From Deltaproteobacteria bacterium HGW-Deltaproteobacteria-19 (GTDB lineage Bacteria; Desulfobacterota; Syntrophia; Syntrophales; PHBD01): a stretch of DNA of 48,181 nucleotides. This document shows, piece after piece, positions 1 to 48,181 of this stretch (positions within the stretch are counted from its first letter, which is position 1; each line of letters begins with the position of its first letter). Both the position numbers and the translations under genes were made by a program. Under the pieces are notes generated by a model, which was not told the DNA's origin, made no database searches, and saw only the letters and a program-made list of their open reading frames with translations. The stretch covers positions 20,028-68,208 of the forward strand of contig PHBD01000025.1 in assembly GCA_002841865.1 (NCBI GenBank), read 5' to 3'.

Positions 1-490
1 CGTCTTTGCCGTCAGCCCGCCGCTGGACCCCCTCAAGGCCACGGTGGCCATCGACGCGGGGCCTGCCGTTTACCGGCGGTATTTCATGAAGAAGTGGAAG
101 CGCTCCCTGCGGATAAAGGAGCACCTTTTCCCCGAGCGTTACCGGTTCGAGGACCTGCTGAAGAAGCACGACACCTGCATGGGACTCACGGAGGCCATCA
201 TGGGCTATTACCCGGAATACCCCGACTACCGGACCTACTTCCGGCAGTACACGCTCATGAATGGGGCCTTCCGGAGCCTGGAGACGCCCCTCACGATCTT
301 CACCTCCGCCGACGACCCCTTCATCGATGCGAACGACTTCCGGGGCCTCACACGGAGCCCGTTCCTGGACCTGCGTATCTTTCCCCATGGAGGGCACTGC
401 GGCTTTTTCGAATCGGTCTTTCCCTTCGCCTGCTACCATGAGCGGGAGGCGATGAGAATGATCGCGGAGGACGTCCGGGAGCAGAATTGA
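1..490 (+). CDS. YheT-type alpha/beta hydrolase, C-terminal part
   Basis: The gene enters from the left edge in frame 2 and about 163 residues are visible. The segment reading SPPLDP and the following YRRYF..KW stretch are typical of the YheT/COG0429 branch of alpha/beta hydrolases. The acid and histidine of the catalytic triad are seen as SADDPF and HGGHCGF near the C-terminus. The nucleophile elbow lies outside the window. Substrate is unknown for this family in bacteria; esterase activity is usually assumed. The gene converges on the CoA-transferase gene and a strong hairpin lies between the two stop codons. The start cannot be given because the gene is truncated by the window edge. Confidence 0.85.
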   Translation, partial: VFAVSPPLDPLKATVAIDAGPAVYRRYFMKKWKRSLRIKEHLFPERYRFEDLLKKHDTCMGLTEAIMGYYPEYPDYRTYFRQYTLMNGAFRSLETPLTIFTSADDPFIDANDFRGLTRSPFLDLRIFPHGGHCGFFESVFPFACYHEREAMRMIAEDVREQN

Positions 491-496
491 AAAGAA

Positions 497-535
497 AAGG
501 GAGGAGCGGCTGTGTGCCGATTCCTCCCTTCTTTG
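497..535. terminator. bidirectional hairpin terminator between convergent genes
   Basis: AAGGGAGGA (497-505) pairs perfectly with TCCTCCCTT (522-530). Inside it CGGC pairs with GCCG around a TGTGT loop. A-rich sequence on the left and CTTTG on the right give a moderate U-tract in each direction. It sits 7 bases after the hydrolase stop and about 20 bases before the CoA-transferase stop, so it can end both transcripts. Confidence 0.7.
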
Positions 536-552
536 TGCGCCCGGAATTCCCG

Positions 553-1917
553 TTACTGGAAAATGCCCCTCTGCTTCGCCGCCCCTACCAGTTCATCCTG
601 GAACTGCGGATGAGCAATCCTGATGAGCGCCTCCGCCCGCTCCGCCACCGATAGCCCCTCCAGCGGGCCCGCGATGCCGTTCTCCGTGACCACGTAGTCA
701 ATCAGGTGGCAGGGGATGTTCACCAGGCCGCCGGGCTTCAGGAATTTCACGATGCGGCTGATGGGATTCCGGTTTTCGTCCCGCCCCACGGACTCCGTGG
801 CGATGATCATCCGCCCGAACTCGGACATGCGGCAGCCCATGGCGAAATCGATCTGGCCGCCATGGCCGCTGAAGATCCGCTCGCCGCAGGTGAGTGAGGC
901 GATCTGCCCGGCCAGGTCGATCTCCAGGGCGCCGTTGATGCCCACGAGCTGGTCCTCGGCGCCGAGAGTACCCGGATGGTTCGTCACGTTGCTGGGGAAG
1001 AATTTCACGAAGTCGTTCTTCTGGATGAATTCGTAAAGCTCCGCTGACGGCCCCATGAAGGTGCAGTTGATCTCCCCGGGCCTGAACTTCTTGTATTTCC
1101 CCGTGCAGATTCCTTTTTCAACCCACTGCGGGGCTCCCGTGGGGAGCATCTCCGTGAGGACCCCGATGTCACGGAGGTCCGACTTGACGATGAGGTCGGA
1201 GACAACCATGGGGAGGGCGCCGATGCCGATCTGGATCGTGTCGCGGTCTCTCAGCAGGCTGACCACGTTTTCGGCGATCTTCTGATGCGTTTCCGTTGGA
1301 TTGGGAGGCGGCGGGGCCGGCAGCTTCGCGGAGTTCCGGACGATATGGGACAGCTTGGAAACATGCAGTTTCGTATGGCCGAAGGCGCGCGGAAACTGAT
1401 CGTTCTCCTCGGCAATGACCACCCGGGCGCCGCCGATGACTCCCCGGCTCGTATGCAGGCCTTCCACCATGGCGCGGGTATAGAAGAGGTCGGGCCCCAG
1501 GTTTACGAAGCCGTCGTTGTCGGGCGGCGACACCATCATCACGACGACATCGGGCCTGCGGTAGTAGGCATACTGCTTGGACGTGGAAAAGGAACTGACC
1601 GGAACATAGCGGCCGTAGCTTTCGCTCTCGGGAAAGCAGGCCCTGATGGTGGGCGTTCCCAGAAAGCCGGCGTTGATCCTGAAACTGCCGCTGTACTCGG
1701 GCTTCATCATCTTGTAGGGCCGCATGGTGAGCAGGGCGTTGAACTCGCAGCCGGTGAGCTCGTCCTTGCGGTCCGCGATGGCGTCCATGATCAGGTTCGT
1801 CGGCTGACCCAGCATGAGGGGATTCATGATCCGGTCACCGCTTTTCACGGTACGCGCCGCTTCCTCCGCCGTGCATAGCTTCGCCTTGTACAGATCCTTC
1901 CAGTCTCCTGATGACAT
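553..1917 (-). CDS. acetyl-CoA hydrolase/CoA-transferase family protein
   Basis: This 454-residue protein has the length and two-domain layout of the 4-hydroxybutyrate/butyryl-CoA:acetate CoA-transferase family (AbfT/Cat type). The glycine motif GHGGQIDF lies at about 351-358, where the family binds CoA. Glu256 in VLTEML is placed like the catalytic glutamate that forms the glutamyl-CoA thioester. Expected role: moving CoA between a carboxylic acid and acetyl-CoA or another donor, in the cytoplasm. It is the last gene of the minus-strand operon starting at 7462 and follows the DUF35 gene by 72 bases. It could activate the acid that the pathway degrades or recover CoA from its products; the sequence does not say which. 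Confidence 0.85.
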   Translation of the reverse strand: MSSGDWKDLYKAKLCTAEEAARTVKSGDRIMNPLMLGQPTNLIMDAIADRKDELTGCEFNALLTMRPYKMMKPEYSGSFRINAGFLGTPTIRACFPESESYGRYVPVSSFSTSKQYAYYRRPDVVVMMVSPPDNDGFVNLGPDLFYTRAMVEGLHTSRGVIGGARVVIAEENDQFPRAFGHTKLHVSKLSHIVRNSAKLPAPPPPNPTETHQKIAENVVSLLRDRDTIQIGIGALPMVVSDLIVKSDLRDIGVLTEMLPTGAPQWVEKGICTGKYKKFRPGEINCTFMGPSAELYEFIQKNDFVKFFPSNVTNHPGTLGAEDQLVGINGALEIDLAGQIASLTCGERIFSGHGGQIDFAMGCRMSEFGRMIIATESVGRDENRNPISRIVKFLKPGGLVNIPCHLIDYVVTENGIAGPLEGLSVAERAEALIRIAHPQFQDELVGAAKQRGIFQ

Positions 1918-1989
1918 GGGCTTCCCTCCCTTTTTTATGCAGCCAGGTTGTGGTTCCGCAACACGGATTGTCGGACCCGCGCGGAACGG

Positions 1990-2451
1990 TCAAACAGGGG
2001 CAAACCAGGCAATGTCCCGGATATCGGCGTTTTTTGACGGACTCCAGACGGCCTTGACTTTAGCCCCCGCCCTGAGCTTTCGCTTTCTCTCTCCGGCATC
2101 CGTTATGTTGAACCCGTCGATGAAGTGATGAAAATCGCAATCCGCCCCGTCCAGCCGGATCAGGGCGACGATGTAAGGGGGCTCCTTCACCTGGCCGTGA
2201 TAGGAGGTGTTCACCACCGTCCATGAGACGAGCCTTCCCCGGGGCTTCACATCGACCCACTCCATCAAGTCCGTGAAGCAGACGGGGCAGAAGGATCTAG
2301 CCGGTACGTAGACCTTGCCGCAGCGGTCGCACTTCGTCCCCAGGATCCTCTCCTCCTTCAGGCCGTCGAAAAACCGGGTCCACGTCCTGCCCAAGGCCCA
2401 CTGGTAGGGCAGGGCCACGTCATTCCGGATGGTTCTGTATTCCTTGGCCAT
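1990..2451 (-). CDS. Zn-ribbon/OB-fold DUF35 protein, copy 1
   Basis: A 153-residue protein with an N-terminal helical segment, a rubredoxin-like zinc ribbon (Cys41, Cys44, Cys55, Cys58) and a C-terminal OB-fold with the PPYIVALIRLDG strand. This is the DUF35 architecture found as the partner of thiolase-fold enzymes, for example BbsA with BbsB in toluene degradation and archaeal acetoacetyl-CoA thiolase/HMG-CoA synthase complexes. The ATG at 2451 is chosen because a GAGGACGAG ribosome site precedes it and the paralogue starts with the same MAKE. It is paralogous to the next gene upstream, 13 bases away. It probably holds or shuttles CoA intermediates for one of the two thiolase-fold proteins of the operon. 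Confidence 0.88.
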   Translation of the reverse strand: MAKEYRTIRNDVALPYQWALGRTWTRFFDGLKEERILGTKCDRCGKVYVPARSFCPVCFTDLMEWVDVKPRGRLVSWTVVNTSYHGQVKEPPYIVALIRLDGADCDFHHFIDGFNITDAGERKRKLRAGAKVKAVWSPSKNADIRDIAWFAPV

Positions 2452-2464
2452 GATCTCGTCCTCC

Positions 2465-2932
2465 TCAGTCCACGGGCTCGAAATAAGCGATGTCGAGGAT
2501 GTTTCCCCTTTTCTCCGGGTTCCAGACCGCCCGGACCCGGCCACCCAGCTTCACGGTTTCCCGGACCCGGTCGAAGTCGTTCAGGTCGATTCCCGCGACC
2601 TGGTGGATGAAGCCGCTGTCGCTCCCGTCGAGCCGGATCTGCGCGGAGATGAAGGGGATCCGGATCTCCTGGGCGAAAAATGGCATGTTCACGTAAACCC
2701 AGGTCTCCAGCACCCCCTCCTGGCTGACCTCGACCCACTCGTCCATGTCCACGTAGCACCGGGGGCAGAAGCTCCGGGGAGGGACGAGCACCCGCGAGCA
2801 CTTCCCGCATTTCTTGCCCATGATCCGCTCATCCTTCAGGAAATCGTAGAAGGCGCTCCAGGTCCTGCCCAGCGCCAGCTCGTAGGGGACCGTGACCTGC
2901 CCCTTCACGATGCGGTGTTCTTCCTTCGCCAT
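2465..2932 (-). CDS. Zn-ribbon/OB-fold DUF35 protein, copy 2
   Basis: A 155-residue paralogue of the preceding entry with zinc-ribbon cysteines at 42, 45, 56 and 59 and an OB-fold carrying IPFISAQIRLDG. The two proteins share the LALGRTW/WALGRTW helix and the VPPRSFCP/VPARSFCP ribbon, so they arose by tandem duplication but have diverged clearly. Two DUF35 genes next to two thiolase-fold genes suggest one partner for each, or a mixed complex. The gene lies 15 bases after the thiolase stop and is preceded by a GAGGAGGAT ribosome site. Function is inferred from family and context; no enzyme activity is expected from the protein alone. Confidence 0.88.
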   Translation of the reverse strand: MAKEEHRIVKGQVTVPYELALGRTWSAFYDFLKDERIMGKKCGKCSRVLVPPRSFCPRCYVDMDEWVEVSQEGVLETWVYVNMPFFAQEIRIPFISAQIRLDGSDSGFIHQVAGIDLNDFDRVRETVKLGGRVRAVWNPEKRGNILDIAYFEPVD

Positions 2933-2947
2933 GGCTCATCCTCCTCC

Positions 2948-4114
2948 TCAGAGCGTCGATCCGACGATGGTGACGCCGTTGAACTGGTCCACGCCGCCCA
3001 TGGCGTGGGAGAGGGCCAGCTTCGCGCCCTCCACCTGCCGCTCCCCCGCCTTGCCCGTCACCTGGAGGGCCGCTTCGGCAAGCCGGATCAGGCCGGTGGC
3101 GCCGATGGGGTTGGTGCAGAGCGTGCCTCCGGACGGATCGCAGGGAAGCTCGCCGCCCTTCCGGAAGGTCCCCTTCAGGACATAGTCCGGCGCCTCCCCG
3201 CGGGGACAGAAGCCGAAGCACTCGTAGAAGATCATCTCCTGGTAGGTGAAGGGGTTGTAGATCTCGGCCACGTCCAGCTCCTTCAGGGGATCACGGATGC
3301 CCGCCTGCCGGTAGGCCTCGCCGGCGGCCTCGGTGGCGCTCATCCAGACGGCTTTGTCGCTTTCGCCATAGAAGAACTCCTCGCCCCGGAACCCCAGTCC
3401 CCGGATCCAGGCGGGTTTCCGCCCGATCTTCCGGGCCGCCTTCCGGGAGGCGAAGACGACGGCACAGGCGCCGTCCGATGCCGGGCAGACGTCGAGCAGG
3501 CGAACGGGGTAGGTGATGACGCGGGCGTTCTTGACATCATCCATGGTCACCCGCATGCGGATGTGGGCGTGGGGGTTGTCCATGGCGTTGTCGTGGTTGC
3601 TGACCGAGATGAGCGCCGCCGCCTCCCGCCCCTTCTCCTCGGGGATGCCGAAGCGGTACATCCACTCCATGCTCTGCATCGTGAAGACGCCCGGTGCGCC
3701 GGCGGCGAAGGTCCGCTGGAAGAAGGGGTCGAAGACCGTGGTCATGGTCGCCTGGCCGTCCCCTTCGGACATTTTTTCGGACCCCACGACCAGGACGATG
3801 TCCGCCATCCCCGAGGCCACCCAGAAAAACCCGCAGTGCCCGATGGACTGGCCGGTGCTTCCGCAGGTCTCCACCTTCAGGACGGGTTTGCCCAGCGACC
3901 CCATGGCCTCGGCGAAATAGAAGTGGGTCGACGAGACCCCCTCCATCATGGAGGGCATGGTGCCGAGGACGACCCCGTCGATATCTTCCAGCGTGATCCC
4001 AGCGTCGTCCAAGGCTGCCGTCACGGCCTCCCTGACCAGGTCGGGATAGCACAGGTCCGTCCTTCTGCCGTGCCTGGTCTGGCCCGTTCCGATGATCGCA
4101 ACTGCGTTTCCCAT
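2948..4114 (-). CDS. SCP2-type thiolase family protein (catalytic Cys present)
   Basis: The 388-residue protein has the thiolase fold in the SCP-x/lipid-transfer subgroup. Cys84 in KVETCGSTG sits where thiolases carry the acyl-accepting nucleophile. The C-terminal SHAMGG carries the expected histidine, and CTNPIGATG is the usual second conserved loop. Expected reaction: CoA-dependent cleavage of a 3-ketoacyl-CoA to acetyl-CoA or propionyl-CoA plus a shorter acyl-CoA, in the cytoplasm, with a DUF35 subunit. It lies 13 bases downstream of a second thiolase-fold gene. The chain length or branching of its substrate cannot be read from the sequence. Confidence 0.88.
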   Translation of the reverse strand: MGNAVAIIGTGQTRHGRRTDLCYPDLVREAVTAALDDAGITLEDIDGVVLGTMPSMMEGVSSTHFYFAEAMGSLGKPVLKVETCGSTGQSIGHCGFFWVASGMADIVLVVGSEKMSEGDGQATMTTVFDPFFQRTFAAGAPGVFTMQSMEWMYRFGIPEEKGREAAALISVSNHDNAMDNPHAHIRMRVTMDDVKNARVITYPVRLLDVCPASDGACAVVFASRKAARKIGRKPAWIRGLGFRGEEFFYGESDKAVWMSATEAAGEAYRQAGIRDPLKELDVAEIYNPFTYQEMIFYECFGFCPRGEAPDYVLKGTFRKGGELPCDPSGGTLCTNPIGATGLIRLAEAALQVTGKAGERQVEGAKLALSHAMGGVDQFNGVTIVGSTL

Positions 4115-4127
4115 GTCTCGCCCTCCT

Positions 4128-5264
4128 CTAAGCGGATAAAATGACGACCGACTGGCACTGGCCCCCGAACCCGTGGGTGCTGTGGGCCAGCGCCTTCCGG
4201 ACCGTTTTCCCTACCTGGTGCTCCCCGGCCTCGCCCTTGATCTGCAGGGCCGCCTCGGCGATCCGGTAGAGGCCCCGGGCCGGATAGGGATTCGTGGCAA
4301 GAACGCCGCCGGAGGGATTCACGGGAAGGACCCCGTCCATCCGCGATGCACCGCTGTCGATCCACTTTCCGCCTTTGCCTTCGCCGCAGAAACCGAGCTG
4401 CTCGCACCAGAGAAGCTCCTGGAAAGCGTAAGGCTCGCAGACTTCCGCCACGTCGAGCTCCTTCCGGGGATAAGCGATGCCCGCCATGCCGTAGGCCCGT
4501 TTCGCCGCCTCCGGCAGCCGGCCCTTCAGGAGGTCCCGGTCGCCGGGGTGGAAATGGTCCATGGAGCAGCCGTAGCCCGCCAGCCAGACGGGTTTCTTCG
4601 TCAGCTTCTTCGCCCTTTTCTCCGAGGCCAACAGGACTGCGACGACGCCGTCGGACTTGGGTGCGCACTCCAGGGCCTTCAGCGGGTCGTAGATTCTTTC
4701 CGAGCTCATGACGTCCTCGATGCTGACCCTCCGCTTCCGGTCGGCGCAGGGGTTGAAGAGCGCGTTGCCCAGGTTCTTCACGGCCACTTGGGCGCACTGC
4801 TCCTCCGTCACGCTGTAGCGCTCCATGTACTGCCGCATCTGCATGGCCGCCACGACGCTTTCGTTGATGCCCGTGGGCCGCAGGTAGAACGGATCGCCGT
4901 AGAAGCTGGTGATGGGGTCGTTGTCCGGGTTCTCGGACCCCTTGACCAGGGCCGTCACCAGGACCGTGTCATAGCGCCCCGAAAGGATCCGCATGCAGCC
5001 ATAGATGAAGGAGAAGGCCGACTCCTCCGCCCGGGAGCCTTCCTTCAGGAAGGCCCCGATGCCGTCCCAGTCGAAGGCGTTGGCGCAGGACAGGCCGCTG
5101 TGGAAGATGTCCGCCGATCCGGCGATGATGCACCCGACGTCCTCCCGCTGGAGCCCGGCCTTGTCGAGAACCTCCCGGTTGACCCGGTAGGTGAAATCCA
5201 TCAGGCTTTCCCTGGATTCCGCTCCGGAACTCTGTGCCACGTGGGTGATGGCAACCCTTTGCAT
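4128..5264 (-). CDS. thiolase-fold protein lacking the usual nucleophile Cys
   Basis: A 378-residue thiolase-like protein. The frame is open much further upstream, but the start at 5264 is chosen for its strong GAGGAGG site and because the extra N-terminus would lie inside the acyl-CoA dehydrogenase gene. Its C-terminal half is convincing thiolase: LDVAEVCEPYAFQE, NPSGGVLATNPYPARG and AHSTHGFGG. Around residue 77, where the neighbouring paralogue has ETCGSTG, this protein reads KEGSRAEE, and there is no Cys between residues 61 and 89. It may therefore be a non-catalytic subunit, a structural partner of the active thiolase, or an enzyme with different chemistry. Hand alignment only; a shifted nucleophile is not excluded. 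Confidence 0.82.
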   Translation of the reverse strand: MQRVAITHVAQSSGAESRESLMDFTYRVNREVLDKAGLQREDVGCIIAGSADIFHSGLSCANAFDWDGIGAFLKEGSRAEESAFSFIYGCMRILSGRYDTVLVTALVKGSENPDNDPITSFYGDPFYLRPTGINESVVAAMQMRQYMERYSVTEEQCAQVAVKNLGNALFNPCADRKRRVSIEDVMSSERIYDPLKALECAPKSDGVVAVLLASEKRAKKLTKKPVWLAGYGCSMDHFHPGDRDLLKGRLPEAAKRAYGMAGIAYPRKELDVAEVCEPYAFQELLWCEQLGFCGEGKGGKWIDSGASRMDGVLPVNPSGGVLATNPYPARGLYRIAEAALQIKGEAGEHQVGKTVRKALAHSTHGFGGQCQSVVILSA

Positions 5265-5340
5265 GATTTTTCCTCCTCGCTCCTTTGTGGAAACAGCGCA
5301 CCGCTTCCGCCCCGGACCCCGGCGTCGCGGCCTGGCGGGC

Positions 5341-6501
5341 TTAGACGCCCAGGAGTTCCCGGGCAATGATGAGGCGGCGGATCTCCGATGTCCCGGCGCC
5401 GATCTCGATGAGTTTGGCATCCCTGAGGAAGCGCTGGACGGGGTACTCGAGCATGTAGCCGTAGCCTCCATGGATCTGCACGGCCTGGTCCGCGATGCGA
5501 TAGGCCATCTCGGCGTTGAACAGGATGGAGGCCGCGGCGAGCTTGTGGACCTCCGTGCCCTTCCCGCCCTTCCGCTCCTGGTCCGCCAGGAGCGCAGCCT
5601 TGTAGCAGAGCGCCCGGCCCGCCTCGAGCTGCGTGTACATGTCCGCGAGCTTGGCCTGGATGAGTTGGAAGGCGCCGATGGGCTTCCCGAACTGGACCCG
5701 CTCCCGGGCGTACTGGAGGGAGAGTTCGAGGCAGGCCTCGGCAATCCCGATGGACTCACCGGCGTAAAAAGCCCGCTCCACGTCGAGACCCGACATGAGG
5801 ACGTGAATGCCCCGGTTTTCCTCCCCGAGCACGTTCTCCACGGGGATCCGGCAGTCCTCGAGGACCAGCTCCGCCGTGGGGGACCCGCGGTGGCCGTACT
5901 TCTTCAGCTTTTTGGAGACGGAGAACCCGGGGAACGCGGTGTCGAGGATGAAGGCGGTGATGCCCTTCGCCCCCTTCGCCCGGTCCGTCTTGGTATAGAG
6001 GACGATCGTGTCGGCCACCGTGCCGTTGGTGATGAACATCTTCGTCCCGTTGACCACGTAGTGATCGCCGTTTCGCACCGCCACGGTCTGGATGCTGACG
6101 GCATCGGAACCCGCGTTCGGCTCCGTCAGGCCCAGGGCGCCGATGTGCTTTGCGGTGCAGAGGGGTGGGAGGTACTTCCTCTTCTGGTCAGGGCTGGCGT
6201 TGTGGTTCAGGTTGTTGCAGCAGAGGTTGGCGTGGGCGCCCCAGGAAAGGGCGATGGCTGGGCTGGCCTTGGAAAGCTCCTCCAGGACGATCACGGCGGA
6301 GAGAAGGTCCGCCCCGGCGCCGCCGTACTCCTCGTCCACGGTGATTCCCATGATGCCCAGGCCGGCCAGCTTCTCCCACATGCCTTCGGGCCAGGCGTCC
6401 TCCGCGTCGATCTCCTCGGCGATGGGCCGGATTTCCTTCGCGGCGAAACCGCGGATGCTTTCCCGCAGCATGATGTGCTGCTCACTGAAACGGTAATCCA
6501 T
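5341..6501 (-). CDS. acyl-CoA dehydrogenase, isovaleryl-CoA type
   Basis: A 386-residue FAD enzyme of full family length. It shows the N-terminal helical domain, the FAD/substrate signature GLTEPNAGSD (about 124-133), and the C-terminal YEYPVQRF-like/QIHGGYGY region. The IGAGTSEIRR motif has Gly-Ala where short- and medium-chain enzymes carry their catalytic Glu. Glu242 in SGLDVER instead matches the catalytic base of isovaleryl-CoA and long-chain dehydrogenases. Expected role: alpha,beta-dehydrogenation of a branched or bulky acyl-CoA with electrons to ETF. It lies 37 bases after the keto-acid cleavage gene in the same operon. The exact substrate is not determined. Confidence 0.9.
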   Translation of the reverse strand: MDYRFSEQHIMLRESIRGFAAKEIRPIAEEIDAEDAWPEGMWEKLAGLGIMGITVDEEYGGAGADLLSAVIVLEELSKASPAIALSWGAHANLCCNNLNHNASPDQKRKYLPPLCTAKHIGALGLTEPNAGSDAVSIQTVAVRNGDHYVVNGTKMFITNGTVADTIVLYTKTDRAKGAKGITAFILDTAFPGFSVSKKLKKYGHRGSPTAELVLEDCRIPVENVLGEENRGIHVLMSGLDVERAFYAGESIGIAEACLELSLQYARERVQFGKPIGAFQLIQAKLADMYTQLEAGRALCYKAALLADQERKGGKGTEVHKLAAASILFNAEMAYRIADQAVQIHGGYGYMLEYPVQRFLRDAKLIEIGAGTSEIRRLIIARELLGV

Positions 6502-6538
6502 GCCTGTCTCCTTTCTCTGACGGAACCGCAGGGAATGT

Positions 6539-7462
6539 TCAGAAGTTCACCGCCCCGAGCCCCTTGAGGCAGAGGATCTTCCGTGCTTCGTCCGGGCCGG
6601 CGGGCTCGATGCCCAGTTCGCGGGCGATCCGGACGATCTTCGCCACCTGTTCCGCGTTGCTCTTGGCCATGACGCCCTTCTCCAGGAAGAGATTGTCCTC
6701 CAGTCCGACCCGGCAGTTGCCTCCCAGGAGCAGGGACTGGTTGCAGAGGGGAAACTGGGCGCGGCCCGCGACGCAGACGGAAAACTCGAAGTCGCCGATC
6801 AGGCGCTTCGTGTAGTCCACCAGGAACATCAGGTTTTCGGGACTGGCCGTGATGCCGCCGAGGATGCCCATGACGTACTGGATGTAGACGGGCTTCTGAA
6901 CGTAGCCCCGCTCGATGAGGAAAGCCACGTTGTTGACCATGCCGGAGTCGTAGACCTCGAACTCCGGTTTGGTCCCGTTGGCGTTGAAGATTGCCGTGAA
7001 CTCCCGCATGGACTTGAACGTGTTGGGGAAGATGAAGTCCTCCGTCATGGCGAGGTATTGCGGTTCCCAGTCGAACTTGAACGTCTTGAACTTGTCGAGG
7101 GCGTGAAAGAGGGCGAAATTCAGGGAGCCGGCGTTGAAGGATGCCAGCTCCGGCTTGAAGGTGGAGACCGGGACGAGGCGCTGATCCGCCGTCATTCCCA
7201 GCCCGCCCCCCGTTGTGATGCAGACGATCATGTCGCAGCGGTTCCGGATGGAAGCCAGCACCTCCCTGATGAGTTCGATGTCCGGTGTCGGGCGCCCCGT
7301 TTCGGGATCGCGAACGTGGATGTGGGCCACCGCGGCCCCGGCATTCCAGGCGGCGACGGCGTCGTCGGCGATCTGTTTCGGGGTGATGGGGAGATAGGGC
7401 GACATGCTCGGCGTGTGGATGCTGCCTGTGACGGCCGCGGTGACGATGGCTTTTTCCTTCAT
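6539..7462 (-). CDS. beta-keto acid cleavage enzyme (BKACE, DUF849)
   Basis: A 307-residue TIM-barrel protein of the BKACE family, whose founding member is 3-keto-5-aminohexanoate cleavage enzyme. The family joins a beta-keto acid with acetyl-CoA to give acetoacetate and a shortened acyl-CoA. The N-terminal ITPKQIADDA helix and the zinc ligands His48 and His50 in AHIHVRDPETG are clear, as is the late ELGIEPAGPDEAR segment. The ATG at 7462 is preferred over one 54 bases upstream because GGAGAGGAG lies just before it. It is the first gene of the operon, about 60 bases downstream of the predicted start of transcription at the sigma-54 promoter. The side-chain specificity of BKACE enzymes varies widely and cannot be assigned here. 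Confidence 0.88.
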   Translation of the reverse strand: MKEKAIVTAAVTGSIHTPSMSPYLPITPKQIADDAVAAWNAGAAVAHIHVRDPETGRPTPDIELIREVLASIRNRCDMIVCITTGGGLGMTADQRLVPVSTFKPELASFNAGSLNFALFHALDKFKTFKFDWEPQYLAMTEDFIFPNTFKSMREFTAIFNANGTKPEFEVYDSGMVNNVAFLIERGYVQKPVYIQYVMGILGGITASPENLMFLVDYTKRLIGDFEFSVCVAGRAQFPLCNQSLLLGGNCRVGLEDNLFLEKGVMAKSNAEQVAKIVRIARELGIEPAGPDEARKILCLKGLGAVNF

Positions 7463-7535
7463 TTCTGCTCTCCTCTCCAGCCTTGGGGGATGGGGGCTGA
7501 CCTTCATGAATTCCATCGTGATCGACTTGTCTCAA

Positions 7536-7549
7536 GCAAGCGGCGTGCC
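7536..7549 (-). promoter_or_regulatory. sigma-54 (-24/-12) promoter of the BKACE operon
   Basis: On the minus strand the site reads GGGCACG-CCGC-TTGCT, against the sigma-54 consensus TGGCACG-N4-TTGCW. The invariant GG and GC are exactly 10 bases apart. Transcription would start near 7524, leaving a leader of about 60 bases before the ATG at 7462. An NtrC-family activator is encoded 288 bases upstream on the same strand. Confidence 0.75.
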
Positions 7550-7697
7550 CGGACCGGACACGGGGTCCCAGCTGCGGGATTATGGATGGAAGGGGAGGTT
7601 ATCCAGGCGGATTATCGGGAGATCACGTCACCAGGATGCGACGGGCTGAGACTGCGGGACGTCGGGGTAAAGCTCCGATTCGGCGGATTCCGCAAGT

Positions 7698-7745
7698 GTA
7701 TGAATACCGACCAGTATTTGTGCGAAAACAATACATGGCCTGTAC
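7698..7745. promoter_or_regulatory. possible enhancer sites for the sigma-54 activator
   Basis: The segment holds alternating AATAC (7703), GTATT (7714) and AATAC (7730) elements. They form an inverted repeat with a 6-base spacer and a second one with an 11-base spacer, the latter extended by TTGT/ACAA. They lie about 150-190 bases upstream of the -24/-12 site, the usual distance for NtrC-type enhancers. The remaining sequence between 7463 and 7698 shows no gene. Which protein binds is inference. Confidence 0.4.
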
Positions 7746-7749
7746 GAAA

Positions 7750-9192
7750 TCAATCCACCGTGGAATTCAGGATGCGCTTCAGCCTCTGCCTGGTGATTTT
7801 CAGGGCCAGGGCGGTACGGGACCGGTTCCCCTGGTAATGGGAGAAAACGGCCTCTACGTAAATTTTGATGGACGAGTCCAGGGCAGCGGGGACCGGTGCG
7901 GGCCGGGACCGGTTCCCCTGGGAATGCGAGGGAATGCCGTCAGCGCAGGCCTCGACGGCGGAGCCCAGGGCCGCGGGGGCCGGAGAGGAGACTTTCGCCG
8001 GATCGGAAATTCCCCGGGAGGCGATATGCTCCAGGGGGATTTCCGTGGTCCGGATCCAGTTCCCCTCGCACAGCAGCATCCCCCGTTCGATGATGTTCCT
8101 CAGCTCCCGGATGTTGCCCGGCCAGGAATAGTTCGACAGGATCGCCAGGGCCTCCTCGTCGTATCCGCTGACGCTTTTGTTCAGTCCGCGGTTGTAGCTG
8201 TCGATGAAATGCCTGATCAGCAGGGGAAGGTCGCTGATTCTCTCCCGCAGGGGCGGGATGACCAGGGAGATCACATTGAGGCGGTAATAGAGATCTTCCC
8301 GGAACGCTCCTGCCCTGACCTCCCGGAACAGATCCTTGTTGGTGGCGGCGATGATCCGGACGTCCAGCTTGATTTTTTTCGTCCCTCCCACCCGCTGGAT
8401 TTTCTTCTCCTCCAGGAATCGAAGCAGTTTGACCTGCGTCTTCGGTGTGATCTCCCCGATTTCGTCGAGGAACAGGGTTCCCCGGTCCGCCAGTTCGAAC
8501 ATTCCCCGCTTTTGCCTCATGGCCCCCGTGAAGGCTCCCCTTTCATGGCCGAACAGCTCGCTCTCCAGGAGCCCCTCGGACAGGGCTGCGCAGTTGACGG
8601 TGATCAGGGGGCTTTCACAACGCGGCCCGTTGTAGTGGATGGCGTTGGCAAAGAGCTCCTTCCCGGTTCCGCTCTCCCCCATGATCAGCACCGTCGACTG
8701 GTCGTTCTTGGCCAGCCTGCGGCTGAGGTCGATCATCCGCTGGATCCTCGGGTGGGCCGTCACGATGTTGTCGAAGCTGTACCGCTCCTTGCTGGTGGAA
8801 CGAATCTTGTTCACTTCGGCGACGGCCTTCTGGGAAGCCAGGCACCGGGCGAGGGCGAACGTCAGTTCGTCGATGTCGAAGGGCTTCGCGATATAGTCGT
8901 AGGCGCCAAGCTTGACGGCCTCCACGGCCCCCTTGATTCCGCTGAAGGCCGTCATGATGATGACCGGCACGCATGCGTCCATGGCCTTGATCTTCTGAAG
9001 CACCTGCATGCCGTCCATGTCCGGTAGCTTCACGTCCAGGAGAATGACGTCGGGACCGTGCTCCCGGAACGTTGCCAGGGCCTCTTCGCCGCTGACGGCG
9101 GTCATGGTCTGGTAACCCTCGTGCGAAAGGGCCTTGTCCAGGGAATGCAGAAGCAGTTTCTCATCGTCGACGATCAGGATGGAGTGTTTCAC
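7750..9192 (-). CDS. NtrC-family sigma-54-dependent response regulator
   Basis: A 480-residue regulator with a receiver domain (phosphoacceptor Asp53 in ILLDVKLP, Lys in AKPFD), an AAA+ sigma-54 activation domain (Walker A GESGTGKE at 172-179, sigma-54 contact loop GAFTGA at 219-224) and a Fis-type helix-turn-helix at the C-terminus. The start is a GTG overlapping the kinase stop as GTGA, so the two are translationally coupled. The longer open frame upstream is the kinase read in another frame. The C-terminus is odd: a 29-codon segment ending in SHxQGNRSR occurs twice in tandem, the first copy being degenerate. It probably activates the adjacent CoA operon through its -24/-12 promoter. Confidence 0.92.
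   Translation of the reverse strand: MKHSILIVDDEKLLLHSLDKALSHEGYQTMTAVSGEEALATFREHGPDVILLDVKLPDMDGMQVLQKIKAMDACVPVIIMTAFSGIKGAVEAVKLGAYDYIAKPFDIDELTFALARCLASQKAVAEVNKIRSTSKERYSFDNIVTAHPRIQRMIDLSRRLAKNDQSTVLIMGESGTGKELFANAIHYNGPRCESPLITVNCAALSEGLLESELFGHERGAFTGAMRQKRGMFELADRGTLFLDEIGEITPKTQVKLLRFLEEKKIQRVGGTKKIKLDVRIIAATNKDLFREVRAGAFREDLYYRLNVISLVIPPLRERISDLPLLIRHFIDSYNRGLNKSVSGYDEEALAILSNYSWPGNIRELRNIIERGMLLCEGNWIRTTEIPLEHIASRGISDPAKVSSPAPAALGSAVEACADGIPSHSQGNRSRPAPVPAALDSSIKIYVEAVFSHYQGNRSRTALALKITRQRLKRILNSTVD
7818..7991. repeat. 87-bp imperfect tandem duplication inside the activator's HTH region
   Basis: A GGGACCGGTTCCCCTGG block occurs at 7818 and again at 7905, exactly 87 bases (29 codons) later, with similar sequence following each. 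In the protein the copies align without gaps as PAALGSAVEA...SHSQGNRSR and PAALDSSIKI...SHYQGNRSR. The in-frame spacing shows duplication within the reading frame. Confidence 0.75.
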
Positions 9193-10844
9193 GGTCGTTT
9201 CTCCCGCTGCGCCGGAAGTGGTCTGCCGACGGGCAGGAGCACCCGGAATGTCGTTCCCCCCTCCGCCTGGCTGTCCACCTCGATCCGGCCGTGGTGGTCC
9301 TCGATGATCTTGTGGGTAACCGTCAGACCCAGGCCCGTCCCTGCGTTCTTGGTCGTGAAAAAGGGGTCGAAGATCTGGCCCAGGTGTTTCGCTGGAATGC
9401 CGATGCCCGTGTCGATGACGTCGACGAAAATCCAACCCCGGTTCCGGGACCTCCGCTTTGCCGCGCCCGTCCTCACGGTGATCGTTCCGCCGTCGTTCAT
9501 GGATTCCATGGCGTTGATGGCCAGGTTCAGGAACACCTGCCGCAGCCGGTTGGGGTCCGCACGGACGGTCGGGTTCTCCGTGCTGAAAACCGTTTTCCAG
9601 GCGATGTGCTTGCGGGCCATCTCTTTTTTCAGCAGGGAAAGGGTCGTCGAGAGGAGTTCATGGAGATCGAATTCCTCGATCTGGAGGGGGACTGGCCTCA
9701 CGAGGTTGAGGATTTCCCGGATCAGGCGCTCGACCCGGTCGATCTCCCGGCGGATGTTTTTCAGTTCCGCCTTCCGGGCCTCGGCCTTGCCGGGATTCCG
9801 TTCCAGGTTCTGGACAGTCGTGTAGATGCTGGCCAGGGGATTCCTGATTTCATGGGCGATTCCCGCGGCGATGCGACCCAGGGCGGCGAACTTCTCCACA
9901 CGGACGAGGTAGTCGTCCATCCTTTTCTTTTCCGTCAGGTCAGTGATGATGGTCACGGCACCGAGGGTCTGATGGTTTTCGTCCAGGACGGCGAAACCGC
10001 TCAGGTTCAGGATGAGGTTCCGGCTGTCCGCGCCCTGGTAGGGGAAGTCGAAGAACTGGATGTCCTCGTTCTTCTTGAGTGCCCCGTAGATCCGGTTCCG
10101 GTCACTCCTCGTGAACCTGAAGATGTCCTGGATCCTGAGCGTTGTGGCCCTCTCCTTCGGGATGCCCATGATCTCCTCCGCCCGGGGATTCACGTTCAGG
10201 ACGCGACCCATGAGGTCCGTGACGATGACACCGTTGGTGGAGCACTTGATGATGTTTTCGGAGAGGGCCTTCTCGTCGCAGAGAGCCTGGTAAAGCCTGG
10301 TGTCCTCGATGATGATGGAGGCCTGGTTGGCGAAAATCGTGAGGGACTCCACGTCGTCCTGGGTGATTTCCATGCGGGTCCGGTAGCGGTCCACACCCAG
10401 GATGCCGAGGATCTTGTCTTTGATCTTCAGGGGGACGTAGAGGACCGACTTTCTCTCCTGCTGTTCGTTGATCACAAGGTCGATCGCTGTTGCGTCGGGT
10501 GCCTTTTCCGTGTCGGGGATGAATCGGGGATTTCCGGAGCGGATGACCTTGGTCTCGTAGCAGTCGTGGCTGTCAAGGATCAGCGGCCTTTCCCAGGCCC
10601 TCCGCTCCCCCTCCGGCGTGAAGCCCTTGATGCACTTGCATTCCAGTCTCGTCTGGTCGTGATTCAGAAGCATGACGATGGCCCGGTCGAAGTTCAGGCC
10701 GGTCATGGCGCTGCTCGTGATCTTGTCCAGGACTTCGCCCAGGTCGGGCGAACTTGTGAGCAGAGAGCTGATCTCGAAGACGTGGTTCAGGAGGTTGTTC
10801 TTGATCCGGAGCTTTTCGCTCAGGACGGCTTCCCGGCGGGCCAT
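9189..10844 (-). CDS. soluble GAF-PAS sensor histidine kinase
   Basis: A 551-residue kinase with a GAF domain (about 35-180), a PAS domain (about 190-305), HisKA with phosphoacceptor His331 in AAGIAHEIRNPLAS, and a HATPase_c domain with DTGIGIP and GTGLGLTV boxes. No membrane segment or signal peptide is visible, so it should sense a cytoplasmic ligand or redox state through GAF/PAS. The ATG at 10844 follows a GAAGGAAGGA site. Its stop overlaps the regulator start by four bases, so kinase and regulator form one operon and surely a cognate pair. The likely signal is an intermediate of the adjacent CoA pathway, which is inference from position. Confidence 0.9.
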   Translation of the reverse strand: MARREAVLSEKLRIKNNLLNHVFEISSLLTSSPDLGEVLDKITSSAMTGLNFDRAIVMLLNHDQTRLECKCIKGFTPEGERRAWERPLILDSHDCYETKVIRSGNPRFIPDTEKAPDATAIDLVINEQQERKSVLYVPLKIKDKILGILGVDRYRTRMEITQDDVESLTIFANQASIIIEDTRLYQALCDEKALSENIIKCSTNGVIVTDLMGRVLNVNPRAEEIMGIPKERATTLRIQDIFRFTRSDRNRIYGALKKNEDIQFFDFPYQGADSRNLILNLSGFAVLDENHQTLGAVTIITDLTEKKRMDDYLVRVEKFAALGRIAAGIAHEIRNPLASIYTTVQNLERNPGKAEARKAELKNIRREIDRVERLIREILNLVRPVPLQIEEFDLHELLSTTLSLLKKEMARKHIAWKTVFSTENPTVRADPNRLRQVFLNLAINAMESMNDGGTITVRTGAAKRRSRNRGWIFVDVIDTGIGIPAKHLGQIFDPFFTTKNAGTGLGLTVTHKIIEDHHGRIEVDSQAEGGTTFRVLLPVGRPLPAQREKRP

Positions 10845-10917
10845 GGTTTTTCCTTCCTTCTCCAGCGCTTGGATTCACCCATATCAAAAAACGCCCGTTC
10901 TCTCCATCTCTCCGCAA

Positions 10918-10931
10918 GCAATATCCGTGCT
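10918..10931 (-). promoter_or_regulatory. -24/-12-like site upstream of the sensor kinase
   Basis: On the minus strand the sequence AGCACG-GATA-TTGCT matches the sigma-54 consensus except that the -24 dinucleotide is AG instead of GG. It lies exactly as far from the kinase ATG (74 bases from the -12 element) as the stronger site lies from the BKACE ATG. If functional, the two-component system would be autoregulated. Confidence 0.4.
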
Positions 10932-11016
10932 TTCTCGCCGACGTTGCCGGCCGCGCCCCCCGTGAATGCCGGTCGGTCCGGGGCGCGGTGGCTGTCACGG
11001 GGGCTTCCGCCGCCGC

Positions 11017-11076
11017 GAAAACGTTTCCGCTTTCAGCGATTTGAAACCAAAGCGCCGTGGAGGTGGAAACGTTTTC
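11017..11076. promoter_or_regulatory. paired palindromic operators between kinase and queF
   Basis: GAAAACGTTTCC (11017-11028) and GGAAACGTTTTC (11065-11076) are exact reverse complements. Each is also a near-palindrome around a central ACGT, and their centres are 48 bases apart. A second inverted pair CGCTTT/AAAGCG is nested inside. The pattern recalls LacI/PurR-type operators or an activator enhancer about 100-145 bases upstream of the kinase promoter. The 362-base gap (10845-11206) otherwise holds no gene. Confidence 0.5.
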
Positions 11077-11206
11077 TGATTGCTCCTCTGGAAACCCCCG
11101 GCCGCGCCCCCGCGGACGGAAGGTTCATCGTGGACACGGAGGTTGTATTTCTCCAGTGGATTTGCTATAGGATTCGCCCTGTTTGCCAAGTAGGGGGGAG
11201 ATCGCC

Positions 11207-11623
11207 ATGGCGAAGATGACCTCGAAGAAGGACCTGGAGGGCCTGACCCTCCTGGGGGAGGAGAAGGCCCGGCCGGGGAGGAAGCTGGAGACGTTCCCGA
11301 ATCACAACCCGGAACGGGACTACACGATCACCCTCCGGACGGAGGAGTTCACCTGCGTGTGCCCCGCCACGGGCCAGCCGGACTTCGCCGTTCTCACCAT
11401 CCGCTACATCCCGGACGGCCGGATCCTGGAGTCCAAGTCCCTGAAGCTCTACCTCTGGTCCTACCGCGACCGGGGCGTCTTCCACGAGCACGTGACGAAC
11501 GCCATCCTGGACGACCTGGTGGCGGCCCTGTCGCCGCGCTGGTGCAAGGTCACGGGGGAGTTCGCCGTCCGCGGCGGCATCTCCATAACCGTCGAAGCGG
11601 AGTACAGGGCCTCAGGCTGTTGA
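11207..11623 (+). CDS. queF: QueF, NADPH-dependent preQ0 reductase
   Basis: A 138-residue unimodular QueF, which reduces the nitrile of 7-cyano-7-deazaguanine (preQ0) to the aminomethyl group of preQ1 in queuosine synthesis. The nucleophile Cys52 and acid Asp59 are in CVCPATGQPDF, and the family motif ESKSLKLY spans 75-82. The ATG at 11207 is chosen over an in-frame start 24 bases upstream because GGGGGAG precedes it. The last codons (SGC and the TGA) fall inside the left inverted repeat of a mobile-looking element, so the native C-terminus may have been replaced. The transporter gene downstream belongs to the same pathway. Confidence 0.93.
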   Translation: MAKMTSKKDLEGLTLLGEEKARPGRKLETFPNHNPERDYTITLRTEEFTCVCPATGQPDFAVLTIRYIPDGRILESKSLKLYLWSYRDRGVFHEHVTNAILDDLVAALSPRWCKVTGEFAVRGGISITVEAEYRASGC

Positions 11624-11736
11624 AAAACGCCCGTCTGCTGCGTTTCCCTCATCCTGCGCCACTCGACGCACCAAAAAGTACGACTCGCGGCTCAGGATTT
11701 CGGGGGCCTTGCATCCGGGCATTTTTGAACAGCCTG
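11613..11736. repeat. 124-bp palindromic MITE/REP-like element with terminal inverted repeats
   Basis: The ends (11613-11633 and 11716-11736) are 21-bp inverted repeats with two mismatches: CAGGCTGTTGAAAAACGCCC on the left, GGGCATTTTTGAACAGCCTG on the right. The interior (TGCTGCGTT, GTACGA, CCTTGC) resembles the repeat units after lysC at 44962-45452, so it is one family. It encodes nothing and overlaps the last 11 bases of queF. Confidence 0.7.
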
Positions 11737-11752
11737 CATGAGTGGATTTTTC

Positions 11753-11775
11753 AAAAATAAATCTGACCTGTTTTT
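11753..11775. repeat. single arm of a REP-like hairpin
   Basis: AAAATAAATCTGACCTGTTT is the exact reverse complement of the left arm of the hairpin at 14121. A full second arm is not present here; only GGATTTTT remains before it. It lies 12 bases before the transporter ATG, so the element reaches into the translation initiation region. Confidence 0.55.
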
Positions 11776-11786
11776 CCAGTGAGTGA

Positions 11787-12533
11787 ATGATGAATGAATC
11801 CGCAAACGGGCGATCCCGGTGGCTGCCGGCCATCACGGCCCTCTTCGTCACCTCCCTGATCGTCGCCAATCTCATCGCCGTCAAGCTGATCCAGGCGGGA
11901 CCACTCGTCCTGCCGGCGGCGGTCATCATCTTCCCCCTCTCGTACATTTTCGGGGACGTCCTGACGGAGGTCTACGGATACGGCCGGGCCCGGCGGGTCA
12001 TCTGGACGGGCTTCGCCTGCAACCTCCTGGCGGTCCTCGCCATCCAGGCCAGCATCCGCATTCCCGCTGCACCCTTCTGGACCATGGGCTCCTTCGACGG
12101 GGCAGCCTCGAACCAGGCGTATGAAGCCCTCCTCGGGTTCACGTCCCGGCTCCTCATGGCGTCCTTTGCTGCCTATCTCGTGGGCGAATTTCTCAATGCC
12201 TTCATCCTGGCGAAGATGAAGATCGCCACGGCGGGGCGCTTCCTGTGGCTGCGGACCATCGGTTCCACAATTGTGGGCCAGCTGGCCGACTCGGCCATTT
12301 TCATCACCGCGGCCTTCTGGGGGACGATTCCGCCGCCCGTCCTGGGGACGATGATCGTCACGCAGTGGCTCGTCAAGAGCGCCTACGAGGCGGCCTTCAC
12401 ACCCGTCACCTATCTCGTCGTGGGATTCCTCAAGCGGGCCGAAGGGTGCGACGTCTACGACCGCCACACCCGTTTCAGCCCGTTCCTGTGGGGAGAGCGC
12501 TCCCGGGAGACATCGCTCCGCGGGAAGGGCTGA
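11787..12533 (+). CDS. yhhQ: YhhQ-family queuosine precursor transporter
   Basis: A 248-residue polytopic membrane protein of the DUF165/YhhQ family, which takes up queuosine precursors such as preQ0/preQ1. About six hydrophobic segments are visible, the first at 14-36. The family signature PLSYIFGDVLTEVYGYGRAR lies near 50-69, and the later GSTIVGQLADSAIF and SAYEAAFTPVTY segments are also typical. The ATG at 11787 is the first of a doublet. It follows queF by 163 bases that hold only repeat sequence. Together with queF it suggests salvage and reduction of preQ0. No preQ1 riboswitch is apparent upstream of either gene. Confidence 0.88.
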   Translation: MMNESANGRSRWLPAITALFVTSLIVANLIAVKLIQAGPLVLPAAVIIFPLSYIFGDVLTEVYGYGRARRVIWTGFACNLLAVLAIQASIRIPAAPFWTMGSFDGAASNQAYEALLGFTSRLLMASFAAYLVGEFLNAFILAKMKIATAGRFLWLRTIGSTIVGQLADSAIFITAAFWGTIPPPVLGTMIVTQWLVKSAYEAAFTPVTYLVVGFLKRAEGCDVYDRHTRFSPFLWGERSRETSLRGKG

Positions 12534-12540
12534 GATTCCC

Positions 12541-13650
12541 TCAGGGAAGGACAGCCTGCAGGGCTTGCAGAAAACGATCCACGTTTTCCCGCCGGGCCGT
12601 GTGGCCCATGAGGCCGATCCGCCAGATCTTTCCCGCCAGGGGCCCCAGCCCGCCGCCGATCTCGATCTTGAACTCCTGCCGCAGCCGTCGCCGGACGGAA
12701 AGTTCGTCGATCCCGTCGGGGCAGCGGACGGTGTTCAGCATGGGCAGGCGGAAGGGCTTCTCCACCAGCATTGAGAGCCCCATGCCTTCCAGCCCGGCCA
12801 CGAGGGCCTCATGGGCCTCCCGGTGCCGCGCGAAGGCCGCTTGCGGCCCTTCTTCCAGGACGAGTCGCAGGGCCTCGTAGAGGGCGTAGAGCATGTTCAC
12901 CGGCGCCGTGTGGTGGTAGACCCGGTTCTGGTTCCAGTAGTTCGTGATCAGGCTGAGGTCCAGATACCAATTGGGGACCTTCGACTTACGCGCGTTCAGC
13001 TTCGCTGTGGCCCGCTCCGAGAAGGAGAGGGGCGCCAGGCCCGGCGGGCAGGAGAGGCACTTCTGGGTGCCGCTGTAGAGGGCGTCGATGCGCCAGTCGT
13101 CCATGCGGACCTCGATCCCGCCCAGGCTCGTGACGGCGTCCACCAGGTAGATTGTGTCCGTGCCGGCCAGCATGCTCCCGATCTCGGCAACGGGGTTCCG
13201 GACGCCCGTGGACGTCTCGGCGTGGACGACCGCCACGATCGAGAAGGGACCCTTCTTCAGGGCGTCCGACGTCTGGTCAAGATCGACGGGCTTCCCCCAA
13301 TCGAATTCCAGGGCCTCCACGCGGGCTCCGAGCCGTCCGGCCACGTCCTGCATGCGGCGGCCGAAGACGCCGTTTGTCAGGATGAGGACCGGGTCCCCGG
13401 GTTCCACCAGGTTGACGAAGCACGCCTCCATCCCGGCGGAGCCGGTCCCGGACATGGGAACCGTGAGGGCGTTCTTCGTGTTCAGGAGTCCCTGGAGCAT
13501 GGACTTGATACTGTCCATGATGGTCAGGAAATACGGATCCAGGTGGCCCAGTGTCGGTTTTGCCAGGGCCTCATAGACCGTCGGGGGGACGCAGGACGGC
13601 CCCGGGCCCATGAGCAGAATCTCTTCGATGCCGTCGAGCAGGTTTTTCAT
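12541..13650 (-). CDS. class V aminotransferase (alanine-glyoxylate/serine-pyruvate type)
   Basis: A 369-residue PLP enzyme of the AGXT/serine-glyoxylate family. Lys197 in YSGTQKCLSCPPGLAP is the Schiff-base lysine, SGTGSAGMEA near 68-76 binds the cofactor phosphate, and DAVTSLGG holds the Asp that pairs with the pyridine nitrogen. The family transfers amino groups among alanine, serine, glyoxylate and pyruvate, and some members are hydrogenase-associated or phosphonate enzymes. The exact pair is not decided by sequence. The ATG follows a strong AAGGAGGTG site. The gene converges on the transporter with only seven bases between the stops and stands alone on its strand. Confidence 0.88.
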   Translation of the reverse strand: MKNLLDGIEEILLMGPGPSCVPPTVYEALAKPTLGHLDPYFLTIMDSIKSMLQGLLNTKNALTVPMSGTGSAGMEACFVNLVEPGDPVLILTNGVFGRRMQDVAGRLGARVEALEFDWGKPVDLDQTSDALKKGPFSIVAVVHAETSTGVRNPVAEIGSMLAGTDTIYLVDAVTSLGGIEVRMDDWRIDALYSGTQKCLSCPPGLAPLSFSERATAKLNARKSKVPNWYLDLSLITNYWNQNRVYHHTAPVNMLYALYEALRLVLEEGPQAAFARHREAHEALVAGLEGMGLSMLVEKPFRLPMLNTVRCPDGIDELSVRRRLRQEFKIEIGGGLGPLAGKIWRIGLMGHTARRENVDRFLQALQAVLP

Positions 13651-13740
13651 GAATGAGCACCTCCTTTGCGGGTCTTGACGGGGTGATTCAGGGGTAAGGG
13701 GATCAGCCGTCTTGAAAACTTACTGTTCCTGATTCTTTTC

Positions 13741-13746
13741 TATAAT
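13741..13746 (+). promoter_or_regulatory. perfect -10 box upstream of the Dabb gene
   Basis: TATAAT at 13741-13746 lies 69 bases before the start at 13815. No good -35 is seen at 16-18 bases; TTGAAA is 23 bases away. It may depend on an activator or be accidental. Confidence 0.4.
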
Positions 13747-13814
13747 GAAAAGATTTGCTAATGTCCATCGTCCCATCCAGCGGACAAGAATACCTTTCGG
13801 AAAGGAGGAGAAAC

Positions 13815-14108
13815 ATGCTCAGGCACATCGTGTTCGTGAAGTTCAAGGCAGGAGTGACCGCGGCGCAGGTGGAGGAGATGAAGAAGGCCCTGGGGGGGCT
13901 GCCGGGAAAGATTGCGGAGATCCGGGGGTGGGCCTTCGGACCCGACATCCTTCGGACCGAGCGGTCCGTCGATTTTGCCCTCGTGGCCGACTTCGAAAAT
14001 GTAGAGGCCTTGAAGCGCTACCAGGTCCACCCGGACCACATCCCGGTTCTCACGCTCGTGCGCTCCCTGAGCGAGGTCTTGCAGGTGGCGGATTTCAACT
14101 TGCAGTGA
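13815..14108 (+). CDS. Dabb-domain (stress-responsive A/B barrel) protein
   Basis: A 97-residue protein with the family start MLRHIVFVKFK and the late HPDHIPVLTLVRSLSEVLQVADFN strand. This makes a single ferredoxin-like alpha/beta barrel that usually dimerises. Dabb proteins range from stress proteins to small cyclases, and no specific function can be given here. The ATG at 13815 has a strong AAAGGAGGAG site, which makes a start 60 bases upstream unlikely. It stands alone between the aminotransferase and the GMP-synthase-like gene. Confidence 0.85.
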   Translation: MLRHIVFVKFKAGVTAAQVEEMKKALGGLPGKIAEIRGWAFGPDILRTERSVDFALVADFENVEALKRYQVHPDHIPVLTLVRSLSEVLQVADFNLQ

Positions 14109-14120
14109 CCGCCCGGCGAA

Positions 14121-14170
14121 AAACAGGTCAGATTTATTTTTGCGCTGTTAAAAATAAATCCGGCCTGTTT
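14121..14170. repeat. REP-like long hairpin after the Dabb gene
   Basis: Two 21-base arms (14121-14141 and 14150-14170) pair with two mismatches around the loop GCGCTGTT. The left arm begins AAACAGGTCAGATTTA. It begins 12 bases after the Dabb stop and probably ends its transcript. The arm sequence recurs at 11753 and in diverged form at 15291 and 45455. Confidence 0.7.
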
Positions 14171-14278
14171 CCCCTGCCTGAAGGAGGAACAATTTTGTCC
14201 TTTTCACCTTGAATCATCCCTTCAAAAACACTATAAGGAATCGCTTCATCATCAACGTAACCCGGGAGGAATCAGACC

Positions 14279-15244
14279 ATGAAGGGTAAGGAAATCAGGG
14301 CGGAAAAGCTGAACACGGACCAGTTCATCCAGGAACAGGTGAAAGAGATCCGCAAGGCCGTCGGGAAGGGGGTTGCCGTAAACGCGCTGTCCGGCGGGGT
14401 CGATTCCTCCGTTGTCACGGCCCTGGCCCACCGGGCCCTGGGTGACCGGCTCAAGACTTACTTCATCGAAAACGGCCTCATGCGGCAGGGCGAGGCGAAG
14501 CGGGTGCAGGCCCTCTTTGCGGTGCAGGGCATCCCCGTGGAAATCATCCCCGCCCAGAAGGCCTTCTTCAAGGCCTTGAGCGGACTCACCGATCCCGAAG
14601 AGAAGCGGGAGGCCATCACCCAGACGTTCTACAAGGACATTTTCCGCGCCCTCGTCGACCAGAGCGGGGCCAAGGTACTCCTGCAGGGGACGATCCTCAC
14701 GGACGTCGACGAGACGGTGGCCGGGATCAAGCGGCAGCACAACGTCTTCGAGCAGCTCGGCATCGATCCGAAGAAAGCATTCGGCTACAAGATCCTGGAG
14801 CCCCTCGTCCAGCTTCGCAAGGACGGCGTCCGCAAACTCGGCCGCGCCCTCGGGCTTCCCGAGTCCCTCTTCAACCGGATTCCCTTCCCCGGGCCGGCCC
14901 TGGCGGCGCGGATCATCGGCGAGGTGACCCCCGAGAAGATCCGCCTCGTCCGCAAAGCGACGGTCATCGTGGAGAAATTCCTGGGAGACACGGATGCTTT
15001 CCAGTACATGGCCATCCTTCATGACGACCGGGTGACGGGCATGCGCGAGGGAAAGCGGGAGTTCGGGCGGCAGATCGAGATCCGCTGCTGGGACAGCCTG
15101 GACGCCAGGACCGCGAAGCCGACCCGGCTTTCCTATGAAACGCTGGAGAAAATGGCCGGAAAAATCATCCGGGACATCCCGGAGGTCGTCAGCATCACCT
15201 ACAACATCGCCACCAAGCCGCCCTCCACGATCGAGGCCATCTAA
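14279..15244 (+). CDS. guaA: stand-alone GMP synthase ATP-pyrophosphatase subunit
   Basis: A 321-residue protein matching the C-terminal two thirds of GuaA: the PP-loop SGGVDSS at about 40-46, LLQGTILTDVDET, FPGPALAARIIGEVTPEK, and a C-terminal dimerisation domain ending KPPSTIEAI. It lacks the glutamine amidotransferase domain that bacterial GuaA carries at its N-terminus, so it resembles the archaeal split enzyme. XMP amination would need ammonia or a separate glutaminase, which is not in this window. Two other readings are possible: a paralogue beside a full GuaA elsewhere, or a changed substrate. The usual C-terminal TIEWE is TIEAI here. A GGGAGG site precedes the ATG. Confidence 0.85.
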   Translation: MKGKEIRAEKLNTDQFIQEQVKEIRKAVGKGVAVNALSGGVDSSVVTALAHRALGDRLKTYFIENGLMRQGEAKRVQALFAVQGIPVEIIPAQKAFFKALSGLTDPEEKREAITQTFYKDIFRALVDQSGAKVLLQGTILTDVDETVAGIKRQHNVFEQLGIDPKKAFGYKILEPLVQLRKDGVRKLGRALGLPESLFNRIPFPGPALAARIIGEVTPEKIRLVRKATVIVEKFLGDTDAFQYMAILHDDRVTGMREGKREFGRQIEIRCWDSLDARTAKPTRLSYETLEKMAGKIIRDIPEVVSITYNIATKPPSTIEAI

Positions 15245-15251
15245 ATAATAA

Positions 15252-15276
15252 GGGGACAGATTTGAATCTGCCCCCC
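15252..15276. terminator. hairpin of the GGGGACAGATT type
   Basis: GGGGACAGATT (15252-15262) and AATCTGCCCCC (15265-15275) pair with one mismatch, eight bases after the GMP-synthase-like stop. The AATAAGGGGACAGATT form is a widespread REP core in delta-type genomes, so it is both repeat and probable transcript end. Confidence 0.5.
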
Positions 15277-15289
15277 ACGTTAGAAAATG

Positions 15290-15340
15290 AAAAAAGGTCG
15301 GATCTTTTTTGCACTGCAAAAACAAATCCGGCCTTTTTTT
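15290..15340. terminator. bidirectional hairpin between convergent genes, REP-like
   Basis: AAAAAGGTCGGAT (15291-15303) pairs with ATCCGGCCTTTTT (15326-15338) with one wobble, and A/T tracts flank it on both sides. It can terminate the plus-strand gene and phoR. The phoR stop codon (15339-15341) lies on its edge. It belongs to the same family as the hairpin at 14121. Confidence 0.7.
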
Positions 15341-17090
15341 AGATCTGGAGGGCGGGAGGGAAGCGGAGGGAGACCGTCGTACCCCGGCCCAGGCGACTGT
15401 CGATGAGCATGAATCCTCCATGGGCCGCCAGGATGTGCTTGACGATGGACAGCCCCAGCCCAGTACCGCCCATTTCCCGGGAGCGGGTCCGGTCCACCCG
15501 GTAAAACCGCTCGCCGATGCGGTTGATTTCGCCTTCGGGGATGCCGATCCCGGTGTCGCTGATCCGGATGATGGCCCATCCGGTAGCGTCGGTCTCCGCC
15601 GCAATGCCGATTCTTCCTTCTTCGGGCGTAAACTTCACGGCGTTGTCGAGGACGTTGAGGAGGGCCTGAACCAGCCTGTCCCGGTCGGCTCGCAGGGGAG
15701 CCAGGTCCGACGGGATCTCGCAATCCAGGGTGATCCTCTTTTGCCGGATCCGTTCTTCCAGGACCGGCAGAACCTGGTCCAGGGCCTCAGCCAGGGGGAC
15801 CTCCTCAAAGGAGAATCGTGTTTCTCCCAGTTCGATGTTGGAAAGCGTCAGGAGGTCATCCAGAAGGCGGTTCAGGCGTCGGGCCTGCTCCTCGATGATC
15901 ATGAGGAAGCGTGCAGACTGCTCGGGCTCCTCCACCGTCCCGCTGCGGAGCGTTTCCACAAACCCCAGAATGGCCGTCAGGGGGGTCCGGATCTCGTGGG
16001 CCATGTTGGCGACGAAGTCGATCCGCATCTGCTCCAGCCGCTTCATCCGCGTCACGTCATGGAAGACGAAGACCGTCTTTTCTTCCCCCGGATCCCCCTG
16101 CACCGGATCAATGCTGACATCCAGGACAAGGGATTGAGGCTTTCCCAGCACCAGCTCTCCCGTCAGGGGCCTGTTCATCTTCCGGAATTCGTCGAACAGA
16201 TTATGAAGATCGACGTTCCGGAAGGCCTCCATCAGGGTCTTGCCGGTCACGTCTCCGTACCGGTCCGAGATCATGTCCCGGAACGCCCGGTTGTACCCTT
16301 CGATCCGGCCACCCGTATCCAGGAGCATGATTCCCTCGCTCATGCCGGCAAACGTGGCGATGAGCTTCGCCCGTTCCTCCCGGAGCTCCGCAACCTGTCC
16401 CTGCAGTTCCGCCACCAGGTGGTTGATGTTTTCCCCCAGGAGTTTCATTTCGGCGGGACCCCGGACGATCAGTCTGCCCGAGAGTTCGCCATGGCGCAGC
16501 CGGTCGGTGAAGAGCTCCATCTCCCGGATCGGGGAAGCGAGACGCCAGGAGAAGAAGGCCGCGAGCAGGAGAGATGCCGCCAGGGCCAGGAGACCCGTGA
16601 CCAACAGGGACTCGTGGAGCTGCTTCAGGGAAGTCCGGACATCCGTGAGGGGCAGGGCAAGCCGGATGAAGCCGGGTTCCCCGGCGCCGCTCTTGATCGG
16701 GAGGGCCACGTAGAGCATGTCCACGCCGAGGGTCCGGCTGTAGCGGACGGCCCGCCCTTTGCCTCTCAGCTTCGCTTCCTGGATCTCGGGACGGTTGATA
16801 TGAATCTCCCTGACTTCCGCCTGCCTCACCGATTCGGCGAGGACCTTTCCGCTCGAATCGACTACCGTGACCCGGGCGCCGGTGATCCGCGCGAGATCGT
16901 CTACCTGGCGGACGACCTGCGCCAGCGTGCCCAGGTCGATGATCCGCGCATGGGCCGTCAGTGTCGCCTCGTTCCGCTCCAGGGCGGTCTCCCGGATCTG
17001 CCGGCTCAGCAGGGTATAGATCATCCCGAACGTCAGCAGGACGATGACGAGGTAGGTGGCGAGAATGCGGAAGAAGAGCCTGTTCTTCAT
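15339..17090 (-). CDS. phoR: PhoR phosphate-regulon sensor kinase
   Basis: A 583-residue membrane kinase: transmembrane segment at about 8-28, a periplasmic domain of about 130 residues, a second segment at about 162-181, HAMP to about 235, PAS at about 245-350, HisKA with His365 in ANMAHEIRTPLTA, and HATPase_c with DTGIGIPEGE and GTGLGLSIV. This is the long PhoR/PnpS-type layout, with a real periplasmic domain unlike E. coli PhoR. The ATG at 17090 overlaps the phoU stop as TGATG and is preferred to one 21 bases upstream. It should phosphorylate PhoB when phosphate is low and be restrained by PhoU and the Pst transporter. Confidence 0.92.
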   Translation of the reverse strand: MKNRLFFRILATYLVIVLLTFGMIYTLLSRQIRETALERNEATLTAHARIIDLGTLAQVVRQVDDLARITGARVTVVDSSGKVLAESVRQAEVREIHINRPEIQEAKLRGKGRAVRYSRTLGVDMLYVALPIKSGAGEPGFIRLALPLTDVRTSLKQLHESLLVTGLLALAASLLLAAFFSWRLASPIREMELFTDRLRHGELSGRLIVRGPAEMKLLGENINHLVAELQGQVAELREERAKLIATFAGMSEGIMLLDTGGRIEGYNRAFRDMISDRYGDVTGKTLMEAFRNVDLHNLFDEFRKMNRPLTGELVLGKPQSLVLDVSIDPVQGDPGEEKTVFVFHDVTRMKRLEQMRIDFVANMAHEIRTPLTAILGFVETLRSGTVEEPEQSARFLMIIEEQARRLNRLLDDLLTLSNIELGETRFSFEEVPLAEALDQVLPVLEERIRQKRITLDCEIPSDLAPLRADRDRLVQALLNVLDNAVKFTPEEGRIGIAAETDATGWAIIRISDTGIGIPEGEINRIGERFYRVDRTRSREMGGTGLGLSIVKHILAAHGGFMLIDSRLGRGTTVSLRFPPALQI

Positions 17091-17785
17091 CAGGCGTTCC
17101 GGTCCGGGCATTCAGGATACTGGTGGCGGACGCTATGGCCCGTCACCATGTAGATGACCATATCGGCGACACCCTTGGCATGGTCGGCGATCCGCTCCAG
17201 GTTCTTGGAGATCTGCATAATCAGGAGCGCCCGGTGGATCGTCCGGGGATCCTCCATCATGAAGGTCAGCAGTTCCCGGAAGATCTGGTCGTTGAGGCAA
17301 TCCACCGTGTTTTCTTCCTGGCGGACCTCGTTGGCCAGGGCGCAGTCGTCCCGGACGAGGGCGTCCAGGCTTTTCTGGATCATCCCCCGGGTGATCTCGG
17401 CCATCCGGGGCAGGTCGATGTAGGGTTTGAGCTGGGGCTCGTCGTTGAGGGCGATGGCCTTTTGGGCGATGTTGACGGCCATGTCGCCGATCCGCTCCAG
17501 GTGCCCGTTGATCTTGATGGCCGTGGTGATGAACCGGAGGTCCCGGGCGGCGGGCTGCCGCAGGGCCAGGAGCTTGATGCACCTCTCCTCAAGTTCCATG
17601 TCCAGGGTGTCGATCCGCTCGTCCTCGGCGATGACCCGGCGGGCCAGCGCCGAGTCCCGCTCCAGGAGCGACCCCATGGCCTGCTCGATGGCCTTTTCCG
17701 TGAGGGCCCCCAGGTACAAAAGGCCTTCCTTGACCTCCTGAAGCTCCCGCTCGTAGTGACTGCTGGTGTGACGCTTCTCCTCCAT
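17090..17785 (-). CDS. phoU: PhoU phosphate signalling protein
   Basis: A 231-residue all-helical protein with the two PhoU repeats, each showing the family metal-binding motif: ERIGDMAVNIAQKA in the first and ERIADHAKGVADMV in the second. PhoU links the PstB transporter to the PhoR kinase and represses the Pho regulon when phosphate is plentiful. The ATG at 17785 follows AAGGAG. The much longer open frame upstream is pstB read in another frame. The gene lies 14 bases after pstB and overlaps phoR by one base. Confidence 0.95.
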   Translation of the reverse strand: MEEKRHTSSHYERELQEVKEGLLYLGALTEKAIEQAMGSLLERDSALARRVIAEDERIDTLDMELEERCIKLLALRQPAARDLRFITTAIKINGHLERIGDMAVNIAQKAIALNDEPQLKPYIDLPRMAEITRGMIQKSLDALVRDDCALANEVRQEENTVDCLNDQIFRELLTFMMEDPRTIHRALLIMQISKNLERIADHAKGVADMVIYMVTGHSVRHQYPECPDRNA

Positions 17786-17799
17786 GCCCGCGCTCCTTT

Positions 17800-18570
17800 T
17801 CAGCCGAAACGGCCGGTGATGTAGTCTTCCGTCTGCTTCATGTCGGGTTTCGTGAAGATCTTCTCCGTCACGTTGAACTCGATCATCTTGCCCAGGTAGA
17901 AGAACCCCGTGAAGTCCGACACGCGGGCCGCCTGCTGCATGTTGTGGGTGACGATGATGATTGTATACGTCTTTTTCAGCTCTTCGATCAACTCCTCGAT
18001 TTTCGCCGTCGAGATGGGATCCAGGGCCGAGGTCGGCTCGTCCATGAGCAGGATGTCCGGCTTCATTGCCAGGGCCCGGGCGATGCAGAGGCGCTGCTGC
18101 TGGCCGCCGGAGAGCATCATGGCCGACTGGCCGAGGATGTCCTTCACCTCGTCCCACAGGACCGCCTGCCGGAGGCTCCGCTCCACCAGGGCCTCCAGGT
18201 CTGCCTTCCCGCTGACACCCGCCAGGCGGGGCCCGTAGGTGATGTTGTTGAAAATTGATTTCGGAAACGGGTTTGGCTTCTGGAAGACCATGCCGATCCG
18301 GCGGCGGACCTCGACGGGGTCCACGTCGGGCTCGTAGATGTTCCGGCCTTCGAAGAGGATCCGGCCTTCCACACGGCAGCCGTCTATGAGGTCGTTCATC
18401 CGGTTGAGGAGCCTGAGCAGGGTGGACTTGCCGCACCCCGAGGGGCCGATGAGGGCCGTCACCCGGTTCGTTTCGAAGGCCATGCTGACGTCCGTCAGGG
18501 CCTGAAATTCCCCGTAGTAGAAGTTGACGTTCTCCGTCCGGATGATGATCCGGTCTTCCTGATTCACCAT
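17800..18570 (-). CDS. pstB: PstB phosphate ABC transporter ATPase
   Basis: A 256-residue ABC ATPase with Walker [10 protein letters not shown], signature [14 protein letters not shown], Walker [14 protein letters not shown] and the H-loop [17 protein letters not shown] near the end is characteristic of PstB. It powers high-affinity phosphate import through PstC/PstA. The ATG at 18570 is chosen because AGGAG lies six bases before it, whereas the ATG two codons upstream directly abuts that site. Confidence 0.95.
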
Positions 18571-18586
18571 TTCCATCTCCTGTGCG

Positions 18587-19456
18587 CTACCATTTCTTTC
18601 TCCTGCGGATTGTTGCCCGGATGAGGATGGCGACGAGGTCGATCCCGAGGACGAGGAGGATGAGCACGAGCACCGTTCCGTACTGGAGCGGCCGCGTCTC
18701 TTCGATGTTGGTTCCCGCCGTCGCCAGCACGTAGATGTGGTAGGGGAGCGCCATGACCTCGTCGAAGACGGACGTGGGGAGCTTGGCGGTGAAGAACGCC
18801 GCCGCCGTGAACATGATGGGCGCCGTCTCCCCGGCCGCCCGGCCGAGGCCGAGAATGGAGCCCGTCAGGATGCCCGGGAGGGCCGTCGGCAGGACGATGC
18901 GCAGGATGGTCTGCCACTTCGACACGCCCAGGGCGAGGGAGGCCTCCCGGAACGTCTGGGGGACCGACTTGAGGGCCTCTTCCGAGGCGCCGATGATGGT
19001 CGGCAGGATCAGGAAACCCAGCGTCAGGGAGCCCGCCAGGATGGAGGACCCGAATTTCAGCATGACCACGAAGAAGCCCAGTCCGAAGAGCCCGAAGACC
19101 ACCGACGGCACCCCCGCCAGGCAGTTGATGCCGATCCGGATGACCCGGATGACCGGACCCTGCCTGGCGTATTCCGTCAGGTACACCGCCGAGACGATCC
19201 CCAGCGGCAGTCCCACCGCGATGGCGCCGACGGTGAGGTAGAAGGTCCCCACGATGGCCGGCATGATTCCACCCTTCGTCATGGCCTCCCTCGGCGGCTG
19301 GGTGACGAACTCCCAACTCAGGGCGCTGATTCCGTGAACGATGATGTAGGCCAGGATCCCCCCCAGGGCCAGGGCGAGGATGAAGGCTGACAGGCGCACG
19401 AGGCCGAAGAAGACGGTTTGCTTGATGTAGCGGTATCGGATTGCGGTCGTGGTCAT
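18587..19456 (-). CDS. pstA: PstA phosphate ABC transporter permease
   Basis: A 289-residue inner-membrane permease with about six hydrophobic segments and the EAA-type cytoplasmic loop [34 protein letters not shown] is the PstA signature. It forms the phosphate channel with PstC. Its ATG overlaps the pstC stop as ATGA, so the two are translationally coupled. Confidence 0.94.
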
Positions 19457-20340
19457 AGCGTTCCCGATCCGACCTCCTTGAATTTGTTGGAAATGTAGTC
19501 CGCGACCAGGTTGAACGCCAGCGTGATGAAGAAGAGCACCATGCCGGTCGCGAACAGGGCCTGGTAATGGAGGCTCCGGAACGGGGCCTCGCCCATCTCC
19601 GCGGCGATACTGGCGGGCATGGGCCGGACCGAGTCGAAGAGGCTCTCCGGAATGGCGGCGGCGCCGCCGGCCACCATCAGCACGACCATCGTCTCTCCGA
19701 TGGCCCGCGACATCCCGAGGATGACCGCCGTCGAGATCCCCGAGAGGGCCGACGGGATGACCACCCGGAGGATGGTCTCATGGGTTGTCGCCCCCAGGGC
19801 ATAGGACGCCTCCTTGTATTCCCGGGGGACGGCGTAGATGGCGTCCTCGGAGATGCTGGCGATGGTGGGGACCGCCATCAGGGCGAGGATCAGGGAGGCG
19901 TTTACGATGTTCAGCCCCGTGGGCAGGTCGAAGGTGTCCTGGAGCCAGGGGGCCACGACGACCATGCCGAAGAAGCCCAGCACGACCGAGGGAAGCCCCG
20001 CCAGAAGCTCGATGACGGACTTGAAGACGTCCTTGAGGAGGGGCGGTGCCACCTCGGCGATGTAGACGGCCGTCAGGATGCCGATTGGGATGGCGATCAG
20101 CGTCGCCAGGACCGTCACGATGACGGACCCCACGATGAGGGGCCAGATCCCGAACGAGGGCGGATCATACGTCGGATACCACTCCATTCCGAACAGGAAG
20201 TCCTTCACGGACACCTGGCGGAAGAGGGGCAGTCCCTCCCGGAAGAGGGACACGACGATCAGTCCCAGGATCAGGATCGATACAAGGGCAAAGGAAAAGA
20301 AGACCGCCCGGATGACGGCCTCCTTCTGTTTCCGATTCAT
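19453..20340 (-). CDS. pstC: PstC phosphate ABC transporter permease
   Basis: A 295-residue permease with an N-terminal membrane segment at about 13-33, the DFLFGMEWYPTYDPPSFG periplasmic stretch typical of PstC, and the loop EASYALGATTHETILRVVIP. GMSRAIGETMVVLMVAG corresponds to the family signature. It pairs with PstA. It lies 15 bases after pstS. Confidence 0.94.
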   Translation of the reverse strand: MNRKQKEAVIRAVFFSFALVSILILGLIVVSLFREGLPLFRQVSVKDFLFGMEWYPTYDPPSFGIWPLIVGSVIVTVLATLIAIPIGILTAVYIAEVAPPLLKDVFKSVIELLAGLPSVVLGFFGMVVVAPWLQDTFDLPTGLNIVNASLILALMAVPTIASISEDAIYAVPREYKEASYALGATTHETILRVVIPSALSGISTAVILGMSRAIGETMVVLMVAGGAAAIPESLFDSVRPMPASIAAEMGEAPFRSLHYQALFATGMVLFFITLAFNLVADYISNKFKEVGSGTL

Positions 20341-20355
20341 CCACCGCTCCTTGTG

Positions 20356-21204
20356 TTACTTCTTTTTGCCCTTTGTCGCGGGGACGTCGGCCTTGAGGGG
20401 TACGAATCCATTGGTGGCAACGATCTTCTGTCCTGCCGGGCTCTTCACGAAGGCGAGGAACTTCGCCGTTTCGCCCCTGGGTTCGCCGTTGGTGTACATG
20501 TAAAGCTCACGGGACATGGGGTATTGCCTCGACAGGGCCGTCTCCGGGGTCGCCTGGACGCCGCCCACGTTCACGGCCTTCACGCCCTTCTTGACGTAGC
20601 CCATCCCCAGGTAGCCGATGCTGTAGCGGTTCTTCGAGACAGCGGTGTAGACGGCGCCGTTGGAGGCCAGCATCTGGGCCCGGGGGGACACCTTGGCCTT
20701 CTTCATGACGAAATGGTCCCAGGACTCGAAGGTCCCCGACGAGGAGTCACGCGAGATGACGACGATCTTCATGTCCTTGCCGCCCACTTCCTTCCAGTTG
20801 GTGATCTTTCCCTGGTAGATCAGGCTGAGCTGCTCGGTCGAGAGGTCCTTGACCGGGTTCGAGTTGTGAACGACGGGAACGAGGGCATCGAAGGCCACCA
20901 CGTGGGCGACGGGCTTGATTCCCTTCTTTCCGGCGAAGGCGATTTCCTCCTTCTTGATCTCCCGGGAAGAGTTGCCGATATCCGCCGTGTTGTCGATGAT
21001 GGCCTTGATTCCTTCCCCGGAGCCGCCGCCGGACAGGGAGATCTGGACTCCCTTGTTTGCCTTCATGTAGCCCTCCAGCGCCCCCTGGGCGATGGGCAGG
21101 ACCGTGGTGGATCCCTTGATGACGATGCTCTCCGCCGCAATCGCGGGCGCTACGGTCACCATGCAGCACAGAAGCGCCAGGATCGCCTTCTTCCAGATGT
21201 TCAT
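20356..21204 (-). CDS. pstS: PstS periplasmic phosphate-binding protein
   Basis: A 282-residue binding protein with a signal peptide of about 23 residues ending APAIA. KGSTTVLPIAQ, SGGGSGEGIKAI and SRDSSSGTFESW are the phosphate-contacting loops of PstS. It captures phosphate in the periplasm for PstCAB. There is no lipobox cysteine, so it is a soluble form. The ATG follows AAGGAGG. Expression should start at the Pho-box promoter between phoB and this gene. Confidence 0.95.
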   Translation of the reverse strand: MNIWKKAILALLCCMVTVAPAIAAESIVIKGSTTVLPIAQGALEGYMKANKGVQISLSGGGSGEGIKAIIDNTADIGNSSREIKKEEIAFAGKKGIKPVAHVVAFDALVPVVHNSNPVKDLSTEQLSLIYQGKITNWKEVGGKDMKIVVISRDSSSGTFESWDHFVMKKAKVSPRAQMLASNGAVYTAVSKNRYSIGYLGMGYVKKGVKAVNVGGVQATPETALSRQYPMSRELYMYTNGEPRGETAKFLAFVKSPAGQKIVATNGFVPLKADVPATKGKKK

Positions 21205-21234
21205 AATTTCCTCCTTCGAGTTTGATGGGGACAG

Positions 21235-21240
21235 TTTATG
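21235..21240 (-). promoter_or_regulatory. -10 element of the pstS promoter
   Basis: CATAAA on the minus strand lies eight bases downstream of the last Pho-box repeat. This is the usual arrangement when PhoB replaces the -35 contact. The second Pho box has CTTAAT at the same distance. Confidence 0.5.
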
Positions 21241-21248
21241 GCAACATT

Positions 21249-21288
21249 GTTACAGGAGGATGACAGCGCGGTGAAAGGTTGGTTACGT
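21249..21288 (-). promoter_or_regulatory. Pho box with four 11-bp repeats, upstream of pstS
   Basis: Read on the minus strand, the 7-mers ACGTAAC, CTTTCAC, CTGTCAT and CTGTAAC follow each other at exactly 11-base spacing. E. coli Pho boxes are CTGTCAT-type repeats at this spacing, usually in pairs. The site lies seven bases after the phoB stop codon and about 45 bases before the pstS ATG. An almost identical copy is at 23973-24012. Confidence 0.85.
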
Positions 21289-21295
21289 CTGGACG

Positions 21296-22000
21296 CTATT
21301 CCGGCGTGCCGTCGGCAAGCCTGTACCCGATTCCGCGGACGGTCTGGATCAGTCTCGGTTTTTCCGGATTTTCCTCGATGCGGGCACGGAGGCGTTTGAT
21401 ATGGACGTCCACGGTGCGAGGTTCGACGTAGACCTCGTCTCCCCATACCTGCTCCAGGATCTGGTCCCGTGTGTAGACCCGGCCGGGCCGGCGGGCCAGG
21501 AAGGCGAGAAGCCGGAGTTCCTTGGCGCTCAGGTCCACCCGGCGGTCGCCCACGGAAACCTCGCACGTGGAGAGGTTGATCCTGAGCAAGCCTCCATCGA
21601 TGATCTCTTCCGGCAGCGTTTTCTGCTCCATCCGCCGTCGGAGGACGGCCCGGACCCGGGCGACCAGCTCCCGGACGCTGAAGGGTTTTGTCACGTAGTC
21701 GTCGGCCCCCATCTCGAGGCCGAGGACGCGGTCCACTTCATCCCCCCGGGCCGTGACCATGATGATGGGGAGGGCCATCGTCCTGGGGTCACGGCGCAGC
21801 ATCCGGCATAAATCGAGCCCCGGAATGCCCGGCAGCATCAGGTCCAGGAGCAGCAGGTCAGGATTGCCGCTCCGGGCCAGTTCAAGGGTGGCCTCGCCGT
21901 CATAGGCCTTGATAACGTCGAACCCCTCCTTCGCCAGGTTGAAGGCGATCAGTTCCACGATGTCTTTCTCGTCGTCGGCTACGAGGATGCGGGACGCCAT
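21296..22000 (-). CDS. phoB: PhoB phosphate-regulon response regulator
   Basis: A 234-residue OmpR-family regulator with a receiver domain (Asp53 in LLLLDLMLPG, Lys in TKPFS) and a C-terminal winged helix (LSAKELRLLAFLARRPGRVY and VDVHIKRLRARIE). It should bind the two Pho boxes in this window. It has its own sigma-70 promoter and lies upstream of the pstS Pho box. Basal PhoB supply therefore does not depend on that site. Confidence 0.94.
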   Translation of the reverse strand: MASRILVADDEKDIVELIAFNLAKEGFDVIKAYDGEATLELARSGNPDLLLLDLMLPGIPGLDLCRMLRRDPRTMALPIIMVTARGDEVDRVLGLEMGADDYVTKPFSVRELVARVRAVLRRRMEQKTLPEEIIDGGLLRINLSTCEVSVGDRRVDLSAKELRLLAFLARRPGRVYTRDQILEQVWGDEVYVEPRTVDVHIKRLRARIEENPEKPRLIQTVRGIGYRLADGTPE

Positions 22001-22047
22001 CGGGCCCGTCCTCCTTTTCAGAGAGATTCGAATGCTGTTCGGAGTGC

Positions 22048-22076
22048 ATTATACAGAAGATGACGGATTCCCACAA
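22048..22076 (-). promoter_or_regulatory. sigma-70 promoter of phoB
   Basis: On the minus strand TTGTGG (22076-22071) and a perfect TATAAT (22053-22048) are separated by 17 bases. Transcription would start near 22041, about 40 bases before the ATG. Confidence 0.6.
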
Positions 22077-22143
22077 TCAGGTCGTGCCACCCACGGCTCT
22101 CGATCCGGACGGGGGCGGCAGGAGGATGCAGGGGGCCGGCGGC

Positions 22144-23148
22144 TCACTCGAAGATTGCCGTCAGCAGCAGGTACAGGCCGGCGGATAGAACGCCCGAGAT
22201 CGGGATCGTCAGAATCCACGCCCAGATGATATTTCCGGCGACTCCCCATCGGACGGCGGATAATCTTTTCGTTGCTCCGACGCCCATGATCGCGCCGGTG
22301 ATCGTATGGGTCGTGCTCACGGGAATTCCCGCAACGGAGGCGCCGATAATGGACATGGCCGCCGCCGTTTCCGCACAGAAGCCGCCCATAGGCTGAAGCT
22401 TCGTGATTTTGGTTCCCATCGTCTTGACGATCCGCCATCCCCCCGACATGGTTCCCAGGGCAATGACCGTGTAGCAGGCAATGATAACCCAGAAGGGGAT
22501 ATGAAACGTCGGACCGAGATAGCCGCCGCTGAAAAGAACCAGCGCGATGATGCCAATGGTTTTCTGGGCGTCGTTCATGCCGTGACTGATGCTGTAAACG
22601 GCCGCAGATAAGAGCTGCAACCTTCTGAACAGATGGTTGGACGTGCTCACGCTGCCGAAACGGGTGAGGTTCAGGACGACAACCATTAAAACAAGTCCGA
22701 GTATCAAACCGATTACGGGAGACAAAACGATAAAGCTTGCCGTTTTGATAATCCCTTTCCAGACAAGAACGTCGAACCCGCCCCTTGCGAGACCGGAACC
22801 GATCAGTCCTCCGATCAGGGCGTGGGAGGAACTGCTTGGCAGGCCGAACCACCAGGTCAATAAATTCCAGATGATGGCGCCTCCAAGGGCCGATATGATC
22901 AGCGTGTTGCTGACAATCGACGTGTTGATGATACCGGTTCCGATTGTTTTCGCCACGTGTGCGTCGAACAGGAAAACAGCCACGAAATTGAAGAAGGCCG
23001 CCCAGATGACGGCCTGATGGGGTTTCAGGACCTGCGTCGATACGACGGTTGCGATCGAGTTGGCGGAATCATGGAATCCGTTAATGTAATCGAAGATTAA
23101 CGCAATAATGATGATGGATATGACGACGGCCAGCGTTGGATCGATCAT
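22144..23148 (-). CDS. pit: PiT-family inorganic phosphate transporter
   Basis: A 334-residue polytopic transporter with the two PiT signature repeats: GFHDSANSIATVVSTQ near residue 25 and SHGMNDAQKTIGIIAL in the middle. The SSSHALIGGLIGSGLA and VSTTHTITGAIMGVG pair is also typical. It imports phosphate, or metal-phosphate, with a cation gradient. Its ATG overlaps the stop of the upstream receptor-like gene as ATGA. It should be induced by phosphate starvation through the Pho box at 23973. The usual DUF47 partner is absent. The gene looks less GC-rich than its neighbours by eye. Confidence 0.93.
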   Translation of the reverse strand: MIDPTLAVVISIIIIALIFDYINGFHDSANSIATVVSTQVLKPHQAVIWAAFFNFVAVFLFDAHVAKTIGTGIINTSIVSNTLIISALGGAIIWNLLTWWFGLPSSSSHALIGGLIGSGLARGGFDVLVWKGIIKTASFIVLSPVIGLILGLVLMVVVLNLTRFGSVSTSNHLFRRLQLLSAAVYSISHGMNDAQKTIGIIALVLFSGGYLGPTFHIPFWVIIACYTVIALGTMSGGWRIVKTMGTKITKLQPMGGFCAETAAAMSIIGASVAGIPVSTTHTITGAIMGVGATKRLSAVRWGVAGNIIWAWILTIPISGVLSAGLYLLLTAIFE

Positions 23149-23885
23149 GTCTGTTCGTTCTCGTTGTCGGGTTCGGTTTCGACAGGTTCGGGGGGAAGAT
23201 CGTTGAGGATCGACCGGGCGTTGTAGATCCCGAAGCCGATGCCCGCCAGAACGAGGAAAATCAGGAAGGCGGAAAAGCTCCGGTACGCTTCCAGTTGTGT
23301 TTTTGCAAGTGTTTCAGCAGTATGCAGGCGGTTGTTCGCCTGAACTTTGATCAGGCCGACAAGGGCATCTATTTTATCCGTCGGTTCGCGATCGATCCCC
23401 CGGACCATTTCATCCACAAGGACCGCGCTTTTCAGGTCGGAGTGGTTGTAGTGCTTCAGGGCGTCTCGATACTTCTCTCCCAGCTGCTTGTGGATGCTTA
23501 TCGTTTCCGAGATCTCGGGAACGGACAGACCCATCGTTGCTGCCATGTTCAGTAACGATTGCAGATACTCGTTGACTTTCCTGTCCTCCTCGTCGAAGGC
23601 CCGCACATGAAAGTCATAGAGGTGAGGATCATTGCCTCGCAGGAGAATGTTTTTCCATTCCTGGACCTGTCTTTTAAAGTGAACCTGCGCCTGCCTGCCG
23701 GTATCGACGGTTTTGATCAGCTCCTGCCCTTCAAACACAGTCGTATGAAGGCGCTGGTTGGTTTCCACGACGGCGATGAGGCCATACAAGCCGATTACGA
23801 CGGTCATGACGATGAATATCCCGATCGCAATGACGACTCGGCGACGAAGGGAAATATCCTGAAAAGAAGTATCCGGGCCTTTCAT
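23145..23885 (-). CDS. receptor-like membrane protein with MCP-type sensory domain only
   Basis: A 246-residue protein with a transmembrane segment at about 16-40, an extracytoplasmic helical domain, a second segment at about 203-222 and a short acidic tail. The stretch HFKRQVQEWKNILLRG (69-84) is the conserved core of a ligand-binding domain common in chemoreceptors of this lineage. No HAMP, methyl-accepting or kinase domain follows. It overlaps pit by four bases and shares its Pho-box promoter, where many bacteria have a DUF47/PhoU-like regulator. It may sense phosphate or gate Pit; that is inference. The ATG follows AGAGGT at a rather long distance. Confidence 0.75.
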   Translation of the reverse strand: MKGPDTSFQDISLRRRVVIAIGIFIVMTVVIGLYGLIAVVETNQRLHTTVFEGQELIKTVDTGRQAQVHFKRQVQEWKNILLRGNDPHLYDFHVRAFDEEDRKVNEYLQSLLNMAATMGLSVPEISETISIHKQLGEKYRDALKHYNHSDLKSAVLVDEMVRGIDREPTDKIDALVGLIKVQANNRLHTAETLAKTQLEAYRSFSAFLIFLVLAGIGFGIYNARSILNDLPPEPVETEPDNENEQT

Positions 23886-23972
23886 AAAGATATTACCTCT
23901 GTTTTTTAACCTGCTCTCGTATCTAAACCATGTTCCTTTTCATGCCTGACAGGGGCTGATTAAGCGAAGTAT

Positions 23973-24012
23973 GTTACAGGAGGATGACAATGCGGTGAAA
24001 AATTGATTACGT
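23973..24012 (-). promoter_or_regulatory. Pho box with four 11-bp repeats, upstream of the receptor-pit operon
   Basis: On the minus strand the 7-mers ACGTAAT, TTTTCAC, TTGTCAT and CTGTAAC occur at exactly 11-base spacing. They are followed eight bases later by CTTAAT as -10 (23964-23959). Most of the 40 bases are identical to the pstS site, including the spacer CCTC. It lies about 90 bases before the ATG at 23885. Confidence 0.82.
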
Positions 24013-24054
24013 CTTTGCGCTGCCATGGAATGAAAACCGCTTCTCCGTGTCCGG

Positions 24055-24082
24055 TTGACATGACAGGTCGTATTTATATATG
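24055..24082 (+). promoter_or_regulatory. sigma-70 promoter of the small membrane protein gene
   Basis: A consensus TTGACA (24055-24060) and TATATG (24077-24082) are 16 bases apart. Transcription would begin about 40 bases before the ATG at 24130. Confidence 0.6.
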
Positions 24083-24129
24083 AGAGAAAAACAAAAGTTA
24101 ACAAATCTGAAATGGAAAAGGAGGAGCGG

Positions 24130-24453
24130 ATGAAGCATATTCTGTCGGTGGCCATTGTCTTTTTCATGATTGCATCGATTCCGGGCCTGTGCCCCGCGGA
24201 GAGCGCCATTGATGCCAGGATGGAGCCGGCACGGCAGATGGAAGAGATTCCCGCCTTCATCGATGTCGTGTTCCTTCGCCCCGCCGGGGTTGTCGCCTGC
24301 ATCGCGGGACTGGCGGCGACCGTCCTGGCCCTCCCGTTCGCCCTGCCGAGCGGAAGCATGGACAAGGTCACCAAGGCCCTGATCAATGATCCGTTCTATT
24401 TTACCTTCAAGAGACCCATCGGCGAGGGGGTGCGGCCGGCCGTCCTGGATTGA
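24130..24453 (+). CDS. small membrane protein of unknown function
   Basis: A 107-residue protein with a signal peptide of about 22 residues, a hydrophobic segment FLRPAGVVACIAGLAATVLA near the middle, and a conserved-looking tail LPFALPSGS...DPFYFTFKRPIGE. Short proteins with this RP-G...P-S-G-S...F-T/K-RP-G pattern recur in delta-type genomes, but no function is known to me. The ATG at 24130 has a GGAGGAG site; the ATG 18 bases upstream has none. It sits alone, divergent from the Pho-regulated pit operon, without a Pho box of its own. Confidence 0.72.
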   Translation: MKHILSVAIVFFMIASIPGLCPAESAIDARMEPARQMEEIPAFIDVVFLRPAGVVACIAGLAATVLALPFALPSGSMDKVTKALINDPFYFTFKRPIGEGVRPAVLD

Positions 24454-24517
24454 GGAAACGATACGGACGTAATGCTGCAGGAGAAGAGAGTCCCCACTAC
24501 AGAAGCCCTCTTTTTCC

Positions 24518-24546
24518 TTGCGCTTTTATTCAACCGGCCTTATAAA
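24518..24546 (+). promoter_or_regulatory. sigma-70 promoter of the cyclase gene
   Basis: TTGCGC (24518-24523) and TATAAA (24541-24546) are separated by 17 bases, about 50 bases before the ATG at 24597. Confidence 0.5.
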
Positions 24547-24596
24547 GCACGGAACAGTCGATCCACTATCCGGAACTTACAAGAAGAGGAAATCGC

Positions 24597-27179
24597 ATGC
24601 GCATGCAGGGCCTGTTCGACTGGTTTTCCATAGAGAACAAGGGCCTGTACTACAAACTGTACGTTGTCTTCGGCCTCTTCTTTCTCGTTCCTGTCTTCGG
24701 CTTCCTCTACTTTGCCGTCAAGTACGACATCCTCAACGACGAGTTCATCCCCATCTATTTTATATCGCTCCTTCTCCTGTTTTTCTTCGGCTTTTTCCTG
24801 CTTCGGAAACTGGCGGACGACATCATCGGCCTGTCCCGGCACGTGAACAAGACCCTGGCGGATAATCTGCATGGGCAGGAACAGCTGCCCGTTCATACGG
24901 ATGAGATGAAGGGGATCATCGCCTCCTTTCAGACCCTCGAACAGGAACTCCGGTACAGCTTCCAGAAATTGGACAAGAAGAGCCAGGACATCACGACGCT
25001 GAAGGAGCTGGCGGATCTCTGCTACATCACCTTCAATCCGGACGACCTGCTGCATATCACCCTCGAGAGGGCCCTCAAGCTCGTGGACGCCGACATCGGC
25101 TCCGTCCTGATCCTGGAGAGGCCCCGACGGGACATTTTCCAGGTGGTCGCTTCCATCGGCCTCGGCGGCATGGTCAAGAAGGGAGACCGGATTTCCTACG
25201 CCGAGAGCGTCGCCAAGTACGCCGTCATCAACAGGACCCCCCTGGTGGTGGAAGATATCGAGAACGATACCCGGTTCGGGCGGGTGTCCCGAAGACAATA
25301 CGCAACGAAGTCGTTCATCTGCATGCCCCTGAAAACCATTCATGAGGTGATCGGGGTCGTCACGATTTCCCGGAGCCGGGCCGATATGGCCTTCCGGCCG
25401 GAAGACGCGGAGCTCCTGAGTCCCCTCCTGAGCAATGCCGCGTTCACTTATGACAACATCCAGCTCATCCAGCGGAACGAAAGGCAGGATGTTCACCTGG
25501 CTTCCCTGGAGAACGTGATCAAGGCCATCAATTCAAGCCTGAAGCCGGCGGAACTGGTGCAGATGATCCTGCACGAGGTCCACCAGGCCATGCCGTATGA
25601 CGTGGCCGTTCTCGTCATCCGGGACCGGTCTGACAAGGGAGGGCTTCTGATGAACGAAGTCCTTGCCTTTGCACCGACAAACCTCACCCCCGGGCCTCTT
25701 CCCGACATGGAGGGGTCCATCCTGGAGCGGACCCTGCGCATGGAAAACCTGGTGATCCTGCGGGGCGGGGACGTTTCGAGCCACCCCCTGGACCGGCTCC
25801 TTTTTGGAGACGACCCGGGAACTTTCTGCATCCTGGCCCCTCTGAATGCGGAAGGAGGCTCCACCGGGGCCCTCGTACTCCAGAACGTCGCCGCGGATGC
25901 CCTCTCCAATTTCAAGGATTACCTGGAGGCGATCACCCAAAGCCTGTCCCTGGCCCTGGAGAAGGAGCAACTCGTTTTGTCCGCCCTGAAGCGGAACCAG
26001 GAGCTTGCGGCAATTCGACAGATCGGAAGCGCCCTGTCCACCGCAACCTTCGATATGGAAAAAGTCTTGAACTACACGATGGACATGATCCGGGAAGCGA
26101 TCAACGTGGAGGCGGGCACCCTGTTCCTCGTCGAGGGTGACGACCTCAAGTTCCAGGCGGCCTTCAACATCGATCTCAAGCCCATCCCGGAGATCCGGAT
26201 CAAGCTGGGGCAAGGGATTGCCGGCTACTGCGCCTCCCGGGGGGAAGCGATCATCGCCGACGATGTCCGGAACAACCCCCATTTCTATTCCGAAATCGAC
26301 GGGCGAACGAACTTCAATACCCGCTCTGTTCTCTGCGTACCCATGATCTCCCAGAGCCGCGTCATCGGCGTCATCGAGGTGATCAACAAGATCGGGGCGG
26401 TATTCGATGATAGCGACAAGCATCTCCTCCAGTCCATCGCCTCGTCGGTGAGCATTGCCATCGAAAATGCCCATCTGTACCGCGAGACCCGGACCATGGC
26501 CGAGAAGGAGCGGAGCATCCGCAGCGTCTTCCAGAAATATGTGCCCAAGGCCGTGGTGGACGAGATTATCCTGAGCACCGAGTCCGGAAGGTCCCGCGTC
26601 GAGGAATTCAAGACCGTGACGCTCCTCAATATCGACATCCGCAATTTCTCCCTTCTCTCCCGGGACATGGGACCCCAGAAGACGGTCGCCCTGCTGAACG
26701 AATTCTTCGCCGTCATGGGGGAGATCGTGTTCCACGAGGGCGGTATTGTGGACAAGTACCTGGGGGACGGATTCCTGGCCATTTTCGGGGCGCCCGTATC
26801 CAGTGCCACCGACGCCGAGAACGCGGTTCGAGCGGCCATGGAAATGATGTCCCGGCTGGGTGACCTGAACATAGAGTTCGAGCGGCGCTTCTCGGCAACC
26901 CTGGTCATGGGCATCGCCGTCCATACGGGGGAAGTCGTCGTCGGCAACATCGGATTCGAGAAGAAGATGGATTATACGGTCATCGGTGATGCGGTGAACG
27001 TCCTCTTCCGGATCCAGGATCTTTGCCATGTCCTGCCAGATTCCATTCTTATGAGCGGGAGGACACGCCGGGCAACCCAGTCCAATTACCTGGTTGAGGA
27101 AGTGACGCCGGCCGAGCCGACGGATTCCATGGGAAACAACCGGGTATTCCGCCTGCTGGGACGGCAGGAAACCGCCTGA
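24597..27179 (+). CDS. membrane class III nucleotide cyclase with three GAF domains
   Basis: An 860-residue protein with two transmembrane segments (about 20-41 and 50-70), a linker, three GAF-like domains (about 140-290, 310-460 and 475-640) and a class III cyclase domain (about 665-845). Asp680 in NIDIRNFS and Asp724 in KYLGDGF are the metal ligands. Lys790 and Asp798 in KKMDYTVIGD fit adenine recognition, and Asn801/Arg805 complete the transition-state pair, so adenylate cyclase is the best call. The ATG follows AGAGGAAAT. Cyclic nucleotide binding at one or more GAF domains could give feedback, as in cyanobacterial CyaB1, but ligand residues were not checked. Confidence 0.85.
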   Translation: MRMQGLFDWFSIENKGLYYKLYVVFGLFFLVPVFGFLYFAVKYDILNDEFIPIYFISLLLLFFFGFFLLRKLADDIIGLSRHVNKTLADNLHGQEQLPVHTDEMKGIIASFQTLEQELRYSFQKLDKKSQDITTLKELADLCYITFNPDDLLHITLERALKLVDADIGSVLILERPRRDIFQVVASIGLGGMVKKGDRISYAESVAKYAVINRTPLVVEDIENDTRFGRVSRRQYATKSFICMPLKTIHEVIGVVTISRSRADMAFRPEDAELLSPLLSNAAFTYDNIQLIQRNERQDVHLASLENVIKAINSSLKPAELVQMILHEVHQAMPYDVAVLVIRDRSDKGGLLMNEVLAFAPTNLTPGPLPDMEGSILERTLRMENLVILRGGDVSSHPLDRLLFGDDPGTFCILAPLNAEGGSTGALVLQNVAADALSNFKDYLEAITQSLSLALEKEQLVLSALKRNQELAAIRQIGSALSTATFDMEKVLNYTMDMIREAINVEAGTLFLVEGDDLKFQAAFNIDLKPIPEIRIKLGQGIAGYCASRGEAIIADDVRNNPHFYSEIDGRTNFNTRSVLCVPMISQSRVIGVIEVINKIGAVFDDSDKHLLQSIASSVSIAIENAHLYRETRTMAEKERSIRSVFQKYVPKAVVDEIILSTESGRSRVEEFKTVTLLNIDIRNFSLLSRDMGPQKTVALLNEFFAVMGEIVFHEGGIVDKYLGDGFLAIFGAPVSSATDAENAVRAAMEMMSRLGDLNIEFERRFSATLVMGIAVHTGEVVVGNIGFEKKMDYTVIGDAVNVLFRIQDLCHVLPDSILMSGRTRRATQSNYLVEEVTPAEPTDSMGNNRVFRLLGRQETA

Positions 27180-27192
27180 GGCCGGAGAGAAG

Positions 27193-28092
27193 ATGTTCCG
27201 GGGGCTGGTTTTTTCACTCCTCTCCGCCGTTGGCTTTGCCTGCCTGGCCATCCTGGTCAAGCTGGGATACCGGGCCGGCCTGACCGACATGGCCCTCCTT
27301 CAGTACCGCTTTCTGTTCGGAGCCGCCCTCCTGTTTCTTTTCCTGTCCCTGAAAGACCCGACACTCCTGAGAATCCGTCCCGCCGCGCTGGGAAAGGCCG
27401 CCTTTCTCGGCCTCGTTCTCCACGGCCTCCAGAGCGCGTTCTTTTTCAAGGCCCTCAAGTATATCCCGGCGTCCACCACGTCGCTGATCCTTTATATCTA
27501 CCCGGTGACGGTGACGATCCTGTCGGCCGCCTTTCTCGGCCTGAAGGTGGGGCGGACGCTCATCCTCTCGCTTCTGATCCTCTCGGTCGGCTCCTGCCTC
27601 GTTTTTTACGATGCCTTCCTCCGGGAGATGAACCTCCTGGGGATCCTCCTCGCCTTCGGAACGACCCTGACCTTCTCGCTCTACCTGATTCTGGTTCAGG
27701 TTTTCCTGAAGGGAGAGAAACCTCTCTCCGTGGCCTTCTACGTGATTCTCTTCACAGGGCTTGCCTTTCTCTTCTTCAACAACCCCCTGCAGATCCTGCG
27801 GATGGACGGGACGCAGTTTCTCATTGCCGTTTTGCTGGGCCTCGTTCCCACAGCAGTGGCTGTCGTGCTCCAGTACCGGGCCATCGAGACGATCGGCAGC
27901 GCTTACACGGCCGTCTTTTCAACCCTGGAACCGGTAGCGACGGTCGCCCTGGCCGCCGTGGCCCTGGGCGAAAGCGTCGAGGCCCTGCAATGGGCGGGAA
28001 TGGTCCTCATCGTGGCGGGGATTGCCGCGCCCAACCTGGAAACGGTCTGGCGGGAGCGGCGCCTGAAAGGGAATGGTCAGGCAGGGAACTGA
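27193..28092 (+). CDS. EamA/DMT-family transporter
   Basis: A 299-residue membrane protein with about ten hydrophobic segments arranged as two EamA repeats. The second repeat contains YRAIETIGSAYTAVFSTLEPVATV, the typical end of this family. DMT exporters move amino acids, nucleotide precursors or other metabolites, and the substrate is not predictable. It starts 13 bases after the cyclase and may be co-transcribed. Its end overlaps the convergent SRAP gene by 16 bases. Confidence 0.85.
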   Translation: MFRGLVFSLLSAVGFACLAILVKLGYRAGLTDMALLQYRFLFGAALLFLFLSLKDPTLLRIRPAALGKAAFLGLVLHGLQSAFFFKALKYIPASTTSLILYIYPVTVTILSAAFLGLKVGRTLILSLLILSVGSCLVFYDAFLREMNLLGILLAFGTTLTFSLYLILVQVFLKGEKPLSVAFYVILFTGLAFLFFNNPLQILRMDGTQFLIAVLLGLVPTAVAVVLQYRAIETIGSAYTAVFSTLEPVATVALAAVALGESVEALQWAGMVLIVAGIAAPNLETVWRERRLKGNGQAGN

Positions 28093-28700
28093 GAGACGAT
28101 CTTCATATCCGAGGACGGAAGCGGCACGAGCAGGGGTTGGAGGGCGGATGGGTTCATCCGGGAGGAGGGATCGAGCCAGCGGGCGGCGCCGTCCCGGTCC
28201 AGGATGACGGGCATCCGCGGGTGGACGGGCTGGATCAGGTCGTTGGCCTCGGTGGTGAGAATCGTGCAGGTCGAGGCGGAGGGATCCCCCGGGGCGGCTT
28301 GCCTGTGCTCATAGAGGCCGGCCAGGGCCATGGGGCGTTCCGAGCGCAGGCGGTACAGGATGGGGCGTGCCGTTCGTCCCGTTCGATCCCATTCGAAGAA
28401 CCCGTCCGCCGGGATCAGGCAGTGCCGGTTCCGGAAGGCGTCGCGGAAGCTCGGCTTGACGGCCGCCGTCTCCGAGCGGGCATTGAAGAGGCGCCGGCCG
28501 ATGGTGGGATCCCTGGCCCAGGCGGGCACGAGGCCCCAGTGGAACAGGGCCGGCCGGAGGACCGGATCCCTGAGGATTGCCGCGATCTCCTGTCCGGGGA
28601 AACGCTCTCCCGCAGGCAGGGAAAAATCGGATGGAACCTCGAAGCCGAAGTCCTCGGCGAGGGCGGCCAGGTCTGTGAGAAGAACGAATCGTCCGCACAT
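28077..28700 (-). CDS. SRAP-domain abasic-site protein (YedK/HMCES)
   Basis: A 207-residue SRAP protein. After removal of Met1, Cys2 in MCGRF forms the thiazolidine crosslink to abasic sites in single-stranded DNA. Asn73 in LFNARSET, Glu103 in GFFEW and His160 in HPRMPVI are the other conserved active-site residues, all present. It protects abasic sites at replication forks. The length matches E. coli YedK. The stop region overlaps the end of the EamA gene on the other strand. Confidence 0.92.
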   Translation of the reverse strand: MCGRFVLLTDLAALAEDFGFEVPSDFSLPAGERFPGQEIAAILRDPVLRPALFHWGLVPAWARDPTIGRRLFNARSETAAVKPSFRDAFRNRHCLIPADGFFEWDRTGRTARPILYRLRSERPMALAGLYEHRQAAPGDPSASTCTILTTEANDLIQPVHPRMPVILDRDGAARWLDPSSRMNPSALQPLLVPLPSSDMKIVSQFPA

Positions 28701-28712
28701 GGTCCCGGGGGG

Positions 28713-29720
28713 TCAGACGAGACGGCGAGCCGCCTCGTCGGGGGATGCGGCCGCAATGTCGAGCGACCGGAGTGTCATTCCAGACAGGATGTTTACCGTG
28801 ACCGGCAGGTCCTTCGGGGCGTCGCTGTACAGGACGCACAGGGATGCCGCCGTGCGGAGCCCCTCCTCGTTCCAGCCGGGCGACAGAGCCGTCAGCGGAC
28901 CCGGATAGCCGACCATGCGGATGAGGGTGTATCCGTCTCCGGCGGTCCGCTCGATGGCCAGGTTGTCCTGGTGATTCCTCCCCACGACCGCCTTGACCTG
29001 CTCATCGATCCGGAAATGGCGCCCGTACTTGAGCATCTCCACATCCCGGGCCGTGCAGCCGGGGAGGTGGGAGAAGAGATCCCTGAGTCTCCGGGAGAAC
29101 ATGGCATCCGTCAGGAGGCATCCGCCGGCGGGTGCTTCGTAGCGTGTGATGCCCATGTCGGCGGCCATCTGCATCTGGGTCTTTCTTCCCCGTCCCTGGA
29201 TCGCCAGCAGCCGCTCCCGATCGACCTTGCCTTCCCGTTCCGGGGCCGTTTCCGGCAGGAGAAGGGCGCTCAAGGGGCGGACCACCCGCTCGAGATACCC
29301 CGAGTTCTTGGCCACCACGTAAAGCGACTGTTTCCCCTGGGACATGGGACGCTGCCCGAGCACTTCCCCGGTCAGGATGAACGCCGCGCCCATTTCCTCC
29401 ATGATCTCTCCGGCCTTGCGCAGCATCAGGGCATGGCAGTCGATGCACGGATTCATGTTCTTTCCGTACCCGTAGCGGGGGGCCTTGACCATCTCGAGAT
29501 GCTCGTCGGCAAAGTCCACGACCCGGAGGGGAAGATCGATCTGCCGGGCCGCATCCCGGGCCTTCCGGGCGCTGAAGAACGGGGTTTCGAAGGTGACGCC
29601 CTGGACATCGATGCCCTGGAGACGAACGACCTGGACGGCCAGTATGCTGTCCAGGCCGCCGGAAAAGAGGGCGACGGCGCGGACGGTTTCGGGCTGTGGA
29701 AGGGAAGGGGGATTTGTCAT
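28713..29720 (-). CDS. MnmA-like PP-loop protein, probable tRNA or thiolation enzyme
   Basis: A 335-residue protein with an N-terminal PP-loop ATP-pyrophosphatase domain (SGGLDS at 20-25) and a CxxC pair (Cys92, Cys95 in NPCIDCHALM). The TGEVLGQRPMSQ loop resembles MnmA/ThiI-type thiouridylases. A later EAPAGGCLLTD gives another conserved Cys. The C-terminal part is not the MnmA tRNA-binding region, so this is a paralogous family, often labelled thiouridylase or ThiI-like. It may transfer sulfur to tRNA, possibly with an iron-sulfur cluster. The ATG at 29720 is chosen by homology to PP-loop starts; no strong ribosome site precedes it. Confidence 0.7.
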   Translation of the reverse strand: MTNPPSLPQPETVRAVALFSGGLDSILAVQVVRLQGIDVQGVTFETPFFSARKARDAARQIDLPLRVVDFADEHLEMVKAPRYGYGKNMNPCIDCHALMLRKAGEIMEEMGAAFILTGEVLGQRPMSQGKQSLYVVAKNSGYLERVVRPLSALLLPETAPEREGKVDRERLLAIQGRGRKTQMQMAADMGITRYEAPAGGCLLTDAMFSRRLRDLFSHLPGCTARDVEMLKYGRHFRIDEQVKAVVGRNHQDNLAIERTAGDGYTLIRMVGYPGPLTALSPGWNEEGLRTAASLCVLYSDAPKDLPVTVNILSGMTLRSLDIAAASPDEAARRLV

Positions 29721-29879
29721 GGGGTATGCCGAAACAGGCGGTCCTTTCGATACGGATCCCAGGATCCGTTTGATTCGTGAAATATTTTGAAGAATTGACG
29801 TCGTATACCGGAAGCGGCGGCGGAAGTCAAACGACGCCTGGCCGGACCGGAAACGCCGGCGGATGCTGGAATAACGCCA

Positions 29880-29908
29880 TTGACAAAGGGGGTTGCCCGG
29901 CTTATGGT
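29880..29908 (+). promoter_or_regulatory. sigma-70 promoter of the secreted protein gene
   Basis: A perfect TTGACA (29880-29885), 17 bases, and TATGGT (29903-29908) lie 45 bases before the ATG at 29954. Confidence 0.65.
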
Positions 29909-29953
29909 GTGCCAATTACGCCAAGCCCGGCCTCTGCGCCGGCGGGGGGACCG

Positions 29954-30367
29954 ATGAAGAAGCGAATCCTGTCGATCATGGTGGTGCTCTTGGCTGTCCC
30001 GGTCCTGATGGGCCTGGGATCCCAGGGGGGTACGCCGGGCAAGATTCCCAAGCCGGACAAGAAGTTTGCCGCCACCTTTGTGGACCACCTGGACGTCGTC
30101 ACCGACTGCCGTGACGTCAGTATCGAGGGGATCACGTTTCTCGAGGGGAAACGGGGGGGCGGAATCGTCACCATCCCGTTCCAGAACATCACCTCGGTCC
30201 TGTTCCGGTTGAACGGAGACAAGCTGATCGCCGCGGTCCGGCTCGCCGATGGAAAAACGATGGAGCTGACGGTGGAGAAAAAGCACCGGGCCTTCGGAAT
30301 GACGGACTACGGGACGTTCCAGATCCAGCTCATCGATGTAAAAAAGATGACCCTCCGCAGAATATAG
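29954..30367 (+). CDS. exported protein of unknown function
   Basis: A 137-residue protein with a signal peptide (MKKRILSIMVVLLAVPVLMG) and a small beta-rich domain that includes VEGIT-like ISIEGITFLEGKRGGGIVTI and a basic end KKMTLRRI. There is no lipobox cysteine. I do not recognise the family. The ATG at 29954 follows GGGGGGA, and the open frame upstream has no signal-like sequence, which supports this start. A GCCGGCC/GGCCGGC hairpin without a T-tract overlaps the stop codon (30367-30385). The next gene starts 26 bases later, so they may be co-transcribed. Confidence 0.7.
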   Translation: MKKRILSIMVVLLAVPVLMGLGSQGGTPGKIPKPDKKFAATFVDHLDVVTDCRDVSIEGITFLEGKRGGGIVTIPFQNITSVLFRLNGDKLIAAVRLADGKTMELTVEKKHRAFGMTDYGTFQIQLIDVKKMTLRRI

Positions 30368-30393
30368 CCGGCCTTCCGGGCCGGCCTCCGCCC

Positions 30394-31182
30394 ATGCTGA
30401 TGCTCACCCACACCTGGGTTCTCCGGGAACTGTGCCGCCGTCTCGGGAAGGCTCCCCGGGAGCCGGACGCGTTCATTTTCAACGTCGCCCCGGATCTCCT
30501 GACGATCCATCCGGACATCACCTCCGCCATGACCCACGCCATCCCGCGGCTGGACCCGCTGCCGCCGGAAGACGCCAAGGGGGCCTACGCCCAGTTCCAT
30601 CTCCTCGTGGACGACATGTCCCACTACGGCCGCATCGAGGTGCATCCGACCGGGGAGTTCAATCCCGAGGCCGGGGGCTACTCCTACCGGCAGGGCCGGT
30701 TTCTCGTTTCTCCCCTGGAGGAGCTCCATCGACGGGCCGGCCGGAAGATTTCGACGTCCGAGGCCATTTACCAATCGCACATGATGGTCGAGATGGCCTT
30801 CGACCTGAACCTGTATCTGCGGGGAAACGGGGGTCTTCTGGACCTGTTCCTGGAGGCCCTGGACGATACGGCCCGAAAAGGCCTGAACGGCTTTTCCCTG
30901 ACGATGGGGAGACTGCTCGGCATCGAACGGAACACCGTCGCCGAGGCAGTTGTGCGGGGACGGGACAAGTACGACCGGCCGCGCATGGAAGGGTTTCTGA
31001 GCCGCGAGGGCCGGACGGACGGCTTCATCAATAAATTCCGCCTGGATCGGGAAGATCGGGATACCTGGGAGGGAGTCAGGGCGCTGATGAATCTCGCCCT
31101 GGATGTGACCGGGGACAGCGAGGGGTTCCTGGAGCCCGTCCTGGATGTCGTCCGGGATTCGGGCTTCCGGCTTCCCCTTTAG
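30394..31182 (+). CDS. uncharacterised protein with metal-ligand-like His/Asp pattern
   Basis: A 262-residue cytoplasmic protein, largely helical. The N-terminal LTHTWVLREL, FNVAPDLLTIHPD, HLLVDDMSHYG and YQSHMMVEMAFD stretches space His and Asp residues as in zinc-dependent phospholipase C/D-like or HD-like helical hydrolases. I cannot align it confidently to either. There is no signal peptide. ATGs at 30394 and 30400 are both possible and neither has a clear ribosome site, which fits translational coupling to the preceding gene. Confidence 0.65.
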   Translation: MLMLTHTWVLRELCRRLGKAPREPDAFIFNVAPDLLTIHPDITSAMTHAIPRLDPLPPEDAKGAYAQFHLLVDDMSHYGRIEVHPTGEFNPEAGGYSYRQGRFLVSPLEELHRRAGRKISTSEAIYQSHMMVEMAFDLNLYLRGNGGLLDLFLEALDDTARKGLNGFSLTMGRLLGIERNTVAEAVVRGRDKYDRPRMEGFLSREGRTDGFINKFRLDREDRDTWEGVRALMNLALDVTGDSEGFLEPVLDVVRDSGFRLPL

Positions 31183-31193
31183 CATTCAAAGCG

Positions 31194-31391
31194 TCAGGCT
31201 GCTTTCTGGACGACTCCGGAACGCAGGCAACGGGTACAGACCTTCATGTGCTTCACGGCGCCGGTGCCCTTTTCGACGGCGCGGATCTTCTTGAGGTTGG
31301 GATACCAGATCCTCTTGGTCTTGTTGTTGGCGTGGCTCACATTGTTTCCCACGACGGGCCTCTTGCCGCATACGTCACATACCCTGGCCAT
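31194..31391 (-). CDS. rpmB: 50S ribosomal protein L28
   Basis: A 65-residue L28 starting [12 protein letters not shown], with [15 protein letters not shown] and VCTRCLRSG in their usual places. Both CxxC pairs are kept, so this is the zinc-binding form of L28. The ATG follows AGGAGG. It converges with the gene ending at 31182. The 187 bases upstream of it (to the phosphofructokinase stop) contain only short repeats. Confidence 0.96.
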
Positions 31392-31470
31392 TTCTGTATT
31401 TCCTCCTGAAAGAATGGAAACGCTCCCCTAAACTACCTGGCTTCAAAAAGCAAGGAAAAACTGGCGACCC

Positions 31471-31515
31471 GGAAAAGACCGAATGCTGCGTTGTGTTGCG
31501 TTGTGCTGCGTTCCT
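31471..31515. repeat. short tandem repeat, possible relict of the hairpin-repeat family
   Basis: Three 10-base units CTGCGTTGTG, TTGCGTTGTG and CTGCGTTCCT follow each other from 31486. The preceding GGAAAA...ATGCTGCGTTG resembles the left end of the repeat after lysC (44972-44995), but no right end is found. Confidence 0.4.
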
Positions 31516-31578
31516 TGACGGTACGGCGCCATCCCGCGGCCGGCTTGTCGGTCGGATCAGGGCGCGAGCCGAAATGTT

Positions 31579-32886
31579 CTAGTTTTTCATGGAAGGCGGC
31601 TGGCCCGTCGATTCGAGGACGCGCATCCAGAGGTTTCCCATCGGATCCACCTGTTTTCCCGACGTGACGGCCTTCAGGGGCAGATGGACGTGCTCGTCCT
31701 TCATAAGCCCCACCAGCATGCCGGTCTTTCCCGCCATGCCGGCATGAACGGCGTACTGGCCCAGGGCGCTGCAGTAGATGCTGTCGCTGGCGCTGGCGGG
31801 CACACTCCGCAGGGTATAGCTGGGATCGATGTACTTCAGGTTGATTTCAAGGCCGACCGTCTGGAAATGGCGTTCAATCCGGTCCTTCAGGAACAGGCCG
31901 ATGTCCAGGAGGCGGATGTTCCCCGATGCGTCCGTTTCGTGTTCCTTCCCGTTGTGGGGCATCAAGTCCTGACCGGCCCCTTCGGCGACGAGGATGACAC
32001 AGTGCTGGCGTTCCCGGAGCCTCTGTTCGAGGGCCTTCAGGAATCCCTTCTCGCCGTCGAGATCGAAGGGAACTTCCGGAATGAGGACGAAGTTGGTCTC
32101 GCTTTGGGCCAGGGCGGCCCCGACGGCGATGTGACCCGAAAGGCGCCCCATGAGCTTTACCAGGCCGATTCCGTGGGGAGCTCCCTTGGCCTCCACATGG
32201 GCACACTGGATGACCCGGACCGCCTCGGAAATCGCCGTGTCGTAGCCGAAGGTTTTCTGGATCAGGTTGAGGTCGTTGTCGATTGTTTTGGGGATGCCGA
32301 TTACCCCGATGCTCAGATTCCGGCGCATGATCTCGCGGGTGATGTTTTCCGTCGCCCGCATGGTCCCGTCGCCGCCGATGCAGAAAAAAATGTCCACGTT
32401 CATCCGCCGCAGGGCATCCACCATCTCGCCGATTTCCTGACGGCCCCGGGACGATGACAGACAACTCCCTCCAAGGCCGTGGATATCTTTGACCGTATCG
32501 GGAGTCAACTCCATCAGGGCATGACCGTACTTGGGAACAAGGCCCTGGAAGCCGTAGCGGATCCCCTGGATGTTCCTGACGCCGTACCGGTGATAGAGTT
32601 CCATGACAATGGCCCGGATCACGTCATTGATGCCGGGGCACAGGCCCCCGCAGGTTACGATGGCGGCCTTGGTCTTCGACGGGTCGAAGAAGATCTTTTC
32701 CCGGGGGCCGGCGACCTCCACCGAGAGCGGGGAGCCGTCGGGGGCCTTCCGGTCGGCGAAGTGTACGGGGTCTATGTTGAACAGGATCCGCCGGTCATCC
32801 GGGGTGTAATAGTTGACGACGACCGGGGAGGGAATTGTGCGTTCCCCGAGGTTTTCGATGGTGAAATCGTACCCTGTCTCGTTCAT
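31579..32886 (-). CDS. pfkA: 6-phosphofructokinase, long ATP-type
   Basis: A 435-residue phosphofructokinase with an N-terminal extension of about 70 residues before TCGGLCPGIN. GGDGT (171-175) has Gly where PPi-dependent enzymes have Asp, which favours ATP as donor. PKTIDND (199-205) has the Lys of the PPi/plant-type branch. This mixture marks the long group III/plant-like clade. The ATG at 32886 with AGGAGG upstream is preferred over an in-frame TTG nine bases earlier. It follows purN by 51 bases on the same strand. It phosphorylates fructose 6-phosphate in glycolysis. Confidence 0.9.
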   Translation of the reverse strand: MNETGYDFTIENLGERTIPSPVVVNYYTPDDRRILFNIDPVHFADRKAPDGSPLSVEVAGPREKIFFDPSKTKAAIVTCGGLCPGINDVIRAIVMELYHRYGVRNIQGIRYGFQGLVPKYGHALMELTPDTVKDIHGLGGSCLSSSRGRQEIGEMVDALRRMNVDIFFCIGGDGTMRATENITREIMRRNLSIGVIGIPKTIDNDLNLIQKTFGYDTAISEAVRVIQCAHVEAKGAPHGIGLVKLMGRLSGHIAVGAALAQSETNFVLIPEVPFDLDGEKGFLKALEQRLRERQHCVILVAEGAGQDLMPHNGKEHETDASGNIRLLDIGLFLKDRIERHFQTVGLEINLKYIDPSYTLRSVPASASDSIYCSALGQYAVHAGMAGKTGMLVGLMKDEHVHLPLKAVTSGKQVDPMGNLWMRVLESTGQPPSMKN

Positions 32887-32937
32887 CGTTCCCAATTCCT
32901 CCTGGCCGTCTTGAAAGGCGCCCCCGGGTTCCCGGGC

Positions 32938-33600
32938 TCAGAAACCCGTCAGGGGCGGATTGTGAATGGCTGCCGCGCCGGGTGTCGGGTTGTCCGGAAC
33001 GCTGACCCGCCTTCCCGTGACCCGCAGCCTTCCCTCGGCGTACAGCTGGATGGCCTGAGGGTAGATTCGATGTTCCTCCTTGAGGATCCGCGCCGCCAGG
33101 GTCTCCTCCGTGTCGCTGTCCAGCACCGGGACAACCGCCTGGATGATGATGGGGCCGGTGTCGACGCCCTCATCGGCGAAATGGACCGTGCACCCGGAAA
33201 ACTTGGCGCCATGGAGGATTGCCTGGCGCTGGACGTGAAGCCCCGGAAAGGCGGGGAGCAGTGCCGGGTGGATGTTCATGATCCGGAGGGGGAATTCCCG
33301 GAGGAACCAGGATGACAGGATACGCATGAAACCTGCCATGACGACCAGGTCCACGTCATGGGCGTGGAGGACCTCCGCCATTTTCCTGTCGAAGGATTCC
33401 CGATCGGGATAATCCGCGTGGCGGATGACGGCCGCCGGGATGCCGTGCTTCTCGCAGCGCTTCAGCGCGAAGGCGTCCGGATTGTTGCTGATGACGATCC
33501 GGATCCGGGCGTCCAGGGAGCCCTCCTCGATGCGGTCGATCAGGGACTGCAGGTTGGATCCGCTTCCGGACACCAGGACGCCGATGGGCACTTTTTTCAT
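32938..33600 (-). CDS. purN: PurN, phosphoribosylglycinamide formyltransferase
   Basis: A 220-residue GART with the N-terminal SGSGSNLQ phosphate-binding loop. The catalytic trio is Asn109 and His111 in MNIHPALLPAFPG and Asp147 in DEGVDTG. It transfers formyl from 10-formyl-THF to GAR in purine synthesis. About 30 extra residues follow the usual C-terminus. It lies 85 bases downstream of purM, the next pathway enzyme. Confidence 0.95.
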   Translation of the reverse strand: MKKVPIGVLVSGSGSNLQSLIDRIEEGSLDARIRIVISNNPDAFALKRCEKHGIPAAVIRHADYPDRESFDRKMAEVLHAHDVDLVVMAGFMRILSSWFLREFPLRIMNIHPALLPAFPGLHVQRQAILHGAKFSGCTVHFADEGVDTGPIIIQAVVPVLDSDTEETLAARILKEEHRIYPQAIQLYAEGRLRVTGRRVSVPDNPTPGAAAIHNPPLTGF

Positions 33601-33685
33601 CTGGGTTCACCGTTCGGTCGCTCCGCGACGCCGGGCTTCCGGGAAGACAAGCCGGGTTTCCCGGTGGACAAAGCGGGGGATCGGT

Positions 33686-34735
33686 TCAGGGGGAGACCAT
33701 CTCCAGCGGAGGCTGATCGCTCTCCCGCCGATCGATATGGCCGATCAGCCAGGCCGTTTCGCCCAGTTGATGCAGACGGTTGAGGATCTCCGGGGCATCC
33801 GCCTCCGGCGCCACGAGAATCATGCCGATGCCCATGTTGAAGACCCGGAACATCTCCGCCTCCTCGACCCGGCCCAGTTCCTGGAGAACCCGGAACACCG
33901 GGGGGATGACCCAGGAGTCCCGCCGGACGACCGCCCGGGTGGCCCCGCGGACGATGCGGGGGATGTTGTCGTAGAATCCCCCGCCGGTCACGTGAACGAG
34001 TCCATGGATCGGAAAGCTCTTGAGGACGTTCAGCACCGACTTGACGTAGATCCGGGTCGGCTTCAGGAGTTCCTCGCCGACGTTCCCGTCGAGGCCGTCC
34101 ACCCGGTCGTGAACCGAAAGGCCGTGCCGGTCGAAGAAGATCTTGCGGGCCAGGGAATATCCGTTGCTGTGGAGCCCCGTGGAGGCGATCCCAACCAGGA
34201 CGTCGCCCACCCGGACTTCGGAACCGTCGATCAGGCGGTCCTCCTCGACGGCGCCGACGCAGAACCCTGCCAGGTCGTACTCGCCGTCGCCGTAAAATCC
34301 GGGCATCTCGGCGGTCTCGCCGCCGATGAGGGCGCATCCCGCGTACCGGCACCCCCGGGCGATCCCTTCGACGACCTGGACGCTTGTTGCCACGTCGATC
34401 CGGCCCGTGGCCAGGTAATCGAGGAAGAAGAGGGGCTCCGCACCCTGAACGAGGACGTCGTTGACGGACATGGCCACCAGGTCGATCCCGATGGTGTCGT
34501 GCTTGTTCATGAAGTGGGCGACGCGGAGCTTCGTGCCCACCCCGTCGGTGGAGGACACGAGAATCGGTTTCCGCCACCGGGTCAGGTCCATCCGGAAGAG
34601 AGCCCCGAACCCACCGATGCTGCTCATGACCTCTTTCCGGAACGTATTCCGGACGACAGGTTTGATCTGTTCGACGAAGAGATTGGCCTTGTCGATGTCG
34701 ACGCCGGCCTCCCGGTATGTTGCTGGATCGGTCAT
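33686..34735 (-). CDS. purM: PurM, phosphoribosylformylglycinamidine cyclo-ligase
   Basis: A 349-residue AIR synthetase. STDGVGTKL, GIDLVAMSVNDVLVQGAEPLFFLDY and GGETAEMPGFY are the ATP/substrate signatures, and VTGGGFYDNIPR is the typical late motif. It closes the imidazole ring of AIR from FGAM with ATP. The ATG follows AGGGGGT. It heads the minus-strand purM-purN-phosphofructokinase run and is divergent from recG. Confidence 0.96.
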   Translation of the reverse strand: MTDPATYREAGVDIDKANLFVEQIKPVVRNTFRKEVMSSIGGFGALFRMDLTRWRKPILVSSTDGVGTKLRVAHFMNKHDTIGIDLVAMSVNDVLVQGAEPLFFLDYLATGRIDVATSVQVVEGIARGCRYAGCALIGGETAEMPGFYGDGEYDLAGFCVGAVEEDRLIDGSEVRVGDVLVGIASTGLHSNGYSLARKIFFDRHGLSVHDRVDGLDGNVGEELLKPTRIYVKSVLNVLKSFPIHGLVHVTGGGFYDNIPRIVRGATRAVVRRDSWVIPPVFRVLQELGRVEEAEMFRVFNMGIGMILVAPEADAPEILNRLHQLGETAWLIGHIDRRESDQPPLEMVSP

Positions 34736-34759
34736 GAATACCCCCTGGAAATGCCGCCT

Positions 34760-34788
34760 TGTGTAGCGTGAAACCGATGAAAAGTCAA
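34760..34788 (-). promoter_or_regulatory. sigma-70 promoter of purM
   Basis: On the minus strand TTGACT and TACACA are 17 bases apart, placing the transcript start near 34753 and leaving a very short leader before the ATG at 34735. Confidence 0.5.
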
Positions 34789-34842
34789 TCGGCCTGCTTT
34801 CTTCCTTGAGGTGCAGTCCCCCATTTGATATCCACGGGAATC

Positions 34843-37305
34843 ATGGAATCCGTAGAAGAAATCCTCCAGCGCATGGAAGGCCCTCTCCGGTTCGCATCCC
34901 GGGAAGGATACCGCCATGTCTCCCACCTGCGTGACGTGGAGCCACTCATGGCGGGCCACGTGGCGGCCCTGAAAGGGAAGGACTGGGAGGCCATCTCCCC
35001 GGGACCGCCGCCGCCGATGGGCCTGTTGGAGGACTTCGGGGACGCGTTCCGGGGATACGACGACCTGCCGGAGGAGCAGAAGAAAAACCGCATTGCCAGG
35101 GCAATCCGGCTCTTCGACGAGATCCGGCGCTGGATCCCCCGGCGCACAGCTGCGGCTCCCGACGCCTCTCCAGCCCTGCCGGGCACGGAGGACATCCGGG
35201 GATCCCTGTACCAGTTGGCCACCCCCGCCCGCTATGTCCGGGGCGTCGGCCCCCGGATCTCCGCCCTCCTCGAAAAGAAGGGCCTGGTGACGGTGGAAGA
35301 CCTGCTCTACTTCCTGCCGCGGCGTTACGAGGACAGGCGGGAAATCCGCAAGATTTCCGCGGCCATCTTCGGACGCAGGGAGACGGTGGTGGGGAAGGTC
35401 GCCGCCGCCGGTTTCCGCCAGTTCGGCCGCCGGCGTGTATTCGAGGCCGCCGTGGACGACGGGACGGGGACGCTCCTGTGCAAGTGGTTCCAGGGAGGAT
35501 CCGCGTATCTCAAGCGGGTGTTCCAGGAGGGGAGCACGGTCATTCTCACGGGCGAGATCCGCGGCTTCCTGGGGGGCAAGGAGATGATCCACCCCGACTA
35601 CGAGGTCCTCGACGACGAAGAGGGCGCAGAAAGCCTGCACTTCAGGCGGATCGTGCCCGTTTATTCCGAGACGGAGGGGCTCTACCAGAAGGTCCTCCGG
35701 CGGATCCTCGCGGAGGTCCTGGAGGAGTACGCCGCCCACCTGATCAGCCCGATTCCGCCCTTCATTTTGCAGAGCCGGCGCCTTCCAGGGATGGCCGAGG
35801 CCGTCCGGGAGGCACACTTTCCCGGCATCGAGGCCGACCTGGAGGCCCTCAACCGGTATTCCTCGCCCGCCCACCGGCGCCTGATCTACGACGAATTTTT
35901 TTTCCTTCAGCTCGGCATGGCCCTTCGCCGGAGCGGCCAGACCCTTGAAGAGGGCATCGTCTTCCAGACCGGCGGGCCGCTGGTGAAGCGGTTCCTGACG
36001 TCGCTGCCGTTCCGGCTTACTGTCGCCCAGAAGCGGGTCCTGGGAGAGATCGCGGGGGACATGGGGCGGCCGCACCGGATGAACCGCCTGCTCCAGGGGG
36101 ACGTCGGCTCCGGAAAGACCGTCGTGGCCTTTGCGGCCATCGTGGCGGCGTGCGAGAACGGCTGCCAGGGGGCCTTCATGGCCCCGACGGAGATTCTTGC
36201 CCTCCAGCACTTCCAGAACATCCGGCGGTGGGCGGAGGATCTCGGCTTAAGGGTGGGGTTCCTGTCGGGCGGCCGGAAAGGAAATGAGCGGAAGGAGACC
36301 CTGGAGGCGGTTTCCCGGGGAGAGGTGCAGGTCGTCGTCGGGACCCATGCGCTGATCCAGGAATGCGTTGAATACCGGCGGCTGGGGCTGGTCGTGATCG
36401 ACGAGCAGCACCGGTTCGGCGTCCTCCAGCGGGCGATCCTCCGGGAGAAGGGGGGCAATCCGGATGTCCTGGTGATGACGGCCACCCCGATCCCCCGGAC
36501 CCTGGCCATGACGGTTTACGGCGACCTCGACGTGTCGATCCTGGACGAGATGCCCCCGGGAAAGAAGCCCGTCGACACCCGCGTGGTGCATGAGCAGCAC
36601 CGCGGCAGGGTCTACGACACGATCCGGCGGGAGGTCCGGAAGGGAAACCAGGCCTTCATCGTCTATCCCCTCGTGGAGGAGTCGGAGGCCCTGGACCTCA
36701 AGGACGCCACCCGCATGGCCGAGCATCTGCAGAAGGAAATCTTCCCCGAATACGTGGTGGGTCTTGTCACGGGGCAGATGAAGGGTCCCGAAAAGGAGGC
36801 CGTCATGGCGGACTTCGCCGGCGGAAAAATCCACATCCTTGTCTCCACGACGGTCATCGAGGTGGGAATCGACATCCCGGAGGCATCGGTGATGGTCATC
36901 GAGCATGCGGAGCGCTTCGGGCTCTCCCAGCTTCACCAGCTTCGCGGGAGGGTCGGCCGGGGGGCGGCCTCGTCGATCTGCATCCTCCTGGCGGGACATG
37001 CCGGATCCGCCGACGCCCGTCGCCGGCTCAGGGTGATGGAGGAGACCCAGGACGGATTCCGGATCGCCGAGGAAGACCTGGCGATCCGGGGCCCCGGCGA
37101 GTTTCTGGGAACCCGCCAGTCGGGCCTGCCGGACTTCCGGGTCGCCGACATCGTGCGGGACGGAAGGATCCTCGCGGAGGCTCGCGCTGATGCCTTTGCA
37201 CTGGCCGAGCGGGATCCCCGGCTGGAGAGACCGGAGCACACCCTCCTGAAGGAGGTGCTCCTGAAACGATGGCACGGCCGGCTCGAGCTGGCACGGGTCG
37301 GGTAA
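34843..37305 (+). CDS. recG: RecG ATP-dependent DNA helicase
   Basis: An 820-residue RecG with an N-terminal extension of about 125 residues before the wedge domain (ATPARYVRGVGPRISALL). Helicase motifs are Walker A GDVGSGKT, DEQHRFG, the TATPIPRTL motif III region, and HQLRGRVGRG. It regresses stalled forks and processes branched DNA. E. coli RecG is about 690 residues; long N-termini are known in Thermotoga and delta-type RecG. The ATG at 34843 is chosen, with an in-frame TTG at 34825 as alternative; neither has a strong ribosome site. It starts the plus-strand housekeeping run. Confidence 0.95.
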   Translation: MESVEEILQRMEGPLRFASREGYRHVSHLRDVEPLMAGHVAALKGKDWEAISPGPPPPMGLLEDFGDAFRGYDDLPEEQKKNRIARAIRLFDEIRRWIPRRTAAAPDASPALPGTEDIRGSLYQLATPARYVRGVGPRISALLEKKGLVTVEDLLYFLPRRYEDRREIRKISAAIFGRRETVVGKVAAAGFRQFGRRRVFEAAVDDGTGTLLCKWFQGGSAYLKRVFQEGSTVILTGEIRGFLGGKEMIHPDYEVLDDEEGAESLHFRRIVPVYSETEGLYQKVLRRILAEVLEEYAAHLISPIPPFILQSRRLPGMAEAVREAHFPGIEADLEALNRYSSPAHRRLIYDEFFFLQLGMALRRSGQTLEEGIVFQTGGPLVKRFLTSLPFRLTVAQKRVLGEIAGDMGRPHRMNRLLQGDVGSGKTVVAFAAIVAACENGCQGAFMAPTEILALQHFQNIRRWAEDLGLRVGFLSGGRKGNERKETLEAVSRGEVQVVVGTHALIQECVEYRRLGLVVIDEQHRFGVLQRAILREKGGNPDVLVMTATPIPRTLAMTVYGDLDVSILDEMPPGKKPVDTRVVHEQHRGRVYDTIRREVRKGNQAFIVYPLVEESEALDLKDATRMAEHLQKEIFPEYVVGLVTGQMKGPEKEAVMADFAGGKIHILVSTTVIEVGIDIPEASVMVIEHAERFGLSQLHQLRGRVGRGAASSICILLAGHAGSADARRRLRVMEETQDGFRIAEEDLAIRGPGEFLGTRQSGLPDFRVADIVRDGRILAEARADAFALAERDPRLERPEHTLLKEVLLKRWHGRLELARVG

Positions 37306-37363
37306 AAAAGGATGAAAGGAGGGGGATGGATGTTCATCTGTCCCCCGTGGGAGAGGAATACAG

Positions 37364-38008
37364 ATGAAGGAAACAGACTTGTTGATCTTTGACCTCGACG
37401 GCACACTGGTGTCCTCCGGGGCGGACATCGCCGCCTCGGTGAACGCCACCCTTCGGCGCCTGGGCCTGCCGGAGAAGCCCGTCGAGGAGATCCTCCGGTT
37501 CGTCGGCGATGGGGTGCGGCTGCTGATCGAACGCACCCTGGGCGGGTTGGACGGCGGGCGCTTCGACGAGGCCCTGGAAATCTTCGGCGCCCATTACCGG
37601 GAGCACATGCTGGACACGACCGTCCCGTATCCCGGGATTGAGGCCGTACTCCGCCACTTCTCCGGCAAGCGAAAGGTGATCCTGACGAACAAACGCCACA
37701 GTTTCGCCCGTCCCATCGCGGAGGCCCTGGGGCTGACCGCCCATTTTGACGAGGTGATCGGCGCCGACAGCACCCCCTTCACGAAGCCGGATCCCCGCCT
37801 GCTCGACCTGGTGACCCGGCGGTTCGGCGTTTCCCCGGCCCGGACGGCGGTCATCGGGGACGGCGTCAACGACGTGCTCCTGGCCCGAAACGGCGGGTCT
37901 TTCAGCTGCGCCTACCTGAACGGCCTCACGCCCCGGGTATCGCTCCTGGCCCTTCGTCCCGACTGCACCTACGAAGCTCCGCCGGAGCTCATGACGCTGA
38001 TCCGCTGA
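37364..38008 (+). CDS. gph: HAD phosphatase, phosphoglycolate phosphatase type
   Basis: A 214-residue HAD hydrolase with motif I DLDGTLV (nucleophile Asp11), motif II TNK, motif III Lys in TKPDPR, and motif IV GDGVNDV. The helical cap after motif I fits Gph, which removes 2-phosphoglycolate formed during DNA repair. Other small phosphate esters are possible substrates. The gap to recG contains a hairpin (37321-37346, GGGGGA/TCCCCC with inner GATG/CATC) but no T-tract. Confidence 0.85.
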   Translation: MKETDLLIFDLDGTLVSSGADIAASVNATLRRLGLPEKPVEEILRFVGDGVRLLIERTLGGLDGGRFDEALEIFGAHYREHMLDTTVPYPGIEAVLRHFSGKRKVILTNKRHSFARPIAEALGLTAHFDEVIGADSTPFTKPDPRLLDLVTRRFGVSPARTAVIGDGVNDVLLARNGGSFSCAYLNGLTPRVSLLALRPDCTYEAPPELMTLIR

Positions 38009-38062
38009 GCCCTGCGGTGAGGCTTCAGCGGCCGCAGCCGGCCGCAGTTGGAAAGAAAAGAT

Positions 38063-39475
38063 ATGGATCCGTTCCTGCGCAAAATTTCCCGGACCATCGA
38101 CCGTTTCTCCATGATAATGGACGGAGAGCGGGTCCTGGTTGCCGTCTCCGGCGGGGCCGACTCGGTGGCCCTCCTGGAAGTGCTGCACCGTCTCGCAGCC
38201 ATCCGGAAATGGACCCTGGCTGCGGCTCACCTCAACCATGGCATCCGGGGTGGGGAGGCGGAACGGGACGAGGCCTTCGTGCAGTCCCTGGCGGACCGGA
38301 TTGGTGTGCCGTTTGCCTGCCGGCGCCTGGAGCCGGGGATCCTGCGGAATCGCAGAGGACAGTCCCTGGAGGAAGCGGCCCGGGATGCCCGGTATCTGTT
38401 TCTCCGGGAGGCCGCCGAATCGTCCGGGGCCGTCCGGATCGCCCTGGGCCACAACCGTGGGGACCAGGCGGAGACAGTCCTGATGAATGTCGTCCGGGGG
38501 GCCGGCATCGAGGGACTGAAGGGCATGCTGCCCGTCCGGGACGGCCTGTTCGTGCGCCCGCTCCTTTATGTACCCCGGCGGGAGATCGTGGAATTCCTGG
38601 AACGGGAGGGACTGCCCTTTCAGGAAGACGCGACGAACCTTGACCTGCGGTTCTTCAGGAACCGGGTTCGACGGGACCTCCTGCCGCATCTTTCGTCCCG
38701 TTACAATCTCCGGGTGGAGGAACGACTGGTTCATTTGGCGGAAATTGCCCGCCGGGAAAACGATTTCCTGGAGCAGTCCGTCCGGGAGGCCCTGGAGCGG
38801 ATCGGCCTGGAGCAGACGGGGCCCCGCATCGAACTGGCCCTGGCCGATCTGGCAGGACTGCACGCGGCAGTCCGGTACCGGATCGTGAAGGAACTCCTGG
38901 ACCGCCTGGCGGTGGGCCAGAGGGTAGGACACGGGCATGTGGAGGCGGTGCTTGCCCTGGCGACGGGCCGCCGGCCGCAGGGGGCGCTCCATCTGCCCGG
39001 TGGTGTCAGGGCCGTCCGGGAGTACGACAGGCTGATCCTTTCGATCCGTACCCGGGGGAGCGCTGCGTACGAATACGCCGTGACGGTGCCGGGACGGGTT
39101 GAGATTCCCGAGGCGGGATGGCGCCTCCGTTTCTCCCTGGTCGAGCCTCCGCGGAAAAAGGGATTCGGAGGAATGGCGCTCTTCGATGCGGAGAGGATTG
39201 CCTTTCCCCTGGCAATCCGGTCGCCCCGTCCCGGGGACCGCATCCGCCCCCTCGGGCTCGGGGGAACGAAAAAGCTGCAGGATGTGTTTACCGACCGGAA
39301 GGTCCCCCGGTCCCGGCGATCCGTTGCACCGGTCCTGGCGGACCGCGAGGGGATCCTCTGGGTGGCCGGCATCTGCCGCGGCGACCGGGCTTTGGTTACG
39401 GAGGACACGATCCGTGCGCTCCGGGTGGAGATCGAGGAAACGCCTCCAGAGATGCCACAATCGCAAAGTGTTTGA
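38063..39475 (+). CDS. tilS: TilS, tRNA(Ile)-lysidine synthetase
   Basis: A 470-residue TilS with PP-loop SGGADS (29-34), HLNHGIRG, EEAARDARY and GHNRGDQAETVLMN in order. The C-terminal IRSPRPGDRIRPLGLGG and KLQDVFTDRKVPRS segments follow. It converts C34 of the CAU-anticodon isoleucine tRNA to lysidine and is essential in nearly all bacteria. The ATG at 38063 is preferred to an in-frame TTG 15 bases upstream. FtsH follows, as in many genomes. Confidence 0.95.
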   Translation: MDPFLRKISRTIDRFSMIMDGERVLVAVSGGADSVALLEVLHRLAAIRKWTLAAAHLNHGIRGGEAERDEAFVQSLADRIGVPFACRRLEPGILRNRRGQSLEEAARDARYLFLREAAESSGAVRIALGHNRGDQAETVLMNVVRGAGIEGLKGMLPVRDGLFVRPLLYVPRREIVEFLEREGLPFQEDATNLDLRFFRNRVRRDLLPHLSSRYNLRVEERLVHLAEIARRENDFLEQSVREALERIGLEQTGPRIELALADLAGLHAAVRYRIVKELLDRLAVGQRVGHGHVEAVLALATGRRPQGALHLPGGVRAVREYDRLILSIRTRGSAAYEYAVTVPGRVEIPEAGWRLRFSLVEPPRKKGFGGMALFDAERIAFPLAIRSPRPGDRIRPLGLGGTKKLQDVFTDRKVPRSRRSVAPVLADREGILWVAGICRGDRALVTEDTIRALRVEIEETPPEMPQSQSV

Positions 39476-39580
39476 AATGGCGAAACGGTTATTGTAAGGA
39501 AGGGGCAACTTCCGGGATGCGGCAACACGGTGCATCCGAACTTTTTCAAGGCCGGCAACGGTAAGAGAGGAACGAATCCT

Positions 39581-41410
<1,830 letters not shown>

Positions 41411-41582
41411 GGCAAACAGCGGGTGTCCCGGGCGTCAAGTCTGTGTCCACCCGCGGGTCGATCGCCGGTTCGTGCCGAAGTTCCGGTCCTTTTTCCCCGT
41501 CCAAAGGAAGCTTCCGGCAGCATTCCAGTGCATATCATTGCCCGGCCCCTCCCGGCCGGCGGATCCTGAGGCAGGAAACACC

Positions 41583-42812
41583 ATGCATCCCCGAGTTCTC
41601 CATTGTCCGACGACGGCAGACGCCCGGGATATCCTCCGGCGCGTGGGCAGCGATCCATGGGGAGTCGAGGCGATGCTGCCCAAGATGACGGGGCTCGCCG
41701 TTCTCCTGGAAAAAATGCCCTGCCGGGACGCCAACATCCTCAAACAGGAAATGCTCTCCGTGGGAGGCGACGCAGCGGTGGCCCGGGGGACCGTCGCCTG
41801 CAGCCTGCTGTCCACGGACGTGGTCCTCATGGGGACCGTCAAACAGCTCCGGCGGTTCGCGGCCAAAATGGCCTTCCAGCCCTTCGGCCTGAAAGCGCTG
41901 GCGGAGGGGATCCCGGCACTCCTGGAGCGACACTTCCGGGACCGCTACGTCCTCAAGGCGGGAACATGGGAGATGACACTGGGGGAGCGGACCCTCGTCA
42001 TGGGAATTCTGAACGTCACCCCCGACTCTTTTTCCGACGGCGGCCGCTGCCTGGAACCGGATGCGGCCGTGGCCCGGGCTCTGGAAATGATCGATGAGGG
42101 AGCGGATCTCGTCGATGTCGGGGGAGAGTCGACCCGTCCGGGATCGGAACCCGTGGTCCTGAAGGAAGAACTGCGGCGGGTGATTCCCGTCATCGAGGCC
42201 CTGGCGCGGCAGCTCCCCGTCCCCCTGTCGGTGGACACCGCGAAGGCGGAAGTGGCCCGGCGGGCCGTCGCGGCCGGGGCGGCCGTGGTCAACGATGTCA
42301 GCGCCATGACGTTTGACCGGGACATGGCCGGGGTGGTCGCGGAAACCGGTGCGGCAGTGTCGCTCATGCACATCCGCGGCGTTCCACGGGACATGCAGTC
42401 GGCCTATGTTCCCTATGACTCCGTACCGGGGGACATGATCGACTTTCTCCGGGGGCGGATGGTGGCGGCCGCGGCGGCCGGAATCCCGGAGGAGCGGATC
42501 CTGGTGGATCCGGGTTTCGGCTTCGGCAAGAGCGACCGCGACAACTGGCGGATCCTCCATCATCTGGAGGAATTCCGGTCTCTGGGCCGGCCCGTTCTGG
42601 TGGGAGTTTCCCGAAAGGCCTCCATCGGCCGGATGACGGGGGACCCCCCGACGGAGAGGCTCCCGGGGACCGCAGCCGCCGTCACGGCGGCCATTCTGAA
42701 CGGGGCTGCGATGATCCGTGTCCATGACGTGAAAGCCATGAAGAAAGTCGCCGCTGTCGCCGACGCGATCCGTCGGGGAGACGCAGGGAACGAGCCGGAG
42801 GGCAGGCCGTGA
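41583..42812 (+). CDS. folP: dihydropteroate synthase with N-terminal extension
   Basis: A 409-residue protein whose DHPS barrel occupies about 130-409. GILNVTPDSFSDGG near 141, GGESTRPGS, and KSDRDNWRILHHL followed by VGVSRKASIG are the pterin and pABA/PP-binding motifs. The first 125 residues are an extra domain not needed in E. coli FolP (about 280 residues); it is common in delta-type DHPS and of unknown role. The ATG follows GGCAGGAAA. Its stop overlaps the acpS GTG start by four bases. Confidence 0.92.
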   Translation: MHPRVLHCPTTADARDILRRVGSDPWGVEAMLPKMTGLAVLLEKMPCRDANILKQEMLSVGGDAAVARGTVACSLLSTDVVLMGTVKQLRRFAAKMAFQPFGLKALAEGIPALLERHFRDRYVLKAGTWEMTLGERTLVMGILNVTPDSFSDGGRCLEPDAAVARALEMIDEGADLVDVGGESTRPGSEPVVLKEELRRVIPVIEALARQLPVPLSVDTAKAEVARRAVAAGAAVVNDVSAMTFDRDMAGVVAETGAAVSLMHIRGVPRDMQSAYVPYDSVPGDMIDFLRGRMVAAAAAGIPEERILVDPGFGFGKSDRDNWRILHHLEEFRSLGRPVLVGVSRKASIGRMTGDPPTERLPGTAAAVTAAILNGAAMIRVHDVKAMKKVAAVADAIRRGDAGNEPEGRP

Positions 42813-43228
42813 TTGTCGGGATGGGTATCGACCTGGTGGAGGTGCGGCGGATCGACCGGCTTCTCGTGAAATGGGGTGACCGTTTCACCGGTCGCTTCTT
42901 TGCCGCCGGAGAAGTCGCCTATTGCAGCAGCAAGGCCCGCCCGGCCATCCACTTTGCTGCCCGCTTCGCCGCCAAGGAGTCCTTCCTGAAGAGCCTGGGC
43001 ATCGGCCTGGGGATGGGTGTTCACCTGCGGGACATCGAGGTCTCCCGGGACCGCCGGGGAAAGCCGGCCCTCGTGCTGCACGGCAGGGCCGCCTCCATGC
43101 TGGCGGAACGCGACGTCATCGCTGTCCACCTGAGCCTGACCCACACGGCGGAACATGCGGTGGCAGCGGTGGTTCTGGAGACGGGAGCAAAACGAAAAAC
43201 GGAGCGAAAGCGCCATGTCCGGGAGTGA
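42809..43228 (+). CDS. acpS: AcpS, holo-[acyl-carrier-protein] synthase
   Basis: A 139-residue phosphopantetheinyl transferase with the two family motifs GMGIDLVEVRRI (magnesium-binding Asp) and FAAKESFLKSLG (Glu). It activates ACP for fatty acid synthesis. The start is a GTG sharing four bases with the folP stop (GTGA), so translation is coupled. It overlaps the start of tsaE by 14 bases. The C-terminal KRKTERKRH tail is basic. Confidence 0.95.
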   Translation: MIVGMGIDLVEVRRIDRLLVKWGDRFTGRFFAAGEVAYCSSKARPAIHFAARFAAKESFLKSLGIGLGMGVHLRDIEVSRDRRGKPALVLHGRAASMLAERDVIAVHLSLTHTAEHAVAAVVLETGAKRKTERKRHVRE

Positions 43229-43703
43229 AACGCTGGTCCTCGAAACAAAAAACGCAGACGTGACCCGGGCCCTGGGACGGCTGCTCGGCACGGTTCTGAA
43301 AGCCGGCGACGTCGTGGCCCTTACGGGGGAACTGGGGGCGGGCAAGACCTGCCTGACCCAGGGAATCGCCGAAGGACTGGGCATCTCCGGAGAATACCGC
43401 ATTACCAGCCCCACGTTCACGCTGGTGAACGAATATCCGGGGCGCCTGACCCTGTATCACGTCGACGTCTATCGCCTGGCCGGGCAGACGGACCTGTACG
43501 ACCTGGGTTTCGACGAGTTTTCAGAAGGGCAGGGAGTGGTCGTCATCGAGTGGGCTGAGAAAATCCGCGAGGCCGTCCCGGAAGGAGCCCTCTGGATCTT
43601 CCTCTCCTACGTAGACGATGCGACACGGCGGATCGAGATCGCCGCACCCGAGGAAATCCCTTGCAAAAATGACCTTGTTGAACTATGTAACCGCACCCCC
43701 TGA
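43215..43703 (+). CDS. tsaE: TsaE, tRNA t6A synthesis ATPase
   Basis: A 162-residue P-loop ATPase with [25 protein letters not shown] and VIEWAEK, the full TsaE signature set. It works with TsaB and TsaD to make threonylcarbamoyladenosine in tRNA. The ATG at 43215 is taken for its GGAGCG site and family start. A CCCCC-TGA-GGGGG mini-hairpin surrounds the stop codon. Confidence 0.95.
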
Positions 43704-43741
43704 GGGGGCATCAGACGGATGGCCGGAGGACGTTTTTCTTT

Positions 43742-44962
43742 ATGGGGCTGATCGTTCATAAATACGGCGGCACATCGGTGGCCGACCTGGAAAAGATCGA
43801 AAACGTGGCCCGGAAGGTGATCCGGACAAAAGAGGCAGGAAACGAGGTGGTGGTGGTCCTGTCAGCCATGGCCGGGGAAACGGACCGGCTGATCGCTCTC
43901 GCCCAGAAAGCGGCGGAAGATCCGGACCCGCGGGAGTTCGATTCCCTGATCTCCACGGGAGAGCAGGTAACCGTGACGCTCCTGGCTATGGTCTTGAATC
44001 GTCTGGGCTACAGGGCCAAGTCCTTCCTGGGGACGCAGGTGAAGGTCCACACGGACCAGGCCTTCAAAAAGGCCCGGATCGTCAGGATCGACGAGAAAGT
44101 CCTGAAGCACGAACTGAAAAAGGGGACAATCTGCATCGTCGCCGGTTTCCAGGGCGTTGACGAGGAAGGAAATATCACGACCCTCGGGCGGGGCGGTTCA
44201 GACACCAGCGCCGTGGCCCTGGCGGCGGCCCTCCGCGCCGATGCCTGCGACATTTACACGGATGTGGACGGCGTCTATACGACCGATCCGAACATCTGCC
44301 CCCAGGCGAAGCGGTTGGCGAAGATTTCCTATGACGAAATGCTGGAAATGGCCCGGGCGGGCGCCAAGGTCCTGCAGCCCCGGTCCGTGGAGATGGCGAA
44401 GAAATACAACGTTCCCGTCTATGTAAAATCGACGTTCACGGACGAGGGGGGAACCCTGGTGACGAAGGAGGACAAGGATATGGAAAAGGAAGTGGTCTCC
44501 GGGGTCACGTACGACCGGGATCAGGCAAAGTTCACCGTGGTCCGCGTACCCGACCGGCCCGGCATTGCGGCCCGGCTGTTCACGCCCCTGGCGGATAAGA
44601 ACATTGTGGTGGACATGATTATCCAGAACGCCAGCGTCGAGGGCTTCACGGACCTGAGCTTCACCGTGTCCCGCAAGGAAGTGAAGACGGCCCGGGAGAT
44701 CGTCGAGAAGGCGGCCCGGGAAGTCGGGTCTGAGCGGGTGGAAGTGGATGAGAACGTGTCGAAGATCTCCATCGTCGGGGTCGGCATGATCAGCCATTCC
44801 GGCGTCGCCGCAAAAATGTTCGCCACCCTGGCCAGGGAAGGCATCAACATCGAGATGATCAGCACCTCGGAGATCAAGATCTCCTGCGTGGTGCACGCGA
44901 AATACACGGAACTGGCTGTTATGGCGTTGCATGAGGCTTTCCAGCTGGAGCAGCGCTCCTAG
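43742..44962 (+). CDS. lysC: aspartate kinase
   Basis: A 406-residue monofunctional aspartokinase. KYGGTSVAD at the N-terminus, [13 protein letters not shown], and [10 protein letters not shown] are the kinase motifs. Two ACT domains follow (about 265-400), with [17 protein letters not shown] and [16 protein letters not shown] as inhibitor-binding loops, so feedback control by lysine and/or threonine is expected. The ATG follows GGAGGACG. The last G of the stop codon is the first base of the repeat array downstream. Confidence 0.96.
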
Positions 44963-45452
44963 GGCGGCACCGGAAAATGCCCGGATGCTGCGTTGCGCGG
45001 CATCTCTCGTCAGTGCGGCGTACGAAAGTGTACGCCTCCCTCCTCGCGATTTGCGCGCCTTGCCTGCGGGCATTTTGCGGAGCCGCCCGGAGTGGATAAG
45101 ACACCGGCAACAACGACCGATTCTTTGTACTGCGACGTACGAGAAGAGTACGTCTCACTCCTCGGGCCTCGCACGCCTCGCTTGCGGCCGTTTTGAAGGG
45201 TCGCCGGCAATCCGGATCTCGTCGGTGCGGCGTACGAAAGTGTACGCCTCCCTCCTCGCGATTTGCGCGCCTTGCCTTCGGGCATTTTGCGGAGCCGCCC
45301 GGAGTGTATAAGACACCGGCAAAACGACCGATTCTTTGTACTGCGACGTACGAGAAGAGTACGTCTCACTCCTCGGGCCTCGCACGCCTCGCTTGCGGCC
45401 GTTTTGAAGAGTCGCGGGCGTGTTCGGCCGATGCCGTATCGATGCGGCGTAC
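44962..45452. repeat. tandem array of alternating hairpin repeats (A-B-A-B-a)
   Basis: A unit of about 212 bases begins at 45013, again at 45225, and a third, cut after about 12 bases, at 45442. Each unit contains two diverged halves. Half A has stem GGCGTAC/GTACGCC and half B has stem GACGTAC/GTACGTC; both are followed by CTCCTCG, CGCCT and TTTTG motifs. The left flank 44962-44983 and 45067-45088 form a 22-base inverted repeat with two mismatches. No coding gene is supported here. The relative at 11613-11736 has the same layout. Confidence 0.85.
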
Positions 45453-45454
45453 GT

Positions 45455-45499
45455 AAAGAAAAAACAAATCTGATTTGAAATCAGATTTGTTTTTTCTTT
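45455..45499. terminator. 45-nt perfect palindrome, likely bidirectional terminator
   Basis: Two 22-base arms (45455-45476, 45478-45499) are exact reverse complements around a single G. The core is CAAATCTGATTT and the outer ends are A6 and T6 tracts. It abuts the truncated third repeat unit and can terminate transcripts from either side. The AAATCTGA core links it to the hairpin family at 11753, 14121 and 15291. Confidence 0.75.
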
Positions 45500-45539
45500 G
45501 TTATATCCCCTCCCGACAATACGGCCGTTCCCAGAATCC

Positions 45540-46157
45540 ATGCGTGCCCAGCGGATGTGCCGGAAATTTCTGGAAATCCCGCTGACAGAAAGCCAGCGTG
45601 ACGGCTCGGCGGCATTGCTCCTGCTGGCTGTCGCAGTGCTTCTCGTTATTCATTTCATGCCCCCCGAATCGGGCAGCCGAGTGGCACCCTCAGGAGACGA
45701 ACGCTCCGGTCCCGTCGTGGTGGCACTCGACGGGGAGGCAGACACGGCAGGGGTGTATTTCCTGCCGGCGGGAACCACCCGCAGGGCGTTCGGCGAGCGG
45801 TTCGGTATCCCGGCGGAAGCCTGGCGGGCCGGTATGAATCCGGACAAGGCGCTTGATTCCGGTACGGCCGTCCTGTGGAAAGGTCCCGGTTCCGGTGAGG
45901 CGCCGCGGTTCAATTCTCTGGACGCAGCGCGCCGCCTGGCACTGGGGCTGCCCATCGATGTGAACCACTCGACCGAATGGGAGTTGGCGCTTGTCCCGGG
46001 CATCGGACCGAGGACGGCGGAGAAGATCACTCTGTTCCGGAAGAAGCGGGGGAAAATCCATCGTCTGGAAGATCTGAAGGGCATCCGGGGAATCAAGGCA
46101 AAGAGGCTTGAAAAACTGAGGCCTTACCTGGTGGTTCTGCCGGAAGAACCTTCGTGA
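45540..46157 (+). CDS. ComEA-like helix-hairpin-helix protein, membrane-anchored
   Basis: A 205-residue protein with one N-terminal membrane segment (LLLLAVAVLLVIHF), a SLBB-like middle part (VYFLPAGTTRRAFGERFG) and a C-terminal double helix-hairpin-helix (LVPGIGPRTAEKI and LEDLKGIRGIKAKRLEKLRPYL). This is the ComEA plan, in which the HhH binds incoming DNA outside the membrane. The typical INxAS start of the HhH module is VNHSTEWEL here. The start is uncertain: ATGs at 45540 and 45555 both lack a good ribosome site. It may serve DNA uptake or a general envelope role. Confidence 0.75.
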   Translation: MRAQRMCRKFLEIPLTESQRDGSAALLLLAVAVLLVIHFMPPESGSRVAPSGDERSGPVVVALDGEADTAGVYFLPAGTTRRAFGERFGIPAEAWRAGMNPDKALDSGTAVLWKGPGSGEAPRFNSLDAARRLALGLPIDVNHSTEWELALVPGIGPRTAEKITLFRKKRGKIHRLEDLKGIRGIKAKRLEKLRPYLVVLPEEPS

Positions 46158-46187
46158 AGATGGCGGATCACGGAGGAGGGGAAGGTG

Positions 46188-46793
46188 CTACCTGCGATAG
46201 CCGTCGAGGTAGGCCAGGACCCGCTGCACGTATTGCTGGGTCTCCCGGTAGGGGGGGATGCCGCCGTAGCGCTGAACAGCCTTTTCACCGGCGTTGTACG
46301 CCGCCAGGGCAAGCCGGAGATCGCCGTTGAAGAGCCGGATCAGGTAACGGAGATAGCGGACGCCGCCGTCGATGTTCTTCTCCGGGTGGAAGGAATCATC
46401 GACATGGAGCGACGATGCCGTGGCCGGCATGAGCTGCATGAGCCCCCGGGCTCCCTTCGGCGAGACGGCCTGATGGTTGAAGTTCGACTCGGCCTTGATG
46501 ACCGCCTTGATAAGCGCCGGATCCATCCCGTGCTTCTCTGCCGACTTGGTGATGAGCACGTCGAACTTTTTGATGTCCCGGGCGATGTTGCGGTTGAAGA
46601 GGACCCGTTTCTCCTTCATGATCAGTGTGTATTTCTTGTTGACGTCGGTAGGCACGTTCGTGAGATGGATGATCCCGGTCTCATCCACGTACTTGTAGAT
46701 ATCCGCCGCGACGTCGCCCGGAAGGGCAGGAAGGATCATAAGCAGGGCCAGAGTCATGATGGCACCCCGCAGTATATGTTTTGTTATCGGCAT
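46188..46793 (-). CDS. lytic transglycosylase, SLT (family 1) type
   Basis: A 201-residue exported enzyme: signal peptide to about residue 30, a short DUF4124-like segment (DIYKYVDETGIIHLTNVP), then the SLT domain with catalytic Glu102 in AVIKAESNFN, SPKGARGLMQLMPATA, and AAYNAGEKAV. It cleaves peptidoglycan with formation of 1,6-anhydro ends. The ATG at 46793 is preferred over a GTG six bases upstream because GAGAGG lies five bases before it. It converges on the HhH gene. Confidence 0.9.
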   Translation of the reverse strand: MPITKHILRGAIMTLALLMILPALPGDVAADIYKYVDETGIIHLTNVPTDVNKKYTLIMKEKRVLFNRNIARDIKKFDVLITKSAEKHGMDPALIKAVIKAESNFNHQAVSPKGARGLMQLMPATASSLHVDDSFHPEKNIDGGVRYLRYLIRLFNGDLRLALAAYNAGEKAVQRYGGIPPYRETQQYVQRVLAYLDGYRR

Positions 46794-46874
46794 ATGCACC
46801 TCTCAACTTGTGAATGATAAGGGACTGCGAATGGGAATGCAAGCATTTTCAATGGGATCAGGGCGATATCCCTC

Positions 46875-46903
46875 TTGACATCCAAATCGATCCTGAGTAT
46901 AAA
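46875..46903 (+). promoter_or_regulatory. near-consensus sigma-70 promoter of the biotin carboxylase gene
   Basis: TTGACA (46875-46880), exactly 17 bases, and TATAAA (46898-46903) make one of the strongest-looking promoters in the window. Transcription near 46910 gives a leader of about 110 bases before 47021, with no obvious structure in it. Confidence 0.75.
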
Positions 46904-47020
46904 GTCACGCTCCATAATCAGCGGGTCCAGATCTCTCCGCGTTTATCGGAATGTCGCAGCATCCATCCGTTGCAAACGAACAAAAGAGAAGAAATGGGCT
47001 TTCCTTCGGAAAGGCGGAAT

Positions 47021-48181
47021 ATGAAACCGACCATACGGAAAATCAAGCGAGTGATGATTGCGAACCGGGGAGAGATCGCCCTCCGGATCCTGAGGACGGC
47101 CAAAGAGTTGTCTCTGGACGTCGTCGTCGTTTATGAAAGTCCCGACAGCGAAGCGTATTACATCCGGATGGCCGAAGATGCCGTCATGATCGGCGACGGG
47201 CCCCGGAAGGATTACCTGGACATCGAGAAAATCATCTGGGCGGCCCGCAAAAGCGGCGCCGACGCGATTCATCCGGGGTACGGCTTCCTGGCGGAGAACC
47301 CTGAATTTTCAGCCGCCTGCGACAAGGCGGGAATCATCTTCATCGGTCCCCCGCCGGGGGTCATCAGCAATCTTGGCAACAAGGTCGTGGCCCGTCAGAT
47401 CGCCGTGAAGGCCGGGATTCCCTGCGTTCCCGGTACGTCGGATCTGCACCGCGGCGAGGCGGGTGTCCGGGAGGCCGTCGATTTCGGGCGAATGCACGGA
47501 TACCCCCTGATGCTGAAGGCGTCCGCCGGTGGCGGCGGCCGGGGCATCCGGAAGGTGGTCGACGAAGCGGATCTCATCAGGCAGATTCCCCAGGCCCGGG
47601 CGGAGACCCTGGCGGCCTTCAACGACGAGAACATCTATGTGGAGAAGTGCATCGAGGCGCCGCGCCATGTGGAAGTACAGATCCTGGCGGACATGCACGG
47701 CAACGTGATCCACCTGGGAACACGGGATTGCTCGATCCAACGGCGCCACCAGAAGCTCCTGGAAATCGCCCCGGCGGACCTGCCGCCGGATGTCCTGGAG
47801 GCGATGTGCGACTGCGCGATCCGCTACTCCCGGGAATCGGGCTATGTCAATGCCGGGACGGTGGAATTTCTTGTCGATTCGAAAACCAATGAATTCTGGT
47901 TCATGGAAATGAACACCCGGCTTCAGGTGGAGCACACCGTGACGGAGGAACTCTCAGGTGTGGACATTATCCGGGAGCAGATTCACATCGCCGAGGGCAA
48001 CGTCCTGAGCATTCCCCAGGAACTGGGACTGCTCAGGGGGAAGGCCATCCAGGTCCGGATCAACGCCGAAGACCCGAAAAACAACTTCATGCCCGAGGGC
48101 GGCAAAAGGCTGGAAGTCTACCAGTCCTCCGGCGGCCCCGGCGTCCGTCTGGACGGCGTGGTCTACCAGGGATTCAAGATC
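47021..48181 (+). CDS. accC: biotin carboxylase (acetyl-CoA or pyruvate carboxylase subunit), 5' part
   Basis: The first 387 residues are visible and the gene runs off the right edge. It has the biotin carboxylase N-domain (VMIANRGEIALRILRTAKEL), HPGYGFLAEN, the ATP-grasp glycine loop GGGGRGIRK, RDCSIQRRHQKLLEIAP, and EMNTRLQVEHTVTE with the catalytic Glu/Asn/Arg set. It carboxylates biotin with ATP and bicarbonate. AccC and stand-alone pyruvate carboxylase subunit A are hard to tell apart, and the missing end and downstream genes would decide. The ATG at 47021 has GGCGG just upstream; an in-frame ATG at 46994 is the alternative. Confidence 0.9.
   Translation, partial: MKPTIRKIKRVMIANRGEIALRILRTAKELSLDVVVVYESPDSEAYYIRMAEDAVMIGDGPRKDYLDIEKIIWAARKSGADAIHPGYGFLAENPEFSAACDKAGIIFIGPPPGVISNLGNKVVARQIAVKAGIPCVPGTSDLHRGEAGVREAVDFGRMHGYPLMLKASAGGGGRGIRKVVDEADLIRQIPQARAETLAAFNDENIYVEKCIEAPRHVEVQILADMHGNVIHLGTRDCSIQRRHQKLLEIAPADLPPDVLEAMCDCAIRYSRESGYVNAGTVEFLVDSKTNEFWFMEMNTRLQVEHTVTEELSGVDIIREQIHIAEGNVLSIPQELGLLRGKAIQVRINAEDPKNNFMPEGGKRLEVYQSSGGPGVRLDGVVYQGFKI

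Follow-up and report, generated by a model that had tools for sequence, protein, structure and literature searches.

The minus-strand element GGGCACGCCGCTTGCT at positions 7550–7535 of the window, the whole 48,181-nucleotide stretch of DNA analysed here, is very probably a functional sigma-54 promoter of a seven-gene acyl-CoA operon in an anaerobic Syntrophales bacterium, under the control of the two-component regulator whose gene is adjacent. The claim rests on the position of the element and on its conservation. Switches of this type are well known; the new findings are a predicted enhancer motif for this regulator group and the loss of that motif from the window.

Genes of the operon

All seven genes lie on the minus strand. 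The first, at 6539–7462, encodes a protein of the BKACE/Kce family (beta-keto acid cleavage enzyme; PF05853), whose 412.9 bits against NF053538 (3,5-dioxohexanoate:acetyl-CoA acetone transferase) are close to but below the cut-off of 430 bits. It is followed by an acyl-CoA dehydrogenase (5341–6501, Pfam), a thiolase-like protein in which Pfam recognises only the C-terminal thiolase domain (4128–5264), a thiolase of the SCP2-thiolase type as judged from profile matches (2948–4114), a zinc-ribbon/OB-fold (ChsH2/DUF35-type) protein that is a probable thiolase partner (2465–2932), a second zinc-ribbon/OB-fold protein (1990–2415) and a CoA-transferase of the acetyl-CoA hydrolase/transferase family (553–1917). 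The CoA-transferase gene is probably the last, and beyond it lie large open reading frames in the opposite direction.

BKACE homologues begin at MKEKAIVT (7462), preceded by the ribosome site GGAGAGGAG, and the ATG at 7462 is the likely start. The literal first in-frame ATG, at 7516, was rejected as the start; it is not conserved, and the congener of the window's organism (L010/L140) has no upstream ATGs.

A MaoC-like hydratase gene lies between the dehydrogenase and the first thiolase in all five sibling operons examined. The window has no such gene at 5265–5340, where 76 nt separate dehydrogenase and thiolase; the congener has it.

Promoter element

Read on the minus strand, the GG (7549–7548) and GC (7537–7536) of the element are separated by 10 bases, so that GG-N10-GC lies at exactly 7549–7536, as the preliminary description had stated, and the site fits the TGGCAC-N5-TTGC frame. 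A single mismatch separates GGGCACGCCGCTTGCT from the consensus TGGCACG-N4-TTGCW: the first base is G in the window as opposed to T in the consensus. This G is not a defect, because sibling promoters have C, T, G or A at the same position. From the C of the GC (7536) to the A of the likely start codon (7462) the distance is 74 nt, which agrees with the spacing given in the preliminary description for the first ATG. That the promoter would be a strong one, as it was also called there, we infer from its sequence.

Scored with an approximate matrix, constructed manually after the published consensus and not from a curated set, the site at 7550–7535 reaches 15.0 as opposed to 10.8 for the runner-up on either strand of the 48-kb window, and is by far the best -24/-12 site there. 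When the intergenic region (287 nt) was shuffled, 3 of 4,000 versions scored as high or higher; related sequence totalling 1.65 million strand-bases yields such sites at a rate of 0.008 per kb and strand. Across the whole genome, where pattern matches were counted in place of matrix scores, the pattern with up to one mismatch has 25 matches, against 23 for the reversed control, which is chance level. The sequence alone is therefore not decisive and motif frequency by itself was dropped as proof; position and conservation carry the case. The genome encodes RpoN (PF04552, E = 1.7e-65) with the RpoN box ARRTVAKYRE.

Conservation and co-inheritance with the regulator

Sixty genomes of the order and a one-per-species genome collection supplied relatives of BKACE, and the named ones among them assign the window to the Syntrophales. 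In six Syntrophales loci (the window plus five more) the regulator lies upstream of BKACE and acyl-CoA dehydrogenase, and the -24/-12 site is kept in all six, about 55–72 nt before the ATG and with scores of 10.7–17.3. The sites read GGGCACGCCGCTTGCT in the window, AGGCACACCGCTTGCT in L010, CGGCACATTGTTTGCT in L040, CGGCATATTGCTTGCA in L041, AGGCATGGTGTTTGCG in L043 and TGGCATGCTGTTTGCT in L046. The intergenic DNA around the element has diverged while the element itself has been kept. The preliminary description had named a lack of this conservation as the result that would speak against it; when tested, the element was found in every orthologous operon recovered.

Where the regulator is missing, BKACE genes for the most part lack a comparable site; L020/L062, L027, L102 and two loci of Psychrobacillus are the exceptions. 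The Psychrobacillus genes (L107 and L108) have near-perfect sigma-54 sites, TGGCATGATACTTGCA and TGGCATGATTCTTGCA, upstream of position 6001; these stand 49 nt ahead of the ATG, close to an activator gene in divergent orientation, and represent an independent sigma-54 link for BKACE.

Searching 155 genomes of the order for the regulator identified 13 loci, a set that was later extended; a class-wide search returned the same 155 genomes. At 8 further loci with a close regulator relative (55–74% identical, tblastn), the element follows the regulator stop codon with scores of 10.4–14.3, the background of sites scoring at least 10.4 being 0.08 per kb and strand in related sequence. Most of these elements precede other acyl-CoA genes. 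The operon opens directly with the dehydrogenase in L133, with enoyl-CoA hydratase in L134, with enoyl-CoA hydratase and then dehydrogenase in L137 and L138, and with a MaoC-like gene in L135, L136 and L139, of which L135 continues with a carboxyl transferase and an HMGL-like protein. The first called gene of L136 is ~390 nt from the site, and the sequence of L126 ends before the downstream genes. Since the element follows the regulator also where the downstream genes differ, regulator and promoter are inherited together even when their targets change, which supports the earlier proposal that operon and regulator are one regulatory unit.

Regulator and kinase

The presumed activator is an NtrC/AtoC-type response regulator encoded at 7750–9192 on the minus strand, just upstream of the operon, where the preliminary description had rightly placed a GAFTGA-containing activator. 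Pfam, NCBIfam, motifs and alignment identify hallmarks of an NtrC-type protein: a receiver with the phosphoacceptor Asp and an AAA+ domain with Walker A and with GAFTGA at residue 219. A putative, divergent helix-turn-helix (HTH) of Fis type follows. The receiver Asp, Walker A and GAFTGA are all intact, as is the H-box of the kinase. The C-terminus matches HTH_8 below threshold (15.1 bits against a cut-off of 22), and the sequence ITRQRL(R/K)RI(L/I) is conserved in the regulators of all siblings. An in-frame tandem duplication of 2 × 87 nt (29 codons; 71% identical) at 7803–7976 on the minus strand lies just before the HTH and runs into it; the congener shares this duplication and the other orthologues do not.

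The gene at 9189–10844 on the minus strand, which overlaps the regulator start by four bases, encodes a sensor histidine kinase with GAF, PAS, HisKA and HATPase domains (Pfam). The kinase is apparently soluble, with no strongly hydrophobic or clear membrane segment seen along it. Both proteins are 88–92% identical to those of the congener. Upstream of the kinase start by 72 nt, AAGCACGGATATTGCT at 10917–10932 (minus strand) resembles a decayed -24/-12 site; because L133 and L142 carry sites at similar places (TGGAACGTTTATTGCT and TGGAATATTTATTGCT, respectively), the kinase–regulator pair may be under sigma-54 control in some relatives.

Relation to known systems

In Escherichia coli, the NtrC-type two-component pair AtoS–AtoC acts with sigma-54 on atoDAEB, an operon of CoA-transferase/thiolase type (PMC3118216). 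The AtoC enhancer in E. coli consists of two inverted 20-bp sites. AtoC and AtoS are the best NCBIfam matches of the window's regulator and kinase, but the scores fall far below the cut-offs (480.4 against 714 bits for the regulator and 311.1 against 646 bits for the kinase), and the window's pair is therefore an analogue of AtoSC and not a member of it. As opposed to AtoS, the kinase described here is apparently soluble and carries GAF and PAS domains; the operon, unlike atoDAEB, includes BKACE, acyl-CoA dehydrogenase and OB-fold proteins; and the predicted enhancer in this regulator group differs from the two inverted 20-bp sites of AtoC.

Sigma-54 regulons with their cognate activators have been reconstructed in Desulfovibrio vulgaris (PMC4641369) and in Clostridiales, where enhancers lie mostly 100–250 bp upstream of the promoter (PMC6615313). 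The system described here resembles these regulons in its activator, its -24/-12 promoter, a predicted enhancer at least 100 bp upstream and acyl-CoA genes among the targets, whereas the lineage and the target genes are different. The literature searched held no prior account of the Syntrophales regulator group or of its dyad, and little on the control of Syntrophales acyl-CoA operons.

Syntrophales process acyl-CoA intermediates near the thermodynamic limit. The conserved promoter together with the predicted enhancer motif gives a direct route to listing the operons of one regulator group; the same pair lets the signal of the kinase be tested, and the motif is itself testable.

Predicted enhancer motif and its absence from the window

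Of 13 sibling regulator loci, 12 carry GGAT-N7-ATCC as an exact dyad (GGATTAAATTAATCC is one instance), and the one without it is that of the window's congener. Searched to about 140 nt, the dyad lies 2–120 nt after the regulator stop codon and 129–395 nt before the promoter, against an expected background of 0.0036 per 150 nt. Among all 4+4 dyads tested in the first six regions, GGAT-N7-ATCC was common to four, a number reached by 1 of 300 shuffle sets. Dyad and promoter also occur together at C2, where the window's own genome encodes a paralogue of the regulator. GGAT-N7-ATCC is likely to be the enhancer, or binding motif, of this regulator family.

The family dyad is absent from the window between regulator stop and promoter, at 0–1 mismatch, and is absent from the congener; the best dyad-matrix matches in the window are partial and overlap the 3′ end of the regulator gene. 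At this operon the motif has thus been lost in the window's own genus. The preliminary description had singled out 7560–7750 for a binding test of the activator, and here it is at its weakest, since this stretch does not contain the dyad that characterises relatives of the regulator. Another dyad, AATACTGGTCGGTATT, which closely follows the regulator stop codon, was rejected as an enhancer because the congener has not preserved its left arm.

The only enhancer candidates in the window are three degenerate 15-nt units with an exact 22-nt spacing at 7698–7756 on the minus strand: GGATTGATTTCGTAC (7756–7742), GTATTGTTTTCGCAC (7734–7720) and GGTCGGTATTCATAC (7712–7698). They form a weak candidate: in the window, 3 of 150 shuffles equal or exceed their repeat score, and the score of the congener is unremarkable. 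The stretch 7756–7698 is ~80% identical to the congener, as opposed to ~65% for most of the remaining region.

Alternative explanations and proposed mechanism

In one alternative, which we regard as improbable, the sigma-54 promoter is real but is driven, in the window's genus, by another activator while the adjacent regulator has drifted. In its favour, the dyad stands in 12 of 13 sibling loci and not in the window or L140, the 29-codon duplication adjoins the regulator HTH, and the C2 paralogue keeps promoter and dyad alike; moreover, the genome is rich in other activators (89 first-look candidates), a different one of which could act on the operon. Against such drift stand a regulator and kinase that are intact, 88–92% identical to the congener's and still adjacent, and a recognition helix, ITRQRLKRIL, that is unaltered except for R to K.

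Still less probable is a chance -24/-12 match, in which case a sigma-70-type promoter, or read-through from the kinase–regulator genes, would transcribe the operon. The pattern is no commoner genome-wide than its reversed control, the genes all share one orientation, and the DNA separating regulator and BKACE showed no terminator. However, all orthologous operons have the element at the corresponding place, amid DNA that has diverged, and no sigma-70-like promoter was seen in the intergenic region.

If 7550–7535 is the promoter and the adjacent regulator drives it, RNA polymerase with RpoN would be held there in the closed state. On a metabolic cue, probably an acyl-CoA, a keto acid or a similar intermediate, the kinase would use its GAF/PAS sensor and phosphorylate the regulator. 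The regulator would then oligomerise on an upstream enhancer, whose position in the window's genome may be that of the 22-nt-spaced units; after DNA looping, the GAFTGA loop would open the promoter through ATP hydrolysis, and transcription would start near 7525.

A broader reading, which we put forward tentatively and hold to be possible but the less probable side of the question, is that an undescribed Syntrophales group of two-component activators uses a GGAT-N7-ATCC enhancer together with a sigma-54 promoter of CGGCAT/TGGCAC type to control several acyl-CoA operons. In the window's genus, the enhancer at this operon would have been replaced by the three 22-bp-spaced variant units, with the tandem duplication beside the DNA-binding helix of the regulator, as if regulator and enhancer were co-evolving.

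Elsewhere, at L162 1694–1958 (G000:C58:114694–114958), the dyad GGATTGTATTCATCC precedes, by ~235 nt, a weak sigma-54-like site with an acyl-CoA ligase-like gene, and the paralogous regulator may have another target here.

Follow-up and report, generated by a model that had tools for sequence, protein, structure and literature searches.

Pit is usually taught as a constitutive, low-affinity importer, and the locus described here raises the question of what a Pho box nearly identical to that of pstS is doing in front of a pit gene. The window, by which we mean the entire 48,181-nucleotide stretch analysed, lies on contig C71 of the source genome (G000; 3,976,372 bases) and carries, in this order on the minus strand, genes for a TarH-like membrane protein, Pit, PhoB, PstS, PstC, PstA, PstB, PhoU, and a PhoR-like kinase. 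The pit gene (22144–23148, 334 aa) is full length, with a complete PHO4 domain (PF01384, 1.4e-98, profile positions 1–350 of 350), and the closest named relatives of its product are Deltaproteobacteria, Syntrophaceae, and Smithella records, which places the organism very probably in the Syntrophales. Behind it lie a phoB-like response regulator gene (21296–22000; TIGR02154 PhoB at 277.7 bits, below the 296.2 cut-off), pstS (20356–21204, phosphate-binding-type PBP_like_2), pstC (19453–20340) and pstA (18587–19456), which both encode an ABC permease domain and are told apart by gene order only, pstB (17800–18576, ABC ATPase), phoU (17090–17785, two PhoU domains), and a phoR/pnpS-like sensor kinase gene (15339–17111) with HAMP, PAS, HisKA, and HATPase domains (PnpS at 372 bits, below the 400 cut-off). 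In our reading, to which we give a probability of about 0.8, the box before pit is a PhoB-dependent activating promoter, and the Pit behind it serves in starvation beside an everyday, PitR-associated Pit; PhoB binding, activation, transport, and physiology are all inferred here from sequence.

As the original prediction held, a near-identical second Pho box is present at 23973–24012 on the minus strand, where four direct 7-base half-sites (24012–24006, 24001–23995, 23990–23984, and 23979–23973) follow one another with the 11-base period of PhoB sites. Written as half-sites and spacers, its sequence (ACGTAAT-CAAT-TTTTCAC-CGCA-TTGTCAT-CCTC-CTGTAAC) is identical to the pstS box (minus strand, 21249–21288; ACGTAAC-CAAC-CTTTCAC-CGCG-CTGTCAT-CCTC-CTGTAAC) at 35 of 40 positions, and all five differences are transitions. 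The agreement covers 25 of the 28 repeat bases and, as had also been claimed, continues into the spacers (10/12). A chance match was rejected, since the runner-up match to the pstS box within the window reached 22/40 and the best match in 100 base-by-base shuffles of the window 24/40. Across the whole genome, a three-repeat Pho pattern, composed after sight of both boxes, occurs without mismatch only at the pstS and pit sites, and with up to three mismatches at five places versus two for the reversed control. This search was preferred because searching for two repeats with one mismatch returned 20 places genome-wide, as against 10 for the reversed control; within the window, the 17-base two-repeat pattern was uninformative (three found versus 0.76 expected). 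One zero-mismatch two-repeat place, in C8, was dropped: by eye, its neighbors are a tRNA and an integrase-like frame, and no phosphate gene was seen nearby. A three-repeat matrix trained on 22 pstS boxes, themselves scoring 19.2–41.4, gave the pit box 30.3, a value slightly favored by the presence of the G000 pstS box in the training set.

The first gene starts at 23885, 87 bases past the box, and encodes the TarH-like membrane protein (23145–23885, minus strand, 246 aa); pit comes second, its ATG overlapping the stop of the upstream gene in an operon-like manner. The proposal that the box drives the transporter gene needs amending as to the first gene, and would hold for pit as the second, overlapping one. 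A −10 element had likewise been placed eight bases downstream of both boxes. For pstS the candidate (TAAACT, 21233–21238, minus strand) most likely stands at 10 bases instead, and for pit (23957–23964, minus strand) CTTAAT at 8 bases is the best-scoring hexamer, with TAATCA at 10 as the other candidate, both of them weak and the offset unsure. Throughout the order, the best −10 hexamer lies at offset 10 in 19 and at offset 8 in four of 23 pstS promoters, and at these offsets in five and four, respectively, of nine boxed pit promoters. Divergent from the pit operon, on the plus strand, are a gene whose 113-aa product matches no Pfam family (24112–24453) and a gene for a protein with GAF and adenylate/guanylate cyclase domains (24597–27179). 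Both also neighbor the pit operon in G001, the only other genome available for the genus.

This promoter architecture bears on the direction of control. PhoB at the box might repress the pit operon in starvation, with Pit used when phosphate is plentiful, as in Sinorhizobium meliloti, where passages of PMC8829014 describe Pit regulation as reciprocal to that of Pst; passages of PMC6469041 similarly have Escherichia coli PitB inhibited by the Pho regulon. We regard repression as improbable here, because the pit box shares its orientation, its repeat number, and nearly its distance to a −10-like hexamer with the pstS box, because no separate minus-strand promoter that the box could block emerged from a simple sigma-70 scan, and because in two other genomes (G082 and G083) the boxed promoter leads the TarH-like gene, pit, and then pstS, all on the same strand. 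Another possible arrangement is that the box serves chiefly the membrane protein, or phoB by autoregulation, and that pit is a passenger. The membrane protein gene does come first, and read-through from pit into phoB is possible, as a simple scan of the interval between them detected nothing terminator-like. We nevertheless find this hardly credible: phoB is preceded by its own TGTATAAT element (in the region 22000–22060, minus strand), kept in G001, where the pit operon is 26 kb from pst and does not adjoin phoB, and in three further genomes (G019, G056, and G032) boxes precede pit without a TarH-like gene. In the window, a half-site-like CGTCAT precedes the TGTATAAT element of phoB.

The long identity between the two boxes had been attributed either to recent copying of the promoter or to strong selection on the repeats. 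Recent copying is rejected by the comparison with G001, which keeps both boxes (39/40 identical for pit, 38/40 for pstS), and selection is borne out by the repeats themselves, all 28 bases of which are unchanged between the two genomes in the pit box and the pstS box alike. Within each genome, the pit and pstS boxes agree at 35/40 (G000) and 34/40 (G001) positions. For a wider comparison, 28 of 30 pstS loci of the order were scanned, two at contig ends (L128 and L129) being left out. No convincing box was found at three of these 28 loci (G009, G003, and G020), the first two of which are cut by contig ends, so that the stretch taken there may be off, and later comparisons leave out G040, whose box registers poorly, and G007, whose box is high-scoring; 23 pstS loci plus G032 entered the box comparison, 22 the matrix, and 23 the flank and −10 comparisons. 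Between genera, pstS boxes (253 pairs) agree at a mean of 24.3/40 positions with a maximum of 32, and the 35/40 shared by pit and pstS therefore falls outside their range. The spacers, which the original prediction wished to see compared among relatives, are less distinctive, the 10/12 here equalling the highest between-genus pstS value (mean 4.9/12). Elsewhere in the order, pit and pstS boxes of one genome agree at 28/40 (G019), 32/40 (G035), and 26/40 (G032) positions. Upstream of phoB in G001, on the side where the window has pit, lies an array of PhoB-type half-sites (L173:7722–7790, plus strand), which faces a gene for an ABC ATPase with weak similarity to PstB (31%).

A trace of duplication may nonetheless be visible in the flanks. 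In G000, the pit and pstS promoters agree at 21/40 positions downstream of the box and 10/22 upstream, somewhat above other-genus pstS controls (downstream mean 13.8, maximum 19; upstream mean 5.3, maximum 8), an excess that is only modest because other pairs of pstS promoters reach 29 downstream (mean 16.3, sd 3.3) and 12 upstream (mean 5.7, sd 1.9). Could the identity, then, merely reflect a promoter duplication that was inherited without being needed for function? The flank agreement is what such a history would offer, but between G000 and G001 the flanks of the pit box have drifted more (35/40 and 17/22) than the box (39/40, with 28/28 repeat bases), and pit boxes with differing spacers are found in four families, so that we consider it very improbable. 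What fits best is an old promoter copy, made before the two species parted, whose repeats would since have been held by selection; the older copying itself is possible, as the modest flank agreement hints.

We then placed the locus within its order. Of its 108 genomes with a completeness of 90% or more, 81 matched the Pit protein at E ≤ 1e-30; 92 loci from this set, supplemented by a few genomes of lower completeness, were scored with the matrix from 22 pstS boxes over the 350 bases upstream of each pit operon. Three loci with cut genes (L233, L234, and L235) were excluded, leaving 89 classified loci in 77 genomes; contig-edge fragments and distant Pit-like matches of 46–52% identity (G011, the third in G087, G107, and the second in G109) were also left out of the set. 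Nine of the 89 loci are boxed, scoring 28.1–40.1, and the remaining 80 score no higher than 6.0; none of 300 shuffles scored as high as the nine. The boxed loci fall into four families: f1 (G000 and G001), f14 (G082, G083, and G087), f19 (G019, G035, and G056), and f16 (G032). On the Pit tree (88 rows, with the split pit L165 omitted), the box label changes five times, and at least four changes are forced by well-supported branches.

The box goes together with a change in the gene preceding pit. An intact PitR is absent from eight of the nine boxed loci versus nine of the 80 unboxed ones (Fisher p 2.8e-6, with relatives that are not independent), PitR being assigned by similarity to the DUF47 protein of G000, with three cases checked against Pfam (PF01865); one of the nine unboxed PitR-less loci (G036) had just 121 upstream bases, which makes its PitR-less label provisional. 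The association is not strict, because the boxed operon of G035 retains an intact PitR, nine unboxed loci have none, and a TarH-like gene precedes an unboxed pit in G003. Outside the order, five Acidobacteria-type records (L066, L073, L079, L085, and L099) have Pho-box-like sites upstream of DUF47-pit, each resting on two half-sites, and perhaps represent another lineage with a Pho-controlled Pit.

The first gene of the window's pit operon has no DUF47 match, so this is not a PitR-PitA operon. The second Pit of G000 (C66), on the other hand, has a DUF47 gene in front of it (PF01865, 94.9 bits) and a box score of 6.0. The same division recurs: 12 genomes carry two classified pit genes, and in 11 of them one copy is unboxed with PitR in front, and its counterpart lacks an intact PitR. 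Six of these 11 PitR-less copies are boxed (G000, G001, G019, G032, G083, and G087), two sit inside the pst operon (behind phoR in G008, between pstS and pstC in G074), one is divergent from pstS at a distance of about 1.2 kb (G058), and one lies 0.8 kb downstream of phoB on the same strand (G097); for the last (G062), no phosphate-gene link was found in the DNA around it. The twelfth, G035, is a single-contig genome in which PitR precedes both copies; its unboxed pit (L165) is broken into two reading frames, with an intact PitR ahead of it. Position by pst alone is not the rule, because PitR-pit operons also adjoin pst in G007 and G012.

In relatives, PitR was lost rather than merely absent, since a search of the 17 PitR-less loci recovered 3′ scraps of pitR directly before the pit start at four of them: G083 (E 4e-6), G056 (4e-5), G082 (0.001), and, weakly, G019 (0.029). 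None was found before pit in G000, G001, or G087. In G082 and G083 the scrap sits between the TarH-like gene and pit, and the TarH-like gene therefore occupies the former place of pitR; in G000 and G001, the stop of the TarH-like gene overlaps the pit ATG.

The TarH-like protein is itself rare. It was found in seven of 155 genomes of the order (E 1e-8), adjoining and preceding pit in six (G000, G001, G003, G082, G083, and G087) and standing alone in G063; it precedes pit in five of the nine boxed loci, and in G003, where the pit box is missing, the gene is cut to 98 residues. The four other full-length members are 51–91% identical to that of the window. G032 has a match of 22% identity. Across the phylum, a sample of 395 genomes that included members of the order yielded five matches, of which the three outside the order were weak, with no pit in the stretches around them; the relatives in family f31 likewise match weakly and have no pit in the surrounding stretch. 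Hydrophobic stretches near residues 15–40 and 200–222 enclose a four-helix bundle in the AlphaFold2 model (pLDDT 75.7, five sequences), for a predicted layout of transmembrane helix, four-helix bundle, transmembrane helix, and short tail, the protein terminating about 20 residues past the second stretch. The best match in VIA-align 2, on which the fold statement rests, was the ligand-binding domain of the PcaY_PP chemoreceptor (Z 15.1, rmsd 2.2, 128 residues), although helical bundles match easily and designed bundles reached up to Z 14.3. Foldseek returned no match under E 0.001, and the Pfam families TarH (19.6 bits, cut-off 25.2) and 4HB_MCP_1 (15.9 bits, cut-off 27) both scored under their cut-offs. 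A domain search found no HAMP, methyl-accepting, kinase, or other signalling output domain. From gene position, a partner or gate of Pit would be our guess. Going further, the protein could be a new accessory regulator that senses external phosphate, metal, or metal-phosphate, gates Pit, and replaces the cytoplasmic PitR once pit is Pho-boxed, which would divide the order's Pit copies into PitR-gated everyday ones and starvation-induced, PitR-free ones; we put this forward tentatively and think it rather doubtful. For its part, the observed split between the two kinds of Pit would lead one to expect PitR to be superfluous or detrimental where Pit is induced by starvation, and the TarH-like protein to be a substitute.

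Returning to activation, the reading that we prefer, starvation induction of pit is likely and could proceed as follows. Under phosphate limitation, PhoR would phosphorylate PhoB, and PhoB~P would bind the four direct repeats, which stand at the −35 place, and recruit RNA polymerase to the weak −10 element. The resulting transcript would cover the gene for the sensor-like membrane protein as well as pit, and may extend into phoB. The PitR (DUF47) Pit without a box would presumably provide everyday uptake, and the PitR-less Pit would join Pst in starvation.

How far this departs from known systems depends on the reference chosen. The earlier statement that E. coli Pit is not a Pho-induced system agrees with passages of PMC6469041, in which PitA is likely constitutive and PitB inhibited by the Pho regulon, but not with a passage of the review PMC7866108, which has the second E. 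coli Pit induced at low phosphate. Compared with the S. meliloti orfA-pit operon, the locus resembles it in a phosphate-stress-controlled pit, as predicted here, with an accessory gene in front; pit is downregulated in stress there (according to passages of PMC8829014), whereas the box geometry here is that of an activated promoter. From PhoB-activated pstS promoters, with which it shares the box architecture and the approximate box-to-−10 distance, the pit promoter differs in driving a Pit-family importer and not an ABC importer. PitR-PitA operons similarly have an accessory-type gene that overlaps or abuts pit, but the front gene here has no DUF47 match, its product being a membrane protein with a predicted four-helix bundle; passages of PMC13170248 describe PitR as a Pit-associated protein with one PhoU_div domain (PF01865) and report that in Staphylococcus aureus it helps keep the phosphate response off.

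The closest parallel is Streptomyces coelicolor, which, in the account given in passages of the review PMC7866108, also has two Pits, one Pho-boxed and the other box-less with an ancillary gene: pitH2 carries four 11-nt repeats, is bound by PhoP, and is upregulated at limiting phosphate, with basal transcription in the absence of phoP, and pap-pitH1 combines an ancillary gene with the lack of a Pho box. The ancillary pap product would, we infer, be of the PitR/DUF47 type. The two cases differ in phylum, in the regulator (PhoP there), in setting, pitH2 lying among phosphate-unrelated genes and the present pit beside phoB-pst, and in the companion of the boxed Pit, here a TarH-like membrane protein. 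SCO1846, a small membrane protein, presumably adjoins pitH2 itself. In a survey, as reported in passages of PMC13170248, SCO1846 adjoins pitA in 45 of 926 genomes and is present in 25 of 45 PitA genomes without PitR, and is thus another non-PitR companion of Pit. Among the best-ranked literature, titles and abstract starts held no report of a TarH-like protein beside pit or of Pho boxes in Syntrophales. A PhoP-controlled second Pit is thus already known from Streptomyces, and what appears to be new here is the loss of PitR and the presence of a sensor-like protein in its stead on a starvation-type Pit. Contrary to the textbook picture of Pit, four families of this order hold Pho-boxed pit copies, eight of nine without intact PitR, and the similar split in Streptomyces makes this look like a repeated solution.
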